NCBI RefSeq assembly: GCF_019710585.1
Contig: NZ_JAIFZQ010000008.1
Location: 124,001-188,000, forward strand
From: Arthrobacter sp. MAHUQ-56
GTDB taxonomy: Bacteria; Actinomycetota; Actinomycetes; Actinomycetales; Micrococcaceae
Length of the DNA: 64,000 bases
Direction of reading: 5' to 3'
Below, in pieces: positions 1 to 64,000 of this stretch (within the stretch, counting starts at the first letter, position 1; each line of letters begins with the position of its first letter). Below the pieces are notes generated by a model. The model was not told the DNA's origin. It worked only from the letters and a program-made list of their open reading frames with translations, and did no database searches. The position numbers and the translations under genes were made by a program.

Positions 1-529
1 CGAAGTTCCGGGCGGTCTTGCGGTACACCAGGTTGCCCTTGCCGTCCGCCTTGAGGGCCTTGATCAGGGCGACGTCGGCGTGGATGGGGGTTTCGAAGAC
101 CTGGCCACGGCCGTCGATGATCCGGGTTTCCTTGCCCTCGGCGAGCATGGTGCCGTACCCGGTGGGGGTGAAGAACCCGCCGATCCCGGCACCGGCGGCG
201 CGGATGCGTTCGGCAAGGTTGCCCTGCGGCACCAGTTCGAGTTCGATCTCGCCGGCCTTGTACTTGGCGTCGAAGTGCCAGGAATCGGACTGCCGCGGGA
301 AGGAGCAGATCATCTTCTTCACCCGGCCTTCCTTGATCAGCAGGGCCAGTCCCTGGTCGCCCTGGCCGGCGTTGTTGTTCACCACCGTCAGGTCCGTGGC
401 GCCGCATTCGAGCAGCGCATCGATCAGTTCGAAGGGCTGGCCGGCGTTGCCGAACCCGCCGATCATCACGGTGGAACCGTCCTTGATCCCGGCTACGGCA
501 GCCTGGACCGAGTCGACAAAGTTCAGCAT
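1..529 (-). CDS. pcaI: 3-oxoadipate CoA-transferase subunit A (partial)
   Basis: Transfers CoA from succinyl-CoA to 3-oxoadipate, together with a B subunit (PcaJ) that would lie left of the window. The N-terminal 176 residues are present and the 3' end is cut by the window edge. The frame starts MLNFVDSVQAAV, carries the Gly-rich GGFGNAGQP stretch near residues 24-32 and the family segment ELVPQGNLAERIRAAGAG. The start lies 3 nt after the pcaF stop, so it is the next cistron of the pca operon. Assignment to 3-oxoadipate rather than acetoacetate transferase is inferred from the operon. Confidence 0.88.
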   Translation of the reverse strand, partial: MLNFVDSVQAAVAGIKDGSTVMIGGFGNAGQPFELIDALLECGATDLTVVNNNAGQGDQGLALLIKEGRVKKMICSFPRQSDSWHFDAKYKAGEIELELVPQGNLAERIRAAGAGIGGFFTPTGYGTMLAEGKETRIIDGRGQVFETPIHADVALIKALKADGKGNLVYRKTARNF

Positions 530-532
530 GGC

Positions 533-1747
533 TTATGCCTTTCCTGTGTTCTTTGCTGCGGAAGAAGTGACGTTTTCAAGCACGACGGCCAGGCCCTGGC
601 CCACGCCGATGCAGATGGCGGCCACGCCCCAGCGTTCGCCGGAGGCCTGCAGGGACCGGGCAAGGGTGCCCAGGATCCGGGTCCCGGAGGCGCCGAGCGG
701 GTGGCCCATGGCGATCGCGCCACCGTGCCGGTTCACAATAGCGGGGTCGATTCCCCACGCGTTGATGCACGCCAGGGACTGCGCGGCGAACGCTTCGTTC
801 AGTTCGACGGCGCCCACCTGGTCCCAGCCGATGCCCGCCTTCGCGAGGGCCTTGTTCGCCGCCTCAACCGGCGCGTAGCCGAAATACTGCGGATCGTTCG
901 CGTGCGCACCGCGCCCCGCGATGCGTGCCAGCGGGTCCAGCCCGAGCAGCCCCGCGGCAGCTTCGCTGCCCACCCAGGCCGCGGAGGCGCCGTCGGACAA
1001 CGGCGAAGCATTCCCTGCCGTGACCGTGCCGTCCTCGGCCCGGAAGACCGTTTTCAGCCCGGCCAGCTTCTCGGCCGAAGAGCCGGGGCGGATGCCCTCG
1101 TCGCGGACCAGGTCCGTCCCGGGAACCGGGGTGACGAGGTTGTCGTAGAAGCCCTCGTCCCAGGCGGCGGCGGACAGGTTGTGCGAGGCGGCGGCGAACT
1201 CGTCCTGCGCCTCGCGGGTCACGCCGTACTTCTCGCGGAGCCGCTCCGTGGCCTCGCCCAGGGAGATGGTCCATTCCTTGGGCATTGCCTTGTTCACCAG
1301 CCGCCAGCCCAGGGTGGTGGAGGCCAGGGTCATGTCCCCGGCCGGGTAGGGCTTCTCGGTCTTGGGCAGCACCCACGGGGCGCGGGACATCGACTCGGCG
1401 CCGCCCACCAGCATCAGGTCGGCGTCGCCGGCGTTGATTTGGCGGGACGCGATGATCGCCGCGTCCAGCGAGGACCCGCAGAGCCGGTTCACCGTGGTGC
1501 CGGGAATCGACACCGGCAGCCCGGCCAGCAAGGTGCCCATCCGGGCGATGTTGCGGTTCTCCTCACCGGCGCCGTTCGCGTTGCCGAACACCACCTCATC
1601 AATCCGTTCCGGATCAAGCGCCGGGGCGCGCTTCACGGATTCCCTGATCACGTGCGCGGCAAGGTCGTCGGGGCGGACGGCGGCAAGGCCGGAGCCGAAC
1701 TTGCCGAACGGGGTGCGCACGGCGTCGTACACAAAAGCCTGGTTCAT
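533..1747 (-). CDS. pcaF: 3-oxoadipyl-CoA thiolase
   Basis: Last step of the beta-ketoadipate pathway: thiolytic cleavage of 3-oxoadipyl-CoA to succinyl-CoA and acetyl-CoA in the cytoplasm. The protein has 404 residues, normal for thiolase II. All catalytic residues are visible: nucleophile Cys90 in NRLCGSS, His349 in GHPLGASG and Cys379 in ICIGVGQG. The start overlaps the pcaC stop by 4 nt (ATGA), so the two are probably translationally coupled. Generic acetyl-CoA acetyltransferases look similar; the pca context favours PcaF. Confidence 0.93.
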   Translation of the reverse strand: MNQAFVYDAVRTPFGKFGSGLAAVRPDDLAAHVIRESVKRAPALDPERIDEVVFGNANGAGEENRNIARMGTLLAGLPVSIPGTTVNRLCGSSLDAAIIASRQINAGDADLMLVGGAESMSRAPWVLPKTEKPYPAGDMTLASTTLGWRLVNKAMPKEWTISLGEATERLREKYGVTREAQDEFAAASHNLSAAAWDEGFYDNLVTPVPGTDLVRDEGIRPGSSAEKLAGLKTVFRAEDGTVTAGNASPLSDGASAAWVGSEAAAGLLGLDPLARIAGRGAHANDPQYFGYAPVEAANKALAKAGIGWDQVGAVELNEAFAAQSLACINAWGIDPAIVNRHGGAIAMGHPLGASGTRILGTLARSLQASGERWGVAAICIGVGQGLAVVLENVTSSAAKNTGKA

Positions 1748-2214
1748 GATTCCTCTGGTTCTCCGGGATTCCGGTGGGTGCTGTCGATTACTGTGTTGTC
1801 CATTTCATGGAAGACCTGCTGGGCGGTCTTGAAGGCGGTGTTGGCGGAGGGGACTCCGCAGTAGATGGCGGTCTGCAGCAGGATTTCCTTGATCTCGTCC
1901 CTGCTGAGGCCGTTGCGGAGGGCGGCGCGGATATGCATGGCCAGCTCCTCCCAGTGGCCGTGGGCCACCATGGCGGTGATCGTGACGGCGGAACGCATCT
2001 GCCGGGTCAGGCCGGGCCTGGTCCAAATGCCGCCCCACGCGATGCGGGTGATCATGTCCTGGAAGTCGCCGGTGAACTCGTCCTTGTTGGCGTTGGCCCG
2101 GTCCACGTGCGCGTCGCCGAGCACCTCGCGCCGGACCACCATGCCGCCGTCGTAAATCTCCTGGCTGGTGGCGCCGGGCTGGACCACACCGTTCCGTGAG
2201 GTGTCAGAGCTCAT
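1744..2214 (-). CDS. pcaC: 4-carboxymuconolactone decarboxylase
   Basis: Decarboxylates 4-carboxymuconolactone to 3-oxoadipate enol-lactone. The 156-residue protein is all alpha-helical in character and belongs to the CMD/AhpD-like fold, with the typical GGIWTRPGL segment and the TAIYCGVPSAN segment near its end. It is a stand-alone PcaC and not the PcaL (PcaD-PcaC) fusion found in many actinobacteria. It overlaps pcaD upstream and pcaF downstream by 4 nt each, a tight translational chain. Confidence 0.92.
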   Translation of the reverse strand: MSSDTSRNGVVQPGATSQEIYDGGMVVRREVLGDAHVDRANANKDEFTGDFQDMITRIAWGGIWTRPGLTRQMRSAVTITAMVAHGHWEELAMHIRAALRNGLSRDEIKEILLQTAIYCGVPSANTAFKTAQQVFHEMDNTVIDSTHRNPGEPEES

Positions 2215-3029
2215 TTGGCGGCCGCCCGCGACTCGGCCCAGGCCATCAGGCTGCGCATCAGGTCCGCGACATGCCCGGGCGCCTCCGCCGGGGCAAGGTG
2301 CGAAATACCCTCCACGGTCACCGCCGTGGCGGTGCCGCCCCCGGCGGTGATGCCTGTCGCCACTTCCTCAGCCATGGCCGGGGTGGCCACGCCGTCCAGT
2401 GCCCCCGCGATCACCTGCGTGGGGACCTGGATGCTGCCGAGCTCCTGGCGGACATCGAACGCCGCCAGGGCCTCACAGCAGAAGGCGTAGCTGAAGCGGT
2501 CGGCGTCGCGCAGGGAGTGCAGGAGCCGGCTGCTGAATTCGGGCTCGCGTTCCATAAAGCCAGGGGCGAACCAGCGCTGCGCGGATCCCTGGATCATCAC
2601 GGGGGTCCCCTGGGCGCGGACGGTTTCGGCGCGCTCCAGCCAAGCCTCGGGCGTGCTGATCTTTGCGCCGCTGTTCTGCACGGACAGGCTCTTCAGCCGC
2701 TCCCCGTGCTTGATGCCCAGCTGCAGGCCGACGGCGCCGCCCAGCGAAACACCGGCGTAGTGGAAGTCTTCGCCGGGGGCGATGGAATCGACCAGGTCGA
2801 CGACTGCGCCGGCGAGCGCGGCGACGTCGAACGTTTCCGTGGCGGCGGGCGAGACGCCGTGGCCGGGCAGGTCCCAGGCCACCACGTCGTAGTCATTGCC
2901 GAGCAGGGACGCCACGCGGTTCCACAGGATTGAAGAGGTGCCCAGGGAGGGTCCCACCACCAGCAGGGGGTGGTCGCCCAGGGATCGCTGGGGTGACAGC
3001 AGCGCTGCCTTCAGGGCCGGTTTAGCCAC
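2211..3029 (-). CDS. pcaD: 3-oxoadipate enol-lactonase
   Basis: Alpha/beta hydrolase that opens 3-oxoadipate enol-lactone to 3-oxoadipate. The frame stays open far upstream inside pcaB, but the real start is the GTG at 3029 (VAKPALKAALL), giving 272 residues, the usual PcaD size. Nucleophile Ser95 lies in GVSLGG, the probable acid in AGALDGV, and the catalytic His near the end in GISHLAP. It overlaps the pcaB stop by 8 nt. The upstream part of the open frame is a shadow of pcaB. Confidence 0.92.
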   Translation of the reverse strand: MAKPALKAALLSPQRSLGDHPLLVVGPSLGTSSILWNRVASLLGNDYDVVAWDLPGHGVSPAATETFDVAALAGAVVDLVDSIAPGEDFHYAGVSLGGAVGLQLGIKHGERLKSLSVQNSGAKISTPEAWLERAETVRAQGTPVMIQGSAQRWFAPGFMEREPEFSSRLLHSLRDADRFSYAFCCEALAAFDVRQELGSIQVPTQVIAGALDGVATPAMAEEVATGITAGGGTATAVTVEGISHLAPAEAPGHVADLMRSLMAWAESRAAAK

Positions 3030-4497
3030 GGGAATCTCCGTTCGCGTCGGTAGGTGCAACAAAGTCGGGAAAAGCCGCCAGGATGCGGTGGGAAATTTCC
3101 GCGGCCTGGCCGAGGTAGCTGGCGGGGTCCAGGAGTTCCTCCAGCCGGGCGTCAGGGACGACGGCGGCGGGGACCGTTTCGCGCAGCAGCTTGCGGTAGG
3201 TGGCGGCCTGCTCAGCGGCAGGCGCCTGCAGGGTTCGGTCCACCACGCCCTGCAGCTGCTGCTTGCCCGTGCGGCCGTCCGTCTCCGCCAGGAGCGGGGC
3301 GACGGCGGCGCCAACGCCCTCGGCCAGCAGCAGGGGGCCGGCGAGGTCCAGGTTGCGGCGCATTGCGTCAGGGAACACCTGCAGCCCCCCGGCAAGTTCG
3401 CGGATGAGGCCGGCGGCCCCGAGGGACAGCGCCAGCAGCTGGCGCAGGGCCGGCCACTCGGTGTGCCAGGCCCCGTCCGGGCGCTCATCGTTGAAGTTGG
3501 CGGCTGCGAGGTGCAGTTGGGCCGCCAGGTGGGGTGCCTGCAGCGCGGCGCTGCGGACCAGGACGGACAGCACCGGGTTCTGCTTCTGCGGCATGGCGGA
3601 GGAGACACCGCGTCCGGCCGCCTTCGGCTCGGCCACTTCCCCCACCTCGGGGCGGCTAAGGAAGAGGACGTCAGCGGCGATCTTGCCGAACGCGTCCAGC
3701 ACGGATGCCAGGGCGTTGCCGAGGGAGGTGACGGCCAGCCGGTTGGTGTGCCACGGCGCCGCCGCAGGGTCGAGGCCAAGCTGGGATGCCAGGGCGTCCG
3801 CCAATGAGAACGGCGTCGCCCGCGAACCCTCGGTCAGCACCGTTCCGGCCGCGAGTGTTCCCGCCGCGCCGCCGAACTGGACCGGGAAGTCCAGGGCCGC
3901 AAGCTGCCGCCCTGCGGCGGCCACGCCGTGGAACCACTGCGCGGCCCGCAGCCCGAACGTGAAGGGAAGCGAATGCTGGGTCAGGCTCCTGCCCACGCAC
4001 AGCGTGTCCGCATGCTGGGCCGCCAGGGCGGCGAGCGCCGTCGTGGTGCCTTTCAGGTCCGCCAGCACGGCGTGCGCCGTGTTGCGGGCCAGCAGCATCA
4101 GGGCGGTGTCGAGCACGTCCTGGCTGGTCAGGGAGGTGTGGATGGCCTTTCCCGCGCCCACCCCGGCGGTGTCCAGCGCGGCCACCTTCTTCCGGAGGTC
4201 CGCCAGCAGCGGGATCACCGGGTTGCCGCCGCCCTGGGCGCGCAGCGCGATATCGGCCAGGTCGTAGCGGCCCGCTTCGGCAGCGGAGGCGACGACGGCG
4301 GCGGAACCGGCAGGTGCCAGGCCGGCCCGTTCCAGCACGGCGGCCCAGCCGGACTCGACGGCGAGGATGGCCGCGAGCACTGCCCGGTCCCCCGTCAGCG
4401 CCGCCACCAGGGGTGACGCTGAGACGGGACTGAGCAGGCCGGCGTCGGCCTCCTCCGCGAACGCGCGCAGATCTCCCAGGGCGGCGGCGTGGGTCAC
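3022..4497 (-). CDS. pcaB: 3-carboxy-cis,cis-muconate cycloisomerase
   Basis: Cyclises 3-carboxymuconate to 4-carboxymuconolactone. The 491-residue protein is a fumarase/aspartase-superfamily member with the superfamily signature SSAMPQKQNP at residues 299-308 and a TSLTSQDVLDTA segment near 121-132 matching the second conserved region. It overlaps pcaG by 4 nt and pcaD by 8 nt. It is slightly longer than typical PcaB (about 450 residues) through an Ala-rich C-terminus. Confidence 0.93.
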   Translation of the reverse strand: MTHAAALGDLRAFAEEADAGLLSPVSASPLVAALTGDRAVLAAILAVESGWAAVLERAGLAPAGSAAVVASAAEAGRYDLADIALRAQGGGNPVIPLLADLRKKVAALDTAGVGAGKAIHTSLTSQDVLDTALMLLARNTAHAVLADLKGTTTALAALAAQHADTLCVGRSLTQHSLPFTFGLRAAQWFHGVAAAGRQLAALDFPVQFGGAAGTLAAGTVLTEGSRATPFSLADALASQLGLDPAAAPWHTNRLAVTSLGNALASVLDAFGKIAADVLFLSRPEVGEVAEPKAAGRGVSSAMPQKQNPVLSVLVRSAALQAPHLAAQLHLAAANFNDERPDGAWHTEWPALRQLLALSLGAAGLIRELAGGLQVFPDAMRRNLDLAGPLLLAEGVGAAVAPLLAETDGRTGKQQLQGVVDRTLQAPAAEQAATYRKLLRETVPAAVVPDARLEELLDPASYLGQAAEISHRILAAFPDFVAPTDANGDSRG

Positions 4498-5051
4498 TGG
4501 AAGTCCAGGAAGACCGTCTCGTCCTCGCCCTGGAGACGGATGTCCCAGGTGAGGCCGCCGTCGGGGTCGCGGCGGGCGATCAGCGTGCTGCGGCGCTCGG
4601 GATCGAGCGAGCTGAGCAGCGGGTCGTTGGCCAGGGCCTCGGTGTCCTCCGGCAGGTAGATCCGGGTGAACAGCCGGTTGGTGAGGCCGCGGGCAAAGAG
4701 CGCCACGGAGATGAACGGTGCGGCGCCCGGTTTCGTGGGGCCGGGGTTGACGGTGGTGAAGGTGAAAACGCCGGAGTTGCCGACCGCGCCGCGGCCCCAG
4801 CCGGTGAAGGTGTAGCCGTCGCGGACAAGGGAACCAGTGCGCTGGACGATGTTGCCTTTGGCGTCCGGCTGCCAGATTTCCAGGATGGCGTCCGGGATGG
4901 TGTGACCGGCGCCGTCATAGACCGTGCCCTGCAGGCGGATGGAACCGGGCGAGCCCGGGGCCAGGAGCTCGTTGTCCTTCTCGAACGGAAGGGCGTAGCC
5001 GTAGAACGGACCGACCGTCTGTCCGGGGGTGGGTACCAGTTTGGTGCTCAT
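4494..5051 (-). CDS. pcaG: Protocatechuate 3,4-dioxygenase alpha subunit
   Basis: Non-catalytic partner of PcaH in the intradiol ring-cleaving dioxygenase that converts protocatechuate and O2 to 3-carboxy-cis,cis-muconate. The 185 residues start MSTKLVPTPGQTVGPFYGYA, with the TPGQTVGPF motif conserved in alpha subunits. Unlike PcaH it lacks the full iron-binding Tyr/Tyr/His/His set, as expected. The gene sits 2 nt after pcaH and overlaps pcaB by 4 nt, so equal expression with PcaH is likely. Confidence 0.94.
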   Translation of the reverse strand: MSTKLVPTPGQTVGPFYGYALPFEKDNELLAPGSPGSIRLQGTVYDGAGHTIPDAILEIWQPDAKGNIVQRTGSLVRDGYTFTGWGRGAVGNSGVFTFTTVNPGPTKPGAAPFISVALFARGLTNRLFTRIYLPEDTEALANDPLLSSLDPERRSTLIARRDPDGGLTWDIRLQGEDETVFLDFQ

Positions 5052-5053
5052 CT

Positions 5054-5926
5054 CTACTCCTCATCCCCGGCGTCGCCGTATGCTTCGTTTTCGGTCCAGG
5101 TCCGCTTGGGACCGGTCAGGACGATGTCCCAGTTGTAGCCCAGGGCCCACTCGGGCTCGGTGAGGCTGTGGTCGTAGGTGGCCACCAGGCGGTCGCGCGC
5201 GTCCTGGTCCACGATGGTCTGGTAGATGGGGTCCAGCGGGAAGAGCTGGTCGCCGGGGAAGTACATCTGGGTGATGATGCGCTGGGTGAACTCGGTGCCG
5301 AACAGCGAGAAGTGGATATGCGCCGGACGCCAGGCGTTGAGGTGGTTCTTCCAGGGGTACGCGCCGGGCTTGATGGTGGTGAACCGGTACGAGCCGTCCG
5401 GGCCGGTGATGCAGCGGCCGATGCCCGTGAAGTTGGGATCGATCGGGGCCGGGTGCTGGTCGCGCTTGTGGATGTAGCGGCCGGAGGCGTTGGCCTGCCA
5501 GATCTCCACGAGCTGCCCGGCCACGGGGCGGCCGTCGCCGTCCAGGACCCTGCCTGCCACGATGATCCGCTCGCCCTGGGGCTCACCGTTGTGCTGGATG
5601 GTCAGGTCCGATTCCAGCGCGTGCACGTCCTGGTGCCCGAACGCCGGCGAGTACAGCTCGATGGTTTCCGGGTCGGCGTGCTGCAGGCTCTTGGTGGGGT
5701 GGCGCAGGATGCTGCTGCGGTACGGCGGGTAGTCCAGCCGCGGCTGGGTCTCCGGCTGGGCACCGTCCTTGAGCGCGCGCCGGTAGGCCTCGCCCAGCGC
5801 GTTGATTTCCGCGCTCAGGTCCGCTTGGGACTCCGCGGCGGCGTCCAGGGGCGCGTGCGCTGCCTTGGGCTCTGCGGGCGGCACGAGCTCCTCCGATTCA
5901 AGCTCTGCGGTGACGTCTTTTGGCAC
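5054..5926 (-). CDS. pcaH: Protocatechuate 3,4-dioxygenase beta subunit
   Basis: Catalytic subunit of the Fe(III) intradiol dioxygenase. The four iron ligands can be placed: Tyr151 (GRYIH), Tyr190 (GAYPW), His203 and His205 (PAHIHF). Their spacing of 39, 13 and 2 residues is that of characterised PcaH proteins. The 290 residues include a roughly 50-residue Ala/Glu-rich N-terminal extension before the catalytic core. It follows the dehydroshikimate dehydratase gene by 42 nt in the same direction, so protocatechuate made by that enzyme is the obvious substrate. Confidence 0.95.
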   Translation of the reverse strand: MPKDVTAELESEELVPPAEPKAAHAPLDAAAESQADLSAEINALGEAYRRALKDGAQPETQPRLDYPPYRSSILRHPTKSLQHADPETIELYSPAFGHQDVHALESDLTIQHNGEPQGERIIVAGRVLDGDGRPVAGQLVEIWQANASGRYIHKRDQHPAPIDPNFTGIGRCITGPDGSYRFTTIKPGAYPWKNHLNAWRPAHIHFSLFGTEFTQRIITQMYFPGDQLFPLDPIYQTIVDQDARDRLVATYDHSLTEPEWALGYNWDIVLTGPKRTWTENEAYGDAGDEE

Positions 5927-5968
5927 GGCGGGCTCCTTTTCTTGGTGGCGTGGGTGGGTTTGGTGGCG

Positions 5969-7849
5969 TTAGGACGAAGGCTGGCTGCGGTGCAGGGAGT
6001 CGTACTGGACGGCGTGCCGGACCGGGGCATTGGGGGCGCCGTAACCGTCGTAGCTGCCGCGCCGCTCCACCATTTCGAAGAACACACTGCCCACGGTGGC
6101 GGTGTAGAAATGGAGGAATTCGCCGTCGGCGTCCCGGTCGTACAGCAGGTTGAGCTCCTGGAGGGTGGCCAGGAAACCCGGTTCAAGGTCGAAGCGGGCG
6201 TCCAGGTCCTCGTAGTAGTTGGCCGGGATCTGCAGGAACTCAAGGCCGCGGCCGCGGGCGGAACGTGCCGTGGCCACCAGGTCCGTGACGGCGAACGCGA
6301 TGTGCTCCTGGTACGTCTGGCGGGCCGGCGCCTGCTGGACCGGGGCCAGGTTCAGGACCAGCCGCACCGCGCCGTCGGAGGTCTGCATGACCTGCGAGCG
6401 CACCAGTCCGCTGGGGCTGGGAACTTCCGCGAACGGCTGCGGTTCCAGGGCCAGAGCGCTGGTATAGAAGAGGACGGCCTCGTCGAAGTGCTGCCACGGC
6501 TGGGCAAGGTTGACGTGGTCGATCACCGCGCTGGCTCCCGCCGACGGGTGTTCCAGCCCCTCCCCGAACTCCCGTGTCCAGGCCGCGGTGCCGTCCGGGC
6601 TGCCCTGGCAGAGGAAGATTTCGGTGGAGTCCGGGGCGCAGATGCCCTGGAAGACTTCCTCGTCCGCCTGGACCTTGCGGGCCACCACGGGGGCCTTGAG
6701 CTGCTGGGCCCGGGCGGAGGCAATCACGGGGGAATCGACGTCGAACCCCAGCGCGGCGATCGCGGGCTCGGCGTGCTGCGCCGCCTGTTCGTTGATGATG
6801 ACGCGCGCCTGGCCCATGGTCCACAGCTGGACGTCCTTGGTGCGGTGCCGGCCCTCGAACGCGAAGCCCAGCTGGCCCAGGAGCTTCTCCAGCTGCGCGG
6901 TGTCGTCCGCCTTCACTTCGGCGAAGTTAAAGCCTGCGGGCTCGCTGACCTTGGGCAGCGTGGCCAGCTCCATCGGATAACGACGGCGGAGCGCGCCGCC
7001 GGCGTCAACGGCACCACCGGCCGCATTCCCGGCGAGCCACTTGGCGCTCTGCTCCTCCAGCCAGATGAGCGAGCGCATGGCGTCCACGGCCGTCCGCTCC
7101 ACGTCCGACTGGCGGAAGACGTCATTGAAGACCTCAAGGGAGACCGGGCCGCTGTAGCCTGCCCGGACCACGTGGCCCATGAACTTGGCCAGCTCAAACT
7201 GGCCTTCGCCGGGGAACACCCGGTAGTGCCGGCTCCAGGACAGGACGTCCATGGAGAGCTTGGGGGCATCGGCCACCTGGACGAAGAAGATCTTCTCCGG
7301 GTTGAACGCCTCAATGTGGGAGGTCTCCCAGTCACGCGACAGGATGTGGAAGGAGTCAAGGCAGGTGCCCAGGTTGGGGTGGTCCACCATTTCCACCAGC
7401 CGGTAGGCGTGCTCGTAGTCGTTGACGTACTTGCCCCAGGCCAGGGCTTCGTAGGCCACCTTGACGCCGTGGTCGCCCGCCAGGTTGGCGAGCTGGGCCA
7501 GCTGTTCGGCGCGGAGGCCGTCGTCGTCGATGGTGGCAGTGGCAACGTTGGAGCAGACCAGGATGGTGTCCATGCCCAGGCGCGACATGAGCTTGAACTT
7601 GGCCTCGGCCCGGCGGAGGTTGGCCTTGAGCAGGTCCGGGGTGACGCCGTCGAAATCGCGGAACGGCTGGTAGAGGTCAAGGCCCAGGCCCAGGTCCGCG
7701 GCCATGCTCCGCACCTGCTCCGGGCTGAGCGGCGAGGTGACCAGGTCCTGTTCAAAGATCTCGATGCCGTCGAAGCCCGCGATGGCGCAGGCCTGCATCT
7801 TTTCCTTCAGGGTGCCGGACAGGCAGACGGTGGCGATTCCGGTGCGCAT
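5969..7849 (-). CDS. qsuB: 3-dehydroshikimate dehydratase (two-domain, QsuB/QuiC1 type)
   Basis: Converts 3-dehydroshikimate to protocatechuate. The 626-residue protein is a fusion. The N-terminal part (about 1-280) is a xylose-isomerase-like TIM barrel beginning MRTGIATVCLSGTLKEKM, with metal-site segments such as EALAWGKY and LDSFHIL. The C-terminal part (about 290-626) is a vicinal-oxygen-chelate domain resembling 4-hydroxyphenylpyruvate dioxygenase, with IDHVNLAQP and HIAFAVTD segments. The same architecture is known in Corynebacterium QsuB and Pseudomonas QuiC1. Its start overlaps the upstream dehydrogenase stop by 1 nt (TGATG). General annotation pipelines may mislabel it as HPPD. Confidence 0.93.
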   Translation of the reverse strand: MRTGIATVCLSGTLKEKMQACAIAGFDGIEIFEQDLVTSPLSPEQVRSMAADLGLGLDLYQPFRDFDGVTPDLLKANLRRAEAKFKLMSRLGMDTILVCSNVATATIDDDGLRAEQLAQLANLAGDHGVKVAYEALAWGKYVNDYEHAYRLVEMVDHPNLGTCLDSFHILSRDWETSHIEAFNPEKIFFVQVADAPKLSMDVLSWSRHYRVFPGEGQFELAKFMGHVVRAGYSGPVSLEVFNDVFRQSDVERTAVDAMRSLIWLEEQSAKWLAGNAAGGAVDAGGALRRRYPMELATLPKVSEPAGFNFAEVKADDTAQLEKLLGQLGFAFEGRHRTKDVQLWTMGQARVIINEQAAQHAEPAIAALGFDVDSPVIASARAQQLKAPVVARKVQADEEVFQGICAPDSTEIFLCQGSPDGTAAWTREFGEGLEHPSAGASAVIDHVNLAQPWQHFDEAVLFYTSALALEPQPFAEVPSPSGLVRSQVMQTSDGAVRLVLNLAPVQQAPARQTYQEHIAFAVTDLVATARSARGRGLEFLQIPANYYEDLDARFDLEPGFLATLQELNLLYDRDADGEFLHFYTATVGSVFFEMVERRGSYDGYGAPNAPVRHAVQYDSLHRSQPSS

Positions 7850-8730
7850 CAGGCGGCCACCTCCTCGGCGGCGACGAGCTCCAGGAAGTGGCTGCGCATG
7901 CGGTCCGGGTCGGCGTCCAGGCCGGTGAAAATGCGGAAGGCGTCGGCGGCCTGGCCCACGGCCATCCGGCCGCCGTCCAGGACGTCGCAGCCCTTGGCGC
8001 GGGCGCCCCGGACCAGCTCGGTCTCGATGGGGCGGTAGACGATGTCGGCCACCCAGTGCCGGGACTCGAGCAGGTCCAGGTCCAGCGGAACGCCGGGGTG
8101 GGCAGCCATGCCCACCGGGGTGCAGTGCACCAGGCCGTCGGCGAGGGGCATCAGCTGCGGCAGCTCCGCCGTCGTGCCCGCTGTTACGGTGCGGTCCGGG
8201 AACAAGCCGGCCAGTTCGGCGGCCCGCGCCTCCGCCCGTGCGGGGTCCATGTCCACCAGGTCCAGGCGGCGGACGCCGGCGGTGAGCAGGGCGTAGGCGA
8301 CGGCGGACCCGGCGCCGCCGGCGCCGAGCTGCACCACGCGGTCCAGGTCCGCCCCGGGCAGGCCGGATGCCAGGGCGGCGGCGAAGCCGGAGAAGTCGGT
8401 GTTGTGGCCGATGAAGCGGCCGTCCCGGATGACCACCGTGTTGACGGCACCCAGGCGGCGGGCGTCGGCGGAGATTTCGTCCAGGTGCTCCAGGACGAGC
8501 TGCTTGCAGGGGTGGGTGATGTTGAGCCCGTTGAAGCCCAAGGTGCGTGCGCTCTGCAGGATGCTGCCCACGGCGTCGCCCCCTAGTCCCAGTTCCAGCA
8601 GGTCGATGGGGCGGTAAAGGTAGCGCAGGCCCTGCACGTCACCTTCCCGTTCGTGCATGGGCGGCGTGAGCGACGGCGTGACGCCGTCTCCAACCAGTCC
8701 CACGAGGTAGGACTCAGTTCGAATACTCAT
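7849..8730 (-). CDS. qsuD: Quinate/shikimate dehydrogenase (catabolic, QsuD type)
   Basis: Oxidises shikimate (and possibly quinate) to the 3-dehydro compound. The start at 8730 (MSIRTESYLVGL) has an AAAGGAG ribosome site 8 nt upstream; the frame is open 32 codons further but passes through the promoter. Substrate-site motifs SLTPPMHE, LNITHPCKQ (catalytic Lys) and HNTDFSGF are followed by the dinucleotide fold GAGGAGSAVA. The acidic residues after the second strand (LVDMDPARA) resemble NAD-preferring catabolic enzymes rather than NADP-dependent AroE; that is inference. First gene of the catabolic operon. Confidence 0.92.
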   Translation of the reverse strand: MSIRTESYLVGLVGDGVTPSLTPPMHEREGDVQGLRYLYRPIDLLELGLGGDAVGSILQSARTLGFNGLNITHPCKQLVLEHLDEISADARRLGAVNTVVIRDGRFIGHNTDFSGFAAALASGLPGADLDRVVQLGAGGAGSAVAYALLTAGVRRLDLVDMDPARAEARAAELAGLFPDRTVTAGTTAELPQLMPLADGLVHCTPVGMAAHPGVPLDLDLLESRHWVADIVYRPIETELVRGARAKGCDVLDGGRMAVGQAADAFRIFTGLDADPDRMRSHFLELVAAEEVAA

Positions 8731-8794
8731 CCGTGCAGCTCCTTTGGTAACGGCACCGGGAGCCCGAATTGCGGAAGGCGTGCCGGTGATAGGG

Positions 8795-8845
8795 ATTACA
8801 GTACAGCAAATGTTCACTTGTCGCACTAGTGTTCTAGATGCGAAC
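8795..8845 (-). promoter_or_regulatory. Promoter and twin IclR-type operators of the shikimate/pca operon
   Basis: Reading on the minus strand, a -10-like TGTAAT (8800-8795) is preceded by an 18-nt spacer and a -35-like GCGACA (8824-8819). Two pseudo-palindromes of the form GTTC-N7-GMAC lie here: 8812-8826, which covers the -35 box, and 8831-8845, a TGTTC/GAACA inverted repeat just upstream. They are 19 bp apart. The form resembles sites bound by PcaU/PobR-type IclR regulators, so the adjacent IclR gene is the likely ligand-responsive regulator. Confidence 0.55.
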
Positions 8846-8870
8846 AGAATATTTAGCGCGGCTTCTGTTG

Positions 8871-9740
8871 CTAGCCGCGCTGCGGCAGGCGGGCGGCCAG
8901 TTCGGCGGCGGCCTCCTGGAGGACCGGGACGTGGGCCTCGAGCTCCTCCAGGCCCATGCGGAAGACGGGGACGGCAGTCGCAAGCGACGCAAAGGCATGG
9001 CCCTGGCTGTTGAGCACAGGCACCGCCACCGCACGCATGCCGGCCTCGTTCTCCTCGTCCATGACGGCGTACCCGCGTCGGCGCACTTCCTCGATCTCCG
9101 CCCGGAAGGCGCCGCGGTCCGTGATCGACTTCTCGGCCAGGCGTTCCAGAGGAAGCTCATTCAGCAGGCGCTCCCGTTCCTCATCCTCGGCGAACGCCAC
9201 CAGGGCTTTGCCGACGGCGGTGGTGGACAGGGAGCCCAGGTGGCCGGGGTCGCTGGTCACTCGGAAGGTCTGGGGGCCATCCACCTTGCTGACGGTCAGG
9301 TGATGCAGGCCGTCGCGGACACTGAGGATGGTGGCCTCGCCGGTCTGCTCGGTGACCCTGCGCAGGATGGGCATGGCGGTTCCGGCGAAACCATGGTGGT
9401 TGGACACCCGCTGGCCCAGCTGGAAGATCCGCAGGCCCAGGTGGTACCGGCGGCCGTCGGGCTCGTAGTCGACGAAGCCGTCGCGGGTCAGCGACCCGAG
9501 CAACCGGTAGGTGGTGCTGAACGGCAGTTCTGCCCGGCGGGAGATCTCCGCGGCACTGGCGCCGCGCGGCTCGTCGCCCAGGAGGACCAGCAGGCCCAGG
9601 GCCTTGCCCACCATGTCGGTACGCTCGGCGGGGCGTGCGCCCACCTTGGCTTCCGGGGGCATGGCGTTCACGGGCTCTGCAGCGGCGGGGGCAGCAACAG
9701 CGGATTCTTCATTGGCCGCTGTGGTTTGGTTCACACTCAT
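8871..9740 (-). CDS. IclR-family regulator of shikimate/protocatechuate catabolism
   Basis: 289-residue transcription factor. A low-complexity Ala/Glu-rich leader (1-40) precedes a winged helix-turn-helix (about 45-100, with ASAAEISRRAELPFSTTYRLL) and the IclR effector-binding domain, which contains EQTGEATILSVRDGLHH and GRRYHLGLRIF. It lies between the operon it probably controls and the divergent transporter gene, the usual arrangement for PcaR/PcaU regulators. No Shine-Dalgarno sequence is visible before the ATG at 9740, so a leaderless message is possible. Effector (protocatechuate or shikimate) is inferred. Confidence 0.88.
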   Translation of the reverse strand: MSVNQTTAANEESAVAAPAAAEPVNAMPPEAKVGARPAERTDMVGKALGLLVLLGDEPRGASAAEISRRAELPFSTTYRLLGSLTRDGFVDYEPDGRRYHLGLRIFQLGQRVSNHHGFAGTAMPILRRVTEQTGEATILSVRDGLHHLTVSKVDGPQTFRVTSDPGHLGSLSTTAVGKALVAFAEDEERERLLNELPLERLAEKSITDRGAFRAEIEEVRRRGYAVMDEENEAGMRAVAVPVLNSQGHAFASLATAVPVFRMGLEELEAHVPVLQEAAAELAARLPQRG

Positions 9741-9792
9741 GCCATCGATATTGCCACAATGTGAGAGCTATTTCTAGATCGTGATTATTTTC

Positions 9793-9822
9793 TTGACAGG
9801 TGACTGCCCTCACAGTCATAGT
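9793..9822 (+). promoter_or_regulatory. Sigma-70-type promoter for the transporter gene
   Basis: Consensus -35 TTGACA at 9793-9798, 18-nt spacer and -10-like CATAGT at 9817-9822, about 150 nt before the transporter ATG. A TTCTAGAT stretch at 9772-9779 matches part of the operator at 8831-8845 and may be a half-site for the same IclR regulator. Confidence 0.5.
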
Positions 9823-9973
9823 TTCTTTATCGCGCAAGTAGCTCCCACCATGTGGCTACTGACGCCCGGGTCTCTTCCGGACTCCAGCCGCACCGCGCCC
9901 CGCCCGCACCAAGGCAGCGGCGGCTGCGACCCCCAGATCCATCGCGACAATGTCGTCACACCAAAGGAACACC

Positions 9974-11293
9974 ATGAGCCAGACACTTCCGTCCACCGGG
10001 GCGGGTGCCCTCACCTCTGCCGGGACGCCCAGGAAGGCGGCCCTCGCCAGCTTCTTGGGCAGCGCCGTCGAATACTATGACTTCTTCATCTTCGGCTCCG
10101 CCGCGGCGCTGATCTTCCCCACCGTCTTCTTCCCCAACGCCGATGCGAACGCCGCCATCATGTCCTTCGCAACCTTCGGGTTCGCCTACGTGGCCCGGCC
10201 CATCGGCGCCATCATCCTGGGCCACTTCGGTGACCGGGTGGGCCGCCGGAAGGTCCTGATGTTCACCCTGCTGCTCATGGGTGCCTCCACCTTCGTCATC
10301 GGCTGCCTCCCGGACTTCCACACGGTTGGCTGGTGGGCTCCGGCACTGCTGGTGCTGGCCCGCCTCTGCCAGGGCCTTTCCGCCGCCGGCGAGCAGGCCG
10401 GCGCCTCCTCCATGACCCTGGAGCACGCCCCGGACAACCGCCGCTCCTTCTTCACGTCCTGGACCCTCACCGGCACCCAGGGCGGGCAAATCCTCGCCGC
10501 CCTGGTGTTCATCCCCGTCCTGGCCCTGCCGGACGAGATCAAGTTCGGCATCGGCTGGCGCATCCCGTTCTGGCTCAGCGCCGCCGTCGTCGTCGTGGCG
10601 TTCCTCATCCGCCGCACGCTCCACGAGCCGCCCGCCTTCGAGGAAGCCCGCAAGAACGCCGACATCGCCAAGCTCCCCGTGGCCGACCTGCTCAAGGGCC
10701 ACTGGCGCGACGTCCTCCGCGTCATCTGCTGCGCCTTCATCGCCGCCGTCTCCACCGTGTTCGGCACCCTGGCCATCAGCTACGCCAAGACCGTTGCCGG
10801 CGTGGACGGGACCACTACGCTGTGGCTGGTGGTGGGCGCCAACCTGGTGGCCCTGGGCACGCAGCCGCTCTTCGGAATGCTCGCAGACAGGATCGGCCGC
10901 AAGCCCGTCTTCATCTACGGGGCCCTGGCCAGCGCGGCGCTGACCCCTTTGTTCCTGCTCAGCCTGGAGTCCGGCAGCGTCCCGCTGATGTTCCTGGCCG
11001 CCATCGGCATGTTCTCCGGCGGTTACGCAGCCGCCAACGCCGTCTGGCCGTCCTTCTACGCCGAGATGTTCAGCACCAAGGTCCGCTTCTCCGGCCTGGC
11101 CATCGGCACGCAGCTGGGCTTCCTGATGGCAGGGTTCGCCCCGGCGATCGTGGCGGCCATGGGCGGCATCAAGCCCGGCGGGTGGGTGCAGATCAGCATC
11201 TTCACGGCCATCATCTGCGCCGTTGCAGCAGTCTCGGCCCTGACCGCCAAGGAGTCCTTCCGGACCCCCACCAAGGAGCTCGGCCTGAAGTAG
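9974..11293 (+). CDS. MFS transporter, metabolite:H+ symporter (MHS) type, probable shikimate uptake
   Basis: 439-residue inner-membrane carrier with 12 predicted hydrophobic segments. MHS features are visible: the first helix segment SAVEYYDFFIFGSAAAL, the loop GHFGDRVGRRK after helix 2, and a second GMLADRIGRKP loop in the C-terminal half. An AAAGGA ribosome site precedes the ATG at 9974, preferred over the ATG 8 codons upstream. Divergent from the IclR gene and next to the shikimate/protocatechuate operon, so the substrate is probably shikimate, quinate or protocatechuate; it resembles ShiA more than the AAHS PcaK group. Confidence 0.88.
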   Translation: MSQTLPSTGAGALTSAGTPRKAALASFLGSAVEYYDFFIFGSAAALIFPTVFFPNADANAAIMSFATFGFAYVARPIGAIILGHFGDRVGRRKVLMFTLLLMGASTFVIGCLPDFHTVGWWAPALLVLARLCQGLSAAGEQAGASSMTLEHAPDNRRSFFTSWTLTGTQGGQILAALVFIPVLALPDEIKFGIGWRIPFWLSAAVVVVAFLIRRTLHEPPAFEEARKNADIAKLPVADLLKGHWRDVLRVICCAFIAAVSTVFGTLAISYAKTVAGVDGTTTLWLVVGANLVALGTQPLFGMLADRIGRKPVFIYGALASAALTPLFLLSLESGSVPLMFLAAIGMFSGGYAAANAVWPSFYAEMFSTKVRFSGLAIGTQLGFLMAGFAPAIVAAMGGIKPGGWVQISIFTAIICAVAAVSALTAKESFRTPTKELGLK

Positions 11294-11330
11294 GCCTCCA
11301 GCGCGTACGTTCCTGCCCGGTTACTTCGCA

Positions 11331-11378
11331 GAAAAAGCCCGCCGCCTCCTGGTAAATCCAGGGGTGGCGGGCTTTTTC
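11331..11378. terminator. Bidirectional Rho-independent terminator
   Basis: A 13-bp perfect stem (11331-11343 with 11366-11378) with runs of A on the left and T on the right lies between the convergent transporter and ligase genes, so it can end transcription in both directions. Confidence 0.85.
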
Positions 11379-11444
11379 CATGCCGCGGCGCCGGGCCCGC
11401 CATCACCAACTGGGCAGGAAGGCACGGTGGTGAACGGCGACGCC

Positions 11445-12533
11445 CTACCCCCGGCCGGTCTCCAGCACCGAAGCCAGGTCAAAGTTCACCGGCTCCTCCA
11501 GCTGCTCGTAGGTACAGGATTCCGGGTCCCGGTCCGGCCGCCAGCGGTTGAACTGGGCCGTGTGGCGGAACCGCTCCCCCTCCATGTGGTCGTACCGGAC
11601 CTCCACCACCAGTTCGGGCCGCAGCGGAACGAAGGACAGGTCCTTCCCGGCGCTCCAGCGGCTCCCTTCGGCGTTGCGGGGCGTCCGTTCGCCCTCCTCC
11701 TGCTTGGCCCAGGCCCAGGGGTGGTTGTCGAAGTCCGTTACCAGCGGCTGCAGCTGCTCGAACAGCTCCTGGCGCTTCTTCATCGGGAAGGCGCCAATGA
11801 CACCCACGCTGGCCAGGCCGCCGTCGTCCTTGTACAGCCCCAGCAGCAGCGAACCGACGGCGTCCGGCCCGCTCTTGTGCAGCCGGTAGCCGGCCACCAC
11901 GCAATCGGCCGTGCGCTCGTGCTTGACCTTGAACATCACGCGCTTGTCCGGCTCGTACCTGCCGTCCAGGCGCTTGGCCACGATGCCGTCCAGCCCCGCC
12001 CCCTCGAACTGCTCGAACCACTGCGCCGCGGTGCCCTTGTCCGTGGTGGCGGCGGTCAGGTGGACGGGTGCCTTGCTGGCCGCGAGCGCCTTTTCCAGCG
12101 CCTTCCGGCGTTCCGCGAAGGGCCTGCCGGTGTAGTCATCGTCATCCAGGGCCAGGAGATCGAACGCCACGAAACTGGCCGGGGTCTGCTGGGCCAGCAG
12201 CTTCACCCGGCTGGCGGCTGGGTGGATGCGCTGCTGCAGGGCGTCGAAATCCAGCCGGTCCCCGGAAGCGCCCACCAGGATGATCTCGCCGTCCACGACG
12301 CACCGCAGCGGCAGGTTTTCCTTGAGGGCCTCCACCAGTTCCGGGAAGTAGCGGGTCATGGGTTTTTCGTTGCGGCTGCCGATCTCCAGGTCATCGCCGT
12401 CGCGGAAGATGATGGACCGGAAGCCGTCCCATTTGGGCTCGTAGCTGAGGGCCCCGCCTCCCGGGATGCCGTCAATGCCGCTGACGGCCTTGGCGAGCAT
12501 GGGCGGGACGGGCGGCATCACGGGAAGTTCCAT
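11445..12533 (-). CDS. ligC: ATP-dependent DNA ligase, LigC type
   Basis: Seals DNA nicks; LigC-type enzymes act in non-essential repair of excision gaps. The 362-residue protein has the adenylation domain with nucleotidyl-Lys34 in EPKWDGFR, motif IIIa-like VAFDLLAL, motif IV EGAGLDGIVAKR, and an OB domain ending near GERFRHTAQFNRWRPDR. It has no primase or phosphoesterase domain, so it is not LigD. The start at 12533 (MELPVMPPVPPMLAK) fits the family; the frame extends 25 codons upstream into the end of the next gene. No Ku gene is in view. Confidence 0.88.
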   Translation of the reverse strand: MELPVMPPVPPMLAKAVSGIDGIPGGGALSYEPKWDGFRSIIFRDGDDLEIGSRNEKPMTRYFPELVEALKENLPLRCVVDGEIILVGASGDRLDFDALQQRIHPAASRVKLLAQQTPASFVAFDLLALDDDDYTGRPFAERRKALEKALAASKAPVHLTAATTDKGTAAQWFEQFEGAGLDGIVAKRLDGRYEPDKRVMFKVKHERTADCVVAGYRLHKSGPDAVGSLLLGLYKDDGGLASVGVIGAFPMKKRQELFEQLQPLVTDFDNHPWAWAKQEEGERTPRNAEGSRWSAGKDLSFVPLRPELVVEVRYDHMEGERFRHTAQFNRWRPDRDPESCTYEQLEEPVNFDLASVLETGRG

Positions 12534-12585
12534 GTGCCCATTCTTGCCCGGCAGGTGTCCGGGCGGTAGGGCGGCGCGCCCGGCT

Positions 12586-13509
12586 TCAGGCCGCCAGCAG
12601 CCAGACAATCAGCACCAGCACCGGGGCGGCCGCCGCGGTGGAAAGCAGGATGGTTTCGCGCGCCACGGCCACGCCGCGTCCGTACTGGCTGGCGAAGAGG
12701 AACACGTTCTGCGCCGAGGGCAGCGCCGCCATCAGCACCACGCCCAGGAGCATGCGGTGGTCCAGGTTGAACAGGAAGCGGCCGACGACGAACGCCAGCG
12801 CCGGCATCACTGCGGACTTGAGTGCCGTGGCAGTAAGGATTTCGGCCGTGTGTCCGCCGCTTCGAAGCATCCTGGTTCCGTGCAGCGACATGCCGAAGGC
12901 GAGCAGCACGACGGGAACGGCGGCGCCGCCCAGGAGCGTCAGGGGCGCCATCACCGGGGCGGGAAGCTGCACGTGGAAGGCTGCGAGGACCACGCCGAGC
13001 AGCGAGGCAATGATCATGGGGTTGCGGAAGGGCTGGGTCAGCATCAGGCGGGGCGCGAACCGGCCGGCCGCGGAAAGGTCCAGCAGGGTCAGGACCAGCG
13101 GGGCGAACAGCAGGAGCTGGACCAGCAGCACCGGGGCCACGGGGGTGGCGTCACCCAGGGCGTACAGGGTGATGGGGATGCCGATGTTGTTGGCGTTGAC
13201 GTAGGAACCCGCCATGGCCCCGACCGCCGTTTCGGCCAACGGCCGGGGGAACCAGATCCGGCTGGCCGCAACGTACAGCAGCGCGGTGACCGCAGCCGTG
13301 ATCATGGCAAGCGGAACGTAGGCGGAAAAGACCACGGACAGGTCGGATTTGAGCACCACGGTGAAGAGCAGCACGGGGTTGGTGATGAAGAAGGCGGTCC
13401 TGGTCAGCGCAGAAATGGTGGACTCGCCGCCCAGCCCGCAGCGTGCGGCAACATAGCCCACCGCAATGACGACGCCGATCACAGCCAGCCCGATCAGCAC
13501 ACCGCCCAC
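12586..13509 (-). CDS. AEC-family (auxin efflux carrier-like) transporter
   Basis: 307-residue membrane protein with about 10 hydrophobic segments and an internal two-fold pattern typical of AEC carriers. Conserved landmarks are GSYVNANNIGIPI in the middle and the C-terminal segment LPSAQNVFLFASQYG. Family members export organic acids or similar anions. It is co-directional with ligC (52 nt gap), but no functional link is apparent and the substrate cannot be told from sequence. Confidence 0.85.
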   Translation of the reverse strand: MGGVLIGLAVIGVVIAVGYVAARCGLGGESTISALTRTAFFITNPVLLFTVVLKSDLSVVFSAYVPLAMITAAVTALLYVAASRIWFPRPLAETAVGAMAGSYVNANNIGIPITLYALGDATPVAPVLLVQLLLFAPLVLTLLDLSAAGRFAPRLMLTQPFRNPMIIASLLGVVLAAFHVQLPAPVMAPLTLLGGAAVPVVLLAFGMSLHGTRMLRSGGHTAEILTATALKSAVMPALAFVVGRFLFNLDHRMLLGVVLMAALPSAQNVFLFASQYGRGVAVARETILLSTAAAAPVLVLIVWLLAA

Positions 13510-13678
13510 AAGAGGTACTTCCTTCCACTTCCGCTGCCTGCGCAGGCCTTCGGCGAAGCGCAGTAGTACAAGTCACAAACTTATCCGACAAGTGCGGGCA
13601 GGCGGCGTTGCGCCGCGTCCGGACCGGAAAACCCCGGGACCCTCGACACAGTACCTGCCCGGACGGTAGAGGTTAACG

Positions 13679-14719
13679 ATGGTTACTGTCGGATTTCACG
13701 CATCGCATGAACAGATCAGCCCCGGCCAGCTGCTCAAGGACGTCCAGCACGCCGAGCGCGCGGGCTTCGACGCGGCCATGTGCTCGGACCACATCGAGCC
13801 GTGGTCCGCACGGCAGGGACACTCCGGCTTCGCCTGGTCTTGGCTGGGCGCGGCGCTGGCCACCACCGGCCTGCGGTTCGGCGTGGTGACCGCGCCCGGC
13901 CAGCGCTACCACCCGGCCATCATCGCCCACGCCTCAGCGACGCTGGCCTCCATGTTCCCGGGCAGGTTCTGGTTCGCCCCCGGCAGCGGCGAGAACATGA
14001 ATGAGCACGTCACGGGGGACCCCTGGCCGCCGAAGGACGTCCGGCAGCGCCGGCTGGAGGAGTGCGTGGACGTGATCCGTCGGCTGCACCGCGGCGAGGA
14101 GGTCACCCACCGGGGCCTGGTCACCGTGGAGCAGGCGCGGATCTGGGATGTCCCCGGTTCCCCGCCGCCGCTCATTGCGCCCGCCATCAGCGTGGACACT
14201 GCCAGGAGGGCTGCGGCCTGGGCTGATGGGCTGGTGACCATCAACCAGCCGGCGGCGAAGCTTCGGGACATGCTCTCCGCCTACCGGGAGGCCGGTGGCA
14301 AGGGGAAGGCGGTGCTGCAGGTCCATCTGTCCTGGGCCGGCCGCGAGGAGGAGGCGGCAGCGATCGCGCTCGACCAGTGGCGGACCAACACGTTCGCCCC
14401 GCCCGTCCCCTGGGACCTGCCCACCGCAGGGCATTTCGACGGCGTAGGCGAGCATGTGGGCGAAAAGCAGGTTCGAAGCTCGGTAAACATTTCCGCAAGC
14501 CTGGACCGGCACGTTGAGTGGTTGTCCGAATACGTGGAGCTGGGCTTCGACGAGCTGTACCTGCACTTCGTGGGGCAGGAGCAGGCGCCCTTCATCGATG
14601 CGTTCGCCGCCGACGTGCTCCCGCAGCTGCGCACCCCGGGAAGCACCCCTTCCGGTACTCCCGCGGAACCGCAACTGGCGGCGGCGGCTGCCAACCCGGC
14701 GTCGGACGCTTCCGCATGA
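13679..14719 (+). CDS. LLM-class flavin oxidoreductase (non-F420 subgroup)
   Basis: 346-residue luciferase-like TIM-barrel flavoprotein beginning MVTVGFHASHEQISPGQLL, with the substrate/flavin region FWFAPGSGENMNEHV and the C-terminal DELYLHFVG. It resembles the family described as probable non-F420 flavinoid oxidoreductases that sit beside trehalose-synthase-like genes. Here its TGA overlaps the ATG of such a gene by 4 nt, so the pair is translationally coupled. The C-terminal 30 residues are a Pro/Ala-rich tail without structure. The substrate is unknown. Confidence 0.82.
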   Translation: MVTVGFHASHEQISPGQLLKDVQHAERAGFDAAMCSDHIEPWSARQGHSGFAWSWLGAALATTGLRFGVVTAPGQRYHPAIIAHASATLASMFPGRFWFAPGSGENMNEHVTGDPWPPKDVRQRRLEECVDVIRRLHRGEEVTHRGLVTVEQARIWDVPGSPPPLIAPAISVDTARRAAAWADGLVTINQPAAKLRDMLSAYREAGGKGKAVLQVHLSWAGREEEAAAIALDQWRTNTFAPPVPWDLPTAGHFDGVGEHVGEKQVRSSVNISASLDRHVEWLSEYVELGFDELYLHFVGQEQAPFIDAFAADVLPQLRTPGSTPSGTPAEPQLAAAAANPASDASA

Positions 14720-16410
14720 GGATCGCCGAGACCTCCGACCTGTGGTGGAAGAACGCCGTCATCTATTGCCTGGATGTGGAGACGTTCTTTGACGACGACG
14801 GCGACGGCACCGGCGATTTCGCCGGCCTCACCCAACGGGTGGACTACCTCGCCGCCCTGGGCGTGACCTGCATCTGGCTGATGCCGTTCTACCCGTCGCC
14901 GGACCGGGACGACGGCTACGACGTCACCGACTTCTTCAACGTGGACCGGCGGCTCGGCACCCTGGGTGACCTGGTGGAGTTTATCCGCGCCGCCAAGGAC
15001 CGGGGCATGCGGGTCATCGCAGACTTCGTGGTGAACCACACCTCCGACCACCACCCCTGGTTCATTGAGGCCCGGAAATCGACCGACAACCCCTACCGCG
15101 ACTTCTACGTGTGGCGGCAGGACACTCCCCCGGACACGTCCTCCGAAGTGGTGTTCCCCGGGGAGGAGAACTCGCTGTGGACGCAGGACGAGGCCACGGG
15201 CGAGTGGTATTTGCACATGTTCGCCAAGTACCAGCCGGACCTGAACGTGACCAACCCGCAGGTAAGGGACCAGATCGCCAAGGCCATGGGGCTCTGGCTG
15301 GAACTGGGGCTGGACGGTTTCCGGCTGGATGCCGTGCCGTTCTTCCTGGAGACCCGAGGCGAGCCAAAGGACCGGGCCGCCAACATCGACCCCCACGCCT
15401 ACCTCAGCGCCCTGCGCAGCTTCGTCAGCCGCCGCAACGGCAGCGCCGTGCTGCTGGGGGAGGTGAACCTGCCCTACAAGGAGCAGCTGGAGTACTTCGG
15501 CGGCCCGGAGGGCAACGAGCTGAACATGCAGTTCGACTTCATGTCGATGCAGCACATCTACCTGTCCCTGGCCAGGCAGGACGCGCGGCCGCTGGCGGAG
15601 ACGCTCAAGAGCCGCCCGCCCATCCACCCGGACAACCAATGGGCCATGTTCGTGCGGAACCATGATGAGCTCACGCTGGACAAGCTCAGCGACGGCGAGC
15701 GCCAGGAGGTCTTTGCCGCGTTCGGGCCGGAGAAGAACATGCAGATCTACGGCCGGGGCCTGCGGCGGAGGCTGCCTCCGATGCTGGGCGGGGACCAGGA
15801 GCGCCTGCGGATGGTGTACTCGCTGATGTTCTCCCTCCCCGGCACGCCTGTGCTCTTCTACGGTGAGGAACTGGGCATGGGCGAGGACCTGCGGCAGAAG
15901 AGCCGGGGCGCGGTGCGGACGCCCATGCAGTGGAACAACGAAAAGAACGGCGGCTTCTCCAGCGCCAAGGCATCGGACCTGGTGGCCCCCCTGGTGCGGG
16001 GCGAGTACGGGCCGGAGAACGTCAACGCCGCGGCGGGCAAGCGGGACCCGGAATCGCTGTTCAACTTCATGGCCACGCTGATCGCGCGGTACCGCGAGGC
16101 GCCGGAGCTGGGGTGGGGCGCGTTCGAGATCATCGACCAGCCGGAACCGTCGGTGTTCGCCCATACGTGCAGTTCCGACGGCGGCACGCTGGTGCTGTTG
16201 CACAACCTCGGCGAGGATCCGGTGAAAGTCAGTGGAAGGGTGGAACCGGAGGACGGTCCGCGCCAGGCCTACCGGAACGCCATGCTGCTGGACCTGTTCG
16301 ACGGCGGCAACGCACCCCTGGAGCCCGACGGCAGTTTCCAGGTGGAACTGGGGCGCTACGGCTACCGCTGGTTCCGGGTGCACCGCAAAGGCGACCGGCT
16401 GGCACCGTAA
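14716..16410 (+). CDS. GH13 alpha-amylase family, trehalose-synthase-like
   Basis: 564-residue glycoside hydrolase of the maltose/trehalose interconverting type. The (beta/alpha)8 barrel opens with GDFAGLTQRVDYLAALGV and FYPSPDRDDGYDV. Catalytic residues are the nucleophile Asp205 (GFRLDAV), acid/base Glu249 (LLGEVN) and stabiliser Asp317 (VRNHDELT). A C-terminal beta-sandwich follows from about 470. There is no fused maltokinase. Start is the ATG at 14716, inside the previous gene's end. It may isomerise maltose to trehalose or act on another alpha-glucoside; the LLM partner suggests a distinct role. Confidence 0.83.
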   Translation: MRIAETSDLWWKNAVIYCLDVETFFDDDGDGTGDFAGLTQRVDYLAALGVTCIWLMPFYPSPDRDDGYDVTDFFNVDRRLGTLGDLVEFIRAAKDRGMRVIADFVVNHTSDHHPWFIEARKSTDNPYRDFYVWRQDTPPDTSSEVVFPGEENSLWTQDEATGEWYLHMFAKYQPDLNVTNPQVRDQIAKAMGLWLELGLDGFRLDAVPFFLETRGEPKDRAANIDPHAYLSALRSFVSRRNGSAVLLGEVNLPYKEQLEYFGGPEGNELNMQFDFMSMQHIYLSLARQDARPLAETLKSRPPIHPDNQWAMFVRNHDELTLDKLSDGERQEVFAAFGPEKNMQIYGRGLRRRLPPMLGGDQERLRMVYSLMFSLPGTPVLFYGEELGMGEDLRQKSRGAVRTPMQWNNEKNGGFSSAKASDLVAPLVRGEYGPENVNAAAGKRDPESLFNFMATLIARYREAPELGWGAFEIIDQPEPSVFAHTCSSDGGTLVLLHNLGEDPVKVSGRVEPEDGPRQAYRNAMLLDLFDGGNAPLEPDGSFQVELGRYGYRWFRVHRKGDRLAP

Positions 16411-16411
16411 C

Positions 16412-16443
16412 CCGGGCGCCCGGCGTCGTGCCGGGACGCCCGG
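16412..16443. terminator. GC-rich hairpin between convergent genes
   Basis: Stem CCGGGCG (16412-16418) plus CCGGC (16420-16424) pairs with GCCGG (16430-16434) plus CGCCCGG (16437-16443). It lies between two convergent stops but has no T-tract, so termination efficiency is uncertain. Confidence 0.5.
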
Positions 16444-16449
16444 TTCAGG

Positions 16450-16965
16450 TCATGCCACGCTCTCCAGAGTGCCCGGCCGGGAGCCGATGCCCACGTAGGA
16501 ACCCTTGAAGAAGACAAGGGGCTCTGCGCCAGCCCGGGCACTCAGGGCACGGACTGCGCCCACAACGATGGTGTGGTCGCCGCCGTCGTACTCCTGCTCG
16601 AGCTCGCAATCCACCCACGCCAGGGCCTGGTCCAGGACCGGGCTCCCAAGCGGCGACGGTGAGTAGCTGACGCCAGCGAATTTGTCCGTGGCGGAGCGCG
16701 CAAACTGGGCCGCCAGATGCTGGTGTTCAGCAGGGAGAATGTTGACGGCGAACCGGCCCGCTGCCCGCAGCAGGGGCCAGGTGGTGGACGTGCGCGCCGG
16801 GCTGAAGGAAACCAGCGCCGGTTCCAGCGAAAGGGACGAAAACGACTGGCAGGTCATGCCGGCCGGCCCGGCCTCAGTCGAGGCGGTGATCACCGTCAGG
16901 CCCGTGGCGAAGTGCCCCATAACATGGCGCAGGCGGCGGGGAGTGAGGTCATATTGGTCCGTCAT
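16450..16965 (-). CDS. Flavin reductase (DszD/HpaC-like)
   Basis: 171-residue split-barrel flavin reductase that would supply reduced FMN to flavin-dependent monooxygenases. Family motifs: GHFATGLTVITA near the N-terminus, GMTCQSFSSLSLEPALVSFS in the FMN site, and the C-terminal PLVFFKGSYVGI. The ATG at 16965 has a GAAAGGA site upstream and is preferred over the ATG 10 codons earlier. Its neighbours include a DszA/NtaA-type monooxygenase, so it is the probable reductase partner in organosulfur breakdown. Confidence 0.87.
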   Translation of the reverse strand: MTDQYDLTPRRLRHVMGHFATGLTVITASTEAGPAGMTCQSFSSLSLEPALVSFSPARTSTTWPLLRAAGRFAVNILPAEHQHLAAQFARSATDKFAGVSYSPSPLGSPVLDQALAWVDCELEQEYDGGDHTIVVGAVRALSARAGAEPLVFFKGSYVGIGSRPGTLESVA

Positions 16966-17217
16966 GGGTGTCCTTTCAAAGGCGGGTGACCCCAATCAAC
17001 CACCCCCGCATTCACGCCTCAACTTCGGCTGAAACCTGCCGACCCCTTGCGCAACGCGGGGCCGCCGGACTTCATCCGGCGACCAGGAATGCCCCTTGAC
17101 GGGAGCAAGTGTTACCCCGGATTTCGTGCCGTGACGCAGGAGGACGGAAATCCCCCGTGCCATGCCCGGCTGGCCTAGATTGCTAAAAAGCCCAGCAGAT
17201 TACAGGAGGTGTACCAC

Positions 17218-17718
17218 GTGTCGTTGACGACGCAGCGGACCACTCACCGGCTTACCATCAACGCCCCGGCCGACCTGATCTTCACGGTACTGCGTGATTC
17301 CTCCCACTGGCCGTTCCTGGACGGGCTGACCGTCTACTCCGAACGGGTCAGCGGCGATGACGCCGAGCATGAACTGCGCACGTCCTTCGTGGCCAACGGT
17401 GCCCTGAACTCCAGCCGCTGCCACCGCCTCTTCGATGCTGCCGGACACCGCGCCGAATTCCGGCAGGTCGGTTTGGAGCACCCACTGTTGAGGCTCGGCG
17501 GCAGCTGGATGATCCTCCGTGCGGATGGCAACTCGGAGGTGACCCTCACGCACGAGTTCGAGGTGGATGGCGCAGCAGCCGGAGAACTCCCGGGGCTGAT
17601 GCACCGCACGATTGATGAATACAGCCGTCGCGAGCTGGAGGCGCTGCGCCTGAGTTCGGAGCGCCTGAGCCTGCTGGTGGAGCAGCACTCGGCAGGTGCC
17701 CACGCCAGCGAGGCCTAG
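17218..17718 (+). CDS. SRPBCC-superfamily (START/polyketide cyclase-like) protein
   Basis: 166-residue single-domain protein with a helix-grip fold pattern: TTHRLTINAPADLIFTVLRD opens the ligand pocket and the long C-terminal helix starts near PGLMHRTIDEY. The GTG at 17218 is chosen because AGGAGG lies 8 nt upstream (17204-17209); a -10-like TAGATT sits at 17176-17181. It is divergent from the flavin reductase and faces the monooxygenase gene. It may bind a hydrophobic sulfur substrate or product, but no catalytic residues can be named. Confidence 0.72.
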   Translation: MSLTTQRTTHRLTINAPADLIFTVLRDSSHWPFLDGLTVYSERVSGDDAEHELRTSFVANGALNSSRCHRLFDAAGHRAEFRQVGLEHPLLRLGGSWMILRADGNSEVTLTHEFEVDGAAAGELPGLMHRTIDEYSRRELEALRLSSERLSLLVEQHSAGAHASEA

Positions 17719-17798
17719 CACGCGCCAGGCGGCCACGCGCTGCAGGCGTCCGCCCGCTGCCGGGGCCTTCAGCGCCATGCCTGTGGTGCACAAAGGAA

Positions 17799-17836
17799 AG
17801 TGCCCCGCCATTGCTGGATCAGCATGGCGGGGCACT
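17799..17836. terminator. Bidirectional terminator hairpin
   Basis: A 13-bp stem (17799-17811 with 17824-17836) is extended by an inner TGCTG/CAGCA pairing, between the convergent SRPBCC and monooxygenase genes. Flanks are CAAAG on the left and CTTTG on the right, so each strand ends with a short T-rich tail. Confidence 0.75.
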
Positions 17837-17848
17837 CTTTGGCCAGGA

Positions 17849-19201
17849 TTACGCAGGCTGCAGCAGCCGGTTGTGGGAGTTGGCCGGTATGGCCAGCCCG
17901 TAGTGTTCGCGCAGTGTGCGTCCCGTATATTCGCTCCGGAACAGGCCACGGTCCTGCAGGATCGGGACCACCTGGTCCACGAAAATCTCCAGCCCGGAGG
18001 GCAACACCGGTGGCATGATGTTGAATCCGTCGGCCGCGCCCGACTGGAACCATTCCTGGAGGGCGTCAGCCACCTGCTCCGGGGTGCCGGAGAACGTCCG
18101 GTGCCCGCGGCCGCCGCCCAGCCGCCCGATGAGCTCGCGCACCGTGAGATGTTCACGGTGCGCGAGGTTCACGATCAGCGTGTACCGGCTCTTGGCGCCC
18201 TCGATCTCGTCCTCCGACGGGAGGTCTGCCGGAAGCTGGGCGTCCAGCTTCAGGGATTCAGGTGCCACCCGCAGCACGCTGGCGAGCTGCCTGCGGGCGT
18301 GTTCGGGCAGGATCAGTTCATCCAGCTCGCGCTCCAACTCAATCGCTTCGGCCCTGGAGGCGGCGATGACGGGAACAATGCCGGGCAGGATCTTCAGGGA
18401 TTCCGGGTCCCGGCCGGCCGCCGTCGTCCGTCTCTTTAGGTCAGCGTAGAAGTCCTGGGCGTCGGAGAGGGTCTGGTGGGCAGTGAATACCGCCTCCGCG
18501 TACCGGGATGCGAACTCCTTGCCGTCCTCGGAGGAGCCGGCCTGGACGATGACCGGGCGGCCCTGGACGGACCTGGGAACATCCAAGGCGCCTTCCACCT
18601 GGAAATGCTTCCCCTCGTGGTTGGCCGCATGGACCCGGGAACTGTCTGCCCACACTCCGGCGCCCTTGTCCGCCACAACGGCGCCGTCTTCCCAGCTGTC
18701 CCAAAGTTTTTGCGCCACGTCCAGGAATTCCGCGGCCCGCTCATACCGCTGCGAGTGGGCCGGCTGGCCGGCCAGTGAGAAGTTCCGGGCTGCAGCGTCG
18801 CCAGCCGTGGTCACCACGTTCCAGCCGGCCCTGCCTCCGCTGATGTGGTCCACCGAGGCGAAGCGCCGAGCCAGGTTATACGGCTCGTTGTAGGTGGTGG
18901 AGGCGGTGGCGATCAGCCCGATCCGCTCGGTAACGGCCGCTATGGCCGCGAGCAGGACGGTCGGCTCCAGGCTGGCGTAGGGCCGTTGGGCCACGTTCCC
19001 GTGCAGCACCGGTGAATCCGCGAAAAAGATTGAATCCAGCTTTCCGCGCTCTGCCGTCTGGGCCAGCCGTTGGAAATGCCTTACGTCCGTGCCGGCGAAA
19101 CTGTTGCTCTCCGGCAGCCGCCACGATGCTTCGTGGTGGCCGGTGCTCATCAGGAAGGCGTTCAAGTGCAGCTGCCGTGGGCCGCTTTCCGGCGCGCTCA
19201 C
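17849..19201 (-). CDS. Flavin-dependent monooxygenase, NtaA/SnaA/DszA family
   Basis: 450-residue FMNH2-dependent two-component monooxygenase. Family landmarks: LHLNAFLMSTGHHEASWR at the N-terminus, TASTTYNEPYNLARRFASVDHISGGR (given by position about 100-125), and GRPVIVQAGSSEDGKEFA in the middle. Such enzymes cleave C-S or C-N bonds, e.g. dibenzothiophene sulfone or nitrilotriacetate. Genes around it encode an SsuABC-type importer, a TauD dioxygenase and a flavin reductase, so an organosulfur substrate is likely. It overlaps the dioxygenase gene by 4 nt. Confidence 0.87.
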   Translation of the reverse strand: MSAPESGPRQLHLNAFLMSTGHHEASWRLPESNSFAGTDVRHFQRLAQTAERGKLDSIFFADSPVLHGNVAQRPYASLEPTVLLAAIAAVTERIGLIATASTTYNEPYNLARRFASVDHISGGRAGWNVVTTAGDAAARNFSLAGQPAHSQRYERAAEFLDVAQKLWDSWEDGAVVADKGAGVWADSSRVHAANHEGKHFQVEGALDVPRSVQGRPVIVQAGSSEDGKEFASRYAEAVFTAHQTLSDAQDFYADLKRRTTAAGRDPESLKILPGIVPVIAASRAEAIELERELDELILPEHARRQLASVLRVAPESLKLDAQLPADLPSEDEIEGAKSRYTLIVNLAHREHLTVRELIGRLGGGRGHRTFSGTPEQVADALQEWFQSGAADGFNIMPPVLPSGLEIFVDQVVPILQDRGLFRSEYTGRTLREHYGLAIPANSHNRLLQPA

Positions 19202-20166
19202 TGGTTTGCCCCGGCTGCCGCGAAGGCCGGAGCCTGGGAAATTCCAGGCACGACGACGGTCTCCGAGTAGGCGGACGAGTCGCCCTTGATGGCGGTGCTG
19301 CTGCGGCCGTCCACTCCGCGGGGGACGTCGCCGGCGATGGTGACGCGGTTCAGCTGGCGGGGCTGGCCGTCGTAGTTGTCCGGCGCGTAGTGCTGGGTGA
19401 TGCGGTTGTCGAACAGGACCAGCTGGTCCGGCTCCCAGTTCACCCGGACCACGTTCTCCGGCCTGGTCACGTACGCCTGCAGCAGGCGCAGGATGTCCTT
19501 GGATTCGGTGTTGGACAAGCCAACAATCCGGAGTCGCTGGGCGAACCCGCCAATGAAGAGCCCGCGCTCACCGGTCAGCGGATGGATACGGACAACGGGA
19601 TGGGCCGATTCGAAGTGGATGCGCGTGAATTCCTTGCGCCGCTCGTCGGCGTTGGCATGTTCCAGGTTCTTCGGGACGGAGTAATCGTAGTCGTTGGTGT
19701 GGATCGCCCACAGGGTGTCGGCGAAGTCCCGCAGTTCCCCGGGCAGGTCCTGGTAGGCGCCGGCCGAGGATGCGATCAGGGTTTCGCCGCCGTACACCGG
19801 CAGGGTGATACTGCGCAGGGTGGAGGCCTGCGGCGGGTTCACGACGAACGTGACATCCGTGTGCCAGTTGTTGGCGCTCCCGTTTTCGCTGTCCACCGGC
19901 AGGACCGCCGGCTTGCCGTCCACCGAGGCCACCGTGGGGTGGGCCTTGGTGAGCGGGCCGAAGTGGCTGGCGAACCGCACCTGGTCCTCATCGGTGCGGA
20001 CGTTGGCCTCCCTGAACACGAGTGCTTTGTGGGTGTTCAGTGCAGCACGGATCTGCGCCACCGTGTCCGGCGTCAGGTCGCCACTAAGGTCCAGGCCGCG
20101 GATTTCCGCGCCGATGCGGGCGCTCAGCTTGGTGAACTGGAGTTTGGTTTCGGTGATGACGGTCAT
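19198..20166 (-). CDS. TauD/TfdA-family 2-oxoglutarate dioxygenase (AtsK-like)
   Basis: 322-residue Fe(II)/2-oxoglutarate-dependent oxygenase releasing sulfite or sulfate from sulfonates or alkyl sulfate esters. The facial triad is visible as HTD in NNWHTDVTF and the distal His in ITQHYAPDNY; an Arg for 2-oxoglutarate follows in QPRQLNRVTIAG. The N-terminal IGAEIRGLDLSGD motif is typical of the TauD/AtsK group. It lies downstream of the importer genes and overlaps the monooxygenase by 4 nt. Confidence 0.88.
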   Translation of the reverse strand: MTVITETKLQFTKLSARIGAEIRGLDLSGDLTPDTVAQIRAALNTHKALVFREANVRTDEDQVRFASHFGPLTKAHPTVASVDGKPAVLPVDSENGSANNWHTDVTFVVNPPQASTLRSITLPVYGGETLIASSAGAYQDLPGELRDFADTLWAIHTNDYDYSVPKNLEHANADERRKEFTRIHFESAHPVVRIHPLTGERGLFIGGFAQRLRIVGLSNTESKDILRLLQAYVTRPENVVRVNWEPDQLVLFDNRITQHYAPDNYDGQPRQLNRVTIAGDVPRGVDGRSSTAIKGDSSAYSETVVVPGISQAPAFAAAGANQ

Positions 20167-20184
20167 TGGGTCTTCCTTTGCAGT

Positions 20185-20223
20185 TCAGTAGGGCAGTTCA
20201 GGTGGTCAGTAGGGCAGTTCAGG
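20185..20223. repeat. 18-bp tandem direct repeat
   Basis: The 18-mer TCAGTAGGGCAGTTCAGG occurs at 20185-20202 and again, after 3 nt, at 20206-20223. It fills the gap between the permease and dioxygenase genes, and the second copy includes the permease stop codon. It looks like a local duplication. Confidence 0.85.
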
Positions 20224-21100
20224 ATGTGGAGCCGACGGCGGTGCGCCAGCGGGAGAAGTGCCGTTCCAGCGCCACGAGCAGGGCGTTGACGGCGAGGCCC
20301 AGCACGGAGACGGTCAGGATGCCGGCGTACATGTCCGGGATCAGGAAGCTCATTTGCGAATTGACGATCAGGTAGCCCAGCCCGGCCTTGGCGCCCACCA
20401 TTTCGGCGGCGATCAGGACCAGGATGGACGATGTCCCGGCCATCCTGATCCCGGTGAAGATCGTGGGGACCGCAGACGGCAGGATCACCTTCTGGAAGAG
20501 CCGGAAACTGTTCAGGCCCAAGGACTTGGCGGCACGGATGAGCAGCGGGTCCACGGTCCGGACGCCGGCGATCGTGTTCAGCAGCACCGGGAAGAACGCG
20601 GCGTAGGCCACGATGGTGATCTTGGATTCCTCGCCGATGCCCAGCAGGAGGGTGAATACCGGCAGCAGGGCCAGGGTGGCCGTGTTCCGGAAAAGCTCCA
20701 GGAGCGGGTTCAGGAACGAATTCAGCCAGCCGTACCAGGCGATCAGGAGCCCCAGCACCACAGCCGTGACCACTGCAATCCCGAAGCCGGACACCGAGCG
20801 CGTAAGGCTGGCCTGCAGATGGCTCTGCAGCTGCCCCGCTTCCACGAGCCTGGCACCGGCGGCGAGGACTTCGTGCAGCGGCGGCAGGAACACCCGGGTT
20901 GAGGGGGTGGCCAGGTACAGAGGCCCCACTTCCCAAAGGGCCAGGAACAGCAGTACGGCCAGGGATTTCCAGCCGGCGCGGGCCACTGCGTGTGCCACGT
21001 AGGAGATTCTGCCCGCCTTCCGGCGTTCCGCCGGGGGCAGGGCTGGTGAGGGCCCGACGGCGGCAGGCGCCTCCTGCGGGCGGGTCAACACTGTACTCAT
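20219..21100 (-). CDS. ABC transporter permease, SsuC/TauC type
   Basis: 293-residue inner-membrane subunit with six hydrophobic segments after a cytoplasmic Pro/Ala-rich N-terminus. The EAA loop contacting the ATPase is visible as IRAAKSLGLNSFRLFQKVILP. It forms a sulfonate/nitrate/taurine-type importer with the ATPase and lipoprotein encoded just upstream. Its start overlaps the ATPase stop (TGATG at 21100). Confidence 0.9.
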   Translation of the reverse strand: MSTVLTRPQEAPAAVGPSPALPPAERRKAGRISYVAHAVARAGWKSLAVLLFLALWEVGPLYLATPSTRVFLPPLHEVLAAGARLVEAGQLQSHLQASLTRSVSGFGIAVVTAVVLGLLIAWYGWLNSFLNPLLELFRNTATLALLPVFTLLLGIGEESKITIVAYAAFFPVLLNTIAGVRTVDPLLIRAAKSLGLNSFRLFQKVILPSAVPTIFTGIRMAGTSSILVLIAAEMVGAKAGLGYLIVNSQMSFLIPDMYAGILTVSVLGLAVNALLVALERHFSRWRTAVGSTS

Positions 21101-21981
21101 CAGGCTGCGCTCCTTTCGTGGGGCTGTTCATCGGGTGCGGTGCCGTCAGGCAGGATCTTCCGGTGGCCGGAGTCCTGGGCCAGGCGGACTTCGTCGTGCA
21201 GCAGGGACCACACCTGGTGGCGGTGTTCCACGAAGGCGGGGTGCGAGCGGATGTCCGCGTCGCCGTCGCGGTCCGGGATGTTGATGTCCACGATTTCTTT
21301 GAGTTTTCCCGGCCGGGCGCTCAGCACCGCCACCCGCTGGCCGAGGTACACCGCTTCGTCGATCCCGTGCGTAATGAAGACGATGGTCTTGCCTGTCGCC
21401 TTCCAGATCCGCAGGAGCTCGTCCTGGAGCTGTTCACGGGTCTGGGCGTCAAGGGCGGCGAAGGGCTCGTCCATCAGCAGAACGTCCGGCTCATAGGCGA
21501 GGCTCCTTGCGATGGCCACGCGCTGCTTCATACCGCCGGACAGTTCGTGCGGATACCGGTCCCCGAACCCGGCAAGGCCCACCAGGTCCAGGAACTCACT
21601 GGCCTTCGCCGCCCGCTGTTTCCTGGACAGGCCGGTGTTCTCGAGGCCCATGGAAACGTTGGCCGACGCCGTCCGCCAGGGAAACAGCGCGTACTGCTGG
21701 AAGACGACCGCCCGGTCCTGGCCCGGTCCGGTCACTTCCTTTCCGTCTACCAGGACCTCTCCCGATGTGGGGCGTGAGAGCCCGGCCAGCAGGTCCAGGA
21801 GCGTGGTCTTGCCGGAACCGCTGGGGCCCACGAGGGTGAGGAACTCCCCGGCTGCGACGTCCAGGCTGAGGCTGCCGATGGCGGTGAGGACTGAGGGCTC
21901 CCCCTGGCGGCGGCTGGTTCCCTTGCCCGGCCGAATACTGAATTCCTTCGTGACGTTTCGAAGGCTGATCTTGGGGGTCAT
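21100..21981 (-). CDS. ABC transporter ATP-binding protein, SsuB/TauB type
   Basis: 293-residue ATPase energising organosulfur uptake. Walker A GPSGSGKTT, Q-loop VVFQQYALFPW, signature LSGGMKQR, Walker B VLLMDEPF and the H-loop in FITHGIDEA are all intact. About 35 residues beyond the canonical domain form a polar C-terminal tail. Its start lies 3 nt after the binding-protein stop; it overlaps the permease gene by 1 nt. Confidence 0.92.
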   Translation of the reverse strand: MTPKISLRNVTKEFSIRPGKGTSRRQGEPSVLTAIGSLSLDVAAGEFLTLVGPSGSGKTTLLDLLAGLSRPTSGEVLVDGKEVTGPGQDRAVVFQQYALFPWRTASANVSMGLENTGLSRKQRAAKASEFLDLVGLAGFGDRYPHELSGGMKQRVAIARSLAYEPDVLLMDEPFAALDAQTREQLQDELLRIWKATGKTIVFITHGIDEAVYLGQRVAVLSARPGKLKEIVDINIPDRDGDADIRSHPAFVEHRHQVWSLLHDEVRLAQDSGHRKILPDGTAPDEQPHERSAA

Positions 21982-21984
21982 CGT

Positions 21985-23067
21985 CTATCCTTTCGGGGTT
22001 GCGGCCGGCGCTGGAGTTTCCAGCAGGTTGTACCCGTTCGTGTAGAGCCTGGAGGCATCGAGGTCACCGCTGATGATCCCGGCCGACTTCAGGTAGTCGG
22101 CCCAGCGGGTGAAATCGGTGTCCTGGATCCGTCCGCCCGCCGAGGCAACGCCCACGCTCTTCCAGTACTTCAGCGCCTCGGTGCTCTCGTTTCGGCCCCG
22201 CGTGGCGATGATTTCCTCGAACTTGGCGATCACCTGCTCGCGTGGGGTGCTCCGCTGCCATTCGATGGCCTTGGCCACGCCGGTGACCAGCGTCCGGCTG
22301 GTCTCCGGGTTCTTGGCCAGGAAGTCATTGCGAAGGACGTACTGCCCGGCGTCAAACGGTCCTCCGATGACACCGACGTCGGTGAAGAGCGCACGCAGGC
22401 CTCCCTCCGCGAGCGCACGGTCCTGCAGCACTCCGCCCAGCGTGCCGACGTCGACCTGCTTCTTGCGCAGGGCCACTTCGGTTTCGTTCGGCGGAACCAC
22501 CACCAGTTGCACCTGCTTGATTTCCTCGGGAGTCAGGCCGCTGTTCTTGAGGTGCGTGGTGATCACGGCTTCGTGGTGGGCGCCAAGGGTGTTCACGGCG
22601 ATCTTCTTGCCGATCAGGTCCCTGGCGGTCCGGATGGGGCTGCCTTCCTCCACGTAGTATCCCGTGAAGGTCTCCTTGTCCTCGCCGTAGTAGTTGATGA
22701 CGGCTTTTACGGGCGCACCGGCCTCGATCAGCTTGATCACGGCACCGGTGAACGCTCCCCCGATGTCCGTCTGGTCGGTGGCCACGGATTGGATGCTCTG
22801 CGGCCCGCTGGTGGTGTTACTGACCCATTCGAGCTTGACGTCGCCGAGGTAGCCGAGGTCTTCGGCCAATTCCACCAGGGCTACTGTGTTGGGCGAACCC
22901 TGGTACCGGACGGTTTTCACTTCGGCACCGCCGTCGCTCCCGGCCTGTTGTGCCGTTGCCGGACCGCCGCAACCGGACAGCACCAGCGTGACTGCCACAA
23001 CCGCAGCCATGGCAAATGCCGTGCCTGTGGTGCGGATAGTTCGTGCGGGCAGGAGTCGGTTTTTCAT
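21985..23067 (-). CDS. ABC transporter substrate-binding lipoprotein, SsuA-like
   Basis: 360-residue extracytoplasmic solute receptor. The ATG at 23067 gives MKNRLLPARTI, a hydrophobic signal and a lipobox ending at Cys33 (LVLSGCGG), so it is a lipid-anchored protein. The mature part has the NMT1/THI5-like fold of sulfonate receptors (VRYQGSPNTVALVELAEDLGYL). First gene of the sulfur operon; the frame upstream of 23067 is non-coding. Probably induced under sulfate starvation, by inference from family practice. Confidence 0.9.
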   Translation of the reverse strand: MKNRLLPARTIRTTGTAFAMAAVVAVTLVLSGCGGPATAQQAGSDGGAEVKTVRYQGSPNTVALVELAEDLGYLGDVKLEWVSNTTSGPQSIQSVATDQTDIGGAFTGAVIKLIEAGAPVKAVINYYGEDKETFTGYYVEEGSPIRTARDLIGKKIAVNTLGAHHEAVITTHLKNSGLTPEEIKQVQLVVVPPNETEVALRKKQVDVGTLGGVLQDRALAEGGLRALFTDVGVIGGPFDAGQYVLRNDFLAKNPETSRTLVTGVAKAIEWQRSTPREQVIAKFEEIIATRGRNESTEALKYWKSVGVASAGGRIQDTDFTRWADYLKSAGIISGDLDASRLYTNGYNLLETPAPAATPKG

Positions 23068-23553
23068 GGTTGTGGGTCTTTCTGCAGTTCGGGTGGATCC
23101 GGACCATCCGGCTCGTGGCAACCACTAGAACAGAGAAGAACCACCGGCAGAAGCGGCGGCTTAACAGCGGGAAACTGCAGGCAACGGCGGGAAAACGGGG
23201 TTAACAGAAGTCCCTGCGGCGTAGTGCGCAGACACTTTGCTGCATGTTGTGCCGCCGGGCGACACATGTCGCATCGGAACGTACGGCAACCGGGTATCGG
23301 AGGTTAATGGCGGTTCACGCGGCGACCCGCAAGTCCACTGCGGCGCAACGGGAGCCGTACTTTGAACGGTGGATTGCCGGCGCCCCGCCCGCACGGGCAT
23401 CACAACAGACGGCACACGGTCCCGGAAATGCCAGGTGGGCGGCGCCAATATTTCTGCCGAGGAGCTTCGTTTGTTACCGCGGCCCGCCGTGGCCTGCGGC
23501 GGCGGAACTGCACCCCGGCGCGCCGTCGTCGTCCGGGTGTGAAAAAATCAACC
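23068..23553. other. Divergent intergenic region without a gene
   Basis: 486 nt between the divergent sulfur operon and aminotransferase gene. No credible ORF was found. It holds an inverted repeat GCGACA-CA-TGTCGC at 23259-23272 and two TTAAC boxes (23161, 23210) that could be control sites. A related TAACAGCGGG motif recurs at 24822, before the small gene at 24911. Confidence 0.5.
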
Positions 23554-24804
23554 ATGCGCCCCATGCAGCACTCCAGCAAACTCCAGAACGTCCGGTACGA
23601 GCTCCGGGGGCCTATCCTCCAGGCGGCCAAGAACATGGAGGCCGAAGGACACCGGATCCTGAAGATGAACCTCGGGGACACGGCGCCGTTCGGCCTGGAA
23701 GCGCCGGAGTCCGTGGTGGTGGACATGATCCACCACCTGCGCGGCGCCCAAGGCTACAGCGACTCGAAGGGCATCTTCACCGCGCGGACAGCGATCTCGC
23801 AGTACTACCAGACCCGCGGCCTGATGAACATCGGGGTCGAGGACATCGTGATCGGCAACGGCGTCAGCGAACTGATCTCCATGTGCCTGCAGGCGTTCAT
23901 GGAAAACGGCGACCAGATCCTGGTCCCCGCCCCGGACTACCCTCTGTGGACCGCCGCCGTGACCCTCACCGGCGGCAAGCCCGTGCACTACCTCTGCGAT
24001 GAGGCGGAGAACTGGTGGCCGGACATGGCCGATGTGGAAGCAAAGATCACCAGCCGCACCAAGGGCATCGTGATCATCAATCCGAACAATCCCACCGGTG
24101 CCGTCTACCCGCGCCACATCCTTGAACAGTTCGCGGCCCTGGCGCGAAAGCACAACCTGGTGCTGTTCTCCGACGAGATCTACGAGAAGGTGCTGTACGA
24201 AGACGCCAAGCATATCCACACCGCCGCCGTGGCCGAGGACGTGTGCTGCCTGACCTTCAGCGGCCTGTCCAAGGCCTACCGGATGCCCGGCTACCGCGCG
24301 GGCTGGGTGGCCATCACCGGGCCGCTGGCCGCCACCGCCGCCTACCGGGAGGGCCTGGAGCTGCTGGCCTCGCTGCGCCTGTGCGCCAACGTTCCTGCCC
24401 AGCACGCGATCCAGACCTGCCTCGGCGGCTACCAAAGCATCGAGGCGCTGGTGAAGCCGGGCGGCCGGCTGCGCGAGCAGCGGGACCTGGCGCACAAGCT
24501 CCTGACCGCCATTCCCGGCGTGACGTGCGTACCGGCATCGGGGGCCATGTACCTGTTCCCCAGGCTGGACCCGGAGCTCTACCCCATCGACAGCGACGAA
24601 CAGTTTGTCCTGGACCTCCTGCAGGACCAGAAGATCCTGGTCTCCCACGGCTCCGCCTTCAACTGGCCCACGCCGGACCATTTCCGCTTCGTCATCCTGC
24701 CGTCGGTGCGTGAGATCGAGGAAGCGGTCCGCCGGATCTCCACGTTCCTGGCCGCCTACCGCAACCGCGGCGCGGCCTACGAGCTGGAAACAGTGGCGGA
24801 TTGA
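23554..24804 (+). CDS. Pyridoxal-phosphate aminotransferase, AlaA-like
   Basis: 416-residue class I/II aminotransferase that probably makes alanine from pyruvate and glutamate. Motifs: substrate loop GDTAPFGL, cofactor-binding VPAPDYPLW and NPNNPTGAVY, and the Schiff-base Lys in FSGLSKAYRMPGYRAGW. The start is set at ATG 23554; ATG 23563 and a GTG a few codons earlier are also possible, as no strong ribosome site is present. Monocistronic, divergent from the sulfur operon. Confidence 0.88.
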   Translation: MRPMQHSSKLQNVRYELRGPILQAAKNMEAEGHRILKMNLGDTAPFGLEAPESVVVDMIHHLRGAQGYSDSKGIFTARTAISQYYQTRGLMNIGVEDIVIGNGVSELISMCLQAFMENGDQILVPAPDYPLWTAAVTLTGGKPVHYLCDEAENWWPDMADVEAKITSRTKGIVIINPNNPTGAVYPRHILEQFAALARKHNLVLFSDEIYEKVLYEDAKHIHTAAVAEDVCCLTFSGLSKAYRMPGYRAGWVAITGPLAATAAYREGLELLASLRLCANVPAQHAIQTCLGGYQSIEALVKPGGRLREQRDLAHKLLTAIPGVTCVPASGAMYLFPRLDPELYPIDSDEQFVLDLLQDQKILVSHGSAFNWPTPDHFRFVILPSVREIEEAVRRISTFLAAYRNRGAAYELETVAD

Positions 24805-24910
24805 AGAACTAACCGGTCCCTAACAGCGGGGAAACCGGTACGCAACATTGCGCCGCCACACTGGTAGTGCAGGCAAGAGCCGGCACCAGCCCCAGCCAGG
24901 AGGCCCCGCC

Positions 24911-25147
24911 ATGTTGAAGAAAGCGACCACGCATGTAACCAGAGTCCGCGCCCTGGACCAGCTCCGCCGCGGTGACGAAATCGAAGCCCGCCTCTCCGTG
25001 GGCCCCTCGTACGACGACGTCGTGATCCGCCGCGGCAGCGTCCAGGAGACCGCGCCGGGCATCGGCGTCGTCTGGATCCTGGACCGCCTCACCGGCCTGC
25101 GCAAGGCAATCAATACTGACGAATGCAGCGTGTGGCGCGTCGCCTGA
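24911..25147 (+). CDS. Small conserved-looking basic protein of unknown function
   Basis: 78 residues starting MLKKATTHVTRVRALDQLRRG, with AGGAGG 7 nt before the ATG, a strong reason to regard it as real. It is rich in charged residues and beta-strand-like segments (VVIRRGSVQETA, VVWILDRLTGLR) and has no signal or membrane segment. A small beta-barrel fold is plausible. I do not recognise the family. Confidence 0.7.
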   Translation: MLKKATTHVTRVRALDQLRRGDEIEARLSVGPSYDDVVIRRGSVQETAPGIGVVWILDRLTGLRKAINTDECSVWRVA

Positions 25148-25182
25148 GCGCCACCCGTCCCGGCCTCTGCCCTGGTTGCCAT

Positions 25183-25218
25183 GGCGGCGGGCGTAGTCAG
25201 TAAGGACTGCCCGCCGCC
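25183..25218. repeat. 36-bp palindromic element, copy A
   Basis: Ten-bp arms (25183-25192, 25209-25218) enclose an AGTC/GACT inner pairing. It lies between the convergent genes ending at 25147 and 25240 and could serve as a terminator, though a T-tract is absent. It matches 31 of 36 positions of a second palindrome inside the MoaD-like gene. Confidence 0.7.
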
Positions 25219-25239
25219 TGACAGCCCCCTTTCCCGCCT

Positions 25240-25527
25240 TCAGCCGCCGGCCACCGACTGGATCACCAGGACTTCCTGGCCCGGTTCCACCTCGGTCTCC
25301 AGGCCTTTCAGCCGCCGCACCTCGTCCCCGCCGACGTAAATGTTGACGAACCGCCGCAGGGCGCCGGTCTCGTCCCGCAGCCGCCGGCCCAGGACTGCGT
25401 ACTCCGCGGCAACAGCATCAAGCAGCTCCCGCACCGTCATTGGGCCGCCGGCGGGTGCAGTCAGTACGGACTGCCCGCCGGCCAGGGGCTGCAGCACGCT
25501 GGGAAGCACCAGCGAAACCTCAGGCAC
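25240..25527 (-). CDS. MoaD/ThiS-family ubiquitin-like protein
   Basis: 95-residue beta-grasp protein. The GTG at 25527 (VPEVSLVLPSVLQPLAGG) overlaps the preceding propeller gene by 8 nt. The body has TVRELLDAVAAEY and RFVNIYVGGDEVR, and the protein ends exactly in Gly-Gly (QSVAGG), the tail that is adenylated and thiocarboxylated in MoaD/ThiS sulfur carriers. No E1-like MoeB/ThiF gene is nearby. Its target (molybdopterin, cysteine or another sulfur acceptor) is unknown. Confidence 0.85.
   Translation of the reverse strand: MPEVSLVLPSVLQPLAGGQSVLTAPAGGPMTVRELLDAVAAEYAVLGRRLRDETGALRRFVNIYVGGDEVRRLKGLETEVEPGQEVLVIQSVAGG
25447..25482. repeat. 36-bp palindromic element, copy B (inside the MoaD-like gene)
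   Basis: GCCGGCGGG arms (25447-25455, 25474-25482) and an AGTC/GACT inner pairing. Shares 31 of 36 positions with the intergenic copy at 25183-25218, including the core AGTCAGTA. Confidence 0.65.
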
Positions 25528-26617
25528 CGGCAACCACGGCCGCCCTGACACACAGGACATCCGGCAGGTGGGACGCCACCTCCGCGAACGTTCCGCCCTC
25601 ATCCGCGCTGGCGTAGACGCTTCCGCCCCGGGTACCGAAGTACACTCCGGCCGGTTCCGCCGCATCCACCGATGCCGCGTCCCGAAGGATGCTGTTGTAT
25701 TCATGCTCCGGGAGCCCGGTGCTGAGCCGCGTCCAGGTTTCGCCGGCGTCCTCCGTGCGGTGGACGGCGAGCTTCCCGTCCGGCGGAATGCGTTCGCCGT
25801 CTGCCTTCAACGGAATGACCCACGCGGTGCCGGCCCGGCGGGGATGGGCCAGCATCACGAAACCGAAGTCGGCTGGGAGGCCCTCCGCGATCGACGTCCA
25901 CGTGTCCGCGTTGTCGTCCGTGCGGTAGACGCCGTGGTGGTTCTGGGCGTACAGCCGCCCGTCCGCAGCCGCGTCCGCGGCAATCTTGTGGACGCACTGG
26001 CCGAACTCCGGATTCGGGTCCGGCATGAAATAGGCGGAGATGCCGCGGTTGCGCGCCTCCCAGGAGGTGCCGGCATCGAACGAACGGTAGACGCCGCCGG
26101 TGCTCATGGCGACGTGGACAGTTTCCCCGTCCGGGTGGACCACGATCGAATGGGCCGCCGCACCGCCGTAGCCGGCACCCCATTCGCTGCGGTGGGGATG
26201 GTCCCACAGGCCGCGGTTCAGCTCGAAGTGTTCGCCGCCGTCGGTGGACTTCCAGACGGAAATCGGTTCGGCTCCGGCCCACACCACTCCGGGGCGGGAA
26301 CCGGCGTCCGGATAGATCTGCCAAACCCGCTCCAGCGCCGCGCCGGTGTCCTCGGGGAACTTGATGGCGCCCTGCTCGGGCTCCGTCCAGGTGGCGCCCA
26401 GGTCGTCCGAGTGCGCGACGGTTGGTCCCCAGTGCGGGCTGCTGATGCCCACCAGGATCCGGGTGCGGCCTTCCCTGGTGTCGATCCCAATGCTGGGAAT
26501 CTCCGACATCAGGAAGTGGGGCCCGGTGAAGGACCACTCCCGCCGGTCCTGGCTGGTAGCCAGCCACAGTCCTTTTTTGGTGCCAATTGCCAGGAGAAAG
26601 TTCGCCGCCGTTGCCAT
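25520..26617 (-). CDS. BNR/sialidase-like beta-propeller protein
   Basis: About 365 residues with repeated Asp-box/BNR motifs (KSTDGGEHFEL, RSFDAGTSWEARN, RTDDNADTWTSI, RTEDAGETWTRL, ASADEGGTFAEV), consistent with a propeller. There is no signal peptide: the protein opens MATAANFLLAIGTKKGLWLA, so it is probably cytoplasmic and not a secreted sialidase. Start 26617 is tentative; an ATG at 26626 is equally possible. It is translationally coupled to the MoaD-like gene (8-nt overlap), suggesting a shared job. Confidence 0.82.
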   Translation of the reverse strand: MATAANFLLAIGTKKGLWLATSQDRREWSFTGPHFLMSEIPSIGIDTREGRTRILVGISSPHWGPTVAHSDDLGATWTEPEQGAIKFPEDTGAALERVWQIYPDAGSRPGVVWAGAEPISVWKSTDGGEHFELNRGLWDHPHRSEWGAGYGGAAAHSIVVHPDGETVHVAMSTGGVYRSFDAGTSWEARNRGISAYFMPDPNPEFGQCVHKIAADAAADGRLYAQNHHGVYRTDDNADTWTSIAEGLPADFGFVMLAHPRRAGTAWVIPLKADGERIPPDGKLAVHRTEDAGETWTRLSTGLPEHEYNSILRDAASVDAAEPAGVYFGTRGGSVYASADEGGTFAEVASHLPDVLCVRAAVVAGA

Positions 26618-26683
26618 GCGCACCATGCAACCACCGCTGCGGGCTGGCCGCAACGGTTTTCAGGGCCTATCCCTGGCAGGCAG

Positions 26684-26884
26684 TCAGTCCACGAACTCCG
26701 ACTGCGTCTGGATGAAGTCCCAGTCCGCAGTGGTCAGCGCCGCGGCCGGATTGTCCGGATGCGGTCCGCCGGCCTCTGCAATGCCCTGCAGCACTGCCAG
26801 TGGCAATTCCTCCGCATAGAGGTTCTCCCGCAGCCACTCCTTGGTGGGGAGGTCCAGGTCCAGCCACCACATGAAAATTTCCAC
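26684..26884 (-). CDS. Small hypothetical protein
   Basis: About 66 residues: starts VEIFMWWLDLDLPTKEWL from the GTG at 26884, with GGAAGG upstream; a TTG at 26911 is an alternative. It is acidic, Trp-rich (MWW, EWL, ADWDF) and ends TQSEFVD. It is directed like the propeller gene, whose start is 67 nt downstream, so it may be the first cistron. Function unknown; I do not recognise a family. Confidence 0.6.
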   Translation of the reverse strand: MEIFMWWLDLDLPTKEWLRENLYAEELPLAVLQGIAEAGGPHPDNPAAALTTADWDFIQTQSEFVD

Positions 26885-27165
26885 GAGCCACCCGCCTTCC
26901 GTCACCTTCAACGTTAGGCGCGGGCATGGTGGTGGACAAGGTCCCGCCGGCAGGAACAGGTAGCCACCGCGGCGTTTAGGGTACCGGCAAGTGACCCGGC
27001 CCGCCTGGCGCCGGAAAAAGACGAGTATTCCCTACTCGCGACTGCTTCAGGCGGCGCCCCTAGCCTGAAACCTCAAGCAAGCTGACCGTGTTGCTGGGGC
27101 ACACGGCACAACCGCCGCCGCCCCGCCTGCAGGGTCCGTTTCACCACAAATCTGGGGAGAAAAAC

Positions 27166-27852
27166 ATGAAACGCACCATGGCAACACTAGGGGCGGTGGG
27201 CCTGGCGGCACTGGCCGTCGCGGCGCCCGCCATCGCGGATGCCAACAACACAACGTTCTGCCACGCGGCTGGCAAGGGCTACCTTACGGTTACCATTCAT
27301 CAACCCGGCTACGCCGGCCACGATGCCCATGCCGACGACATCATCCCGCCGGGCCCCGGCCTGCCAGATGGCCTGAACTGGAGCACCGGCAAGGACATCT
27401 TCGCCAATGGCTGCCAGGCTCCGGCTCCGGTGGACCCGCCGGTCGTCGTCGACCCGCCCGTAACCCCTCCGGCGACGCCGCCTGCCGAAGAGCAGCCCGC
27501 CGTCGTCGATCCCCCGGCGTCCCCGCCCGCGGAAACACCCGTGGTCGAGTCGGCTCCGGTTCAATCGCCTGCGGCGGTTGAACCCTCGGCAGCTCCTGCC
27601 CAGCAGGCAGCCGCCCAGGTTCCTGCCGCGCAGAAAGCTCCGGCCGTGCAGAAGGCTCCGGCCGCGCAGCAGGCAGCAGCGGCGCCGGGCGCAAAAGCCG
27701 TCGTGGGAACGAACGAGGGATACAACGCCCAGACCGCGGTGGGTGGCCAGGAGGCCCCGCCCGCGTGGCTCGCCGGCGTGGGAGCCCTGGCTGCCGCGGG
27801 CGCGGCGGTGGCCGTCCGCCGCAGGTCCCCCTCGCCCCACACCGCCGGCTAG
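27166..27852 (+). CDS. Secreted Pro/Ala-rich surface protein, candidate sortase substrate
   Basis: 228 residues. A signal peptide (1-25, cut after AIADA) precedes a small domain (26-83) with paired Cys (TTFCHAAGKGY and FANGCQ) and a GHDAHADDIIPPG motif. Residues 84-180 are a Pro/Ala/Gln-rich stalk. The C-terminus has GYNAQTAVGG (185-194), a hydrophobic stretch WLAGVGALAAAGAAVAV and RRR, the layout of a cell-wall sorting signal but without LPXTG. The next gene is a class F sortase. ATG at 27166 follows GGGGAGAAAA. Confidence 0.82.
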   Translation: MKRTMATLGAVGLAALAVAAPAIADANNTTFCHAAGKGYLTVTIHQPGYAGHDAHADDIIPPGPGLPDGLNWSTGKDIFANGCQAPAPVDPPVVVDPPVTPPATPPAEEQPAVVDPPASPPAETPVVESAPVQSPAAVEPSAAPAQQAAAQVPAAQKAPAVQKAPAAQQAAAAPGAKAVVGTNEGYNAQTAVGGQEAPPAWLAGVGALAAAGAAVAVRRRSPSPHTAG

Positions 27853-27958
27853 GGCACCGAAACTGCCACCACGCGTGGCCCGTCGACAAGGAAGGCGTCC
27901 TGCCAGTGCCCGGCAGGGCGCCTTCCTTCCACCTCCCGCCAGGGGCGTCAGGAGCACG

Positions 27959-28720
27959 ATGACCAAGGAACGCAGCAAACACGCGGCTGCCCAATCCCGG
28001 CGCTGGCGCCGCTGGAACGGCGGCGACCTCGCAATCCTTTTCTGCGGCGTGCTCGCCTTCCTGTTATTCACCTTCGGCGCTCCCTTGTTCCATCAGCCGC
28101 AGCCGGCACCGCAGGATACCCGGGCGGCAGCGAGCTCCCGCCCCACGGACGCTGCTCCGGCGGCCACCGTTCCACCAGTGGAGGCCGCAACGCCCACCGG
28201 CGCAGCGCCCACGGGCCTGGCGGCCGCGGGCAAGGCGGCAGCGGGCCAGGCGGCAGCGCCTGAAGTGGTGCTCCCGCCGGCCGCACCTCCCGTCCGCATC
28301 TACTACCCGTCCGCCGCGTTCGACGTCGTTGTCCACCCGCTGGACGTCGATGGCACCGCCCAATCCAGCCGGACCATCGAGCCGCCCGCCACGAAGGACG
28401 GCTACTGGCTGACCGCGTTCGGTGTCCCGGGCAGCGGGTCCGGCAACACCACCTATGTCATCGGCCACAGCTGGGAAGGCGCGGATGCGCCCTTCAACCA
28501 CCTCAGTTCGGCAGCGGCGGCCGGCGACCAATTCGACGTCGCTACGGCGGCCGGCACCATCAGCTACCGCGTTGAAAGCGTCAGCACCTACGACAAATCG
28601 AGCCTCAAGGACAGTCCCGTCTGGGACATGGTGCCCAACCGACTGGTCCTCATCAGCTGCTTCACGGAGGACCCGTGGGGCAGGAACGTAGTAGTAACCG
28701 CATACCCGTCTGCTTCCTAG
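27959..28720 (+). CDS. Class F sortase
   Basis: 253-residue membrane-anchored transpeptidase. One N-terminal membrane segment (23-42), an Ala/Pro-rich linker (45-112) and the sortase beta-barrel (113-253). The catalytic triad is visible: His170 in VIGHSW, Cys234 in LISCF and Arg242 in WGRNVVV. AGGAG precedes the ATG at 27959. It follows the secreted protein by 106 nt and probably anchors it. Actinobacterial class F enzymes are little studied. Confidence 0.88.
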   Translation: MTKERSKHAAAQSRRWRRWNGGDLAILFCGVLAFLLFTFGAPLFHQPQPAPQDTRAAASSRPTDAAPAATVPPVEAATPTGAAPTGLAAAGKAAAGQAAAPEVVLPPAAPPVRIYYPSAAFDVVVHPLDVDGTAQSSRTIEPPATKDGYWLTAFGVPGSGSGNTTYVIGHSWEGADAPFNHLSSAAAAGDQFDVATAAGTISYRVESVSTYDKSSLKDSPVWDMVPNRLVLISCFTEDPWGRNVVVTAYPSAS

Positions 28721-28766
28721 CCGCGAGCGCTGAAGCACCTGTTCACGCAGCCCCCCGGGGCGGAAA

Positions 28767-29291
28767 ATGGGCGTCATGACATCCGATCACTTCAAGGGCA
28801 AGCCGCTGCTGGTGGGCATCATGCCCCGGCAGCACCCGGAAGTCCTGCAGGCCGCGGCCGGGCTTGCTGCCGGATTGGGCGCGCCGATGGTGTGCGCCTA
28901 TGTGGACGAAGCCAGCTACCTGGTGGACTGGGACCCGGCCCGCTCCGCGCACCGGCTGTCGCTGCGGCGGGACGCCGGAGTCGAGGAACTTCGGACCCTG
29001 ACCACGGGGCTGGAGGCACAAATCCAGGATGCACTCGAGGCGGCCGCGCCCGGGGGGCCGGCTGTCGAGTGGACCCTGCGGACCCTCAGCGGCGATCCCG
29101 CCCGGTCACTGGGCCGGCTGGCGGCGGATGTGGAAGCGCCGATGATCATCGTGGGAACCTCCGAACGCGGTTTTTCCCACCGCCTGTCAGAGGCGCTGAA
29201 CGGGTCGGTGGGCGCCTGGCTGAGCCACCACCAAAGCAGGCCGGTGCTGGTGGTTCCCTACCGCAAGGCCGCCCCTGGGGAGCGGCGTTGA
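28767..29291 (+). CDS. Universal stress protein family (UspA-like)
   Basis: 174 residues in one Usp domain: LLVGIMPRQHPEVLQAA at the first strand and the nucleotide-binding region MIIVGTSERGF followed by GSVGAWLSHHQSRPVLVVP, matching the G-2x-G-9x-G(S/T) pattern of ATP-binding Usp proteins. It may bind ATP and act in stationary-phase survival. ATG 28767 or 28776 can be the start. Followed at distance by a strong terminator (29457-29501). Confidence 0.85.
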   Translation: MGVMTSDHFKGKPLLVGIMPRQHPEVLQAAAGLAAGLGAPMVCAYVDEASYLVDWDPARSAHRLSLRRDAGVEELRTLTTGLEAQIQDALEAAAPGGPAVEWTLRTLSGDPARSLGRLAADVEAPMIIVGTSERGFSHRLSEALNGSVGAWLSHHQSRPVLVVPYRKAAPGERR

Positions 29292-29397
29292 CCAGCATGG
29301 CCTCCGCGTCCGGCGGCTGGAAGGACTCTTTTCCGGGCCTCTGAAAGTAAAGCGAAAGTAGTTATTCGCGGTGCTGGCGGACCGCCCTGCCAGCCCG

Positions 29398-29501
29398 TAA
29401 GCTAAATCCAGCAGGCCCGGACCACCAGCGGTGGAAGCCGGAAATGCCCAAGAGCTGCTCCGGAGTGCGTATCCCCCAATAACGCACTCCGGAGCTTTTT
29501 T
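29398..29501 (+). ncRNA. Candidate small RNA with terminal hairpin
   Basis: A -10-like TAAGCT (29398-29403), preceded by an inverted repeat GCTGGC/GCCAGC (29373-29378, 29389-29394), would start an RNA of about 90 nt near 29410. It contains a CCACC-agc-GGTGG hairpin (29422-29434) and ends in the terminator at 29457-29501. The alternative is that only the read-through terminator of the upstream genes is real. No -35 box is evident. Confidence 0.3.
29457..29501 (+). terminator. Strong Rho-independent terminator
   Basis: A 14-bp perfect stem (29457-29470 with 29482-29495), 11-nt C-rich loop and six T at 29496-29501. It separates the sortase/usp region from the copper operon. Confidence 0.9.
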
Positions 29502-29517
29502 GTGCTCAGCCCATGAA

Positions 29518-29561
29518 TACCCCCAGGGGGTACTTGCGCTTATACCCTAGAGGGGTATACG
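29518..29561 (+). promoter_or_regulatory. Copper-responsive promoter with two CsoR operators
   Basis: Two palindromes: TACCCCC-A-GGGGGTA (29518-29532) and TATACCC-N5-GGGTATA (29541-29559), both of the CsoR G/C-tract type. A -35-like TTGCGC (29534-29539) lies between them, and a -10-like TATACG (29556-29561) overlaps the second. The expected start of transcription is at or near the csoR ATG at 29570, where no Shine-Dalgarno sequence is present, so the message is probably leaderless. Confidence 0.75.
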
Positions 29562-29569
29562 TTGACTGC

Positions 29570-29929
29570 ATGAGCGCTACCGAAGAAGCAGCCCTGCAGG
29601 CCCCAGCCCCGCCGGTGCAGGAACCTCAAGCGGCGGAGCACGGATACACGGGCAACAAGGACGCGTACCTCCGCCGGCTGAAACGCATCGAGGGGCAGGT
29701 GCGCGGCATTGCCCGCATGGTCGATGAGGACAAGTACTGCATCGACATCCTCACCCAGGTCTCCGCCGTCACCAAGGCGCTGCACGCGGTCAGCCTCGGC
29801 CTCGTCGAGGAGCACATCGGCCATTGCGTGGTCGGTGCGGCCTCGGAGCCGGACCCGGAGGCACGTGCCGAAGCCATCGACGCCAAAGTCAAGGAAGCTG
29901 CCGACGCCATCGGCCGGCTGCTCCGCTGA
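29570..29929 (+). CDS. csoR: CsoR-family copper-sensing repressor
   Basis: 119-residue all-helical repressor that leaves its operator on binding Cu(I). The ligand triad is Cys57, His82 and Cys86 (YCIDIL and EHIGHCV), with the 25- and 4-residue spacing of characterised CsoR. The first helix has KDAYLRRLKRIEGQVRGI, the DNA-contacting surface. ATG 29570 is chosen over an upstream frame that runs through the operators. First gene of the csoR-copZ-copA operon, so it regulates itself. Confidence 0.93.
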   Translation: MSATEEAALQAPAPPVQEPQAAEHGYTGNKDAYLRRLKRIEGQVRGIARMVDEDKYCIDILTQVSAVTKALHAVSLGLVEEHIGHCVVGAASEPDPEARAEAIDAKVKEAADAIGRLLR

Positions 29930-29979
29930 AACCCACCACCGCAGCAGGCAACCGCCGGCTCTGAATGAAGGAGAAATCC

Positions 29980-30219
29980 GTGAGCACCACCTCCCCCACC
30001 ACCACAACCGTCAGCGTTTCCGGCATGACCTGCGGCCACTGCGTCTCGGCAGTCACCGAGGAACTGGAAGCGCTGGAAGGAGTTGAAGCGGTGGACGTCG
30101 AGCTGAACGCCGGAGCCATCTCCACTGTCACCATCACGTCCAGCAAGGAACTCGCACCTTCGGAGATCGGCGAGGCCGTCGCGGAGGCGGGCTACCTCGT
30201 GGTCGCCAGCGAGGCCTAG
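29980..30219 (+). CDS. copZ: Copper chaperone CopZ (heavy-metal-associated domain)
   Basis: 79-residue ferredoxin-like HMA protein carrying Cu(I) to CopA. Metal site Cys18-Gly-His-Cys21 in GMTCGHC. The GTG at 29980 (MSTTSPTTTTVSVSG when initiated with Met) has AAGGAG 6 nt upstream, better than the ATG 5 codons earlier. It lies 50 nt after csoR and 43 nt before copA. The Gly-His between the cysteines is usual for CopZ-like chaperones. Confidence 0.93.
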   Translation: MSTTSPTTTTVSVSGMTCGHCVSAVTEELEALEGVEAVDVELNAGAISTVTITSSKELAPSEIGEAVAEAGYLVVASEA

Positions 30220-30262
30220 CCGCCGGCTCGACCCGGAGGAACCAATCGACACGGAAGCTGAC

Positions 30263-32539
30263 ATGGCCCACCAGGAATTACTGCATCCGCCCGGCACCAG
30301 GGTGGTGGAACTCGATATCGAGGGCATGACGTGCGCCTCCTGCGTGAACCGCGTGGAGAAGAAACTCGGCAAGCTTGACGGCGTTGCCGCCACCGTCAAC
30401 CTGCCGCTGGAGTCCGCCTACGTCACCGCCCCGGCAGGCATCACCGACGAGCAACTGGTGGACACGGTCAACGCGGCGGGCTACAAGGCGAGCGTCCGCA
30501 CGCCGCACCCACCCGTCGAAGAGAGGGCACCTGCAGCGGCAGCGGTCCCCGCCACGAAACTGCGCCCACGCCTGATCGTCGCCGCAGTGCTGACGGTCCC
30601 GGTGTTCCTGGTGTCCATGCTCCCCGCTTTCCAGTTTCCCAACTGGGGATGGGCGGCGGCTGTCCTTGCGCTTCCGGTGGTGACCTGGGCTGCCTGGCCA
30701 TTCCACCGGGCGGCGGCCATCAACGCACGGCACCTGGCATCCACGATGGACACCCTGGTGTCCATCGGCGTGACGGCCGCCTACCTGTTCTCCGCCTGGC
30801 AACTGGCAGCCGATCCCGGGATGACCGGGCACCCCGGCATGGAAGGCATGGAAACCGGCGGCCTCTACTTCGAAGTGGCAGCAGTCGTCACCACCTTCCT
30901 GCTCCTGGGCAGGTACCTCGAAGCCAACGCCAAGCAGAAAGCCGGCGATGCCCTCCAGGCCCTGCTGCACCTGGGAGCGAAGGATGCCACCGTACTGCGT
31001 TCCGGCGGTGAGGTAACCATTCCGGTGGACCGGCTGCAGGTGGACGACGTGCTGGTAGTGCGTCCGGGCGGGAAGATCGCCACCGACGGCGTCGTCATCG
31101 ACGGCAACTCCGCCGTGGACGCCTCCCTGGTCACCGGCGAATCCGTACCGGTCGAGGTGGGGCCGGGCAGCAGGGTCACTGGCGCCACCATCAACACCTC
31201 CGGCCGCCTGCTGGTCAGGGCCACCCGGGTGGGCGCCGAAACCACCCTGGCCCAGATGGCACGCCTGGTATCCGAGGCCCAAACCGGCAAGGCACCCATC
31301 GCCCGGCTCGCAGACCGGATCAGCTCAGTCTTCGTTCCGGTGGTCCTGGCCATCGCTGCGGTGACGTTCGTCCTCTGGTTCCTGTTCCCCGGCGCAGGCG
31401 CCGGCAGCGGACACCTGCAGCAGGCCTTCACCGCCGCCGTCGCCGTCCTGGTCATCGCCTGCCCCTGCGCCCTCGGCCTGGCCACCCCGGTGGGCCTCCT
31501 GACCGGCACCGGGCGCGGGGCCCAGTTGGGCATCCTGATCAAGGGCCCCCAGGTCCTGGAGGACACGCGGACCGTGGACACCATCCTGCTCGATAAGACC
31601 GGGACCGTGACCACCGGGGTCCTCGCCGTGGACGGGACCCTGGCATTCAACGGCTTCCAGGAGCGGGAATTCCTCCGGCTTGCCGGTAGCGTTGAGGCCG
31701 CCTCGGAGCATCCGGTGGCGCGGGCCATCGCCGCGGCCGCCGCCGGGGAATCAGCGGACGACGACGGCCCCTTGCCTTCCGTGCAGGGTTTCAGTTCCGC
31801 GCCGGGCGGCGGCGTGTCGGGAACCGTGGAGGGCAGGACCGTCCTCGCAGGCCGCCTCGGCTGGCTGGAGCAGAACGGAATCACCCTGGAGCCGGGCCAC
31901 CGGGCCGCCCTCGCCGCGGCGGAAAAATCCGGCGCCACGGCCATCTGCGTTGCCGTGGCGGGGAAGCCTGCCGGAATTATCAGCCTGCGCGACACCGTGA
32001 AGGACGGTTCCGCTGCCGCCGTTGCCCGCCTGAAGTCGCTGGGGCTGCGGCCCATCCTGTTGACCGGGGACAATGCTGCCGTCGCCGTGCAGGTGGCTGC
32101 CGCCGTCGGAATCGCTCCGGAGGATGTCTATGCCGGCGTCCTGCCCGAGGGGAAGGTTGAGGCGGTGCGGAGGCTGCAGGCCGCCGGCGCCACCGTGGCC
32201 ATGGCCGGGGACGGCGTCAACGATGCGGCTGCCCTGGCGCAGGCTGACCTTGGCATCGCCATGGGGTCCGGAACCGACGTCGCCATCGAAGCGGCGGACC
32301 TCACCGTGATGGGCAACGACCTGGCGCAGGTGGCACAGGCCATCGAGCTGTCCCGGCGGACCTTGCGCACCATCAAGACCAACCTGTTCTGGGCGTTCTT
32401 CTACAACGCGGTGGGCATCCCGGTGGCCGCCCTGGGCCTGCTCAACCCCATGATCGCAGGCGGAGCGATGGCTGCCAGTTCCGTGCTCGTGGTAGCCAAC
32501 TCCCTGCGGCTGCGCAGCTTCGGGAAGCCGCGGGGCTGA
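30263..32539 (+). CDS. copA: Cu(I)-exporting P-type ATPase
   Basis: 758-residue P1B-type ATPase. One N-terminal HMA domain (Cys24 and Cys27 in GMTCASC), eight predicted membrane helices, the transport motif Cys400-Pro-Cys402 (IACPCALG), phosphorylation Asp444 in DKTGT, HP motif in SEHPVARA and GDGVNDAAAL near the hinge. A Met-rich GMTGHPGMEGME loop lies between early helices. CPC and the CsoR context point to Cu(I) efflux. No other metal site is visible. Confidence 0.94.
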   Translation: MAHQELLHPPGTRVVELDIEGMTCASCVNRVEKKLGKLDGVAATVNLPLESAYVTAPAGITDEQLVDTVNAAGYKASVRTPHPPVEERAPAAAAVPATKLRPRLIVAAVLTVPVFLVSMLPAFQFPNWGWAAAVLALPVVTWAAWPFHRAAAINARHLASTMDTLVSIGVTAAYLFSAWQLAADPGMTGHPGMEGMETGGLYFEVAAVVTTFLLLGRYLEANAKQKAGDALQALLHLGAKDATVLRSGGEVTIPVDRLQVDDVLVVRPGGKIATDGVVIDGNSAVDASLVTGESVPVEVGPGSRVTGATINTSGRLLVRATRVGAETTLAQMARLVSEAQTGKAPIARLADRISSVFVPVVLAIAAVTFVLWFLFPGAGAGSGHLQQAFTAAVAVLVIACPCALGLATPVGLLTGTGRGAQLGILIKGPQVLEDTRTVDTILLDKTGTVTTGVLAVDGTLAFNGFQEREFLRLAGSVEAASEHPVARAIAAAAAGESADDDGPLPSVQGFSSAPGGGVSGTVEGRTVLAGRLGWLEQNGITLEPGHRAALAAAEKSGATAICVAVAGKPAGIISLRDTVKDGSAAAVARLKSLGLRPILLTGDNAAVAVQVAAAVGIAPEDVYAGVLPEGKVEAVRRLQAAGATVAMAGDGVNDAAALAQADLGIAMGSGTDVAIEAADLTVMGNDLAQVAQAIELSRRTLRTIKTNLFWAFFYNAVGIPVAALGLLNPMIAGGAMAASSVLVVANSLRLRSFGKPRG

Positions 32540-32542
32540 TCC

Positions 32543-32815
32543 TCAGGCCGCGCCGTACCGCACGGCGGCGCGCGCCCGGGCCTTGGCAGCCTCGGCCTCC
32601 CGGTCCTTCGGTGGCGCCTGCGTCACGAGGGAGTCCAGCAGGTGCTGGGTGATGTGTGCGATCTCGTGTACCGCCTCGTCGAAAGCCTCCTGGTTGGCCT
32701 TGGACGGCTTGGTACTGCCGCTGATCTTCCGGACGTACTGCAGCGCCGCGGCATGCACTTCCTCGGAGGTGGCGTGGGGTTCAAAGTTGTGGAGGGTTCG
32801 GATATTCCGGCACAT
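32543..32815 (-). CDS. DUF2277-family protein
   Basis: 90 residues: MCRNIRTLHNFEPHATSEEV, then helical segments including AALQYVRKISGSTKPSK. This is the pattern of DUF2277 proteins, small cytoplasmic proteins of unknown role that keep the MCRNI start. It is convergent with copA (3 nt between the stops), so it is not part of the copper operon. Confidence 0.85.
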   Translation of the reverse strand: MCRNIRTLHNFEPHATSEEVHAAALQYVRKISGSTKPSKANQEAFDEAVHEIAHITQHLLDSLVTQAPPKDREAEAAKARARAAVRYGAA

Positions 32816-32897
32816 ACCGCCATGCTAGGCTCTTCCGACGCCTGGAATCGACCCCTCCTCCCGTCCCGTCACCGGGACCGTTCATGGGGAGTCCGGC

Positions 32898-32944
32898 ATG
32901 GGCAGGGGTGCCCATCGACACTCTTTCGGACGCCGGGGTAGGTT
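32898..32944 (+). promoter_or_regulatory. Promoter and inverted repeat before the WXG100 gene
   Basis: TCGACA (32915-32920), an 18-nt spacer and TAGGTT (32939-32944) form a plausible promoter 85 nt before the ATG. A 7-bp inverted repeat ATGGGCA/TGCCCAT (32898-32904, 32909-32915) touches the -35 box and may be an operator. Confidence 0.45.
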
Positions 32945-33029
32945 TTAGGCAATGGATCTTCCGGATAGGCCGGGAGGCCGCTGGGGACGCCGACCTGGTT
33001 CGGATCCACTACCTAACAAGGAGAAACTG

Positions 33030-33296
33030 ATGGCTATTTGGGGTGCAGACGTTGAGCAGCTTCGCCAGCTCGGCAGCAAGCTTCAGGCAGGTGCGTCCGA
33101 GATCGAGACGCAGAAGTCCACTCTCACCAAGGTTCTGAGCGGCACCGACTGGAAGGGCCCGGACGCGGACAAGTTCCGCCAGGAATGGTCCGGTACCCAC
33201 ACCACCATGCTGACCAAGGTTGCCGAAGCCCTGAAGGACGCCGGCGCACAGGCCAAGCGCAACGCCGAGCAGCAGAGCCAGGCCTCCCAGGGCTAG
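33030..33296 (+). CDS. WXG100-family protein (ESAT-6-like)
   Basis: 88 residues forming a helical hairpin: MAIWGADVEQLRQLG in helix 1, the turn Trp41-Lys-Gly43 (TDWKGPDADKF) and a polar helix 2. AAGGAG lies 7 nt before the ATG at 33030. WXG100 proteins are exported by type VII secretion. No EssC/EccC or partner is in this window, and it is flanked by its own promoter and terminator, so it is an orphan here. Export is assumed from the family. Confidence 0.92.
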   Translation: MAIWGADVEQLRQLGSKLQAGASEIETQKSTLTKVLSGTDWKGPDADKFRQEWSGTHTTMLTKVAEALKDAGAQAKRNAEQQSQASQG

Positions 33297-33321
33297 CGCC
33301 TTCGCGGCAGGACTGCCGCCG

Positions 33322-33364
33322 CCAGGGGTCCGGGCACCGCAAGGTGCCCGGATCCTTGGTTTTT
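33322..33364 (+). terminator. Rho-independent terminator
   Basis: A long stem with the perfect core TCCGGGCACC-gcaa-GGTGCCCGGA (33329-33352), extended outward to 33322/33359, then five T (33360-33364), right after the WXG100 gene. Confidence 0.85.
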
Positions 33365-33399
33365 AAGGGGATGACCCGCCTGGAACGCGGCGGCCGGGC

Positions 33400-34443
33400 C
33401 TAAGGGACGGGTTCGACGTCGTTCGCGTGTTCCAGCGGGGACGCCGCCTGGAGAGCCGCCGCAGCTCCGCCCGCTGCCGCAGCTGCGCTCCGCAGCTCGT
33501 CGAGCCGGACCAGGATGACCCCGCCCACGATAAGCACGCCGCCGAGCAGCTGGATGGGGCCCGGCAGCTCGCCAAGCAGCAGCCACGCCCACAGGACGGC
33601 GAAAAGGACTTCCGTCAGGGATACGAAGGATGCCACTTTGGAACCGAGGGCCCGGGCGGCCATGATGCCCGAGACGTAGGCCAGGACGGTGGCCAGGACC
33701 ACCAGTCCCGCGAGGGAGACCCACCATGGCGTGGTCCATGGCCCCAGCCTGGTGTCCGCCGTGCTGAACGCCATGGGGAGCAGACCTGTGGCGCCGGCAA
33801 GCCACATGACCACGGCGCCGACCATCAGCCCGCCGGAGGCCAGCACGATAGGTGGCAGGGTGTCGTTCTCCTTGGCGGTGATGAAGAAGTAGATGGCAAG
33901 GCATACGGCCGCCGCGGCGCCCCAGAGGACGCCCACCAGGTCCACCTTGACCGCGCCCGTCAGGTCCAGCACCAGCACCAGGCCAGCCAGGGACAGCAGC
34001 GTTCCGCCGAAGGTCAGCACCCGGGGCCGCTTACGGCTGGCCGCCCAAAGCCACAGGACGATGATCACCGGCGCCAGGTACTCCAGGAGCAGCGCGACGC
34101 CCACGGACAGCCGGGCCACCGCGTTGAAGTAGAACAGCTGGCACGCCGCCACCCCGGTGACCCCGAACAGCAGGATGGTGATCCAGTTGTTCCGCAATTG
34201 GTGCCAGCGGCCGCGGAGGGCGTACCCGGCCGGAATGGCAAGGATCAGGGCTGCCCCCGTGAGCCGGGCGGTGACTGCCGCCCCCGGCGACCAGCCGGTT
34301 TCCAGGAGGGCCTTGGCGAAGGAGCCCGAAAGGCCGAAGACTGCGGACGAGAAGAGCGCGATGCCAAGGCCGGACGCGAGGACGCTGCGCTGCGCGCTGG
34401 AGACGCTGGCGTGATGGGTGTGGCTGTTGTTGGCGGCAGGCAC
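33400..34443 (-). CDS. EamA/DMT-family transporter
   Basis: 347-residue drug/metabolite transporter with ten hydrophobic helices in two repeated EamA halves (SSAVFGLSGSFAKALLE at the start of the first; WGAAAAVCLAIYFFITAKEN at the second). The C-terminal 30 residues are Ala-rich and probably cytoplasmic. Divergent from a CGNR regulator across a 71-nt gap, a common arrangement in which the CGNR protein controls the transporter. Substrate unknown. Confidence 0.87.
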   Translation of the reverse strand: MPAANNSHTHHASVSSAQRSVLASGLGIALFSSAVFGLSGSFAKALLETGWSPGAAVTARLTGAALILAIPAGYALRGRWHQLRNNWITILLFGVTGVAACQLFYFNAVARLSVGVALLLEYLAPVIIVLWLWAASRKRPRVLTFGGTLLSLAGLVLVLDLTGAVKVDLVGVLWGAAAAVCLAIYFFITAKENDTLPPIVLASGGLMVGAVVMWLAGATGLLPMAFSTADTRLGPWTTPWWVSLAGLVVLATVLAYVSGIMAARALGSKVASFVSLTEVLFAVLWAWLLLGELPGPIQLLGGVLIVGGVILVRLDELRSAAAAAGGAAAALQAASPLEHANDVEPVP

Positions 34444-34452
34444 CGTCGCCTC

Positions 34453-34488
34453 CTGTCAGGAGTAAAGTGGGGTAATGGTCATGACAGT
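34453..34488. promoter_or_regulatory. Divergent promoter with inverted repeat
   Basis: CTGTCA (34453-34458) and TGACAG (34483-34488) form an inverted repeat, with palindrome GTCATGAC at 34478-34485, in the short gap between the EamA and CGNR genes. Probably the operator for the CGNR regulator. Confidence 0.4.
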
Positions 34489-34514
34489 ACGCCCCCGCCC
34501 AGTAAGGAGTCAAC

Positions 34515-35060
34515 ATGGTCTTTGCCCCTGACACCGAGGTGGCGCTGCGGACGGTGGTGAACCTGGTCAATTCCGCGGCGAACGGCAGGGAAGGCCTGGG
34601 TTCGGTGACCGATCTTGACGCGTTCCTGGCAGCCGAGGGCTTCAGCGGCGGCCGGACCCGGGATGCCGGCGAACTGGAAAGCGTCCGGCAGTTGCGGGCG
34701 GTGCTGGCAGCAGCATGGACGGCCGGCGAGGACGCCGCGGTGGAAACCGTGAACAGGGTGCTGCGGGATGCCCGCGCGCTGCCGCAGCTGGTGAAGCACG
34801 ACGGCTGGGACTGGCACCTTCACGCCACCGCCCCGGAAGCACCACTGGCGGACCGGATGGGAACGGAGGCGGCCATGGCGCTGGCTGACGTCATCCGCAG
34901 CAAGGAGATGGACCGCCTGCGTACGTGCGAATCCGAGGACTGCAACGCGGCGGTGCTGGACTTGAGCCGCAACCGCTCCAGGCGTTACTGCGACACCGGC
35001 AACTGCGCCAACCGGGCGCACGTGGCAGCCTACCGCGCCAGGCAGGCGGCAGCCGGATAG
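34515..35060 (+). CDS. CGNR zinc-finger (ABATE-domain) regulator
   Basis: 181 residues. An N-terminal ABATE-type helical domain (5-115, VVNLVNSAANGREGLGSV) and a C-terminal CGNR zinc finger with Cys138, Cys143, Cys159 and Cys164 (CESEDC and YCDTGNCANRA). The motif is CDTGNCANR rather than the plain CGNR. It probably represses or senses for the divergent EamA transporter. Confidence 0.87.
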   Translation: MVFAPDTEVALRTVVNLVNSAANGREGLGSVTDLDAFLAAEGFSGGRTRDAGELESVRQLRAVLAAAWTAGEDAAVETVNRVLRDARALPQLVKHDGWDWHLHATAPEAPLADRMGTEAAMALADVIRSKEMDRLRTCESEDCNAAVLDLSRNRSRRYCDTGNCANRAHVAAYRARQAAAG

Positions 35061-35088
35061 TTTGCGGGAGGGGCGGCCCCCGGGCGTC

Positions 35089-35448
35089 CTAGCGTTCGGG
35101 GTTGCCGTCCGCGCCGTCACCGGGCACAGGCGGGTTCTGGCTGCCCGGCGCACCGAAACCGTGCGTCGACTTCGGGCTGGAACTGAGGTTGACTCCCGAT
35201 CCCTTGCCAAGATGTTCGGCGTTTTCCTTGTAGCTCATCGACAGCATGGCTGCAATCACCAGCGTGACGATGAAGGCGATGCCGGCGGCGGTGAAAGCCA
35301 GGTCAAAGCGGGGGGCGCGCGCGCTTCCCCCCGAAGCGAACACCAGGACTGCCACAAAGGCGGCGACGGCCCAGAATGCGGAAAACATCAGCGGCCCCTT
35401 CACCGAGGTCCGCAGCTTGCGCGGTTTTCCTGGATGCTGGTCAGCCAC
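35089..35448 (-). CDS. Hypothetical membrane protein
   Basis: 119 residues from the GTG at 35448 (MADQHPGKPRKLRTSVK when initiated with Met), with AAGGAA upstream. Two hydrophobic segments (about 20-40 and 50-68) are followed by a Ser/Gly/Pro-rich soluble tail. The basic N-terminus suggests it faces the cytoplasm. Function unknown. Confidence 0.72.
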   Translation of the reverse strand: MADQHPGKPRKLRTSVKGPLMFSAFWAVAAFVAVLVFASGGSARAPRFDLAFTAAGIAFIVTLVIAAMLSMSYKENAEHLGKGSGVNLSSSPKSTHGFGAPGSQNPPVPGDGADGNPER

Positions 35449-35550
35449 GATGGTTCCTTCCTGGAGGCGGCGTGCAGCCGGCCTGGTGTTGCGGATGAGC
35501 GGTGGCGCCTCCGAAATTTCTACAGAAAGTAGAACGGCACCCCTCCTAGT

Positions 35551-36141
35551 TTACGGCTTTCCGGGCACGGGCCGGGCATCGTGCCGCAGGGTCAGTCCGG
35601 AAAGCACCCACAGGACGCCGGAAATGATGGCCCCGCCTCCCGCGACGCCAAGGAGGGCGTGGGCGCCGAGTCCGATGAAGAACGGCAGCAGCACGGCCGT
35701 TCCAATCCCGACCACCCCGGAAGCAATCCAGTCCCGGGCCAGCACATGGCCTCCCCTGCAGCGCAGCCCGCAGGCCAGTTCGAGGACTCCTGCCACACCC
35801 AGGCCCAGCGCAGCTATCACACCGAACAGCAGGTCGGTATGCAGCAGGGCCACCACTACCCCGGCGCCGGCGAGGGCCGCTCCTGCGGCGGACAGCATCT
35901 TGCCGGCCGGAGACTTCTGTCCCAGGCCTGCGGCAGGGATGCCCCGGATGGCCAGCACGCCGGTGGCCAGCAGGTAGAGGCCGCCGGCCCAGCCCATGAC
36001 CTCAACGGAGGGCGAGGTCCAAAAAACCGTGACGGCGCCGAATACCAGGGCCGCGGCTGCGCGGAGCAGGACCGGCTTCCAGAGGTCGGTGCGGTGGGCG
36101 GTTCCGGGAGCAGCGCCCGCCGGTGTCAATGGTTGCGTCAC
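35551..36141 (-). CDS. Integral membrane protein, DUF308/HdeD-like
   Basis: 196 residues with about six hydrophobic helices (LLRAAAALVFGAVTVFW, GGLYLLATGVLAIRG, LLFGVIAALGLGVAGVLELACG and others), a pattern seen in HdeD/DUF308-like proteins. Start is the GTG at 36141. Same direction as the MATE gene upstream, which ends 57 nt before it, so the two may share a transcript. Function unknown. Confidence 0.7.
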   Translation of the reverse strand: MTQPLTPAGAAPGTAHRTDLWKPVLLRAAAALVFGAVTVFWTSPSVEVMGWAGGLYLLATGVLAIRGIPAAGLGQKSPAGKMLSAAGAALAGAGVVVALLHTDLLFGVIAALGLGVAGVLELACGLRCRGGHVLARDWIASGVVGIGTAVLLPFFIGLGAHALLGVAGGGAIISGVLWVLSGLTLRHDARPVPGKP

Positions 36142-36198
36142 CGCTCCAGTTTAGTGGCGGCGCCTGGAACGTCGAACCGGTGACCGCCGTTCGCAACC

Positions 36199-37551
36199 TC
36201 AGGTGGATCCCAGCACCATCCACCGGTCGGACCGCGCGCGCAGGCCCAGGGTGCAGGCACGGGCGGCCATGTAACCAATTCCGAAGGCCACCCAAAGCCA
36301 TCCAAGCCCGGCCGCGCCGGCTGCACCGGAAACAGCCACCGCAGCAAGCAACGGGGCATAGAACGCAAGGTTCACCAGCCCCGCCAGTGCCAGGTACCGC
36401 GCGTCTCCGGCGCCAATCAGCACGCCGTCCAGGACAAAGACGTACCCGGCGACGGGCTGCCCGGCCGCCAGCACCCACAGTGCCACAGCCAGGACCCACT
36501 GCACCTGCGGATCGGAGGTAAAAAGCGCGCCGGCGGAGGGGGCCAGCACCGCGAGCAGCAGCCCGGTCACGACGCCGAAGCCAGCACCCCAACGGACCAT
36601 GGTCCGGGTCAGCAGCCGCGCCCTTGCTGCATTGGAGGCGCCCAGTTCTTTCCCGATCAGCGCCTGCGCCGCGATGGCCAGGGCATCGAGGGCGAAGGCA
36701 AGGAAGGAGAAAATGGTCATGGCCAGCTGGTGGGCGGCGAGGTTGACCTCGCCCTGGGCCGTGGCCACCAGCACCGTGGCAAGGATAGCCGCCCGCAGGC
36801 TGAGGGTGCGCAGCATCAGCCAGGACCCCACGCGCGCCATGCTGCGGATGCCGCGCCAGCTGGGCAAGAGGCTGACGCCGTGGCGGGCCGCATTCCGGCG
36901 CACCATGACCACGTAGACGGCCGCCATGGCCCACTGCGCAAGGCTGGTGCCCGCAGCCGAACCGGCGACGGACCAACCCAGGCCGTACACAAGCCAGAGG
37001 TTCAACACGATGTTGACGCCGAACCCTGCCGTAGCCACCACCAAGGGAGTCCTGGTGTCCTGCAGGCCCCGCAACACCCCGGTGCCGGCAAAGATCAACA
37101 GCATGGCCACCAGTCCCGGCATGGACCACCGGAAGTAATCCACGGCGAATACCCGCACGCTGCCCTGGGCACCCAGCAGGCCAATCAGCGGTTCCGCCGC
37201 CAGGAAGCCCGCCATCGCAAGGAACACGCCCAACAGCAGCGCCAGCCAGACGCCGTCGCGCCCGGCGGCGAGTGCCTTCCCCACCTGCCCCTCACCGATG
37301 GCTCGCGCTACGGCGGGAGTGGTGGAGTAGGCCAGGAAGACCATAAGTCCGACGACGGTCTGAAGCACAGCTGAGGCAAGTCCCACACCCGCCAGCTGGG
37401 CCACGCCAAGATGGCCCACAATGGCCGAGTCGGCGAGGAGGAAGAGCGGCTCGGCCACCAGGGCGCCGAAGGCGGGGACGGCGAGGCGCAGTATCTCGCG
37501 GGCAGGCGTCCGGGTGGCAGGCGCAGCGGCAGGAGGCGGCAGTTGGGACAC
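36199..37551 (-). CDS. MATE-family efflux transporter (DinF-like)
   Basis: 450-residue multidrug/toxin antiporter with 12 predicted helices in two halves. Landmarks: VPAFGALVAEPLFLLADSAIVGHLG at 30-54 (given by position) and AAHQLAMTIFSFLAFALDAL in the second half. Probably Na+ or H+ coupled export of toxic cations; the DinF branch is linked to oxidative stress. Divergent from doxX. Confidence 0.9.
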   Translation of the reverse strand: MSQLPPPAAAPATRTPAREILRLAVPAFGALVAEPLFLLADSAIVGHLGVAQLAGVGLASAVLQTVVGLMVFLAYSTTPAVARAIGEGQVGKALAAGRDGVWLALLLGVFLAMAGFLAAEPLIGLLGAQGSVRVFAVDYFRWSMPGLVAMLLIFAGTGVLRGLQDTRTPLVVATAGFGVNIVLNLWLVYGLGWSVAGSAAGTSLAQWAMAAVYVVMVRRNAARHGVSLLPSWRGIRSMARVGSWLMLRTLSLRAAILATVLVATAQGEVNLAAHQLAMTIFSFLAFALDALAIAAQALIGKELGASNAARARLLTRTMVRWGAGFGVVTGLLLAVLAPSAGALFTSDPQVQWVLAVALWVLAAGQPVAGYVFVLDGVLIGAGDARYLALAGLVNLAFYAPLLAAVAVSGAAGAAGLGWLWVAFGIGYMAARACTLGLRARSDRWMVLGST

Positions 37552-37632
37552 GCTGCCAGCTTATCGGCGCTTCCTTGCCGCCGCCCGCCGGGCAGGGGTC
37601 CCGCGCCCGGCATGACGAATCCCACACGGGAA

Positions 37633-37652
37633 ATAGTTGACTCTTCAACTAT
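37633..37652. promoter_or_regulatory. MarR-type operator before doxX
   Basis: Perfect 8-bp inverted repeat ATAGTTGA-ctct-TCAACTAT, 20 nt before the doxX start, in the divergent MATE/doxX region. Its size and symmetry fit a MarR-family dimer, but no MarR gene lies in this window. Confidence 0.6.
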
Positions 37653-37672
37653 TGGCGCGGGAGAGTTGTCCT

Positions 37673-38107
37673 ATGAACCAGTCACGACTTACCACCACCG
37701 CACTCACTGCCCTTCGCGTCGTCCTGGGCTTCCTCTTCGCAGCCCACGGGTGGCAGAAGTTCAACGAATGGACCATTGCCGGAACACAGGCCTCCTTCGC
37801 CAAGATGGGCGTACCCGCCGCTGAAGCCGCGGCCCCCGCAGTCGCCGTCCTGGAACTGGCGGGCGGCGTGGCACTGGTTCTGGGCATCCTCACCCGGGTG
37901 GTTGCCGCACTCCTGGTCCTGGATATGCTGGGCGCCCTGGTCCTGGTGCACGCATCCGCAGGCGTCTTCGCCGCGGCTGGCGGCTACGAACTCGTCCTGC
38001 TCCTAGCCGCAGCCTCCTTCGCACTCGCACTCACCGGCCCGGGCCGCCTTTCCGTCGACCGCGCCCTCTTCGGCCGCAGCAACTCCCGTCTGGCAGTCCT
38101 CGCCTAG
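37673..38107 (+). CDS. DoxX-family membrane protein
   Basis: 144 residues, four hydrophobic helices; the family start LRVVLGFLFAAHGWQKFNEW is clear. DoxX-like proteins take part in thiosulfate or thiol/redox membrane functions in some organisms. GGGAGAG precedes the ATG at 37673. Likely regulated through the adjacent inverted repeat. Confidence 0.87.
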   Translation: MNQSRLTTTALTALRVVLGFLFAAHGWQKFNEWTIAGTQASFAKMGVPAAEAAAPAVAVLELAGGVALVLGILTRVVAALLVLDMLGALVLVHASAGVFAAAGGYELVLLLAAASFALALTGPGRLSVDRALFGRSNSRLAVLA

Positions 38108-38133
38108 CCGTCCCCACCGGCACCCCAACCCGC

Positions 38134-38174
38134 CCGACGGCGGCCGGCCACCCAAAGTGTCCGGCCGCCGTCGG
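38134..38174 (+). terminator. Hairpin after doxX
   Basis: 14-bp perfect stem CCGACGGCGGCCGG/CCGGCCGCCGTCGG (38134-38147, 38161-38174) with a 13-nt loop, followed by an A/T-rich tail without a full T run. Confidence 0.65.
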
Positions 38175-38257
38175 AATTTAAGCGGCAATTATCCGATCCG
38201 GCCGTTCTGTTGCGGGCCCAACCGGCAGGTAACAGAAGCCATCAGTATGATCGCAGC

Positions 38258-39259
38258 ATGACTGAGACCGGGCGCCCCAACTCCGTGACCCTCCGCTTCC
38301 TGGCCGCCCCCACGGACGTGGGGCACAGCGGGTCGGTAGACGCGGGCACCGTGCTGGAATGGGTGGACAAGGCCGCCTACGCGGCAGCGGTCGGATGGGC
38401 CAAGTCCTACTGCGTCACCGCATACGTGGGCAACATCCACTTCGCCGACCCCGTCAACAGCGGCGACATGGTGGAGGTCGAAGCCACCATCGTGTACACC
38501 GGCCGGTCCTCCATGCACATCCAGACAGTGGTGTCCTCGGGCGACCCCAAGGGCGGCCCGGCCACCATGCGCAGCCAGTGCATGGTGATCTTCGTGGCGG
38601 TGGGCGAGGACGGCAAACCCATCCCTGTGCCTCAGTTCGAGCCTGCCACCCCGGCGGAGATTGAGCAGCGCGACCACGCCCTGGCGCGCATCAAGGTCCG
38701 TGAGCAGATCGTGGAAGCCATGAAGCGCCAGGAATATACCGATGCCGGAACCGCAGAGCGCGTGACACTGAGGTTCATGGCTGCACCCACCGACGTCAAC
38801 TGGGGCGGCAAAGTCCATGGCGGCATCGTGATGAAGTGGATTGACGAGGCCGCGTACGTCTGCGCATCCCGGTACTGCGGCAGGGACACCGTTGCCGTAT
38901 TTTCCGGTGGGGTCCGCTTCTACCGGCCGCTGCTGATCGGCCACGTGGTGGAGGTGGAGGCGCGCCTCGTCTACACCGGAACCAAAGGCATGCATATCGC
39001 CGTACATGTCCGCTCGGGCGACCCGAAGGGACGTGAACTCAACCTGACCACCTACTGCCTCACGGTGATGGTGGCCCGCGACGAGGAAGGAACCTCCGTG
39101 CCGGTGCCCGCGTGGGTGCCGGTCAGCGGGGAGGACAAGCGGCTCCACGCCCATGCCCGCGAACTACTCGAAATCCGGGGCACGGCGCCCGGGAACCGGC
39201 TGCCCAACCACCTGCTGGCGCAGGCGGCGGCTGCCGGCACCCCGACCGACGCAGCCTAG
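38258..39259 (+). CDS. Acyl-CoA thioesterase with two hotdog domains
   Basis: 333 residues holding two related hotdog domains, about 8-155 and 180-325. Repeated landmarks: TLRFLAAPTDVGHSGSVDAGTVL and TLRFMAAPTDVNWGGKVHGGIVM by position, each followed by a WVDKAAY/WIDEAAY segment, and MHIQTVVSSGDPKG / MHIAVHVRSGDPKG. Hydrolyses acyl-CoA to free acid. The internal duplication gives a pseudo-dimer. Only the second repeat keeps the H-G-G of the catalytic loop, so one active site may be degenerate. ATG 38258 is preferred; the stop overlaps the dnaB stop. Confidence 0.88.
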   Translation: MTETGRPNSVTLRFLAAPTDVGHSGSVDAGTVLEWVDKAAYAAAVGWAKSYCVTAYVGNIHFADPVNSGDMVEVEATIVYTGRSSMHIQTVVSSGDPKGGPATMRSQCMVIFVAVGEDGKPIPVPQFEPATPAEIEQRDHALARIKVREQIVEAMKRQEYTDAGTAERVTLRFMAAPTDVNWGGKVHGGIVMKWIDEAAYVCASRYCGRDTVAVFSGGVRFYRPLLIGHVVEVEARLVYTGTKGMHIAVHVRSGDPKGRELNLTTYCLTVMVARDEEGTSVPVPAWVPVSGEDKRLHAHARELLEIRGTAPGNRLPNHLLAQAAAAGTPTDAA

Positions 39260-40641
39260 AACCCTCCGCCGCCGCCGGCGTCGCCCGCCATATTGGCAAA
39301 GCGCGAATAGTGGCCCTGGAACGCCACCACGATGTCCTTGGTGGGACCGTTACGGTGCTTGGCCACCAGGATGTCCGCTTCTCCCGCGCGGGGGGATTCT
39401 TTGTCGTAGACGTCCTCGCGGTGGAGCAGGATCACCATGTCCGCGTCCTGCTCAATGGAACCGGATTCACGGAGATCGGAAACCATGGGCCTCTTGTCAG
39501 AGCGCTGCTCCGAACCACGGTTCAGCTGGGAAAGAGCGATCACCGGCACCTGGAGTTCCTTGGCCAGGAGCTTGAGCGCACGGGAGAATTCCGAAACTTC
39601 CTGCTGGCGGGACTCCACCTTCTTGCCCGAGCTCATCAGCTGCAGGTAGTCGAGGATCACCAGCTTGAGGTCGTGCTGCTGCTTCAGCCGGCGGCACTTG
39701 GCCCGGATTTCCATCAGCGACATATTCGGGCTGTCGTCGATGAACAGAGGAGCGTCGTTCATCCGGCCCATGGTGGTGGCGATCTTGGACCACTGCTCGT
39801 CCTTGATGGTTCCCTTGCGGAGGTCCTGGAGGCCAATGGTGGCTTCCGCGGAAAGCAGTCGCATCGCGATCTCGTTCCGGCCCATTTCCAGCGAGAACAT
39901 CACGGTGGACAGGTTGTTCTTGATGGCGGCGGACCGGGCAAAGTCCAGCGCGAAGGTGGACTTGCCCACGGCCGGACGGGCGGCGATGACAATCATCTGG
40001 CCGGGGTGCAGCCCGTGGGTGAGTTCGTCCAGTTCATAAAATCCCGTGGGGACGCCGGTCATGCCTTCGCCTCGATGGCCGGACGCCTCGATCTCGTCCA
40101 CGGTGGACTCCATGACGTCCTTCAGCACCACGTAGTCTTCCGCGGTGCGGCGCTCGGCCACGGCGTACACTTCCGCCTGCGCCTGGTTGACGAGGTCCTC
40201 CACCTCGCCGTCGGAGCCGTAGCCCAGCTGGACGATTTTGGTTCCGGCGTTCACGAGGCGCCGCAGGACGGCCCGCTCCGCGACGATCTCGGCGTAGTAG
40301 CCGGCATTCGCAGCGGTGGGGACGGTCTGGATCAGTTCGTGCAGGTAGGCCGGGCCGCCGATCCTGTTGATCTCGGCCCGCTTGGTCAGTTCGTCCGAGA
40401 CCGTAACGGCATCGGCAGGCTCACCACGTCCGTAAAGGTCGATGATGGCCTCGTAGATGGTCTCGTGGGCCGGGCGGTAGAAGTCCTGTCCCCGGAGAAT
40501 CTCCACGACGTCGGCAATGGCATCTTTGGAAAGCATCATGCCGCCAAGGACCGACTGTTCGGCAGCGATGTCCTGCGGTGGTTTCCGGCTGGCGTCCGAT
40601 CCGCGGGTTGCCTCGACAGGGTCCAGATGCGCGATTGACAA
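39256..40641 (-). CDS. dnaB: Replicative DNA helicase
   Basis: 461-residue RecA-like hexameric helicase of the replisome. N-terminal primase-interacting domain (1-150), then Walker A ARPAVGKST (about 221-229), Walker B VILDYLQLM, and the arginine-finger region near the end. The start is the TTG at 40641 (LSIAHLDPVEATRG, read as Met) with AGGA 8 nt upstream; an open upstream frame has no ribosome site. No intein is present. Placed downstream of rpsF-ssb-rpsR-rplI, as in many actinobacteria. Confidence 0.93.
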   Translation of the reverse strand: MSIAHLDPVEATRGSDASRKPPQDIAAEQSVLGGMMLSKDAIADVVEILRGQDFYRPAHETIYEAIIDLYGRGEPADAVTVSDELTKRAEINRIGGPAYLHELIQTVPTAANAGYYAEIVAERAVLRRLVNAGTKIVQLGYGSDGEVEDLVNQAQAEVYAVAERRTAEDYVVLKDVMESTVDEIEASGHRGEGMTGVPTGFYELDELTHGLHPGQMIVIAARPAVGKSTFALDFARSAAIKNNLSTVMFSLEMGRNEIAMRLLSAEATIGLQDLRKGTIKDEQWSKIATTMGRMNDAPLFIDDSPNMSLMEIRAKCRRLKQQHDLKLVILDYLQLMSSGKKVESRQQEVSEFSRALKLLAKELQVPVIALSQLNRGSEQRSDKRPMVSDLRESGSIEQDADMVILLHREDVYDKESPRAGEADILVAKHRNGPTKDIVVAFQGHYSRFANMAGDAGGGGGF

Positions 40642-40801
40642 AGCTGCCGTCCTCAATTTGTACCGGGTCCTGGCGGCCCCGGTGATGATCCATCCCGTTC
40701 CCAAAGCTCCGCCCGGTCACCGGACGTCGCCACCTGTCCACATCTACCGGAAGGCTCCGACATCGGTGCCGAAAGGCGGTCCGCGTCCAGGCCGAACAGG
40801 G

Positions 40802-41266
40802 TTATCCCCAGTGTCCACAGCTTTTCCACAGGGGAGCGGGCGGCCGTGCGCGAGAGCCCTGGACAGAGCCGCCTACGCGTACCGCCGGCCCCGGAGAACA
40901 GGTACCCCGCTACGCTAGCCGCCCCGTGCCGAACGGCAAAGCCCGACCGTCCACGGGACTGTGGATAACCTGTGCAGTATGTGGCATAGCTTGTGCACAG
41001 CCTGTGGGGAAGCCTGTGGAAAGTAAAATTCTTTTGTGACCGGGACGCCGCTGACCAGCGGAAACATCATCACCAGCATGTGGAGTAAATATTTCTTCCG
41101 GGGAATTTCATCCACAGCCTGGCGAAGGGTTCGGGCGGCCCCTGCCAGGCCTTGTGCCTTTACCAGCGATTTTGGCGGGGCCGTGGTGTTGATCATATTC
41201 GGCAGCAGGAGCATGACCGCGCTGTCCCCGGCCTATGTACGAAGCAGTGAATATTGCTGTGGATAA
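40802..41266. promoter_or_regulatory. Cluster of DnaA boxes in the dnaB upstream region
   Basis: Gene-free stretch (40642-41291, 650 nt) with two exact DnaA boxes TGTGGATAA (40960-40968 and 41258-41266; TTATCCACA on the other strand) and near matches TTATCCCCA (40802-40810), TTTTCCACA (40822-40830), TCATCCACA (41108-41116). More distant copies lie at 40811, 41003 and 41015. A/T-rich islands are at 41021-41036 and 41081-41097. The box at 41258 overlaps the -35 position of the gene at 41292. No convincing ORF was found here. Confidence 0.65.
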
Positions 41267-41291
41267 CCTGGAACTGGAATAAGCTCTAGGT

Positions 41292-41609
41292 ATGGGCGAT
41301 CTACTGCTGGTGCTGTTGCCTGCGGTGGTACTGGCGGCGATCCTGTGGGGACTGGCCACGGCCCTCCGGCCGCGGGGCACCGGCATGTCCGAGGCCGACA
41401 AATACCAGCGCGAACTCGCCGAGCGGGCGGCCAGGCATTATGCTGCCCAAGTCCAGGCCGCAATGGCCGCGCGGGCCCGGCTGGAGCCAGGCAGCCACCC
41501 CGGCGGCGCGCAGCGGCGGACCACCGGCCTGCAGGACCATTCGCGGGCGGATAGCCCGGCAATTTACCCGGACCTGGCTGCGGCCAGGAAGCACACAGAA
41601 CGGTACTGA
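41292..41609 (+). CDS. Small membrane protein of unknown function
   Basis: 105 residues: an N-terminal membrane helix (LLLVLLPAVVLAAILWGLATAL) and a polar, charged helical tail with AEADKY-like and AARKHTERY segments. A -10-like TAAGCT (41280-41285) is only a few nucleotides upstream of the ATG, so the message may be leaderless. It is followed after 3 nt by a second membrane protein gene, probably the same operon. Confidence 0.75.
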   Translation: MGDLLLVLLPAVVLAAILWGLATALRPRGTGMSEADKYQRELAERAARHYAAQVQAAMAARARLEPGSHPGGAQRRTTGLQDHSRADSPAIYPDLAAARKHTERY

Positions 41610-41612
41610 ACA

Positions 41613-42179
41613 ATGGAATCCCTCGTGGTCCCGGTCCTGATCCTTCTCGCCGTGATGGCGGCGGTCCTCTTCGCATACCGTGGCATCGCCAACCGCAAGG
41701 CTTCGCGCAGCGCGGCGCCCGTCGAACCGGCGCCCACGCCGCAGGAGGCAGCGAGGGCAGCGGCAGCAAAGCTGTCGGAGGATGAACACCGGCGGCTGTA
41801 TGCCCTGATCGCGCAGGGCCAGGCGATGGCAGCCATCAAGCTGTACTACGAAGCCACCGGCGAGGGGCTGCGCGCTTCGCGGGACGCCGTGGGCGCCCTG
41901 GCTGCCCACCCCCAGCCATACCGGACCCCCGAGGCCGCGCCGGTCCCGGACGACGATGACGATGAACCGCAGCGCTTTCCGTACCGCTACCGGGCCATCG
42001 CCAGCAAGGGCGACGTGACCCGCGAGGTGAGCAGCAACATGCTGAACGATGAAATCTACGGCAGGATCCGCACCCTTGCCCGCAGCGGGGATACCGAGGC
42101 CGCCGCCAACGCACTGACCCGGCACTCGGACATCTCGCTGAAGCAGGCGCGGGAGTTCATTGCCCTGCTGGACGACTAG
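41613..42179 (+). CDS. Membrane-anchored protein with L7/L12 C-terminal-like domain
   Basis: 188 residues. One N-terminal membrane helix (5-24), a Pro/Ala linker, then LYALIAQGQAMAAIKLYYEATGEGL, which resembles the ribosomal protein L7/L12 C-terminal fold, an Asp-rich DDDDDE stretch, and a C-terminal helical segment (AREFIALLDD). The L7/L12-like fold may bind a translation or other GTPase partner, but this is inference. Downstream of the small membrane protein gene. Confidence 0.75.
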   Translation: MESLVVPVLILLAVMAAVLFAYRGIANRKASRSAAPVEPAPTPQEAARAAAAKLSEDEHRRLYALIAQGQAMAAIKLYYEATGEGLRASRDAVGALAAHPQPYRTPEAAPVPDDDDDEPQRFPYRYRAIASKGDVTREVSSNMLNDEIYGRIRTLARSGDTEAAANALTRHSDISLKQAREFIALLDD

Positions 42180-42191
42180 AGGGCTGGAGCG

Positions 42192-42818
42192 CTAGCGGGA
42201 ACCGGCGATTCCCGCCAGCAGCTGCTCGAAGGGCAAGGATTCCAAGGGTGCCGGCTTGCGGCCGGGCTGCGCCCCTTCAAGCAGCCTGGTGAACTCGCCC
42301 GCGGCCCGCTCGATGCGGTCTGCCAGTGATGCCCCGTCCTCTTCGGCGGTGCCCCAGTCCTGCGGTCCGGCGAAAACGCCGGTAGGTGCCATCCGTGTGC
42401 GCAGGTAGCTGAACAGCGGCCGGAGGGCGTAGTCCAGGACCATCTGGTGGCGGTCCGTGCCGCCGGTGGCACCCAGCAGGACCGCCTTGCCATCCAGGGA
42501 CTTGGGATCCAGGACGTCAATGAAGGACTTGAAGAGGCCGCTGTACGAGGCACTGAATACAGGGGTCACGGCGATGATTCCGTCCGATGCTTCCACGGCC
42601 GCGATGACCTCCGCCAGGCGCGGCCCGGCGTAACCGGTGACAAAGTTGTTGGCGATGTCTACGGCCAGATCCCGCAGTTCCACTACTTCCACTGCTGCCT
42701 CGTAGCCGGCGGCCTTGAGCTGGCGCTCTGCCGAGGCTCCAAGCTGATCCGCCAGCAGGCGGCTGGATGACGGTACGCCAAGTCCGGCTGAGAGGACGGT
42801 GATGCGGCGGGTTTCCAT
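42192..42818 (-). CDS. NAD(P)H-dependent FMN reductase (CE1759-like)
   Basis: 208 residues with a flavodoxin-like fold: VLSAGLGVPSSSRLLADQL at the phosphate-binding loop, TPVFSASYSGLFKSFIDVLDP in the flavin region. The ATG at 42818 has AGGAG upstream; the upstream open frame runs through an operator-like palindrome. It may supply FMNH2 to a monooxygenase elsewhere; the nearby PhzF gene is co-directional but separate. Confidence 0.85.
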   Translation of the reverse strand: METRRITVLSAGLGVPSSSRLLADQLGASAERQLKAAGYEAAVEVVELRDLAVDIANNFVTGYAGPRLAEVIAAVEASDGIIAVTPVFSASYSGLFKSFIDVLDPKSLDGKAVLLGATGGTDRHQMVLDYALRPLFSYLRTRMAPTGVFAGPQDWGTAEEDGASLADRIERAAGEFTRLLEGAQPGRKPAPLESLPFEQLLAGIAGSR

Positions 42819-42840
42819 GACGTTCTCCTGGTGCTCGTTT

Positions 42841-42878
42841 AGTTCAGCTATATGCATTTGCATCTATACTCCTGAACT
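42841..42878 (-). promoter_or_regulatory. Nested palindromes before the FMN reductase gene
   Basis: Outer arms AGTTCAG (42841-42847) and CTGAACT (42872-42878) surround an inner TATATGCA-tt-TGCATCTATA palindrome (42850-42868). A/T-rich and just upstream of the gene, so a regulator of the MarR size class is a good candidate. Confidence 0.5.
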
Positions 42879-42911
42879 TCCCCTGCCGCCCGGATATTCC
42901 CGAACGGCAAA

Positions 42912-43763
42912 TCAGAGCAGCACACTTCCTTTGATGCAGGTTGTTGAGTGGCCCCCTACCCAGATGTCTCCGCCCCCGGCTTCGACATGGATGCGCCCCG
43001 AGCGCCCCAGGACGGTGCCCTGCGAGGCCACGTAGCACTCAGGGGCCCTGCCGCTGCCGATCAGCCACTGCGCCGCACCCGCGTTGAAACTGCCTGTCAC
43101 AGGATCCTCCACCAACGCTTCACCGGGCAGGAACGTGCGGACCTCAAAGTCCGCATCCGCGCCGGGCTCGTGCGGGGCGAGCACCCCGACCTTGAGGTTT
43201 CCCAAAGCAGCCGTATCCGGATCGATGGCCAGGACCTGCTCCGCGGACTCCAGCAGGACGCCAATCCACTCCGGACCGTTGACCAGCCAGGACGAGTCCA
43301 CGATGTCGCCGGCAGCCAGGCCGAGCCCCTCCGCCACCTGCTGCCGCTCCTGCTCACCAAGTGCGCCGAAGCGGGTGAGGGGCGGGGCAGCGAAGGCAAG
43401 GCGGCCGCCGTCGTGCTTAATCCGGACCAGGCCCGCGCCACACTCCTGCACCACGTAGCCGTCGGTTCGGGGCACTCCCCCGGCCTCCAGCCAGGTGTGC
43501 GCCGAGCCCAAAGTGGGGTGGCCAGCGAACGGAAACTCCTCTGAACCGGTGAAGATGCGGACCCGGTAATCCGCGCGGGAGTCCTCCGGCGGAAGGAGGA
43601 ACGTGGTTTCGGACAGGTTGGTCCAGTTGGCGAAGTGCTGCATCGTCGCTGTATCCAGGCCCCGGCCATCGAGCACGACGGCCAGCGGATTGCCGCGGTA
43701 GGCCTGCGGGGAGAAGACATCAACCTGGTGGAAGGGACGGCTGCGGGGGATCGTTCGGTTCAC
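42912..43763 (-). CDS. PhzF-family isomerase/epimerase-like protein
   Basis: 283 residues of the diaminopimelate-epimerase fold. Two related halves, with the catalytic Glu in NLSETTFLL and the GHPTLGSAH motif near 80-90, and EDPVTGSFNAGAA in the second half. PhzF proteins isomerise dihydro-aromatic acids; there are no phenazine genes here, so the substrate is unknown. Followed by nothing in the operon. Confidence 0.85.
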   Translation of the reverse strand: MNRTIPRSRPFHQVDVFSPQAYRGNPLAVVLDGRGLDTATMQHFANWTNLSETTFLLPPEDSRADYRVRIFTGSEEFPFAGHPTLGSAHTWLEAGGVPRTDGYVVQECGAGLVRIKHDGGRLAFAAPPLTRFGALGEQERQQVAEGLGLAAGDIVDSSWLVNGPEWIGVLLESAEQVLAIDPDTAALGNLKVGVLAPHEPGADADFEVRTFLPGEALVEDPVTGSFNAGAAQWLIGSGRAPECYVASQGTVLGRSGRIHVEAGGGDIWVGGHSTTCIKGSVLL

Positions 43764-43781
43764 CGGTGCAGGCTACCACCG

Positions 43782-43827
43782 AAAAAACGAAAGACCCCCG
43801 CCACCGGATACCGGCAGCGGGGGTCTT
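43782..43827 (-). terminator. Terminator of the ribosomal operon
   Basis: On the minus strand, an 11-bp stem AAGACCCCCGC/GCGGGGGTCTT (43827-43817 with 43801-43791) is followed by six T at 43787-43782, right after rplI. Confidence 0.85.
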
Positions 43828-43844
43828 GACGTGCAGCGCGGAAA

Positions 43845-44297
43845 CTACTTCCCGGCGACGACGTTCAGTTCGATCACGGCGGCAACGTCAGCGTGGAGGC
43901 GGACGTTGGCCTGGTAGGAACCGACCGACTTGATGTGGGCCGGCAGTTCCACCTTGCGCTTGTCGATCTTGCCAAGGCCTGCGGCCTCAACGGCGTCGGC
44001 AACGTCGCCCTGCTTGACGGTGCCGAACAGGCGGCCGGACTCGCCGGCCTTGACGACCAGCTTGACCGGCTTGGCGGACAGTGCAGCGGCCTGCTTCTGA
44101 GCATCTTCCAGGGAAGCGTGCTCGCGGGCGGCGCGGGCAGCCTTGATGGACTCAACCTGCTTCTCGCCACCCTTGGACCAGGTCAGGGCGAAGTTGCGGG
44201 GCAGCAGGTAGTTACGTGCGTAACCGTCCTTGACCTCGACAACATCGCCAGCAGCACCGAGACCGGTAACTTCGTGGGTCAGAATGAGCTTTGCCAT
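43845..44297 (-). CDS. rplI: 50S ribosomal protein L9
   Basis: 150 residues: N-terminal rRNA-binding domain [29 protein letters not shown] (position 1-29), a long connecting helix (35-75) and the C-terminal domain [14 protein letters not shown]. It binds 23S rRNA near the L1 stalk. Last gene of rpsF-ssb-rpsR-rplI, 17 nt after rpsR, and followed by the terminator. Confidence 0.97.
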
Positions 44298-44314
44298 GTT
44301 AGTTAATCCCTTCC

Positions 44315-44554
44315 TTAGCCGCGGCCAGCGCCGGAGTAAGGCAGCAGAGCAACTTCGCGGGCGTTCTTGATTGCCTGGGCGATCTTGCGCTGTTCCTGCA
44401 CCGTAACGCCAGTGACGCGACGGGCGCGGATCTTGCCGCGGTCGGAGATGAACTTGCGCAGCAATGCTACGTCCTTGTAGTCGATGACAGTGATGTCAGC
44501 GGCCTTCAAGGGGTTGGACTTTGGTTTGGGCTTACGGAGTTCAGCCTTAGCCAT
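44315..44554 (-). CDS. rpsR: 30S ribosomal protein S18
   Basis: 79 residues. The family core [19 protein letters not shown] and [14 protein letters not shown] is clear. It has no CXXC zinc ribbon, i.e. the zinc-independent form. It binds the S6-S18 site on 16S rRNA as a heterodimer with the rpsF product, and the pair may also bind the mRNA leader. Between ssb and rplI. Confidence 0.97.
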
Positions 44555-44679
44555 CGTGGAGCTCCTATTCTAGGGAGCCCGTGGATATTGATCCACGGGA
44601 TGGTGGTGGTCCGACGGCGGAAACCGCTTTGGGTGCGTTCAGCACCCCGGCAGTCCCGGCACCGGGCCTTTGTTTGGGT

Positions 44680-45249
44680 TTAGAAGGGAGGTTCGGAATC
44701 GGGGCCGTTGCCCCAGCCGCCTGCGTTGGACACCCCGGGCGTGGCCCAGGGATCGTCCTGTGCAGCCTGCTGGTTGCCGCCGCCCCAGCCTCCACCGGAG
44801 TTGCCACCCTGGTTGCCAGAGTTGCCGCCTCCGAAGCCACCGCCGCTGTTGCCGCCGCCGAAGCCACCCTGGCCCCCGCCGGAGCGCTGGGTGCGGTTGA
44901 CCTTGGCGTTGGCGTAGCGCAGGCTCGGGCCGATCTCGTCGACCTCAAGCTCGATGACGGTGCGCTTTTCGCCTTCTTTTGTTTCGTAGGAACGGCTCTT
45001 CAGGCGGCCGGTTACGATGACGCGCATTCCCTTGGTGAGGGATTCGGCAACGTTCTCGGCTGCTTCACGCCACACCGCGGCGCGGAGGAACAGGGTTTCC
45101 CCGTCCTTCCACTCGTTGGACTGGCGATCAAAGGTGCGTGGAGTGGAAGCGATGGTGAAGTTCGCTACTGCGGAACCTGACGGTGTGAACCGCAATTCCG
45201 GGTCATTGGTGAGGTTACCGATGACCGTAATGGTGGTCTCGCCTGCCAT
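44680..45249 (-). CDS. ssb: Single-stranded DNA-binding protein
   Basis: 189 residues. OB fold with [21 protein letters not shown] at the start and a [14 protein letters not shown] segment that contacts DNA, then a Gly/Asn/Gln-rich linker (115-170, GGFGGGNSG repeats) and the acidic tip DSEPPF that recruits replication and repair proteins. Lies in the rpsF operon, as in many bacteria. Confidence 0.96.
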
Positions 45250-45322
45250 CTACTGCCTCCTTGTTCGATCCTGGGTGAAGAGTGCGTGTCCTGCGGGGTA
45301 AAGAATGAAAGTGGATACTGAA

Positions 45323-45628
45323 TTACTCAGCAACAACCTTCTGCTCTTCGGGGCGGGTGATCTTGGTGCGCATGATGGTCTCGTTAAGAGACAGCTGGCG
45401 GTCAAGTTCCTTGGCGGTTTCCGGCTTGGCGGTGAAGTTCACCACGGCGTAGATACCTTCGGACTTCTTCTTGATGTCGTAAGCCAGACGGCGACGGCCC
45501 CAGATGTCAACCTTCTCGATGGTTCCACCATCGTTGGTGATGACGTTCAGGAACTTCTGAAGCGACGGCTCAACGGTACGCTCTTCGACCTCGGGGTCGA
45601 TGATTACCATCAATTCGTAAGGACGCAT
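45323..45628 (-). CDS. rpsF: 30S ribosomal protein S6
   Basis: 101 residues of ferredoxin-like S6: [17 protein letters not shown] at the N-terminus, [15 protein letters not shown] in the second half. The ATG at 45628 is preceded by AAAGGAGG at normal spacing; a start four codons earlier is less likely. First gene of the operon, with an extended structured leader. Confidence 0.97.
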
Positions 45629-45638
45629 ATGTGAACCC

Positions 45639-45683
45639 ACCTCCTTTGGGCTAAGCGGTTACGGCATTTCCGTAACAGGAGGT
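45639..45683 (-). promoter_or_regulatory. rpsF leader hairpin hiding the ribosome-binding site
   Basis: On the minus strand, ACCTCC (45683-45678) pairs with GGAGGT (45644-45639), the rpsF ribosome site. Between them lies a second hairpin GTTACGG/CCGTAAC (45676-45670, 45664-45658) with a 5-nt loop. S6:S18 complexes are known to bind a leader element of the rpsF operon in many bacteria, so this is a candidate autoregulatory element. A palindrome CACTATCTTAGTG at 45743-45755 marks a likely -10 region. Confidence 0.6.
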
Positions 45684-45994
45684 TCATTTGCGTGCCGGGC
45701 GGCGCCCCGTCCCGGAACGGGAGCTGGACGCAGCACAGACTTCACTATCTTAGTGCATGCCGCCCGGTTAGGCGATTCGCGCTTGACTCAAGGCTAGCGG
45801 CGGAGGTATCTGCCCCGTCTCCCTGTCGCGGCCTATGTGGAAAACCCCGCAGCGGCCGACCCCGCAACTCCCTAGTGGTTGCGGACCCGAAAGACCCTAT
45901 TGTCCCGGGGGAATCGGGGAGTCTAAGTTGGCCGTAAACGCGGGGCGGCTGGGGGCCTCCTGATCGATTCCCTCCTGCACGCAAGGTGGACAAG

Positions 45995-48031
45995 ATGCCC
46001 AAAGCAAAAACCCCCGCAGCCGTCGTTGCCCAATCCTTGGCCCTGGCAGTTGCCCTGCTCGTGAGCCTGATCGCGGCCGTCAGCAGCGCCCAGGCCGCCG
46101 AGAACTACGGATACCAGAGCATCAGTTACTCCGGTGTGGCCAACGCGCCTACCTCGGACAAGCCCCAGAGCAAGCTCTGGTGGAACGATGGCACGTGGTG
46201 GGCGGACATGTGGGCCACGGGAAGCGGTTGGCACATCTTCCGCCTCGACAGGGCAACCCACGCATGGGTGGATACCGGCATCCTCAACGACAACCGCAGC
46301 AACACGCTGGCGGACACGCTGTGGGACGGCAACAAGCTGTACATCGCCTCGCACGTTGTCACGGTATCGGGTGACTCGAGTACCAAGCCATCGGTCTCCG
46401 GCCAGCCCGCCAAGCTTTACCGGTACAGCTATGCTTCGGGCAAATACACGCTGGACTCCGGGTTTCCCACCACTATCACCAACAACAGCAGCGAGTCGAT
46501 GACCATCGACAAGGACACCACGGGGGCAATCTGGGCCACCTGGACCCAGGTGTCGGGAAGCTCCACCTCCGGCTACACCAGCAGCGTCTACGTGAACGCA
46601 TCCGCCCCGGGCGGTACCACATGGGGAACGCCCTTCATCCTGCCCGTGGCGGATCCAAACCCGGCGCCGGATGATATCTCCGCGGTCGTCGCCTTTGGGA
46701 AAAACAAGATCGGGGTGATGTGGAGCGACCACAGTTCCAACGCTGTCTACTGGGCAACCCGCACCGACGGAACCTCCCCCACGGCGGCATCATCCTGGAA
46801 CTTCCAGCCTGCGGTCCAGGGCAAGGGCCAGGCGGATGACCACTTGAACATCAAGGCCCTCATTGCCGACACGGCGGGACGTGTCTACGCCGCAGTGAAG
46901 ACGAGCCTGAATGACATCTCGACCGACAAAACACTTCCGGAGCTGCAACTGCTGGTGTTCAAGCCGGGAACGGGCTCCTTCACCAAGTCGACCATCGCCA
47001 CCATTGCTGACTGCGTCACCCGGCCGCAAATACTGCTGGACACCGCAAACAACCTGGTCAGGGCGTTCTACACGGGACCGTCCACGTCGGTATCCGGCTG
47101 CGCGTATTCGGGCATACCAGGCAGTATCTACGAAAAGACTGCCTCCATGGACAACCCCGTCTTCGGCAGCGGCCGGGGAACCCCGGTCATCCAGGACGGG
47201 GCGTCGGCCAACATGAACGATGTCACCACCACCAAACAGAGCGTAAACGCCACCACCGGCGTCGTGGTCATGGCCAGCAACAAGGCCACGCAGCGCTACT
47301 GGTACTCGGACCGGCCGCTGGGAACGGCACCCTCGCCGTCGCCCTCGCCGTCGCCCTCGCCCTCGCCGTCACCCTCGCCCTCCCCGTCACCCTCACCGTC
47401 TCCAACGGGGGCCATCAGCGTAGTGGGCACGGCCAGTAACTACTCCGGCACTGCCACCACCATTACGCTGACGAAGCCGTCGGCGGCTGCCGCCGGCGAC
47501 GTCCTGGTTGCATCCTTTACCGCAGACCAGAACCCCTCGATCAGTACTGCCCCCGCCGGGTGGACGCCAATCGTCAACGGGCTCAAGATCAGCACGGGAG
47601 CCAAGCTGTTTTCGTACTATCACGTCGTCGGAACGGGTGATGGGTCCTCCTACTCCTGGACCACCAGCCCGGCGGTGAAGTGGGGCGGGGGCATCACGGC
47701 CTACCGCGGCGTCAACACCACCACACCCCTGGACAGTGGCGTGGCAACCAAGGTGGACGCCACCTACTCGGCCACCAGCATCACGGTCCCTGGAATCACC
47801 ACCGCGAGCAACGGCGCCCTCCTGATCGGCGGCGTGGGGTTCGACAGTGGCAACCCCGCCGCGACACCGCCCGCCGGATGGACCGAACGCTACGAGGCTG
47901 CGGGCGGCCAGGTAGCAGAGCAGGCCGACAAGCCGCAGTCCACCGCCGGCGCCAGTGGCACCGCTACGTGGACCCTTTCAAGCCCCAAGGGAGTGGGGGC
48001 ATGGCAGGCGGCATTGAAACCCGCCAGTTGA
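45995..48031 (+). CDS. Secreted two-domain protein with Ser-Pro linker
   Basis: 678 residues. A signal peptide (1-34, ends SSAQA) precedes a propeller-like domain with repeating Trp-rich strands (WWNDGTWWADMW, IWATWTQVSGSS, GVMWSDHSSNAVYWA) to about 440. A (Ser-Pro) linker (446-470) leads to a C-terminal beta-sandwich (475-678, GDVLVASFTADQNPS). No LPXTG or membrane anchor, so it is released or bound non-covalently. ATG 45995 follows AAGGTGG. Opens the polysaccharide locus; it may bind or process the polymer. Confidence 0.8.
   Translation: MPKAKTPAAVVAQSLALAVALLVSLIAAVSSAQAAENYGYQSISYSGVANAPTSDKPQSKLWWNDGTWWADMWATGSGWHIFRLDRATHAWVDTGILNDNRSNTLADTLWDGNKLYIASHVVTVSGDSSTKPSVSGQPAKLYRYSYASGKYTLDSGFPTTITNNSSESMTIDKDTTGAIWATWTQVSGSSTSGYTSSVYVNASAPGGTTWGTPFILPVADPNPAPDDISAVVAFGKNKIGVMWSDHSSNAVYWATRTDGTSPTAASSWNFQPAVQGKGQADDHLNIKALIADTAGRVYAAVKTSLNDISTDKTLPELQLLVFKPGTGSFTKSTIATIADCVTRPQILLDTANNLVRAFYTGPSTSVSGCAYSGIPGSIYEKTASMDNPVFGSGRGTPVIQDGASANMNDVTTTKQSVNATTGVVVMASNKATQRYWYSDRPLGTAPSPSPSPSPSPSPSPSPSPSPSPSPTGAISVVGTASNYSGTATTITLTKPSAAAAGDVLVASFTADQNPSISTAPAGWTPIVNGLKISTGAKLFSYYHVVGTGDGSSYSWTTSPAVKWGGGITAYRGVNTTTPLDSGVATKVDATYSATSITVPGITTASNGALLIGGVGFDSGNPAATPPAGWTERYEAAGGQVAEQADKPQSTAGASGTATWTLSSPKGVGAWQAALKPAS
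47330..47405 (+). repeat. Hexanucleotide tandem repeat encoding Ser-Pro
   Basis: About 12.5 imperfect copies of CCSTCS-type hexamers code for the (Ser-Pro) linker of the secreted protein. Length changes by whole units keep the reading frame. Confidence 0.9.
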
Positions 48032-48050
48032 GCAACCCCTAAAGGCTCCG

Positions 48051-48094
48051 TGCGGGCTGCGTTGCCAGTACGGCGGCGCAGCCCGCAGGTTTTT
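48051..48094 (+). terminator. Rho-independent terminator
   Basis: 11-bp stem TGCGGGCTGCG/CGCAGCCCGCA (48051-48061, 48077-48087) followed by GG and five T, just after the secreted protein gene. Transcription of the next gene needs its own start within 48095-48276. Confidence 0.85.
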
Positions 48095-48276
48095 GTGAAC
48101 CCTGCGGTTCAGTGCCTGGACCATTGCAGGTACCCGCAATTTCCACATTCTTCCCCCCGCACACCCACACACGGGCGGACCTCCGGAACCACGCCAGTCG
48201 CGGGCGGAATAGCTTGGCAGCGTACGGCAAAAGCGGCAAGCAGCGACAAGAGAAACCGCCGGAAAAGGGAGCAACC

Positions 48277-49944
48277 ATGGCAAAAGAAGAGGTCCCGCAA
48301 ACTGACTGGACCTTGTCAGGTCCCTTTACCGCGCCTGCCCGTCCGCAACATCAACCTCCAGGAGGGATAGCTCAGTTGAGTAACCAGGATATTGCCGCTG
48401 GCAACGAGGGATCCGGGGCCGGCCTTGGCCTGAGGGACTATGCCCGGATAGCCCGGACCTACTGGAAGTTCATCACGGTGGTGACCCTGGTCTTCACCGT
48501 GGCAGCAATGGCGTGGAGCTCCATGCGGCCCCGCGTCTATGCCGCCGAGGCCAGCGCGGTGGTGGTTGCAGCCGGAACGGAAAGCGTCAGCAGCCTCCTC
48601 GCCGGGGACACGCTCGCCAAGGCGAGGGCCAAGAACTACAAGTCCCTGGCTGAATCGCGGCTCGTTGCGGACAACGTCAGTGCTTCCACGGGAGTGAAGA
48701 TGACCGGCGCGGAACTGCTGGACTCCGTCAGCGTCAATGTTCCCCGCGACACGGCCGAAATCCGGATCCACGCCGAGTCCTCCGACCCCACCACTGCACA
48801 GAAAGTCGCTGACGCGTGGGTCGCCGAGCTGGGCAGGCAGGTTCAAGAGAGGGAGAGGGCGTCTGCCACTGCGGCAGCAGGCCAGCCCGCGCCTGCGGCG
48901 GTGCCGCCGCTTTCCCTGGTTTCCCTGGACGCGGCCACCGTTCCCACGGCTCCCGTCTCTCCCGGCGTTGGTTTGTCTACGGCTTCCGGTGCGCTCATGG
49001 GCCTCCTTCTGGGCTACGTCGCCGCGCTCCTGCGGCACCGCCTGGACCGGCGGGTCCGGACCGCAGCAGAGGTTGAGAAGCTCTTCTCCGTACCGGTGGT
49101 TGGAGCGCTTCCCGTCGATTCCACGCTGCAAGGTGGCAACAAAGTGTTGGAGAGCCCGTCACGCAAGCCCGGTGCATACGGGCATAACCCGGCATTCGCT
49201 GAAGCACTGCGTGAACTGCGCACCAATTTGACCTTCCTCGACGTCGACAACCCGCCCCGGATCATCGTCGTCACGAGTTCTGTGAGCGGGGAAGGCAAAT
49301 CAACCATCGCCGCCAACCTGGCCTCCGCCATGGCGGCGGCAGGCGAGGACGTCGTCGTTGTCGATGGTGACCTCAGGCATCCCAGCATCGCCCGTATCTT
49401 CGGCGTGGTTCCGGGCATCGGCATCACGGACATACTGACCGGAAAAGCGCGCGTGGACGACGTTCTCCAGCAACGGAGCGACCTGCCCAACCTGCGGATC
49501 CTTGGATCCGGCCGGATTCCCCCGAACCCGAGCGAACTACTGAGCTCGCGGGCAATGAAGCAGCTGATCTGTTCCCTGTCGGAGAGAGGCGTCGTCATCA
49601 TTGACGCTCCCCCGCTGCTCCCGGTCACCGACGCCGTGCTCCTGGCGCGCGTCGCCGACGGTGCCATCGTGGTTGTCAGGGCCGGCCGGACCACGAAGGA
49701 ACAGCTCTCGAAGTCCCTCGGAAACCTTCGAAGGGTCAGCGCGGGCGTTCTCGGCACACTGCTGAACTGTGTACCGGCAAAAGAATTTGACGGCTACTCG
49801 TACTACACGCCCGATCCGGAACCTGCCGAGGCGGCCGTTCCCAAAGACCACGATGTTGCACCGCATGCAAGGCGGCGGGAACTTCCTCCCCCCGTCTCCG
49901 AAGCCGGCGAAGACACCTACAGCAGGAGCGTCTCTTCATCCTAG
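48277..49944 (+). CDS. Polysaccharide co-polymerase with BY-kinase domain (Wzz/CapAB type)
   Basis: 555 residues. Wzz-like N-terminal part: membrane helix 1 (about 68-88, WKFITVVTLVFTVAAMAW), extracellular domain, helix 2 (236-258). C-terminal bacterial tyrosine kinase: Walker A SGEGKST, Walker A' VVDGDLRHP, Walker B VVIIDAPP, and a Tyr cluster (GYSYYT) for autophosphorylation. Controls chain length and export of the polymer. ATG 48277 is used, but TTG 48376 with AGGAGGG upstream is an equally good start. Confidence 0.9.
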   Translation: MAKEEVPQTDWTLSGPFTAPARPQHQPPGGIAQLSNQDIAAGNEGSGAGLGLRDYARIARTYWKFITVVTLVFTVAAMAWSSMRPRVYAAEASAVVVAAGTESVSSLLAGDTLAKARAKNYKSLAESRLVADNVSASTGVKMTGAELLDSVSVNVPRDTAEIRIHAESSDPTTAQKVADAWVAELGRQVQERERASATAAAGQPAPAAVPPLSLVSLDAATVPTAPVSPGVGLSTASGALMGLLLGYVAALLRHRLDRRVRTAAEVEKLFSVPVVGALPVDSTLQGGNKVLESPSRKPGAYGHNPAFAEALRELRTNLTFLDVDNPPRIIVVTSSVSGEGKSTIAANLASAMAAAGEDVVVVDGDLRHPSIARIFGVVPGIGITDILTGKARVDDVLQQRSDLPNLRILGSGRIPPNPSELLSSRAMKQLICSLSERGVVIIDAPPLLPVTDAVLLARVADGAIVVVRAGRTTKEQLSKSLGNLRRVSAGVLGTLLNCVPAKEFDGYSYYTPDPEPAEAAVPKDHDVAPHARRRELPPPVSEAGEDTYSRSVSSS

Positions 49945-50037
49945 GCGGCACATTCCCTGACCGCCCGCGGCTTTCGGCTTCGGCCGGCAGTACCGAACGC
50001 AGCAGCACTGTCTGACGAAACTTACAGAGGAGAACGA

Positions 50038-51165
50038 ATGTCCAGGTCGGTTGTGGTCATCGGGACGCGCGGCTACCCGAGCTATTACGGTGGTTTTGAG
50101 ACCGCCGTGCGGCGCTTGGCACCGTTTCTTGCCGACGCCGGATGGGACGTCAACGTGTACTGCCGGCCCGGCCAGACCAAAGACGAAGACGCCGACCGGG
50201 ACCCGCGCGTGCGAACCACGACCACTGTGGGGCTGGAGAGCAAGTCGCTGAGTACCCTCTCCTTCGGTTTGTCCTCGGTTCTTCACGCAGTCTGGCAGAA
50301 GCCCCAGGTTGCATTGGTCATGAACGTGGCCAATGGCTTTTTCCTTCCACTCCTCAAGCTTCGGGGAATACCCACTGTGGTGAATGTGGATGGAATTGAA
50401 TGGGAACGCGCCAAATGGAGCCGTTTCGCAAAGTTCGTATTCCGGCAGGGGGCACGGCTGACGGCGCGTTACGGCACCATCCTGATCAGCGACTCGCGCG
50501 AAATCCAACGCCGCTGGAAACAAGACTTTGGCAGGGACAGCGTCTTCATTCCCTATGGAGCGAACCTCGAAAGTCCACATGAAATCGTGCCGGGCCTGGA
50601 ACCGGACTCCTACGTGCTGATGGTTGCCCGGTTTGTTCCCGAAAACACTGTTTCCGAGTTCTTCCAGGCGGCCGAAGTCCTCGCCGAGCAGCATCCAGTG
50701 GTCATCGTCGGTTCCAGTGGCTACGGCGGAACGCTGGACGAAGCCGCACAGCGCCTGGGCGAGCACGCCAACGTCCAGTGGCTTGGCCACGTCAGTGACG
50801 ACCAGAAGCTCCTGTCGCTCTGGCACCATGCAGGCGTCTACTTCCATGGCCACAGCGTGGGGGGAACGAACCCGGCACTGGTCCAGGCGATGGCATGCGG
50901 GGCGCCCGTCGTAGCGCGGCATACTCCCTACAACGCCGAGGTCCTGACAACGGAGGAACACCTGGTGTCACCGGACCCCGCAGCCATTGAGCAGGCATTG
51001 CGCCGGATGTTGAACGACCAGGACTTGAGGGCCAAGGCCAGGGCAGCAAACAGGGAACGGGCGGCGGTGCACTACAACTGGGAAGATGTTTGCACGGGTT
51101 ATGAACTGACGCTCCAGGAAGCGATCCTGGCCGGGAAGAGGAGCCGACGGGGGGCACGGAAGTGA
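50038..51165 (+). CDS. Glycosyltransferase (DUF1972/GT4-like)
   Basis: 375-residue GT-B enzyme. N-terminal half starts MSRSVVVIGTRGYPSYYGGFE, the usual opening of DUF1972 rhamnosyltransferase-like proteins; the C-terminal donor half has FIPYGANLE and the GT4-type HGHSVGGTNPALVQAMACG. AGAGGAG precedes the ATG. Adds a sugar to the lipid-linked repeat unit on the cytoplasmic side. It overlaps the next glycosyltransferase by 4 nt. Confidence 0.9.
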   Translation: MSRSVVVIGTRGYPSYYGGFETAVRRLAPFLADAGWDVNVYCRPGQTKDEDADRDPRVRTTTTVGLESKSLSTLSFGLSSVLHAVWQKPQVALVMNVANGFFLPLLKLRGIPTVVNVDGIEWERAKWSRFAKFVFRQGARLTARYGTILISDSREIQRRWKQDFGRDSVFIPYGANLESPHEIVPGLEPDSYVLMVARFVPENTVSEFFQAAEVLAEQHPVVIVGSSGYGGTLDEAAQRLGEHANVQWLGHVSDDQKLLSLWHHAGVYFHGHSVGGTNPALVQAMACGAPVVARHTPYNAEVLTTEEHLVSPDPAAIEQALRRMLNDQDLRAKARAANRERAAVHYNWEDVCTGYELTLQEAILAGKRSRRGARK

Positions 51166-52244
51166 CCTTTGGACTCCGGACAAACGGAATTCAAGTTCCC
51201 CGCCCTGCCCCGGCCGGGTGTCCGCGGGTCATTGTGGTAAACCCCCTGGGTATGGCGCTCAGCCATTACACCGCTGCCCTGGTGCAGCATCTGTCTGATG
51301 CAGGAATTGAGTCAGAACAGCTTTCTGTTCTCGAGCCCTCACAATCCGGAAAAAGCCGTCTGCACTGGCTGGCAGCCTATTCGCGGCTGCTCATGTCCGC
51401 GGGGCGGCAGGCACGCAAGGCGCACGCGCCTGAGAAGGTCCTTCTCACGTGGCCGGTACTCGGTTTCCTGGATCTCCTGATGGTCAAGGCCCTGTGTGGC
51501 CGCTCGGGAATCGTCATCTATCACGACCCGCGGCCACTCGTCCGGTCGGTAGGCAGCAGCCGTGCTGTCGCCCGCGCGGTGCGGCTGGTCCGGAACCGGC
51601 CCGCCACCGTGGTGCACAGCAAGGAAGCAGCGAAGGCCATGGAGGACGTGGGACTGGGGGATGGCCTCACGGTGCTGCCCCATCCGATGTTTCCTGCCAC
51701 CGCCGCAGCCGGCGAGCCCGCGCCCGCCCATGGGACAGACACCAGGCCGCGTGTCCGCGTGCTCGGCCAGTACAAGGCTGACCGGGACGTTGGCCTGCTC
51801 GAGTCATTGGCAGGCAGGCTTGGCTCGAAGTACCAGCTCGACGTGGTTGGCCGCGGCTGGCCGGACGTGAAGGGCTGGAACGTCGACGCGCGCTTCGTCC
51901 CCGAGGCGGAACTCGATGAACTTATTGCAACCAGTGGCGCCATACTCATCCCGTACAAGCGGTTCTACCAAAGCGGGATCGCCGTCCGGGCACTCGAACG
52001 GGCCGTTCCGATAGTCGGGCGGGCCGGGACGAGCCTGCGGGAACTGTACGGGCCGCAATCCCGTCTCCTGGTTCCGGAGGCCGGGGGCGCGCCAGGGACG
52101 GAACCGGAAGTCGAAGCGTGGGCCTCCGCGATTGAACATGCCCTGGAACACGGAAGAACCGAAGCAGCGCTGGCCGCACAACGCTTCCACGAGGAGGCAA
52201 CCAGGGGCTGGGCTTCCCTCGGCCCGCGCCCCTCTTCCCGATAG
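51162..52244 (+). CDS. Glycosyltransferase, GT-B fold
   Basis: 360 residues starting at GTG 51162 (GTGA overlap with the previous stop). NPLGMALSHYTAALVQHL opens the acceptor half, and a donor-binding half follows with RVRVLGQYKADRDVG, ILIPYKRFYQSGIAVRALE and an E-x7-E type end. A strong pairing with the previous gene suggests consecutive sugar additions. Donor unknown. Confidence 0.83.
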   Translation: MTFGLRTNGIQVPRPAPAGCPRVIVVNPLGMALSHYTAALVQHLSDAGIESEQLSVLEPSQSGKSRLHWLAAYSRLLMSAGRQARKAHAPEKVLLTWPVLGFLDLLMVKALCGRSGIVIYHDPRPLVRSVGSSRAVARAVRLVRNRPATVVHSKEAAKAMEDVGLGDGLTVLPHPMFPATAAAGEPAPAHGTDTRPRVRVLGQYKADRDVGLLESLAGRLGSKYQLDVVGRGWPDVKGWNVDARFVPEAELDELIATSGAILIPYKRFYQSGIAVRALERAVPIVGRAGTSLRELYGPQSRLLVPEAGGAPGTEPEVEAWASAIEHALEHGRTEAALAAQRFHEEATRGWASLGPRPSSR

Positions 52245-52249
52245 CCCGA

Positions 52250-52390
52250 CCCTCCTTCGCGCGTTCCGGCTTCCTTCGCTACGGCCCGCGCTACGGTCCG
52301 GCTTCCTTCGCGCAGCCCCGATCCGCCTTCGCTACAGCCCGGCCTGATTCGCGCAGCCCACTGCCTTCGCGGCAGTCCGGCTTCGTAGCC
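52250..52390. repeat. Degenerate tandem repeats, about 20 bp each
   Basis: Roughly seven imperfect copies of a CTTCCTTCGC-(tac/gcg)-gcCCGG unit follow the glycosyltransferase stop. They are most alike near 52269 and 52310. The units do not form one clear ORF. Confidence 0.65.
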
Positions 52391-52611
52391 GTGGATAACC
52401 ATCAAGGATTGTCCCCATCCATGGGTACGGCCAGGAGCGAGCTCCCCGACTTGATGTCCGTGAATTGGTGTCCGACGCGGCCTGGGCCGATGGATGGGTG
52501 GATTGCCGACTCCGGATCCGCTGTCTCCGGTAGTCCGGACCGGAACGCGACGTGCCCGTTCGCAGCGCAGGAGGTGGGCGGTGGAGCGGAATTTGCTGTG
52601 GGGAGGTTGCC
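52391..52611. other. Non-coding stretch after the repeats
   Basis: About 220 nt between the repeats and the end of the polymerase gene on the opposite strand. No ribosome site or credible ORF; I see nothing else in it except one near-match of a DnaA box at 52389-52397. Confidence 0.4.
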
Positions 52612-53925
52612 CTACAGGTGCTGCAGTGCCTGCCCACCCGCGGCGCTGTACGACGGCGGCGCCTGCCGCGGCGTCCTGAGGCCGAGGACTGCGCCTGCGG
52701 CCAGCCAAAGAACCGGAGTCGACGCAATCGACGACGCGGATTCGGACGAAGCCACGGCCAGGACGAAGGCAATCGTGAGCCAGACCGCAAGGCTCGCACC
52801 CCTCGGCACCCGGCGGAGCAGCTTCCAAATGCGAACAGTGAGCAGCAGTACGGCGATGATGATGGGCCAGCCCAGCCAGGCGAAATAAAGGCCCAGGAGG
52901 CTCTCGCTGCCCACGCCGGTGGACGCTCCTTCCAGTGCCGCCTGGTACCCGGTGGTGCCGAAGCCCAGCCCAAGGGGCGACTGCAGGCCCAGCATGAGGC
53001 CGGAGAACAGTCCGTCTGAGTGGCTCGCCGTATTGCCTTGCTCAACGAATGTCGAGAAGAGGTAGCCGCCAAGTCCGATGCCCACGAGCAGGCCGGCGTA
53101 TTTGCCGATTCTTACCCAGATCAGATAGACCAGCGTCACTACGAGGAAGATCAGGATGCCGGCGCGGGCGTAGGCGAAGAAGAGGGACAAGCCGATTGCT
53201 GCCAGCATGCCGATCCGGGCGAAACCACGGAGCTTTGCGACGGCGGCAAATGCTGCCAGCCCCAGCAGGAAGCCCATAACCGGCGGGTTCATGAAGGGGC
53301 CACCCGGGCGGAGGGCCGCTTCGCCATCAGTGACGCCATCCGCGAAGTACGCGGGTGGAAGCCCCATCCTCATTCCTTTCGGGTTGCCGCCAACAACGTT
53401 CAGGTAGTACCAGGCGGGATCAATCAGCGGAGCCTGCTTGATCTCCTCTACGATGACCCACGCCACTGTCAGGGCGCCGAAAACCAGCAGCCAGCTGACC
53501 ACCTTGGACCACTGGATGAGGTCCCGGTACACGTAGCCTGCGAAGACGAGCCCCAGGGGCATGAGTACCTGCCGCGCCTGGGCGATGCCGATTCCACTGT
53601 CCGGAGAACGAATGAACCCAATAGCCACGAACAGGACCAGGAGCAACAGCAGCCCAAGGGCCCTTTGCAGCCGCCTGTCCGAAGCGGTGAAAGCCCTGAT
53701 GACGGCGGCCAGAACCAGGACGGCGACCGGAACGTCATCAACGTATTGGAAAGCACTCGAGTGGGTGAGGCTGAGCAGGGGCGCCTGGGACCACCCTGCG
53801 GCGATCACCAGCCCGATAAGCACATGGTAGGAGCGCCCCAGGATCAGCGCGAGACTGATCAGTGCCAAGGCGACCACAAGGGAAAGCAATTGCACGGGTT
53901 GGTCGCTCCTCTGCTTATCGGTCAT
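52612..53925 (-). CDS. O-antigen ligase/polymerase-like membrane protein (Wzy candidate)
   Basis: 437 residues with about 12 hydrophobic segments and one long extracellular loop (about 165-205, WYYLNVVGGNPKGMRMG), as in Wzy polymerases and WaaL ligases. The segment GLQSPLGLGFGTTGYQ near 330-345 resembles the family end region. Would polymerise or ligate the repeat units made by the cluster. Antisense to the preceding genes. Specificity unknown. Confidence 0.85.
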   Translation of the reverse strand: MTDKQRSDQPVQLLSLVVALALISLALILGRSYHVLIGLVIAAGWSQAPLLSLTHSSAFQYVDDVPVAVLVLAAVIRAFTASDRRLQRALGLLLLLVLFVAIGFIRSPDSGIGIAQARQVLMPLGLVFAGYVYRDLIQWSKVVSWLLVFGALTVAWVIVEEIKQAPLIDPAWYYLNVVGGNPKGMRMGLPPAYFADGVTDGEAALRPGGPFMNPPVMGFLLGLAAFAAVAKLRGFARIGMLAAIGLSLFFAYARAGILIFLVVTLVYLIWVRIGKYAGLLVGIGLGGYLFSTFVEQGNTASHSDGLFSGLMLGLQSPLGLGFGTTGYQAALEGASTGVGSESLLGLYFAWLGWPIIIAVLLLTVRIWKLLRRVPRGASLAVWLTIAFVLAVASSESASSIASTPVLWLAAGAVLGLRTPRQAPPSYSAAGGQALQHL

Positions 53926-54088
53926 GACGCCCAGGTGGCTTCAAGAGGCCCGAAGCGGCCCGGCGTCGCGGCGAATGGTCCGCACTTTCACCGTAGGTGC
54001 ACGGCGAGGCCGCCACTAGGCCAACCCCGGCCGGTTTGTGGGTATCCGCATGACGTCTGCGGACGGGCAGTCCCGCCATTGCAGGGAA

Positions 54089-55261
54089 CTACAAGGACTG
54101 AAGATCCTGCCCGGTGCAGAGAGCGGCGGCGACTGCGTTCCTCCAGTACGCGACGAAAGGCGCAACAGCCTCCCGGGCATCACGTTCCCTGCGCAGCACC
54201 GCGATCTGGTTTCCAAGGCGGTCAAGGACGGCGGGGTCCGTAATGGTCTTGTATGCGGCTTCTGCAAGCGCCGGAACCGAGGCGGGCACCACCACGAGGC
54301 CCCCCGCCCTGGCGGCTTCCCCCAAAGTCCCGGCGTCAAAACCGATCACCGGAGTGCCATAGGCAAAGGCCCGGGAAACCACGCCCGATGCCGGCAGCAT
54401 CTGCCCGTAAAAGCGGCTCGTCTTGTCGTAAGGCAGCAGGATGGCCCGCACGGATTCAAAAAAAGCGTCCTCCTGGGCGCCCTCAACAGCACCAAGGATG
54501 GTAACTCCAGGCACGGGAGGAAGTTTCTCCGTTCCGCGGCCGGCAACAATGACTTCCACATCGCGGGGAATTCCGTGGCGCAGCTCAACGAGCCTTTCAA
54601 ACCCTTTGCCCTTGGCTGCGTGGCCATAAAGTCCGACGGCGAGCGGCCGGTCCGGGAGCGGCGCAAGAGAAGGCCTGGGCGGGACGAAATGTACCGCGGG
54701 CATCACCGGAGAGCCCGGGAAAGTCTGCCGGAGTGCGCCGGCTCCGACCTCGCTGAGCGCGAAAAGGGCGGTGTTCCGCAGCAGCAGCCTTTCCAGCCAT
54801 GCGCTGACGGGACGAAGCGGCAGGTGGATTCCGTGCTGGAGAAGTTTGCTCTTCGCGACCGGCTTCAGCCGGAAGGGCCACCAGACCGCCCACGGGGGGT
54901 CGTGCACGGTTGCCGTGGTGATGACACTGGCGCCGCGGCCGGCGAGGAGCCAAAAAGGAGCCAGCGACGCCGCGGACAACTCGAAGTGGAGTACCACCGG
55001 GCCGCGGGAAAGGGACGTGCCTATCTCCGCGGAGAGCTGTTTCCGGTAACGGAACAAATCAAGAATCCCGGCGCTGCCCGGGCCAAAGGTTCTGACCTCG
55101 CGATAGGAGGAAAACAGCGGGGCGGCAGCGGCGGCAAATTCCCCTGCATAATCTCCGACCCCGCCGGAATTCTCCTGCGGCGCGACAAGAATGAGCGTTG
55201 CCGGAATTGGCTCATTGTTACTTATGGGAACTGCGTCTGCTTTGTTCACGATTCTCCGCAT
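54089..55261 (-). CDS. Glycosyltransferase family 4-like
   Basis: 390 residues. N-terminal LILVAPQENSGGVGDYAGEFA has the Gly-rich GGVGDY opening of GT-B enzymes; the C-terminal half has AVGLYGHAAKGKGFERLVEL, VIVAGRGTEKLP and ILLPYDKTSRFYGQMLPASG. Divergent from the flippase. Donor and acceptor unknown; third glycosyltransferase of the locus. Confidence 0.84.
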   Translation of the reverse strand: MRRIVNKADAVPISNNEPIPATLILVAPQENSGGVGDYAGEFAAAAAPLFSSYREVRTFGPGSAGILDLFRYRKQLSAEIGTSLSRGPVVLHFELSAASLAPFWLLAGRGASVITTATVHDPPWAVWWPFRLKPVAKSKLLQHGIHLPLRPVSAWLERLLLRNTALFALSEVGAGALRQTFPGSPVMPAVHFVPPRPSLAPLPDRPLAVGLYGHAAKGKGFERLVELRHGIPRDVEVIVAGRGTEKLPPVPGVTILGAVEGAQEDAFFESVRAILLPYDKTSRFYGQMLPASGVVSRAFAYGTPVIGFDAGTLGEAARAGGLVVVPASVPALAEAAYKTITDPAVLDRLGNQIAVLRRERDAREAVAPFVAYWRNAVAAALCTGQDLQSL

Positions 55262-55346
55262 ACGCCAAAAGACGGTAATTTCGGGGGAAACTAATCCTGG
55301 TCAAGTTTATCCGGCGGCAGCGCGCACCGGCAGTGTGCGGGACCGG

Positions 55347-55365
55347 TTATGGGGAAAACCCCTAA
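55347..55365. promoter_or_regulatory. Inverted repeat before the flippase gene
   Basis: TTA-T-GGGG-AAAA-CCCC-TAA (55347-55365) lies in the divergent region of the glycosyltransferase and flippase genes, with a symmetrical shape like a transcription factor site. Confidence 0.4.
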
Positions 55366-55450
55366 TCCCACAAACATTTCCCCGTCCGGGCCCCCGGGCC
55401 GCACATCGGCAGTAGTCTGCTGCAATGTGGCCACAGGAAGGCTCCGAACC

Positions 55451-56902
55451 ATGACCAACGTCGCTGGTGGACTTGCCCGCGTCGGCTTCCGGGGAGCCGT
55501 CTGGCAAGGGCTCGCGCTCATCTCCGGCAAGGGCATCGTGCTCCTCACGACGATCGTGCTGGCGCGCCTCCTATCGCCGGAACAGTACGGCCTCGTGGCT
55601 GCGGCGCTGGTCCTCATGGCCTACATGGAGACCATCGCCGACGCCGGCGTGGCCCAGGCCCTGGTTTACCTGCCTGCCTCGGGGGTAGCGGCGCGCTCAG
55701 CGCTGCTCGTTTCGGTGGTCCTGGGTGCAGGCCTTGCGGTCCTGGCCATTATCGCTGCGCCCTGGATCGGCGGGCTGTTCCAGCTGCCCGACGTCGAACC
55801 CCTGGTGAGGGTGTTGGCCATCTCCCTGCTCGCCACCGCACTTGGGGCCGTCCCGGAAGCGCTGCTCCGGCGCGACCTGCAATTCAAGAAGCTGGCCGTG
55901 GCGCCCGTCTGCCGGGCACTGACCACAGGTGCCGTCAGCCTCACGCTCGCCTTCGCGGGCTACGGGGCTTTCTCCCTGGCAGCCGGCACTGCAAGCGGAT
56001 CGGTTGCCTACGCTGCCACGTGTTGGTTCCTGATACGGCGCGACGCCCCGTGGCAGCTCTGGCGCGTAGCGAAGGACGCGATCCGCGCCACCCTCAAGTT
56101 CGGCGTCCCGGTGGCCGGCAGCAATCTGCTGGCCCGGCTGATTTTCGACATCGACTACGTGATCATTGCCTCGGTACTGGGTGCACAGGCCCTGGGTTAC
56201 TACACCCTGGCCTTCCGACTCCCTGAAGCGCTGATCATCAATGTCTTCTTTGTGCTTTCCACCGTCCTGTTCCCCCTCTATACGCAGGTGCAGGACCAGC
56301 CGGGACGCCTGCGTGAAGGCTACCTGAAGGGTGTACGGATCCAGTCCCTCTACGGGATGACGTCCGGCGTTGGCCTGGCGGTCCTGGCACCGGTGATTGT
56401 CCCCCTGGTGTTTGGTTCGAAGTGGAGCGACTCAGTGGTGCCGCTGGTGTTCCTGTCCCTGTATGCCGCGGCTCGCTCCCTGGGGGCCGGCGCCAACGAC
56501 GTGTACAAGGCCATAGGCCGTCCGGGACTGTCCATCACCTTCTCCAGCGTCAGGTTGGCAGTGTTGGTGCCGGTCCTGATCCTGTCCACCCAGTGGGGCA
56601 TCGTCGGCGTCGCATGTGCGCAGATGGCCACGGCAGTGCTGTTTGCCTTCGGCATGCAGGCGGTGGCGGCAAGGGTCCTGGGAATTGGAGCGCGGGCCCT
56701 GCTCCGCGCAATCCTGCCTGCGCTGGCGTGCAGCCTCGCGGTGGTCCTGGCGGGACTGGAAATCCTCCTGCTGCCCTACCTTGGCGGCCTGCCCACCGCC
56801 GCTTTGGTACTGGTCACCTCGGTGGCTGCCGTCTACCTCGTCCTGCGCCTGGGCTTTGCGTCACTCCACGACGAGCTGGTGGTCCTCCTCCGCCGTCGCT
56901 GA
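55451..56902 (+). CDS. Oligosaccharide flippase (Wzx-like)
   Basis: 483-residue membrane protein with about 14 hydrophobic helices, of the polysaccharide transporter/MOP superfamily. Family opening RVGFRGAVWQGLALISGKGIVL, then VLARLLSPEQYGLVAAALVLM. AGGAAGG precedes the ATG at 55451; the open frame upstream runs through the regulatory region. Turns lipid-linked repeat units across the membrane for polymerisation. Confidence 0.9.
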   Translation: MTNVAGGLARVGFRGAVWQGLALISGKGIVLLTTIVLARLLSPEQYGLVAAALVLMAYMETIADAGVAQALVYLPASGVAARSALLVSVVLGAGLAVLAIIAAPWIGGLFQLPDVEPLVRVLAISLLATALGAVPEALLRRDLQFKKLAVAPVCRALTTGAVSLTLAFAGYGAFSLAAGTASGSVAYAATCWFLIRRDAPWQLWRVAKDAIRATLKFGVPVAGSNLLARLIFDIDYVIIASVLGAQALGYYTLAFRLPEALIINVFFVLSTVLFPLYTQVQDQPGRLREGYLKGVRIQSLYGMTSGVGLAVLAPVIVPLVFGSKWSDSVVPLVFLSLYAAARSLGAGANDVYKAIGRPGLSITFSSVRLAVLVPVLILSTQWGIVGVACAQMATAVLFAFGMQAVAARVLGIGARALLRAILPALACSLAVVLAGLEILLLPYLGGLPTAALVLVTSVAAVYLVLRLGFASLHDELVVLLRRR

Positions 56903-56962
56903 CGGGCCGCTGTTGGACCGGCGGCGCAAGGCCCCGAATTTTTACCAGGAATTCGGCAGGGA

Positions 56963-57982
56963 TCAGCGCGGCGTCCAGGCCGTCACGGCGTGCCGCCAAA
57001 GCCAGAAGTCACGGTCAGCGGTGACTGCCGCCTGCAGGTGCCCGGTGTCGCCGCCGTACGTCCCCTCGCCGTTGAGCCGGTAGGCAAGGGTGGCCGCCGA
57101 ACGCGCCCACGTGGCGATGACCAGGTAGGGAAGCAGCCCGGTGTCCACGTTCCGGAGCCTGAGGTGCTCCGTCACCGACGACACCGCCCATCCGCCGGGA
57201 CTGAAGGCGTTGTTGAAGGCCTGGAGCTGGAGCTGGCGGGACGACAACGCCTGCTCCCGCGACTGGCCGACGTACTGCAAATAGAAGATCAGGTCATGGG
57301 CCGGCAATCCATCGAGGCGGGAACGCTCCCAGTCAACAACCTGAAGGCGGCCGTCGGGCTGGAGAAACAAGTTCTGGTAGCTGAGGTCGCCGTGTTCCAC
57401 CACGGCCGGAAGCTGCTCCGACCGCAACGGCGCCAACGCCTGGTGTGTGAGGTCGACGAGGGCGGCCACTTCCGTCTGCCCCGGGAACAGCGAGGCAAGC
57501 GCAGCCAAGGGACGGCCTACTGTGCGCTCGTACCAATCCGGGTTTTCCGCGACCGGCCTGGTGCAGGGCAAGCCGGCGACGAAATCCATCCCGGCCTGTA
57601 CTGCCCTGGCGAAGTCTTCCACAACCCGCCGGGGCTCCAACAGATCGCCGCCGACGGCCGTTTCGATGAGCACTGTCTGTCCGCCGACGTCCAGCACCCC
57701 GACTACTTCCGGAGCACCTTGCCCCGACCCCACGCCCAAGGACTTGAGCTCAAGGAGCACGTCAGCCTCTTTTCGTACGCTGGCGTTGTCCCCGGGTTGG
57801 CGGGGGACTTTGACTACCAGGGTTGGGCGGGCCGCACCTTCAGCAAAGACCAGCGCCACAACGTGCCGTGACGTGACGAACTGCGGTGTCAGCAGGAGGG
57901 TGGTCCACTTGCGGGGAACGCCGAACCGGGCAAGCCCAAGATCCCCGTAATGGTCGGCAAGCAGCTGGTCAATGTAGTTCAC
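56963..57982 (-). CDS. APH-fold phosphotransferase
   Basis: 339 residues from GTG 57982 (VNYIDQLLADHYGDLG). Kinase motifs: HGDLSYQN at 197-204 (catalytic Asp199, Asn204) and VVDWE with the metal-binding Asp217. The first lobe has the nucleotide-binding LVVKVPRQPG. This looks like an aminoglycoside/choline/homoserine kinase fold. In a polysaccharide locus it more likely phosphorylates a sugar or small acceptor. GTGA overlap ties it to the fusion protein upstream. Confidence 0.85.
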   Translation of the reverse strand: MNYIDQLLADHYGDLGLARFGVPRKWTTLLLTPQFVTSRHVVALVFAEGAARPTLVVKVPRQPGDNASVRKEADVLLELKSLGVGSGQGAPEVVGVLDVGGQTVLIETAVGGDLLEPRRVVEDFARAVQAGMDFVAGLPCTRPVAENPDWYERTVGRPLAALASLFPGQTEVAALVDLTHQALAPLRSEQLPAVVEHGDLSYQNLFLQPDGRLQVVDWERSRLDGLPAHDLIFYLQYVGQSREQALSSRQLQLQAFNNAFSPGGWAVSSVTEHLRLRNVDTGLLPYLVIATWARSAATLAYRLNGEGTYGGDTGHLQAAVTADRDFWLWRHAVTAWTPR

Positions 57983-59913
57983 GCGGAGTCCTTCCCGGGC
58001 GCTGCCTCCGGCCACCGACCGATTACCGTTCCGGCTGGAGCGGCGACATCGAACAGGCCCAGGGTCAATGCCAGGCCGGCCACTGCAGCCTTGGCCTTGC
58101 CAAAACGGGCGCCGGAGTAATGGGCCAAGGTATCCCGGACGGCGGCCACTGACGCTGTGGGCACCAGGCGTTCCGGTCCTTCGAACCTGGGCACATGCCA
58201 ATAGACGGCCACATCTTCAAAACCCAGTTTCTCCATGGCCCGCTTCCACCCCGCAAGGGTACGCGGGCCGGAACGTGGTCCGAACGAGCTCTGCACCTGC
58301 ACGCACACCCATCCGTTCGGGCGGAGGGAGGCAGCGGCCACTTCGACCAGGGCGAGGTCCGGCCGGGACAGCAGAACGGTATCGAGATCGGGCACCGCCG
58401 CCCGCTCTTTGCCGGCTTCGATGCTGCGGGCGGCAGGATCCAGCAGGCTGATGGCGGCTACTGCCTCGGGGCTGATCCTGCCGCCGTAACCAACTTTCCC
58501 TGTTTTGCCCTGGGGAAGCAGGAAGCGCCAGTCCATCAGCATCCACTGGTGCAGGGGAATGGGGTCCGGGTCTGCCGGCCCCGCCGTCTTTTCGCCGCTC
58601 ACGACCTTCCAGAGAAGTTCGGACGCCTTGCGTCGAACCCGGGATTCGGATTCACTGGCATCGATGATGCGCGCCGAAGGAAGGTGTGCTGCCAGCTCCA
58701 GATAGGCGTTCCGCCACTCCTCGAGTACCTCGGGGCTGTGTTCGCCTTTACGGGCGTACATCACCTCGCCGGGCACATCAAGCACCAGGACAAGGTCCGG
58801 CCGCGGTTGGACGTACAGCGCCAGGTCATCCGAGAGCCTCCGCAGCCGGCTCTTCGCCTGCCCGCCGCCAAGCATCCCGTCCTGGGCCAGCCGGTCCAGG
58901 AGCACCAGCCTCCCCCGCAGGGACTGGTACCTCGCCGTGAATCCCCCTCGAAGGATGCGGAACACCTTCCTGCCGAGGATGCCGCCCGGGACCTTTGCGA
59001 TCCACCGGTCGGAAGGGCTGCTGGCCCAGAGGCCCATGTAGACGTATGACGAGGGCAGCGGGCAATGGGAGCGCAGGCCGTGGAGCAGCGTCGTTTTGCC
59101 GGCTCCATCCGGGGCAAGGACCCCGATGACAGGCCCCGCTCCCTGAAGACGCGGGCCAACACGCCGCAGGGCATGGTGGGCCAGGCCGACCAGCCTGGGC
59201 GGGCGCGCACTCCCCCGCCACCGGGACTTCATCCCCGCGGCGAATGCAGGCACCTCATGGAACCTGCCGGACTGCAACACATCCAGAAGGGCTGCGGCGG
59301 TTCCTTTCCCCAGTTTGCGGTCCACAAAGGCCGCCACAGGGTCCGTGGCCGATGCCAACACGCGGGCGGCCCTCGCAGCTTCCACTCTTCCGGGGGCTAT
59401 TTCGCCCTTGTCCAGGACCAGGTGCAGGATGTGGAGCCAGGCCTGGTCAGCGGGGTCCGGCAGCCACAAGGGACCCAGACGGACCCTCCGCCGCAGGCAA
59501 CCCTCCGCAAGCCCCGTGCCAAGTTCCTGGAACCGCCCGAAACTGATGTCCGAAACAATGTCGAGCTTGAGCCAAAGATCATCGCCGGGAAAGTACCGGA
59601 AGTAGAAACGGTGGCTGCCGTGGCCCAAGGCCCGGACGCGGCGGAACCCCACGCCGTCAAGAAGGTCGTCCAGGCCGCGCACCATTTCCCGGGGAACAAG
59701 GATGTCCACGTCCCCTGCAGGGCGGAGCAAATCATTCTCGCCCCTCAGCACCACCCATGGCAGGCCGGTGCTTTCCAAAGCCGCCAGCGCTGCTTCCAGG
59801 CCGCGGTGCACCTTCGGGATGGGCCGGCCATCCTGGACCGGCCGACGTCCGCCATTCAATTCCGCCTTGGTAAATGAGGCCGGCAGGTGGGGAGACACTG
59901 ACAATTTACTCAC
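57979..59913 (-). CDS. Three-domain fusion: nucleotidyltransferase-like, thymidylate-kinase-like, methyltransferase-like
   Basis: 644 residues. Domain 1 (about 35-235) is a nucleotidyltransferase-like fold with LPWVVLRGEND and the metal pair Asp68/Asp70 in AGDVDILV. Domain 2 (about 260-440) is P-loop kinase-like with Walker A GVLAPDGAGKTT (264-275) and LVLLDRLAQDGM, as in thymidylate-kinase relatives. Domain 3 (about 450-635) resembles a SAM-methyltransferase second half (SLRPNGWVCVQVQSSFGP), but the Gly-rich SAM loop is not clear. Overlaps the APH gene by 4 nt. Function unknown. Confidence 0.82.
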   Translation of the reverse strand: MSKLSVSPHLPASFTKAELNGGRRPVQDGRPIPKVHRGLEAALAALESTGLPWVVLRGENDLLRPAGDVDILVPREMVRGLDDLLDGVGFRRVRALGHGSHRFYFRYFPGDDLWLKLDIVSDISFGRFQELGTGLAEGCLRRRVRLGPLWLPDPADQAWLHILHLVLDKGEIAPGRVEAARAARVLASATDPVAAFVDRKLGKGTAAALLDVLQSGRFHEVPAFAAGMKSRWRGSARPPRLVGLAHHALRRVGPRLQGAGPVIGVLAPDGAGKTTLLHGLRSHCPLPSSYVYMGLWASSPSDRWIAKVPGGILGRKVFRILRGGFTARYQSLRGRLVLLDRLAQDGMLGGGQAKSRLRRLSDDLALYVQPRPDLVLVLDVPGEVMYARKGEHSPEVLEEWRNAYLELAAHLPSARIIDASESESRVRRKASELLWKVVSGEKTAGPADPDPIPLHQWMLMDWRFLLPQGKTGKVGYGGRISPEAVAAISLLDPAARSIEAGKERAAVPDLDTVLLSRPDLALVEVAAASLRPNGWVCVQVQSSFGPRSGPRTLAGWKRAMEKLGFEDVAVYWHVPRFEGPERLVPTASVAAVRDTLAHYSGARFGKAKAAVAGLALTLGLFDVAAPAGTVIGRWPEAAPGKDSA

Positions 59914-60415
59914 CCTTCATGACAGTCCGAAACACGGAACACGCAGGTGTCCCGCCGGCGCAGCGGCCGTTCCGGGAGACTATGCCCAGGCTGCTCCAGT
60001 ATCACGAGTAGAAGGTACTCACTTTTTCTGCAGGTGGGTTCCCACACTACGCAGGTAAGGGGCCTCCCGGCGGCAATCAGGGCTGGCACGGGGATGTGCG
60101 CATGCAGCAAACCATTAGGTAGGGGAGTGCGGGAACAGCGGGGCTTAGGTAGGTAGGGGCATGCCCCGCCATCTTGAGCAAAAGCGGGGGCGATCTTGAG
60201 CAAATCCAAAGCAGGATCGTATGGCGCGGCTTTCATTTTCGCGGCTATATTCTCATCTACGGCTGGGTACCGTGCCCGAGGCAGTACGCTGAGGGCCCCC
60301 GCCCTGAAGGTTATTCACCTGACTTCCAGGACGGTGAGCTCGCTTTTTAAAACGGGCTGTGTCAAAAACTACAACCGAAAGAATGCCGGTCTCCTTCTTC
60401 GAGAATTGGGGACCC
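59914..60415. promoter_or_regulatory. Repeat-rich regulatory region before the LuxR gene
   Basis: 500 nt without a gene between the divergent fusion and LuxR genes. Direct repeat ATCTTGAGCAAA at 60171-60182 and 60193-60204 (22 bp apart). GGTARGGG-type boxes at 60054-60062, 60118-60125 and 60148-60159, the last running into the palindrome GGGGCATGCCCC (60156-60167). The layout suggests cooperative binding of a regulator, probably the LuxR protein itself. Confidence 0.5.
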
Positions 60416-63109
60416 ATGTCTTTATTAGGCCGAAACAAGGAATTGGATAGGGTCCTGTCCGTAATCCGCGGACCCAAGGACGCCGCCTTGGCAGTCACCG
60501 GCGGACATGGGGTGGGGAAGTCCGCGTTGCTTTCAGAAATTCCCACACTCTCCGAATACCGGACGGTCTTCCTGGGAGCCACCGCATTCGAATCGGACTG
60601 GCCCCTGTCCGGACTGACCGCCCTCCTCAACGCCATGGACGATCCCGTACTCAACAGGATTTCGGATGAGCTGCTGCGCGACGCGGCCGGAACCCTGGAT
60701 GTGCCGGCGATCTCCTCACTGCTCCTCAACGGCCTGCACCAGCGCTCATCCGCCCGGACCGTCATCGTGATCGACGACGCCGACCAGCTGGATCCGTGCA
60801 GCCAGGCGGTCATCGGATTCCTTGCCCGCCGCCTGGCGGGAACCGACATCGCCTTGGTCGTTTGCCTGCGCGATGATAACCCGGCCAGTCCGTTCAGCGG
60901 CCTGCCCGTGCTGTGCCTTCAGCCGCTGAACTACAGCGATACCGTACGGATGTTGGAGGCCATCCCCACCAAGCAGGCAACGACGGCTGTTGCACACGCC
61001 GTAGCCGCCGCCAGCCGCGGAAACCCGCTCGCCGCCGTCGAACTCCACAGCCGGCTCCTGGAGCGGCACGCGGAGGGCAAATTCGCGCTCCCGGTCCCGT
61101 TGCCCTGCAAGGGCAGCTTTGAGGCGGAATTCGCCTTGCTTGTCGGCGGACTCAGCGCACCCGCCCGTCACCTCCTGGACATCCTGTCCCTTTCGTACCG
61201 GAGCGACATCCCCAGCCTCGAAAAGGTCATGCCGGACGTCTGGGCCGGCCTGGACGAACTGCTGACCCGCGGGATAGTCCGCCGGACGGGCCCGTATGTC
61301 GGAATCCGCGACCAGCTGCTGCGGGGCTACATTTTTGCCTCCATGACGCCGGCCGTCCGGACGGCCAGCCACCGCGCCTTGGCGGAAGCCTCGGCTGACA
61401 CCGATCCCTACGCCCGCAGGTGGCACCTCAGTTTCACGGCGTTGGAACGCCAGACACCCTTCGGCCTGCTTCGCCACGCCGTAGACCTGATACGGGGCGG
61501 CGAGGTGGCTTTCGCCGTCGAATACGTGGAACGCGCGCTGAGCATCAATCCCTGGGAGGCGGAAACGGCAGCCCGGCTGGCCACGGTAGCTGAGCTGCTG
61601 TTCAACCGCGGGGAGTTCGTCTATGCCAGGCGCTACCTGGAGTGGGCCCAACGGATTACCCGAAACCCCGCCCTGATCCTGCGGCTGACGGGCCTCTCCT
61701 TTGAGATCGACTTCATTCAAGGGGCAGCAGTGCGTTCAAGCATGGTGCTGCGCCTGGTGAAGGAATTCGGCCAACACGACCCGTCCTTCGCCGCGAACCT
61801 CCTGGCCGTCGCTGCCATCTACTATGCCGAGCGGTGGGAACTGGCCGACGCACGCGAACTGCTTGGCTATGCCAAAAACTTCCAGGATTCCGCATCCGCG
61901 GCATGCCTGGAGATCGAAGGACAGGCGGAGCTGCTGACCGAATGCATCAGCGGCAGCAGCGAACACCTGGGCCGCAAGCACAACCCGGAAGGCGAAAGCA
62001 GCCTTGCCGCACTCCTGGTCCAGGGCCGGGCACTCAGCTACGCGGAGCGCTATGACCACGCACAGGAAATCTTTGCCCGGGTCCGTGCCTCCCAGGAATC
62101 CGCGCATGCCAACTGGCGGGAAACCGCACTGTTCCTGGCGGCGGACAACGAGATCAGGGCCGGAAACATCAGGGCAGCAGTCAAGCTGATCGATGAACTG
62201 GAGGTCCGCGAACCACAGCTTAAGTACTTGCGCGGAATGCGGCATGTCTTCCGCGTCTGGAAGGCGCACGCGCTGGGCGACGAGGCCCTGGCCCACACGT
62301 ATGCGGCCGAGGCCCAACGCCACGCCGGCGCGGACAGCCACCCCGCAGTCACGGCGCAGCTTGCGGCATGGCAGGGCCACTTCGCCCTGCTCCGGGGCGA
62401 TCTCGCCGAGTCGCTTGCCCAACTGTCGCGGGCAGCCGAAATTGGCCTGCGCTTCAGCAGTCCCACCCTGCTGCGGTGCGACGCGGACCTCGTGGAAGTA
62501 CTGGTCCGGCTGGGACGCCACCGCGAGGCCACGCAGGCACTGGTGAACCTCGAGAGCCGCTCCGTGGGCCTGCGGTCCCCGTGGCTGATGGCTGCGGTTG
62601 CCCGCAGCCGCGCGATCCTTGCCGACGGGGAGCAATCACTGCAGCTGTTCGCCCAGGCACTGGAGGGACGGAATGCACGCGATTCCCTGCTGGAGCGGGC
62701 CAGGACCATGCTGGCCTACGCAGAACGGCTGAAGGCCCTGGGCCGGCTGCGGGATGCCCGTGACGGGATGCTGCGGGCGAAGGTCATGTTCGACGAGATC
62801 GGCGCTGACGCGTGGGTCCAGCAGGTGGATGCGTTGCTGCTCGATGAAAGGGTGGAGGCACCAAGCCAGCAGGGGAACCCTGCCCTGCTGCTCCTCGCCG
62901 ACCATGAACGCGTGCTGGCGAAAATGGTTGCCCGCGGAATGCGGAACAAAGAAATCGCCGCCACGCTCTTCGTTTCGGTGCGGACCGTGGAAGTACGGCT
63001 GACGGCCATTTACCGCAAACTCGGAGTTGAATCGCGGGCCCAGCTGACGGCCCTCGCGGCGAGCAAGGCAAAACCCGTCATGGAGCCGTACGTACTGCCT
63101 GTTCTCTGA
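60416..63109 (+). CDS. LuxR-family ATP-binding regulator (LAL type)
   Basis: 897 residues. N-terminal STAND/AAA-like ATPase with Walker A GGHGVGKSALL near 30-40 and Walker B VIVIDDADQ, a long helical TPR-like middle (350-800) and a C-terminal LuxR helix-turn-helix (MVARGMRNKEIAATLFVSVRTVEVRLTAIYRKLG by position about 825-858). Such proteins integrate small-molecule or protein signals. Start 60416 (MSLLGRNKEL) is chosen; GTG 60359 and ATG 60383 also fit. Between the two parts of the polysaccharide locus, so probably its activator. Confidence 0.9.
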   Translation: MSLLGRNKELDRVLSVIRGPKDAALAVTGGHGVGKSALLSEIPTLSEYRTVFLGATAFESDWPLSGLTALLNAMDDPVLNRISDELLRDAAGTLDVPAISSLLLNGLHQRSSARTVIVIDDADQLDPCSQAVIGFLARRLAGTDIALVVCLRDDNPASPFSGLPVLCLQPLNYSDTVRMLEAIPTKQATTAVAHAVAAASRGNPLAAVELHSRLLERHAEGKFALPVPLPCKGSFEAEFALLVGGLSAPARHLLDILSLSYRSDIPSLEKVMPDVWAGLDELLTRGIVRRTGPYVGIRDQLLRGYIFASMTPAVRTASHRALAEASADTDPYARRWHLSFTALERQTPFGLLRHAVDLIRGGEVAFAVEYVERALSINPWEAETAARLATVAELLFNRGEFVYARRYLEWAQRITRNPALILRLTGLSFEIDFIQGAAVRSSMVLRLVKEFGQHDPSFAANLLAVAAIYYAERWELADARELLGYAKNFQDSASAACLEIEGQAELLTECISGSSEHLGRKHNPEGESSLAALLVQGRALSYAERYDHAQEIFARVRASQESAHANWRETALFLAADNEIRAGNIRAAVKLIDELEVREPQLKYLRGMRHVFRVWKAHALGDEALAHTYAAEAQRHAGADSHPAVTAQLAAWQGHFALLRGDLAESLAQLSRAAEIGLRFSSPTLLRCDADLVEVLVRLGRHREATQALVNLESRSVGLRSPWLMAAVARSRAILADGEQSLQLFAQALEGRNARDSLLERARTMLAYAERLKALGRLRDARDGMLRAKVMFDEIGADAWVQQVDALLLDERVEAPSQQGNPALLLLADHERVLAKMVARGMRNKEIAATLFVSVRTVEVRLTAIYRKLGVESRAQLTALAASKAKPVMEPYVLPVL

Positions 63110-63261
63110 GTGCAGCCGCAGCTTCTGCTGCAATCCGCATTTTCCACAATGTTCCTTGGCGGGGCCCACAAGCCGGCCGCCGAAACACTGCTCACCTTGT
63201 TTTCCGCAGCTAGTTTTGACTCACAGTCACAAGACCGGTGGACACACCGTAAGGGGTTACC

Positions 63262-64000
63262 TTGGCAGAAGTACCCATTACCCGACAGCGGCGCCCCATC
63301 CCATGGCGCACGATTCCGTACGAGGCGAAGCCCTCCCTGATCGCGGGCAGCCTTGCAGGGGAGCGTCCCGTCCCTGCAGTGCGGCCCGGTCCGGCCCGGC
63401 CGGCCAGCGTCCTCGCCCCGGCCCTGAACCGCAAAGCGTCAGCCGACTGGATCTCCACCCACATCAACCTCCTGCGGGTGACCGACTCCCTGATGGTGGC
63501 GGGTGCGGTGTACCTGGGTTCCATGGCCGCCGGCGGCGGAACACTCCTTGACGGAACCAGCGCGGGACCGGCGGCCGCGGTGGCGGTCATCTGGATGGCC
63601 GCCCTGGAAATCAACAGGACCCGGGATTCCAAGGTCCTGGGCGTCGGGGCCGACGAGTACAAGCGCGTGGCCGCCGCAACGTTCCGGGTTTTCGGTTTGC
63701 TGGCGATGGCCGCCGTCGTGTTCTCGATCAATGGCGGCTCCGCCCTCGTGACCGTATCGCTGCCCCTGGGGATCACTGCCTTGACCGCCAACCGCTGGCT
63801 GTTCCGCCGCCGGCTGGCAACCGAGAAGGCCAAGGGCCGGCACCTGTCCCGCGCCATCGTGGTGGGTGAGCCTGAGGACGTGCGGTACGTGGTCCACCAG
63901 ATCAGGAAGAAGTCAGGGCCCGTCTACCAGATCCTGGGTGTCTGCCTGCCAGGCTCCCGCCGGGGGGCAAAATTTCGGGTGGACGATGAGATCGTTCCCG
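63262..64000 (+). CDS. Polyprenyl glycosylphosphotransferase (sugar transferase), partial
   Basis: 246 residues are present; the gene runs off the window. Start TTG 63262 with TAAGGGG upstream. It opens with a Pro/Arg-rich cytoplasmic N-terminus, then hydrophobic helices (LLRVTDSLMVAGAVYLGSMA, AAAVAVIWMAALEI, VFGLLAMAAVVFSI, ALVTVSLPLGITALTA) and a Rossmann-like SRAIVVGEPEDVRYVVHQI. This is the N-terminal half of WbaP/CpsE-like enzymes that load the first sugar on undecaprenyl phosphate; the catalytic domain lies beyond the edge. Confidence 0.85.
   Translation, partial: MAEVPITRQRRPIPWRTIPYEAKPSLIAGSLAGERPVPAVRPGPARPASVLAPALNRKASADWISTHINLLRVTDSLMVAGAVYLGSMAAGGGTLLDGTSAGPAAAVAVIWMAALEINRTRDSKVLGVGADEYKRVAAATFRVFGLLAMAAVVFSINGGSALVTVSLPLGITALTANRWLFRRRLATEKAKGRHLSRAIVVGEPEDVRYVVHQIRKKSGPVYQILGVCLPGSRRGAKFRVDDEIVP

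Follow-up and report, generated by a model that had tools for sequence, protein, structure and literature searches.

The window, the whole 64,000-nucleotide stretch of DNA from a soil-dwelling Arthrobacter analyzed here, encodes a single chain in which a nucleotidyltransferase-like domain (NT), a kinase domain with a predicted thymidylate-kinase fold (K), and a C-terminal domain with a predicted methyltransferase fold that lacks the SAM loop (C) are joined. It is accompanied by the genes for an APH-fold kinase and a Wzx-type flippase (Table 1). The association of these four parts, the swapping of C between fusion partners, the predicted folds of K and C, and the conservation of the catalytic residues were computed directly. 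At a probability of roughly 0.35, the favored reading is that a cytoplasmic phosphorylation/nucleotidylation module decorates the lipid-linked repeat unit of a Wzx/Wzy-type polysaccharide before it is flipped, with C serving as a non-methylating adaptor.

Table 1. Positions of the fusion gene, its parts, and the surrounding genes in the window.
Feature	Position	Strand	Remarks
NT-K-C fusion gene	57979..59913	minus	644 aa, GTG start, 644-codon frame
NT domain, residues 34-250, NTP_transf_5-like	59164..59814	minus	PF14907
NT acids D68-V-D70	59704..59712	minus	D68 and D70 in 38/38 rows
Putative third NT acid, D118	59560..59562	minus	38/38 rows
K domain, residues 259-440, predicted thymidylate-kinase fold	58594..59139	minus	VIA match 5x7j; PF02223
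Walker A of K, 267-APDGAGKTT-275	59089..59115	minus	intact in 36/38 rows
C domain, residues 450-644 and stop, predicted methyltransferase fold without SAM loop	57979..58566	minus	
4-nt stop/start overlap of fusion gene and APH gene	57979..57982	minus	
APH-fold kinase gene, downstream of fusion	56963..57982	minus	339 aa, GTG start at 57982; PF01636
Wzx-type flippase gene, convergent, next after APH gene	55349..56902	plus	PF13440, E 3.4e-60
Glycosyltransferase family 4-like gene	54089..55261	minus	PF13692, E 1.9e-7
Hydrophobic protein gene, possible Wzy polymerase	52612..53925	minus	
Glycosyltransferase gene	50038..51165	plus	PF00534, E 2.5e-20
Wzc-type polysaccharide autokinase gene	48112..49944	plus	TIGR01007, E 4.7e-45
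Putatively secreted, propeller-like protein gene	45986..48031	plus	co-occurs with the module

Translation of 57979–59913 on the plus strand is interrupted by stop codons, and the open frame runs on the minus strand from 59913 to 57979. The initial annotation assigned the gene to a polysaccharide locus, which agrees with the Wzx setting and with the Pfam and NCBIfam matches of the neighboring genes. The hydrophobic protein has zero matches in Pfam and NCBIfam, and the propeller-like protein has none in Pfam above the cut-off. The real start of the flippase gene may lie downstream of the listed one. A scan for promoters returned 0 sites, and a scan for terminators returned 2 sites versus 3.3 in shuffled sequences.

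The fusion is common in the genus and not unique to this genome, as 32 non-redundant fused NT-K-C sequences, the window's included, could be aligned. The dN/dS values from nine pairs, some of which share a member and one of which is near saturation, are 0.13–0.31 for NT, 0.03–0.21 for K, 0.01–0.29 for C, and 0.40–1.41 for the 12-residue linker. An assembly error or a chance reading frame is ruled out by the 31 further fused homologs together with these values, and the purifying selection on C rules out that this domain is a decaying relic. A FastTree phylogeny of NT-K puts the split forms outside the clade that unites the 32 fused leaves (support 0.69), which suggests, with modest support, that the fusion arose once in the genus. 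Outside the genus, strongly matching relatives already have NT and K in a single chain. NT-K is therefore the older unit, and the genus-specific step is the joining of C. The initial description of three domains usually found in separate proteins consequently needs correction for NT and K, whereas the joining of C is indeed special to the genus.

The presence of the three parts and their order in the 644-residue chain, as first proposed, are borne out by profile matches, by motifs, and by the predicted folds of K and C. NT matches the NTP_transf_5 family (PF14907) with an E value of 1.1e-5 and 25.6 bits, which does not reach the curated cut-off of 31.2; the same family is matched by 25 of the 38 aligned relatives (E<=0.01). 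The NT-like residues Asp68 and Asp70 are found where they had been claimed, and together with D118 (numbering of the window's fusion) they are kept in every aligned relative. We take the three to be the catalytic acids of the nucleotidyltransferase fold. The pLDDT of NT is mostly >90 within the full-length model, for which the fold-search lists are filled by K. A sequence search with NT for solved relatives gave none at E<=0.1, the best match being a catalase at 0.13.

The predicted structure of K was matched by VIA to 5x7j with a Z score of 17.8 over 173 residues (rmsd 3.3), which corresponds to a thymidylate-kinase fold; the VIA list for the whole model refers to the K region alone. Its match to Thymidylate_kin (PF02223, E 9.6e-5) is under the cut-off, and this family is matched by 12/38 aligned members. 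The P-loop falls inside residues 264–275, the position originally given for the Walker A motif. K has the fold and the P-loop in common with dTMP kinase, but it scores only 23.6 bits with the dTMP kinase model TIGR00041, far under the NCBIfam cut-off of 83.25, and the match above this cut-off in the same genome is a separate gene at another site. A role of K as the housekeeping dTMP kinase is ruled out by these two results. The group phosphorylated by thymidylate kinases is itself a phosphate.

The coupling of the fusion to an APH-fold kinase gene, also part of the initial annotation, is seen in the 4-nt overlap of the two genes. Of the 45 non-redundant genes of the NT-K, NT-K-C, or C type that were tested, the window's own gene included, 30 have exactly this overlap with a following APH or C gene. 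The APH gene product matches PF01636 with an E value of 1.2e-12 and 48.6 bits, exceeding the cut-off of 23.2, and the catalytic set K58, H197, D199, N204, and D217 is invariant in 19/19 aligned sequences. Judged by score and catalytic residues, the gene belongs to the APH family; a sequence search for solved relatives gave none at 1e-3. APH-fold enzymes phosphorylate a hydroxyl group of their substrate.

Sugars are usually activated by a kinase and a nucleotidyltransferase in this order, and a similar division of labor can be considered here. The APH-fold kinase would phosphorylate a free sugar or polyol, K and NT would convert it to a nucleotide-activated donor for an ordinary glycosyl- or phosphotransferase, and the flippase would only share the locus. 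This explanation is somewhat less probable than the favored reading, even though the domains and the APH residues are intact and glycosyltransferase genes are nearby. It leaves unexplained both the fold of K, whose known members phosphorylate phosphates, and the fusion of C to the flippase (L070, L071) or to APH (L060, L069).

C was modeled alone from 29 rows, with a pLDDT of 88.3 and a pTM of 0.86. Compared with known folds, the model reaches a Foldseek E value of 8.6e-7. Among the Foldseek and VIA matches listed, most are methyltransferases or resemble them. By VIA, 1wzn (Z 10.8) and the anamorsin domain 4m7r (Z 10.3, rmsd 3.0, 136 residues) are counted as tied. Structure prediction of residues 450–644, which had been set beforehand as a check, thus recovers the methyltransferase fold that had been named. 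Class I SAM methyltransferases are characterized by a Rossmann-like fold, which predicted C has, and by an E/DxGxGxG loop, which it lacks. In agreement with the original remark that a clear Gly-rich loop is missing, GxGxG is absent from the first 75 residues of C in 27/29 rows. The two matches (L009, L036) are unlike a SAM loop by their position; one is GYGGG and the other falls in a later loop by alignment. The first strand of C reads VGYGG, and the helix starts four residues further on. Because the glycine-rich loop is missing from the modeled methyltransferase fold, C is probably unable to bind SAM in the usual manner. The pathway outlined in the initial annotation therefore stands in part: its phosphorylating and nucleotidyl-transferring steps would fit the motifs, whereas the suggested methylation is not supported, given the missing SAM loop.

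At the sequence level, the window's C has no match in Pfam, and the 23 C members searched there yield two stray matches (E 0.13 and 0.22, one member each). A search for solved relatives gave only methyltransferases, at an E value of 0.67. C possibly represents a new adaptor family. A methyltransferase fold without the glycine-rich loop is likewise present in the N-terminal domain of Dre2/anamorsin, and for Dre2, the yeast relative of anamorsin, calorimetry is reported to show no SAM binding (PMC3440578). Dre2/anamorsin is, however, a eukaryotic iron–sulfur protein, and sequence kinship to C was neither found nor is it claimed. Bacteria would have a counterpart of this domain in C, provided that C descends from a methyltransferase and has kept no more than a binding function.

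The combination of a methyltransferase fold with a kinase also recalls WbdD from Escherichia coli O9a, which is described as a methyltransferase joined to a kinase that first phosphorylates and then methylates the lipid-linked O-antigen. The C-APH fusions of L060 and L069 join the two folds in the same manner, and a comparable cap, in which APH phosphorylates the glycan end and C methylates the phosphate, could be imagined. It is nevertheless quite improbable. C has no glycine-rich SAM loop, and in the flippase-C fusions (L070, L071) the match to C does not start before position 73 or 95 of the 192-position profile, so that the SAM half is unmatched. The locus is of the Wzx type, whereas WbdD is described as part of an ABC-transporter pathway, and the additional NT-K part would be left without explanation. 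WbdD is moreover one chain, whereas the window joins C to NT-K and encodes APH in a separate overlapping gene, C and APH being fused only in the relatives L060 and L069.

The scan of named genomes, whose patterns sit in NT and which hence favors close NT relatives, gave 26 loci. NT-K is present in 26, C in 25, APH in 25, a Wzx flippase in 24, and the NT-K-C fusion in 21 of these, so that the survey for the same architecture with an APH neighbor, proposed at the outset, had a positive outcome. All four parts lie in a span of about 18 kb in 24/26 loci; the exceptions are L058, which runs into a contig end, and L060, in which a Pfam flippase immediately precedes C-APH. The arrangement varies. In L043, L044, L046, and L048, Wzx follows the fusion and the APH gene lies upstream, and the first three of these loci pair the fusion with a second, C-less NT-K gene. 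L057 (Arthrobacter), L059 (Geodermatophilus), and L062 (a Modestobacter MAG) encode C as a gene of its own, and the genes overlap by 4 nt where they meet; in L064, from another family, NT-K, C, and APH are consecutive separate genes. C is fused to APH in L060 and L069. L070 and L071 carry a fusion of the flippase with the later part of C, followed by APH, and a wider view of L070 (L084) has an NT-K gene directly upstream of flippase-C. In L117, L121, and L130, the chain with a K-type P-loop also carries an HGD/DWE motif of the APH type; there, the APH-like part was recognized by the analysis's own profile (E 6.7e-5, 9e-4, and 0.003) and by motifs, and APH was not called by Pfam.

Pairs of nucleotidyltransferase and kinase folds are also known from regulatory and toxin–antitoxin systems, and a pair of this kind might lie in polysaccharide loci by chance. 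Such an origin outside glycan chemistry is highly improbable in view of the Wzx flippase in 24/26 loci and its fusion to C elsewhere.

In the favored reading, the module is placed on the lipid-linked unit before flipping, and C is assigned the adaptor role, because C is also fused to the flippase. The substrates, the order of the reactions, and the role of C are what we infer from the data as a whole. The APH-fold protein would start by phosphorylating the glycan, or a polyol attached to it, at a hydroxyl group. K would subsequently act on the phosphate left by APH, since its fold relatives phosphorylate a phosphate group, and NT may then add a nucleotidyl group or, in a PsmN-like manner, a sugar-bearing group to the phosphate. 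C, having lost its SAM loop, would serve for docking or glycan binding, keeping the enzymes assembled near the flippase. If C is indeed such a binding-only former methyltransferase, the flippase-C fusions would show where the adaptor is located.

Confidence in a fixed three-step relay is lowered by motif losses, by C and APH without NT-K, and by broken frames. As read from the sequence, L064 seems to have lost the NT acids, L109 at least one of them, and the first gene of L106 both the NT and the P-loop motifs. Degenerate P-loops are seen in L043 and L044, in the second copy of each. In the surroundings of L065 and L069 (L081 and L083, respectively), C and APH are present and no NT-K match was found, and in L004 the C and APH frames look broken.

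The module might alternatively modify a protein or peptide instead of a polysaccharide, for example the co-traveling, apparently secreted propeller-like protein. Close relatives of this protein (E<1e-100) are encoded in 34/35 NT-K-positive and in 7/163 NT-K-negative genomes of the genus sample, a co-occurrence assessed by a Fisher test that ignores the kinship of the genomes. The propeller gene overlaps the NT-K gene in L084 and lies directly before C-APH in L083. A peptide is also the substrate of PsmK and PsmN: in pseudomycoidin, according to reviews, a kinase and a nucleotidyltransferase-like partner put phosphates and then hexoses on a serine, PsmN adding one or two hexoses to the phosphorylated residue. 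The resemblance, drawn from these review descriptions, lies in the pairing of a kinase with a nucleotidyltransferase-like protein; the same descriptions make PsmK an HPr-kinase homolog, whereas the kinases here are of the thymidylate-kinase and APH folds. A protein target is improbable, as the propeller-like protein looks secreted and the enzymes look cytoplasmic, and the flippase link favors a lipid-linked substrate. Seven genomes, furthermore, carry the propeller protein without NT-K, and the surrounding stretches of 9–20 kb show no NT-K either.

Surface glycans owe part of their charge and recognition to phosphate-linked ornaments. To our knowledge, few enzymes put such ornaments on lipid-linked units, and the parts are tied together here by natural fusions. 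The fusion was not filed under PF14907, dTMP kinase, SAM methyltransferase, or WbdD, because a tested feature of each is missing. It can be proposed, though only tentatively, that an undescribed actinobacterial system for glycan decoration is at hand. A nucleotidyltransferase-like domain would work with two kinases, each of its own fold, to attach a phosphate-linked ornament to the lipid-linked repeat unit, and a retired methyltransferase domain turned adaptor would organize them, its fusion partner being NT-K in some cases and the second kinase or even the flippase in others. No published description of the combination was found in the literature searched, which leaves out most subscription journals; only one report seemed related (PMC13390465). 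It describes wps-1 from Actinoplanes missouriensis, a Wzx/Wzy cluster in which the genes annotated as methyltransferase and as kinase-like are both required for normal sporangia. The likeness concerns the annotation of WpsF, WpsG, and WpsI, where a methyltransferase is predicted alongside a protein-kinase-like protein; wps-1 differs by its sulfotransferases, and a nucleotidyltransferase is not named there.

Across genomes, 41/198 of the genus sample have a match, and 35 are left after six with weak or short matches (G253, G281, G330, G348, G358, G402) are set aside. The family sample, which includes the genus, gives 6 matches in 245 genomes. L005, an ABC transporter, and L006, a thymidylate-kinase-like frame without NT, were set aside as well, and the module was not found in PLSDB plasmids by tblastn at 1e-5. 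In the phylum sample, C occurs in 3/396 genomes, one of which is the window's own, and in the class sample it occurs in 13/394. The latter comprise two from the window's genus, three with clear C (L069-L071), a remnant with APH (L072), and seven (L073-L079) that were set aside as mostly ordinary methyltransferases, L076 resembling something else. The phylum tally for NT-K is 325/396 genomes, the great bulk of which match in the P-loop or K only. Strong matches to NT and K are found in eight genomes (G000, G465, G604, G612, G515, G448, G440, G732); weaker NT matches beside K (L112, L114, L116, L118) were left out of this count. Most of the strong NT-K genes have no C within 1.5 kb, the only one outside the own genome that does being in G465, and these C-less forms outside the genus count against the favored reading. 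Within the same distance, an APH gene follows NT-K in G465 and G515.

The secreted-looking protein encoded in the same window follows the nucleotidyltransferase-like and thymidylate-kinase-fold pair (NT-K) of the fusion through the genus sample, where close relatives of it occur in 34 of 35 NT-K-positive genomes as against 7 of 163 NT-K-negative ones, in a count that ignores kinship between genomes. In one relative's locus (L084) its gene touches the NT-K gene, and in another (L083) it touches a gene that joins the methyltransferase-fold part (C) to the aminoglycoside-phosphotransferase-like kinase (APH). Malectin, PKD or CBM96 domains are found in its relatives, and the own genome holds four copies. 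The LuxR-type regulator-like gene is retained beside the fusion in L037-L040, L045, and L061. The NT-K gene of Arthrobacter sp. VKM Ac-2550 has, immediately 5′ of it, a gene for a family 16 glycosyl hydrolase (L057:6580-7395).

Features of the module, its relatives, and its neighbors
Feature	Location	Remark
Secreted-looking protein gene	45986-48031	Travels with NT-K in the genus sample
LuxR-type regulator-like gene	60359-63109	Adjoins the fusion, divergent from it; type judged from sequence alone
Second NT-K copies without C	L043:2108-3586, L044:2109-3650	Each paired with APH
NT-K genes in tandem	L106:1-2859, L107:1-2808	Two genomes
K-type P-loop and APH-type HGD/DWE motif in one chain	L117:532-2256, L121:565-2130, L130:457-2841	

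Both second NT-K copies carry a degenerate Walker A (GPEGAGRTT in L043 and GPEGADKTT in L044), despite which the catalytic acids of NT are retained. From its sequence, the first tandem copy in L106 looks to have lost these acids and the P-loop alike. In a relative, L004:1200-3483 looks like a module copy in decay; its C and APH reading frames appear broken up and shifted, and the adjoining flippase gene looks intact. Pfam did not call APH in the three single chains that combine both motifs. The own genome contains a second thymidylate-kinase-like match (L087, G000:C12:145384-145917), which scores 52.2 bits, under the cut-off, and is distinct from the true dTMP kinase.
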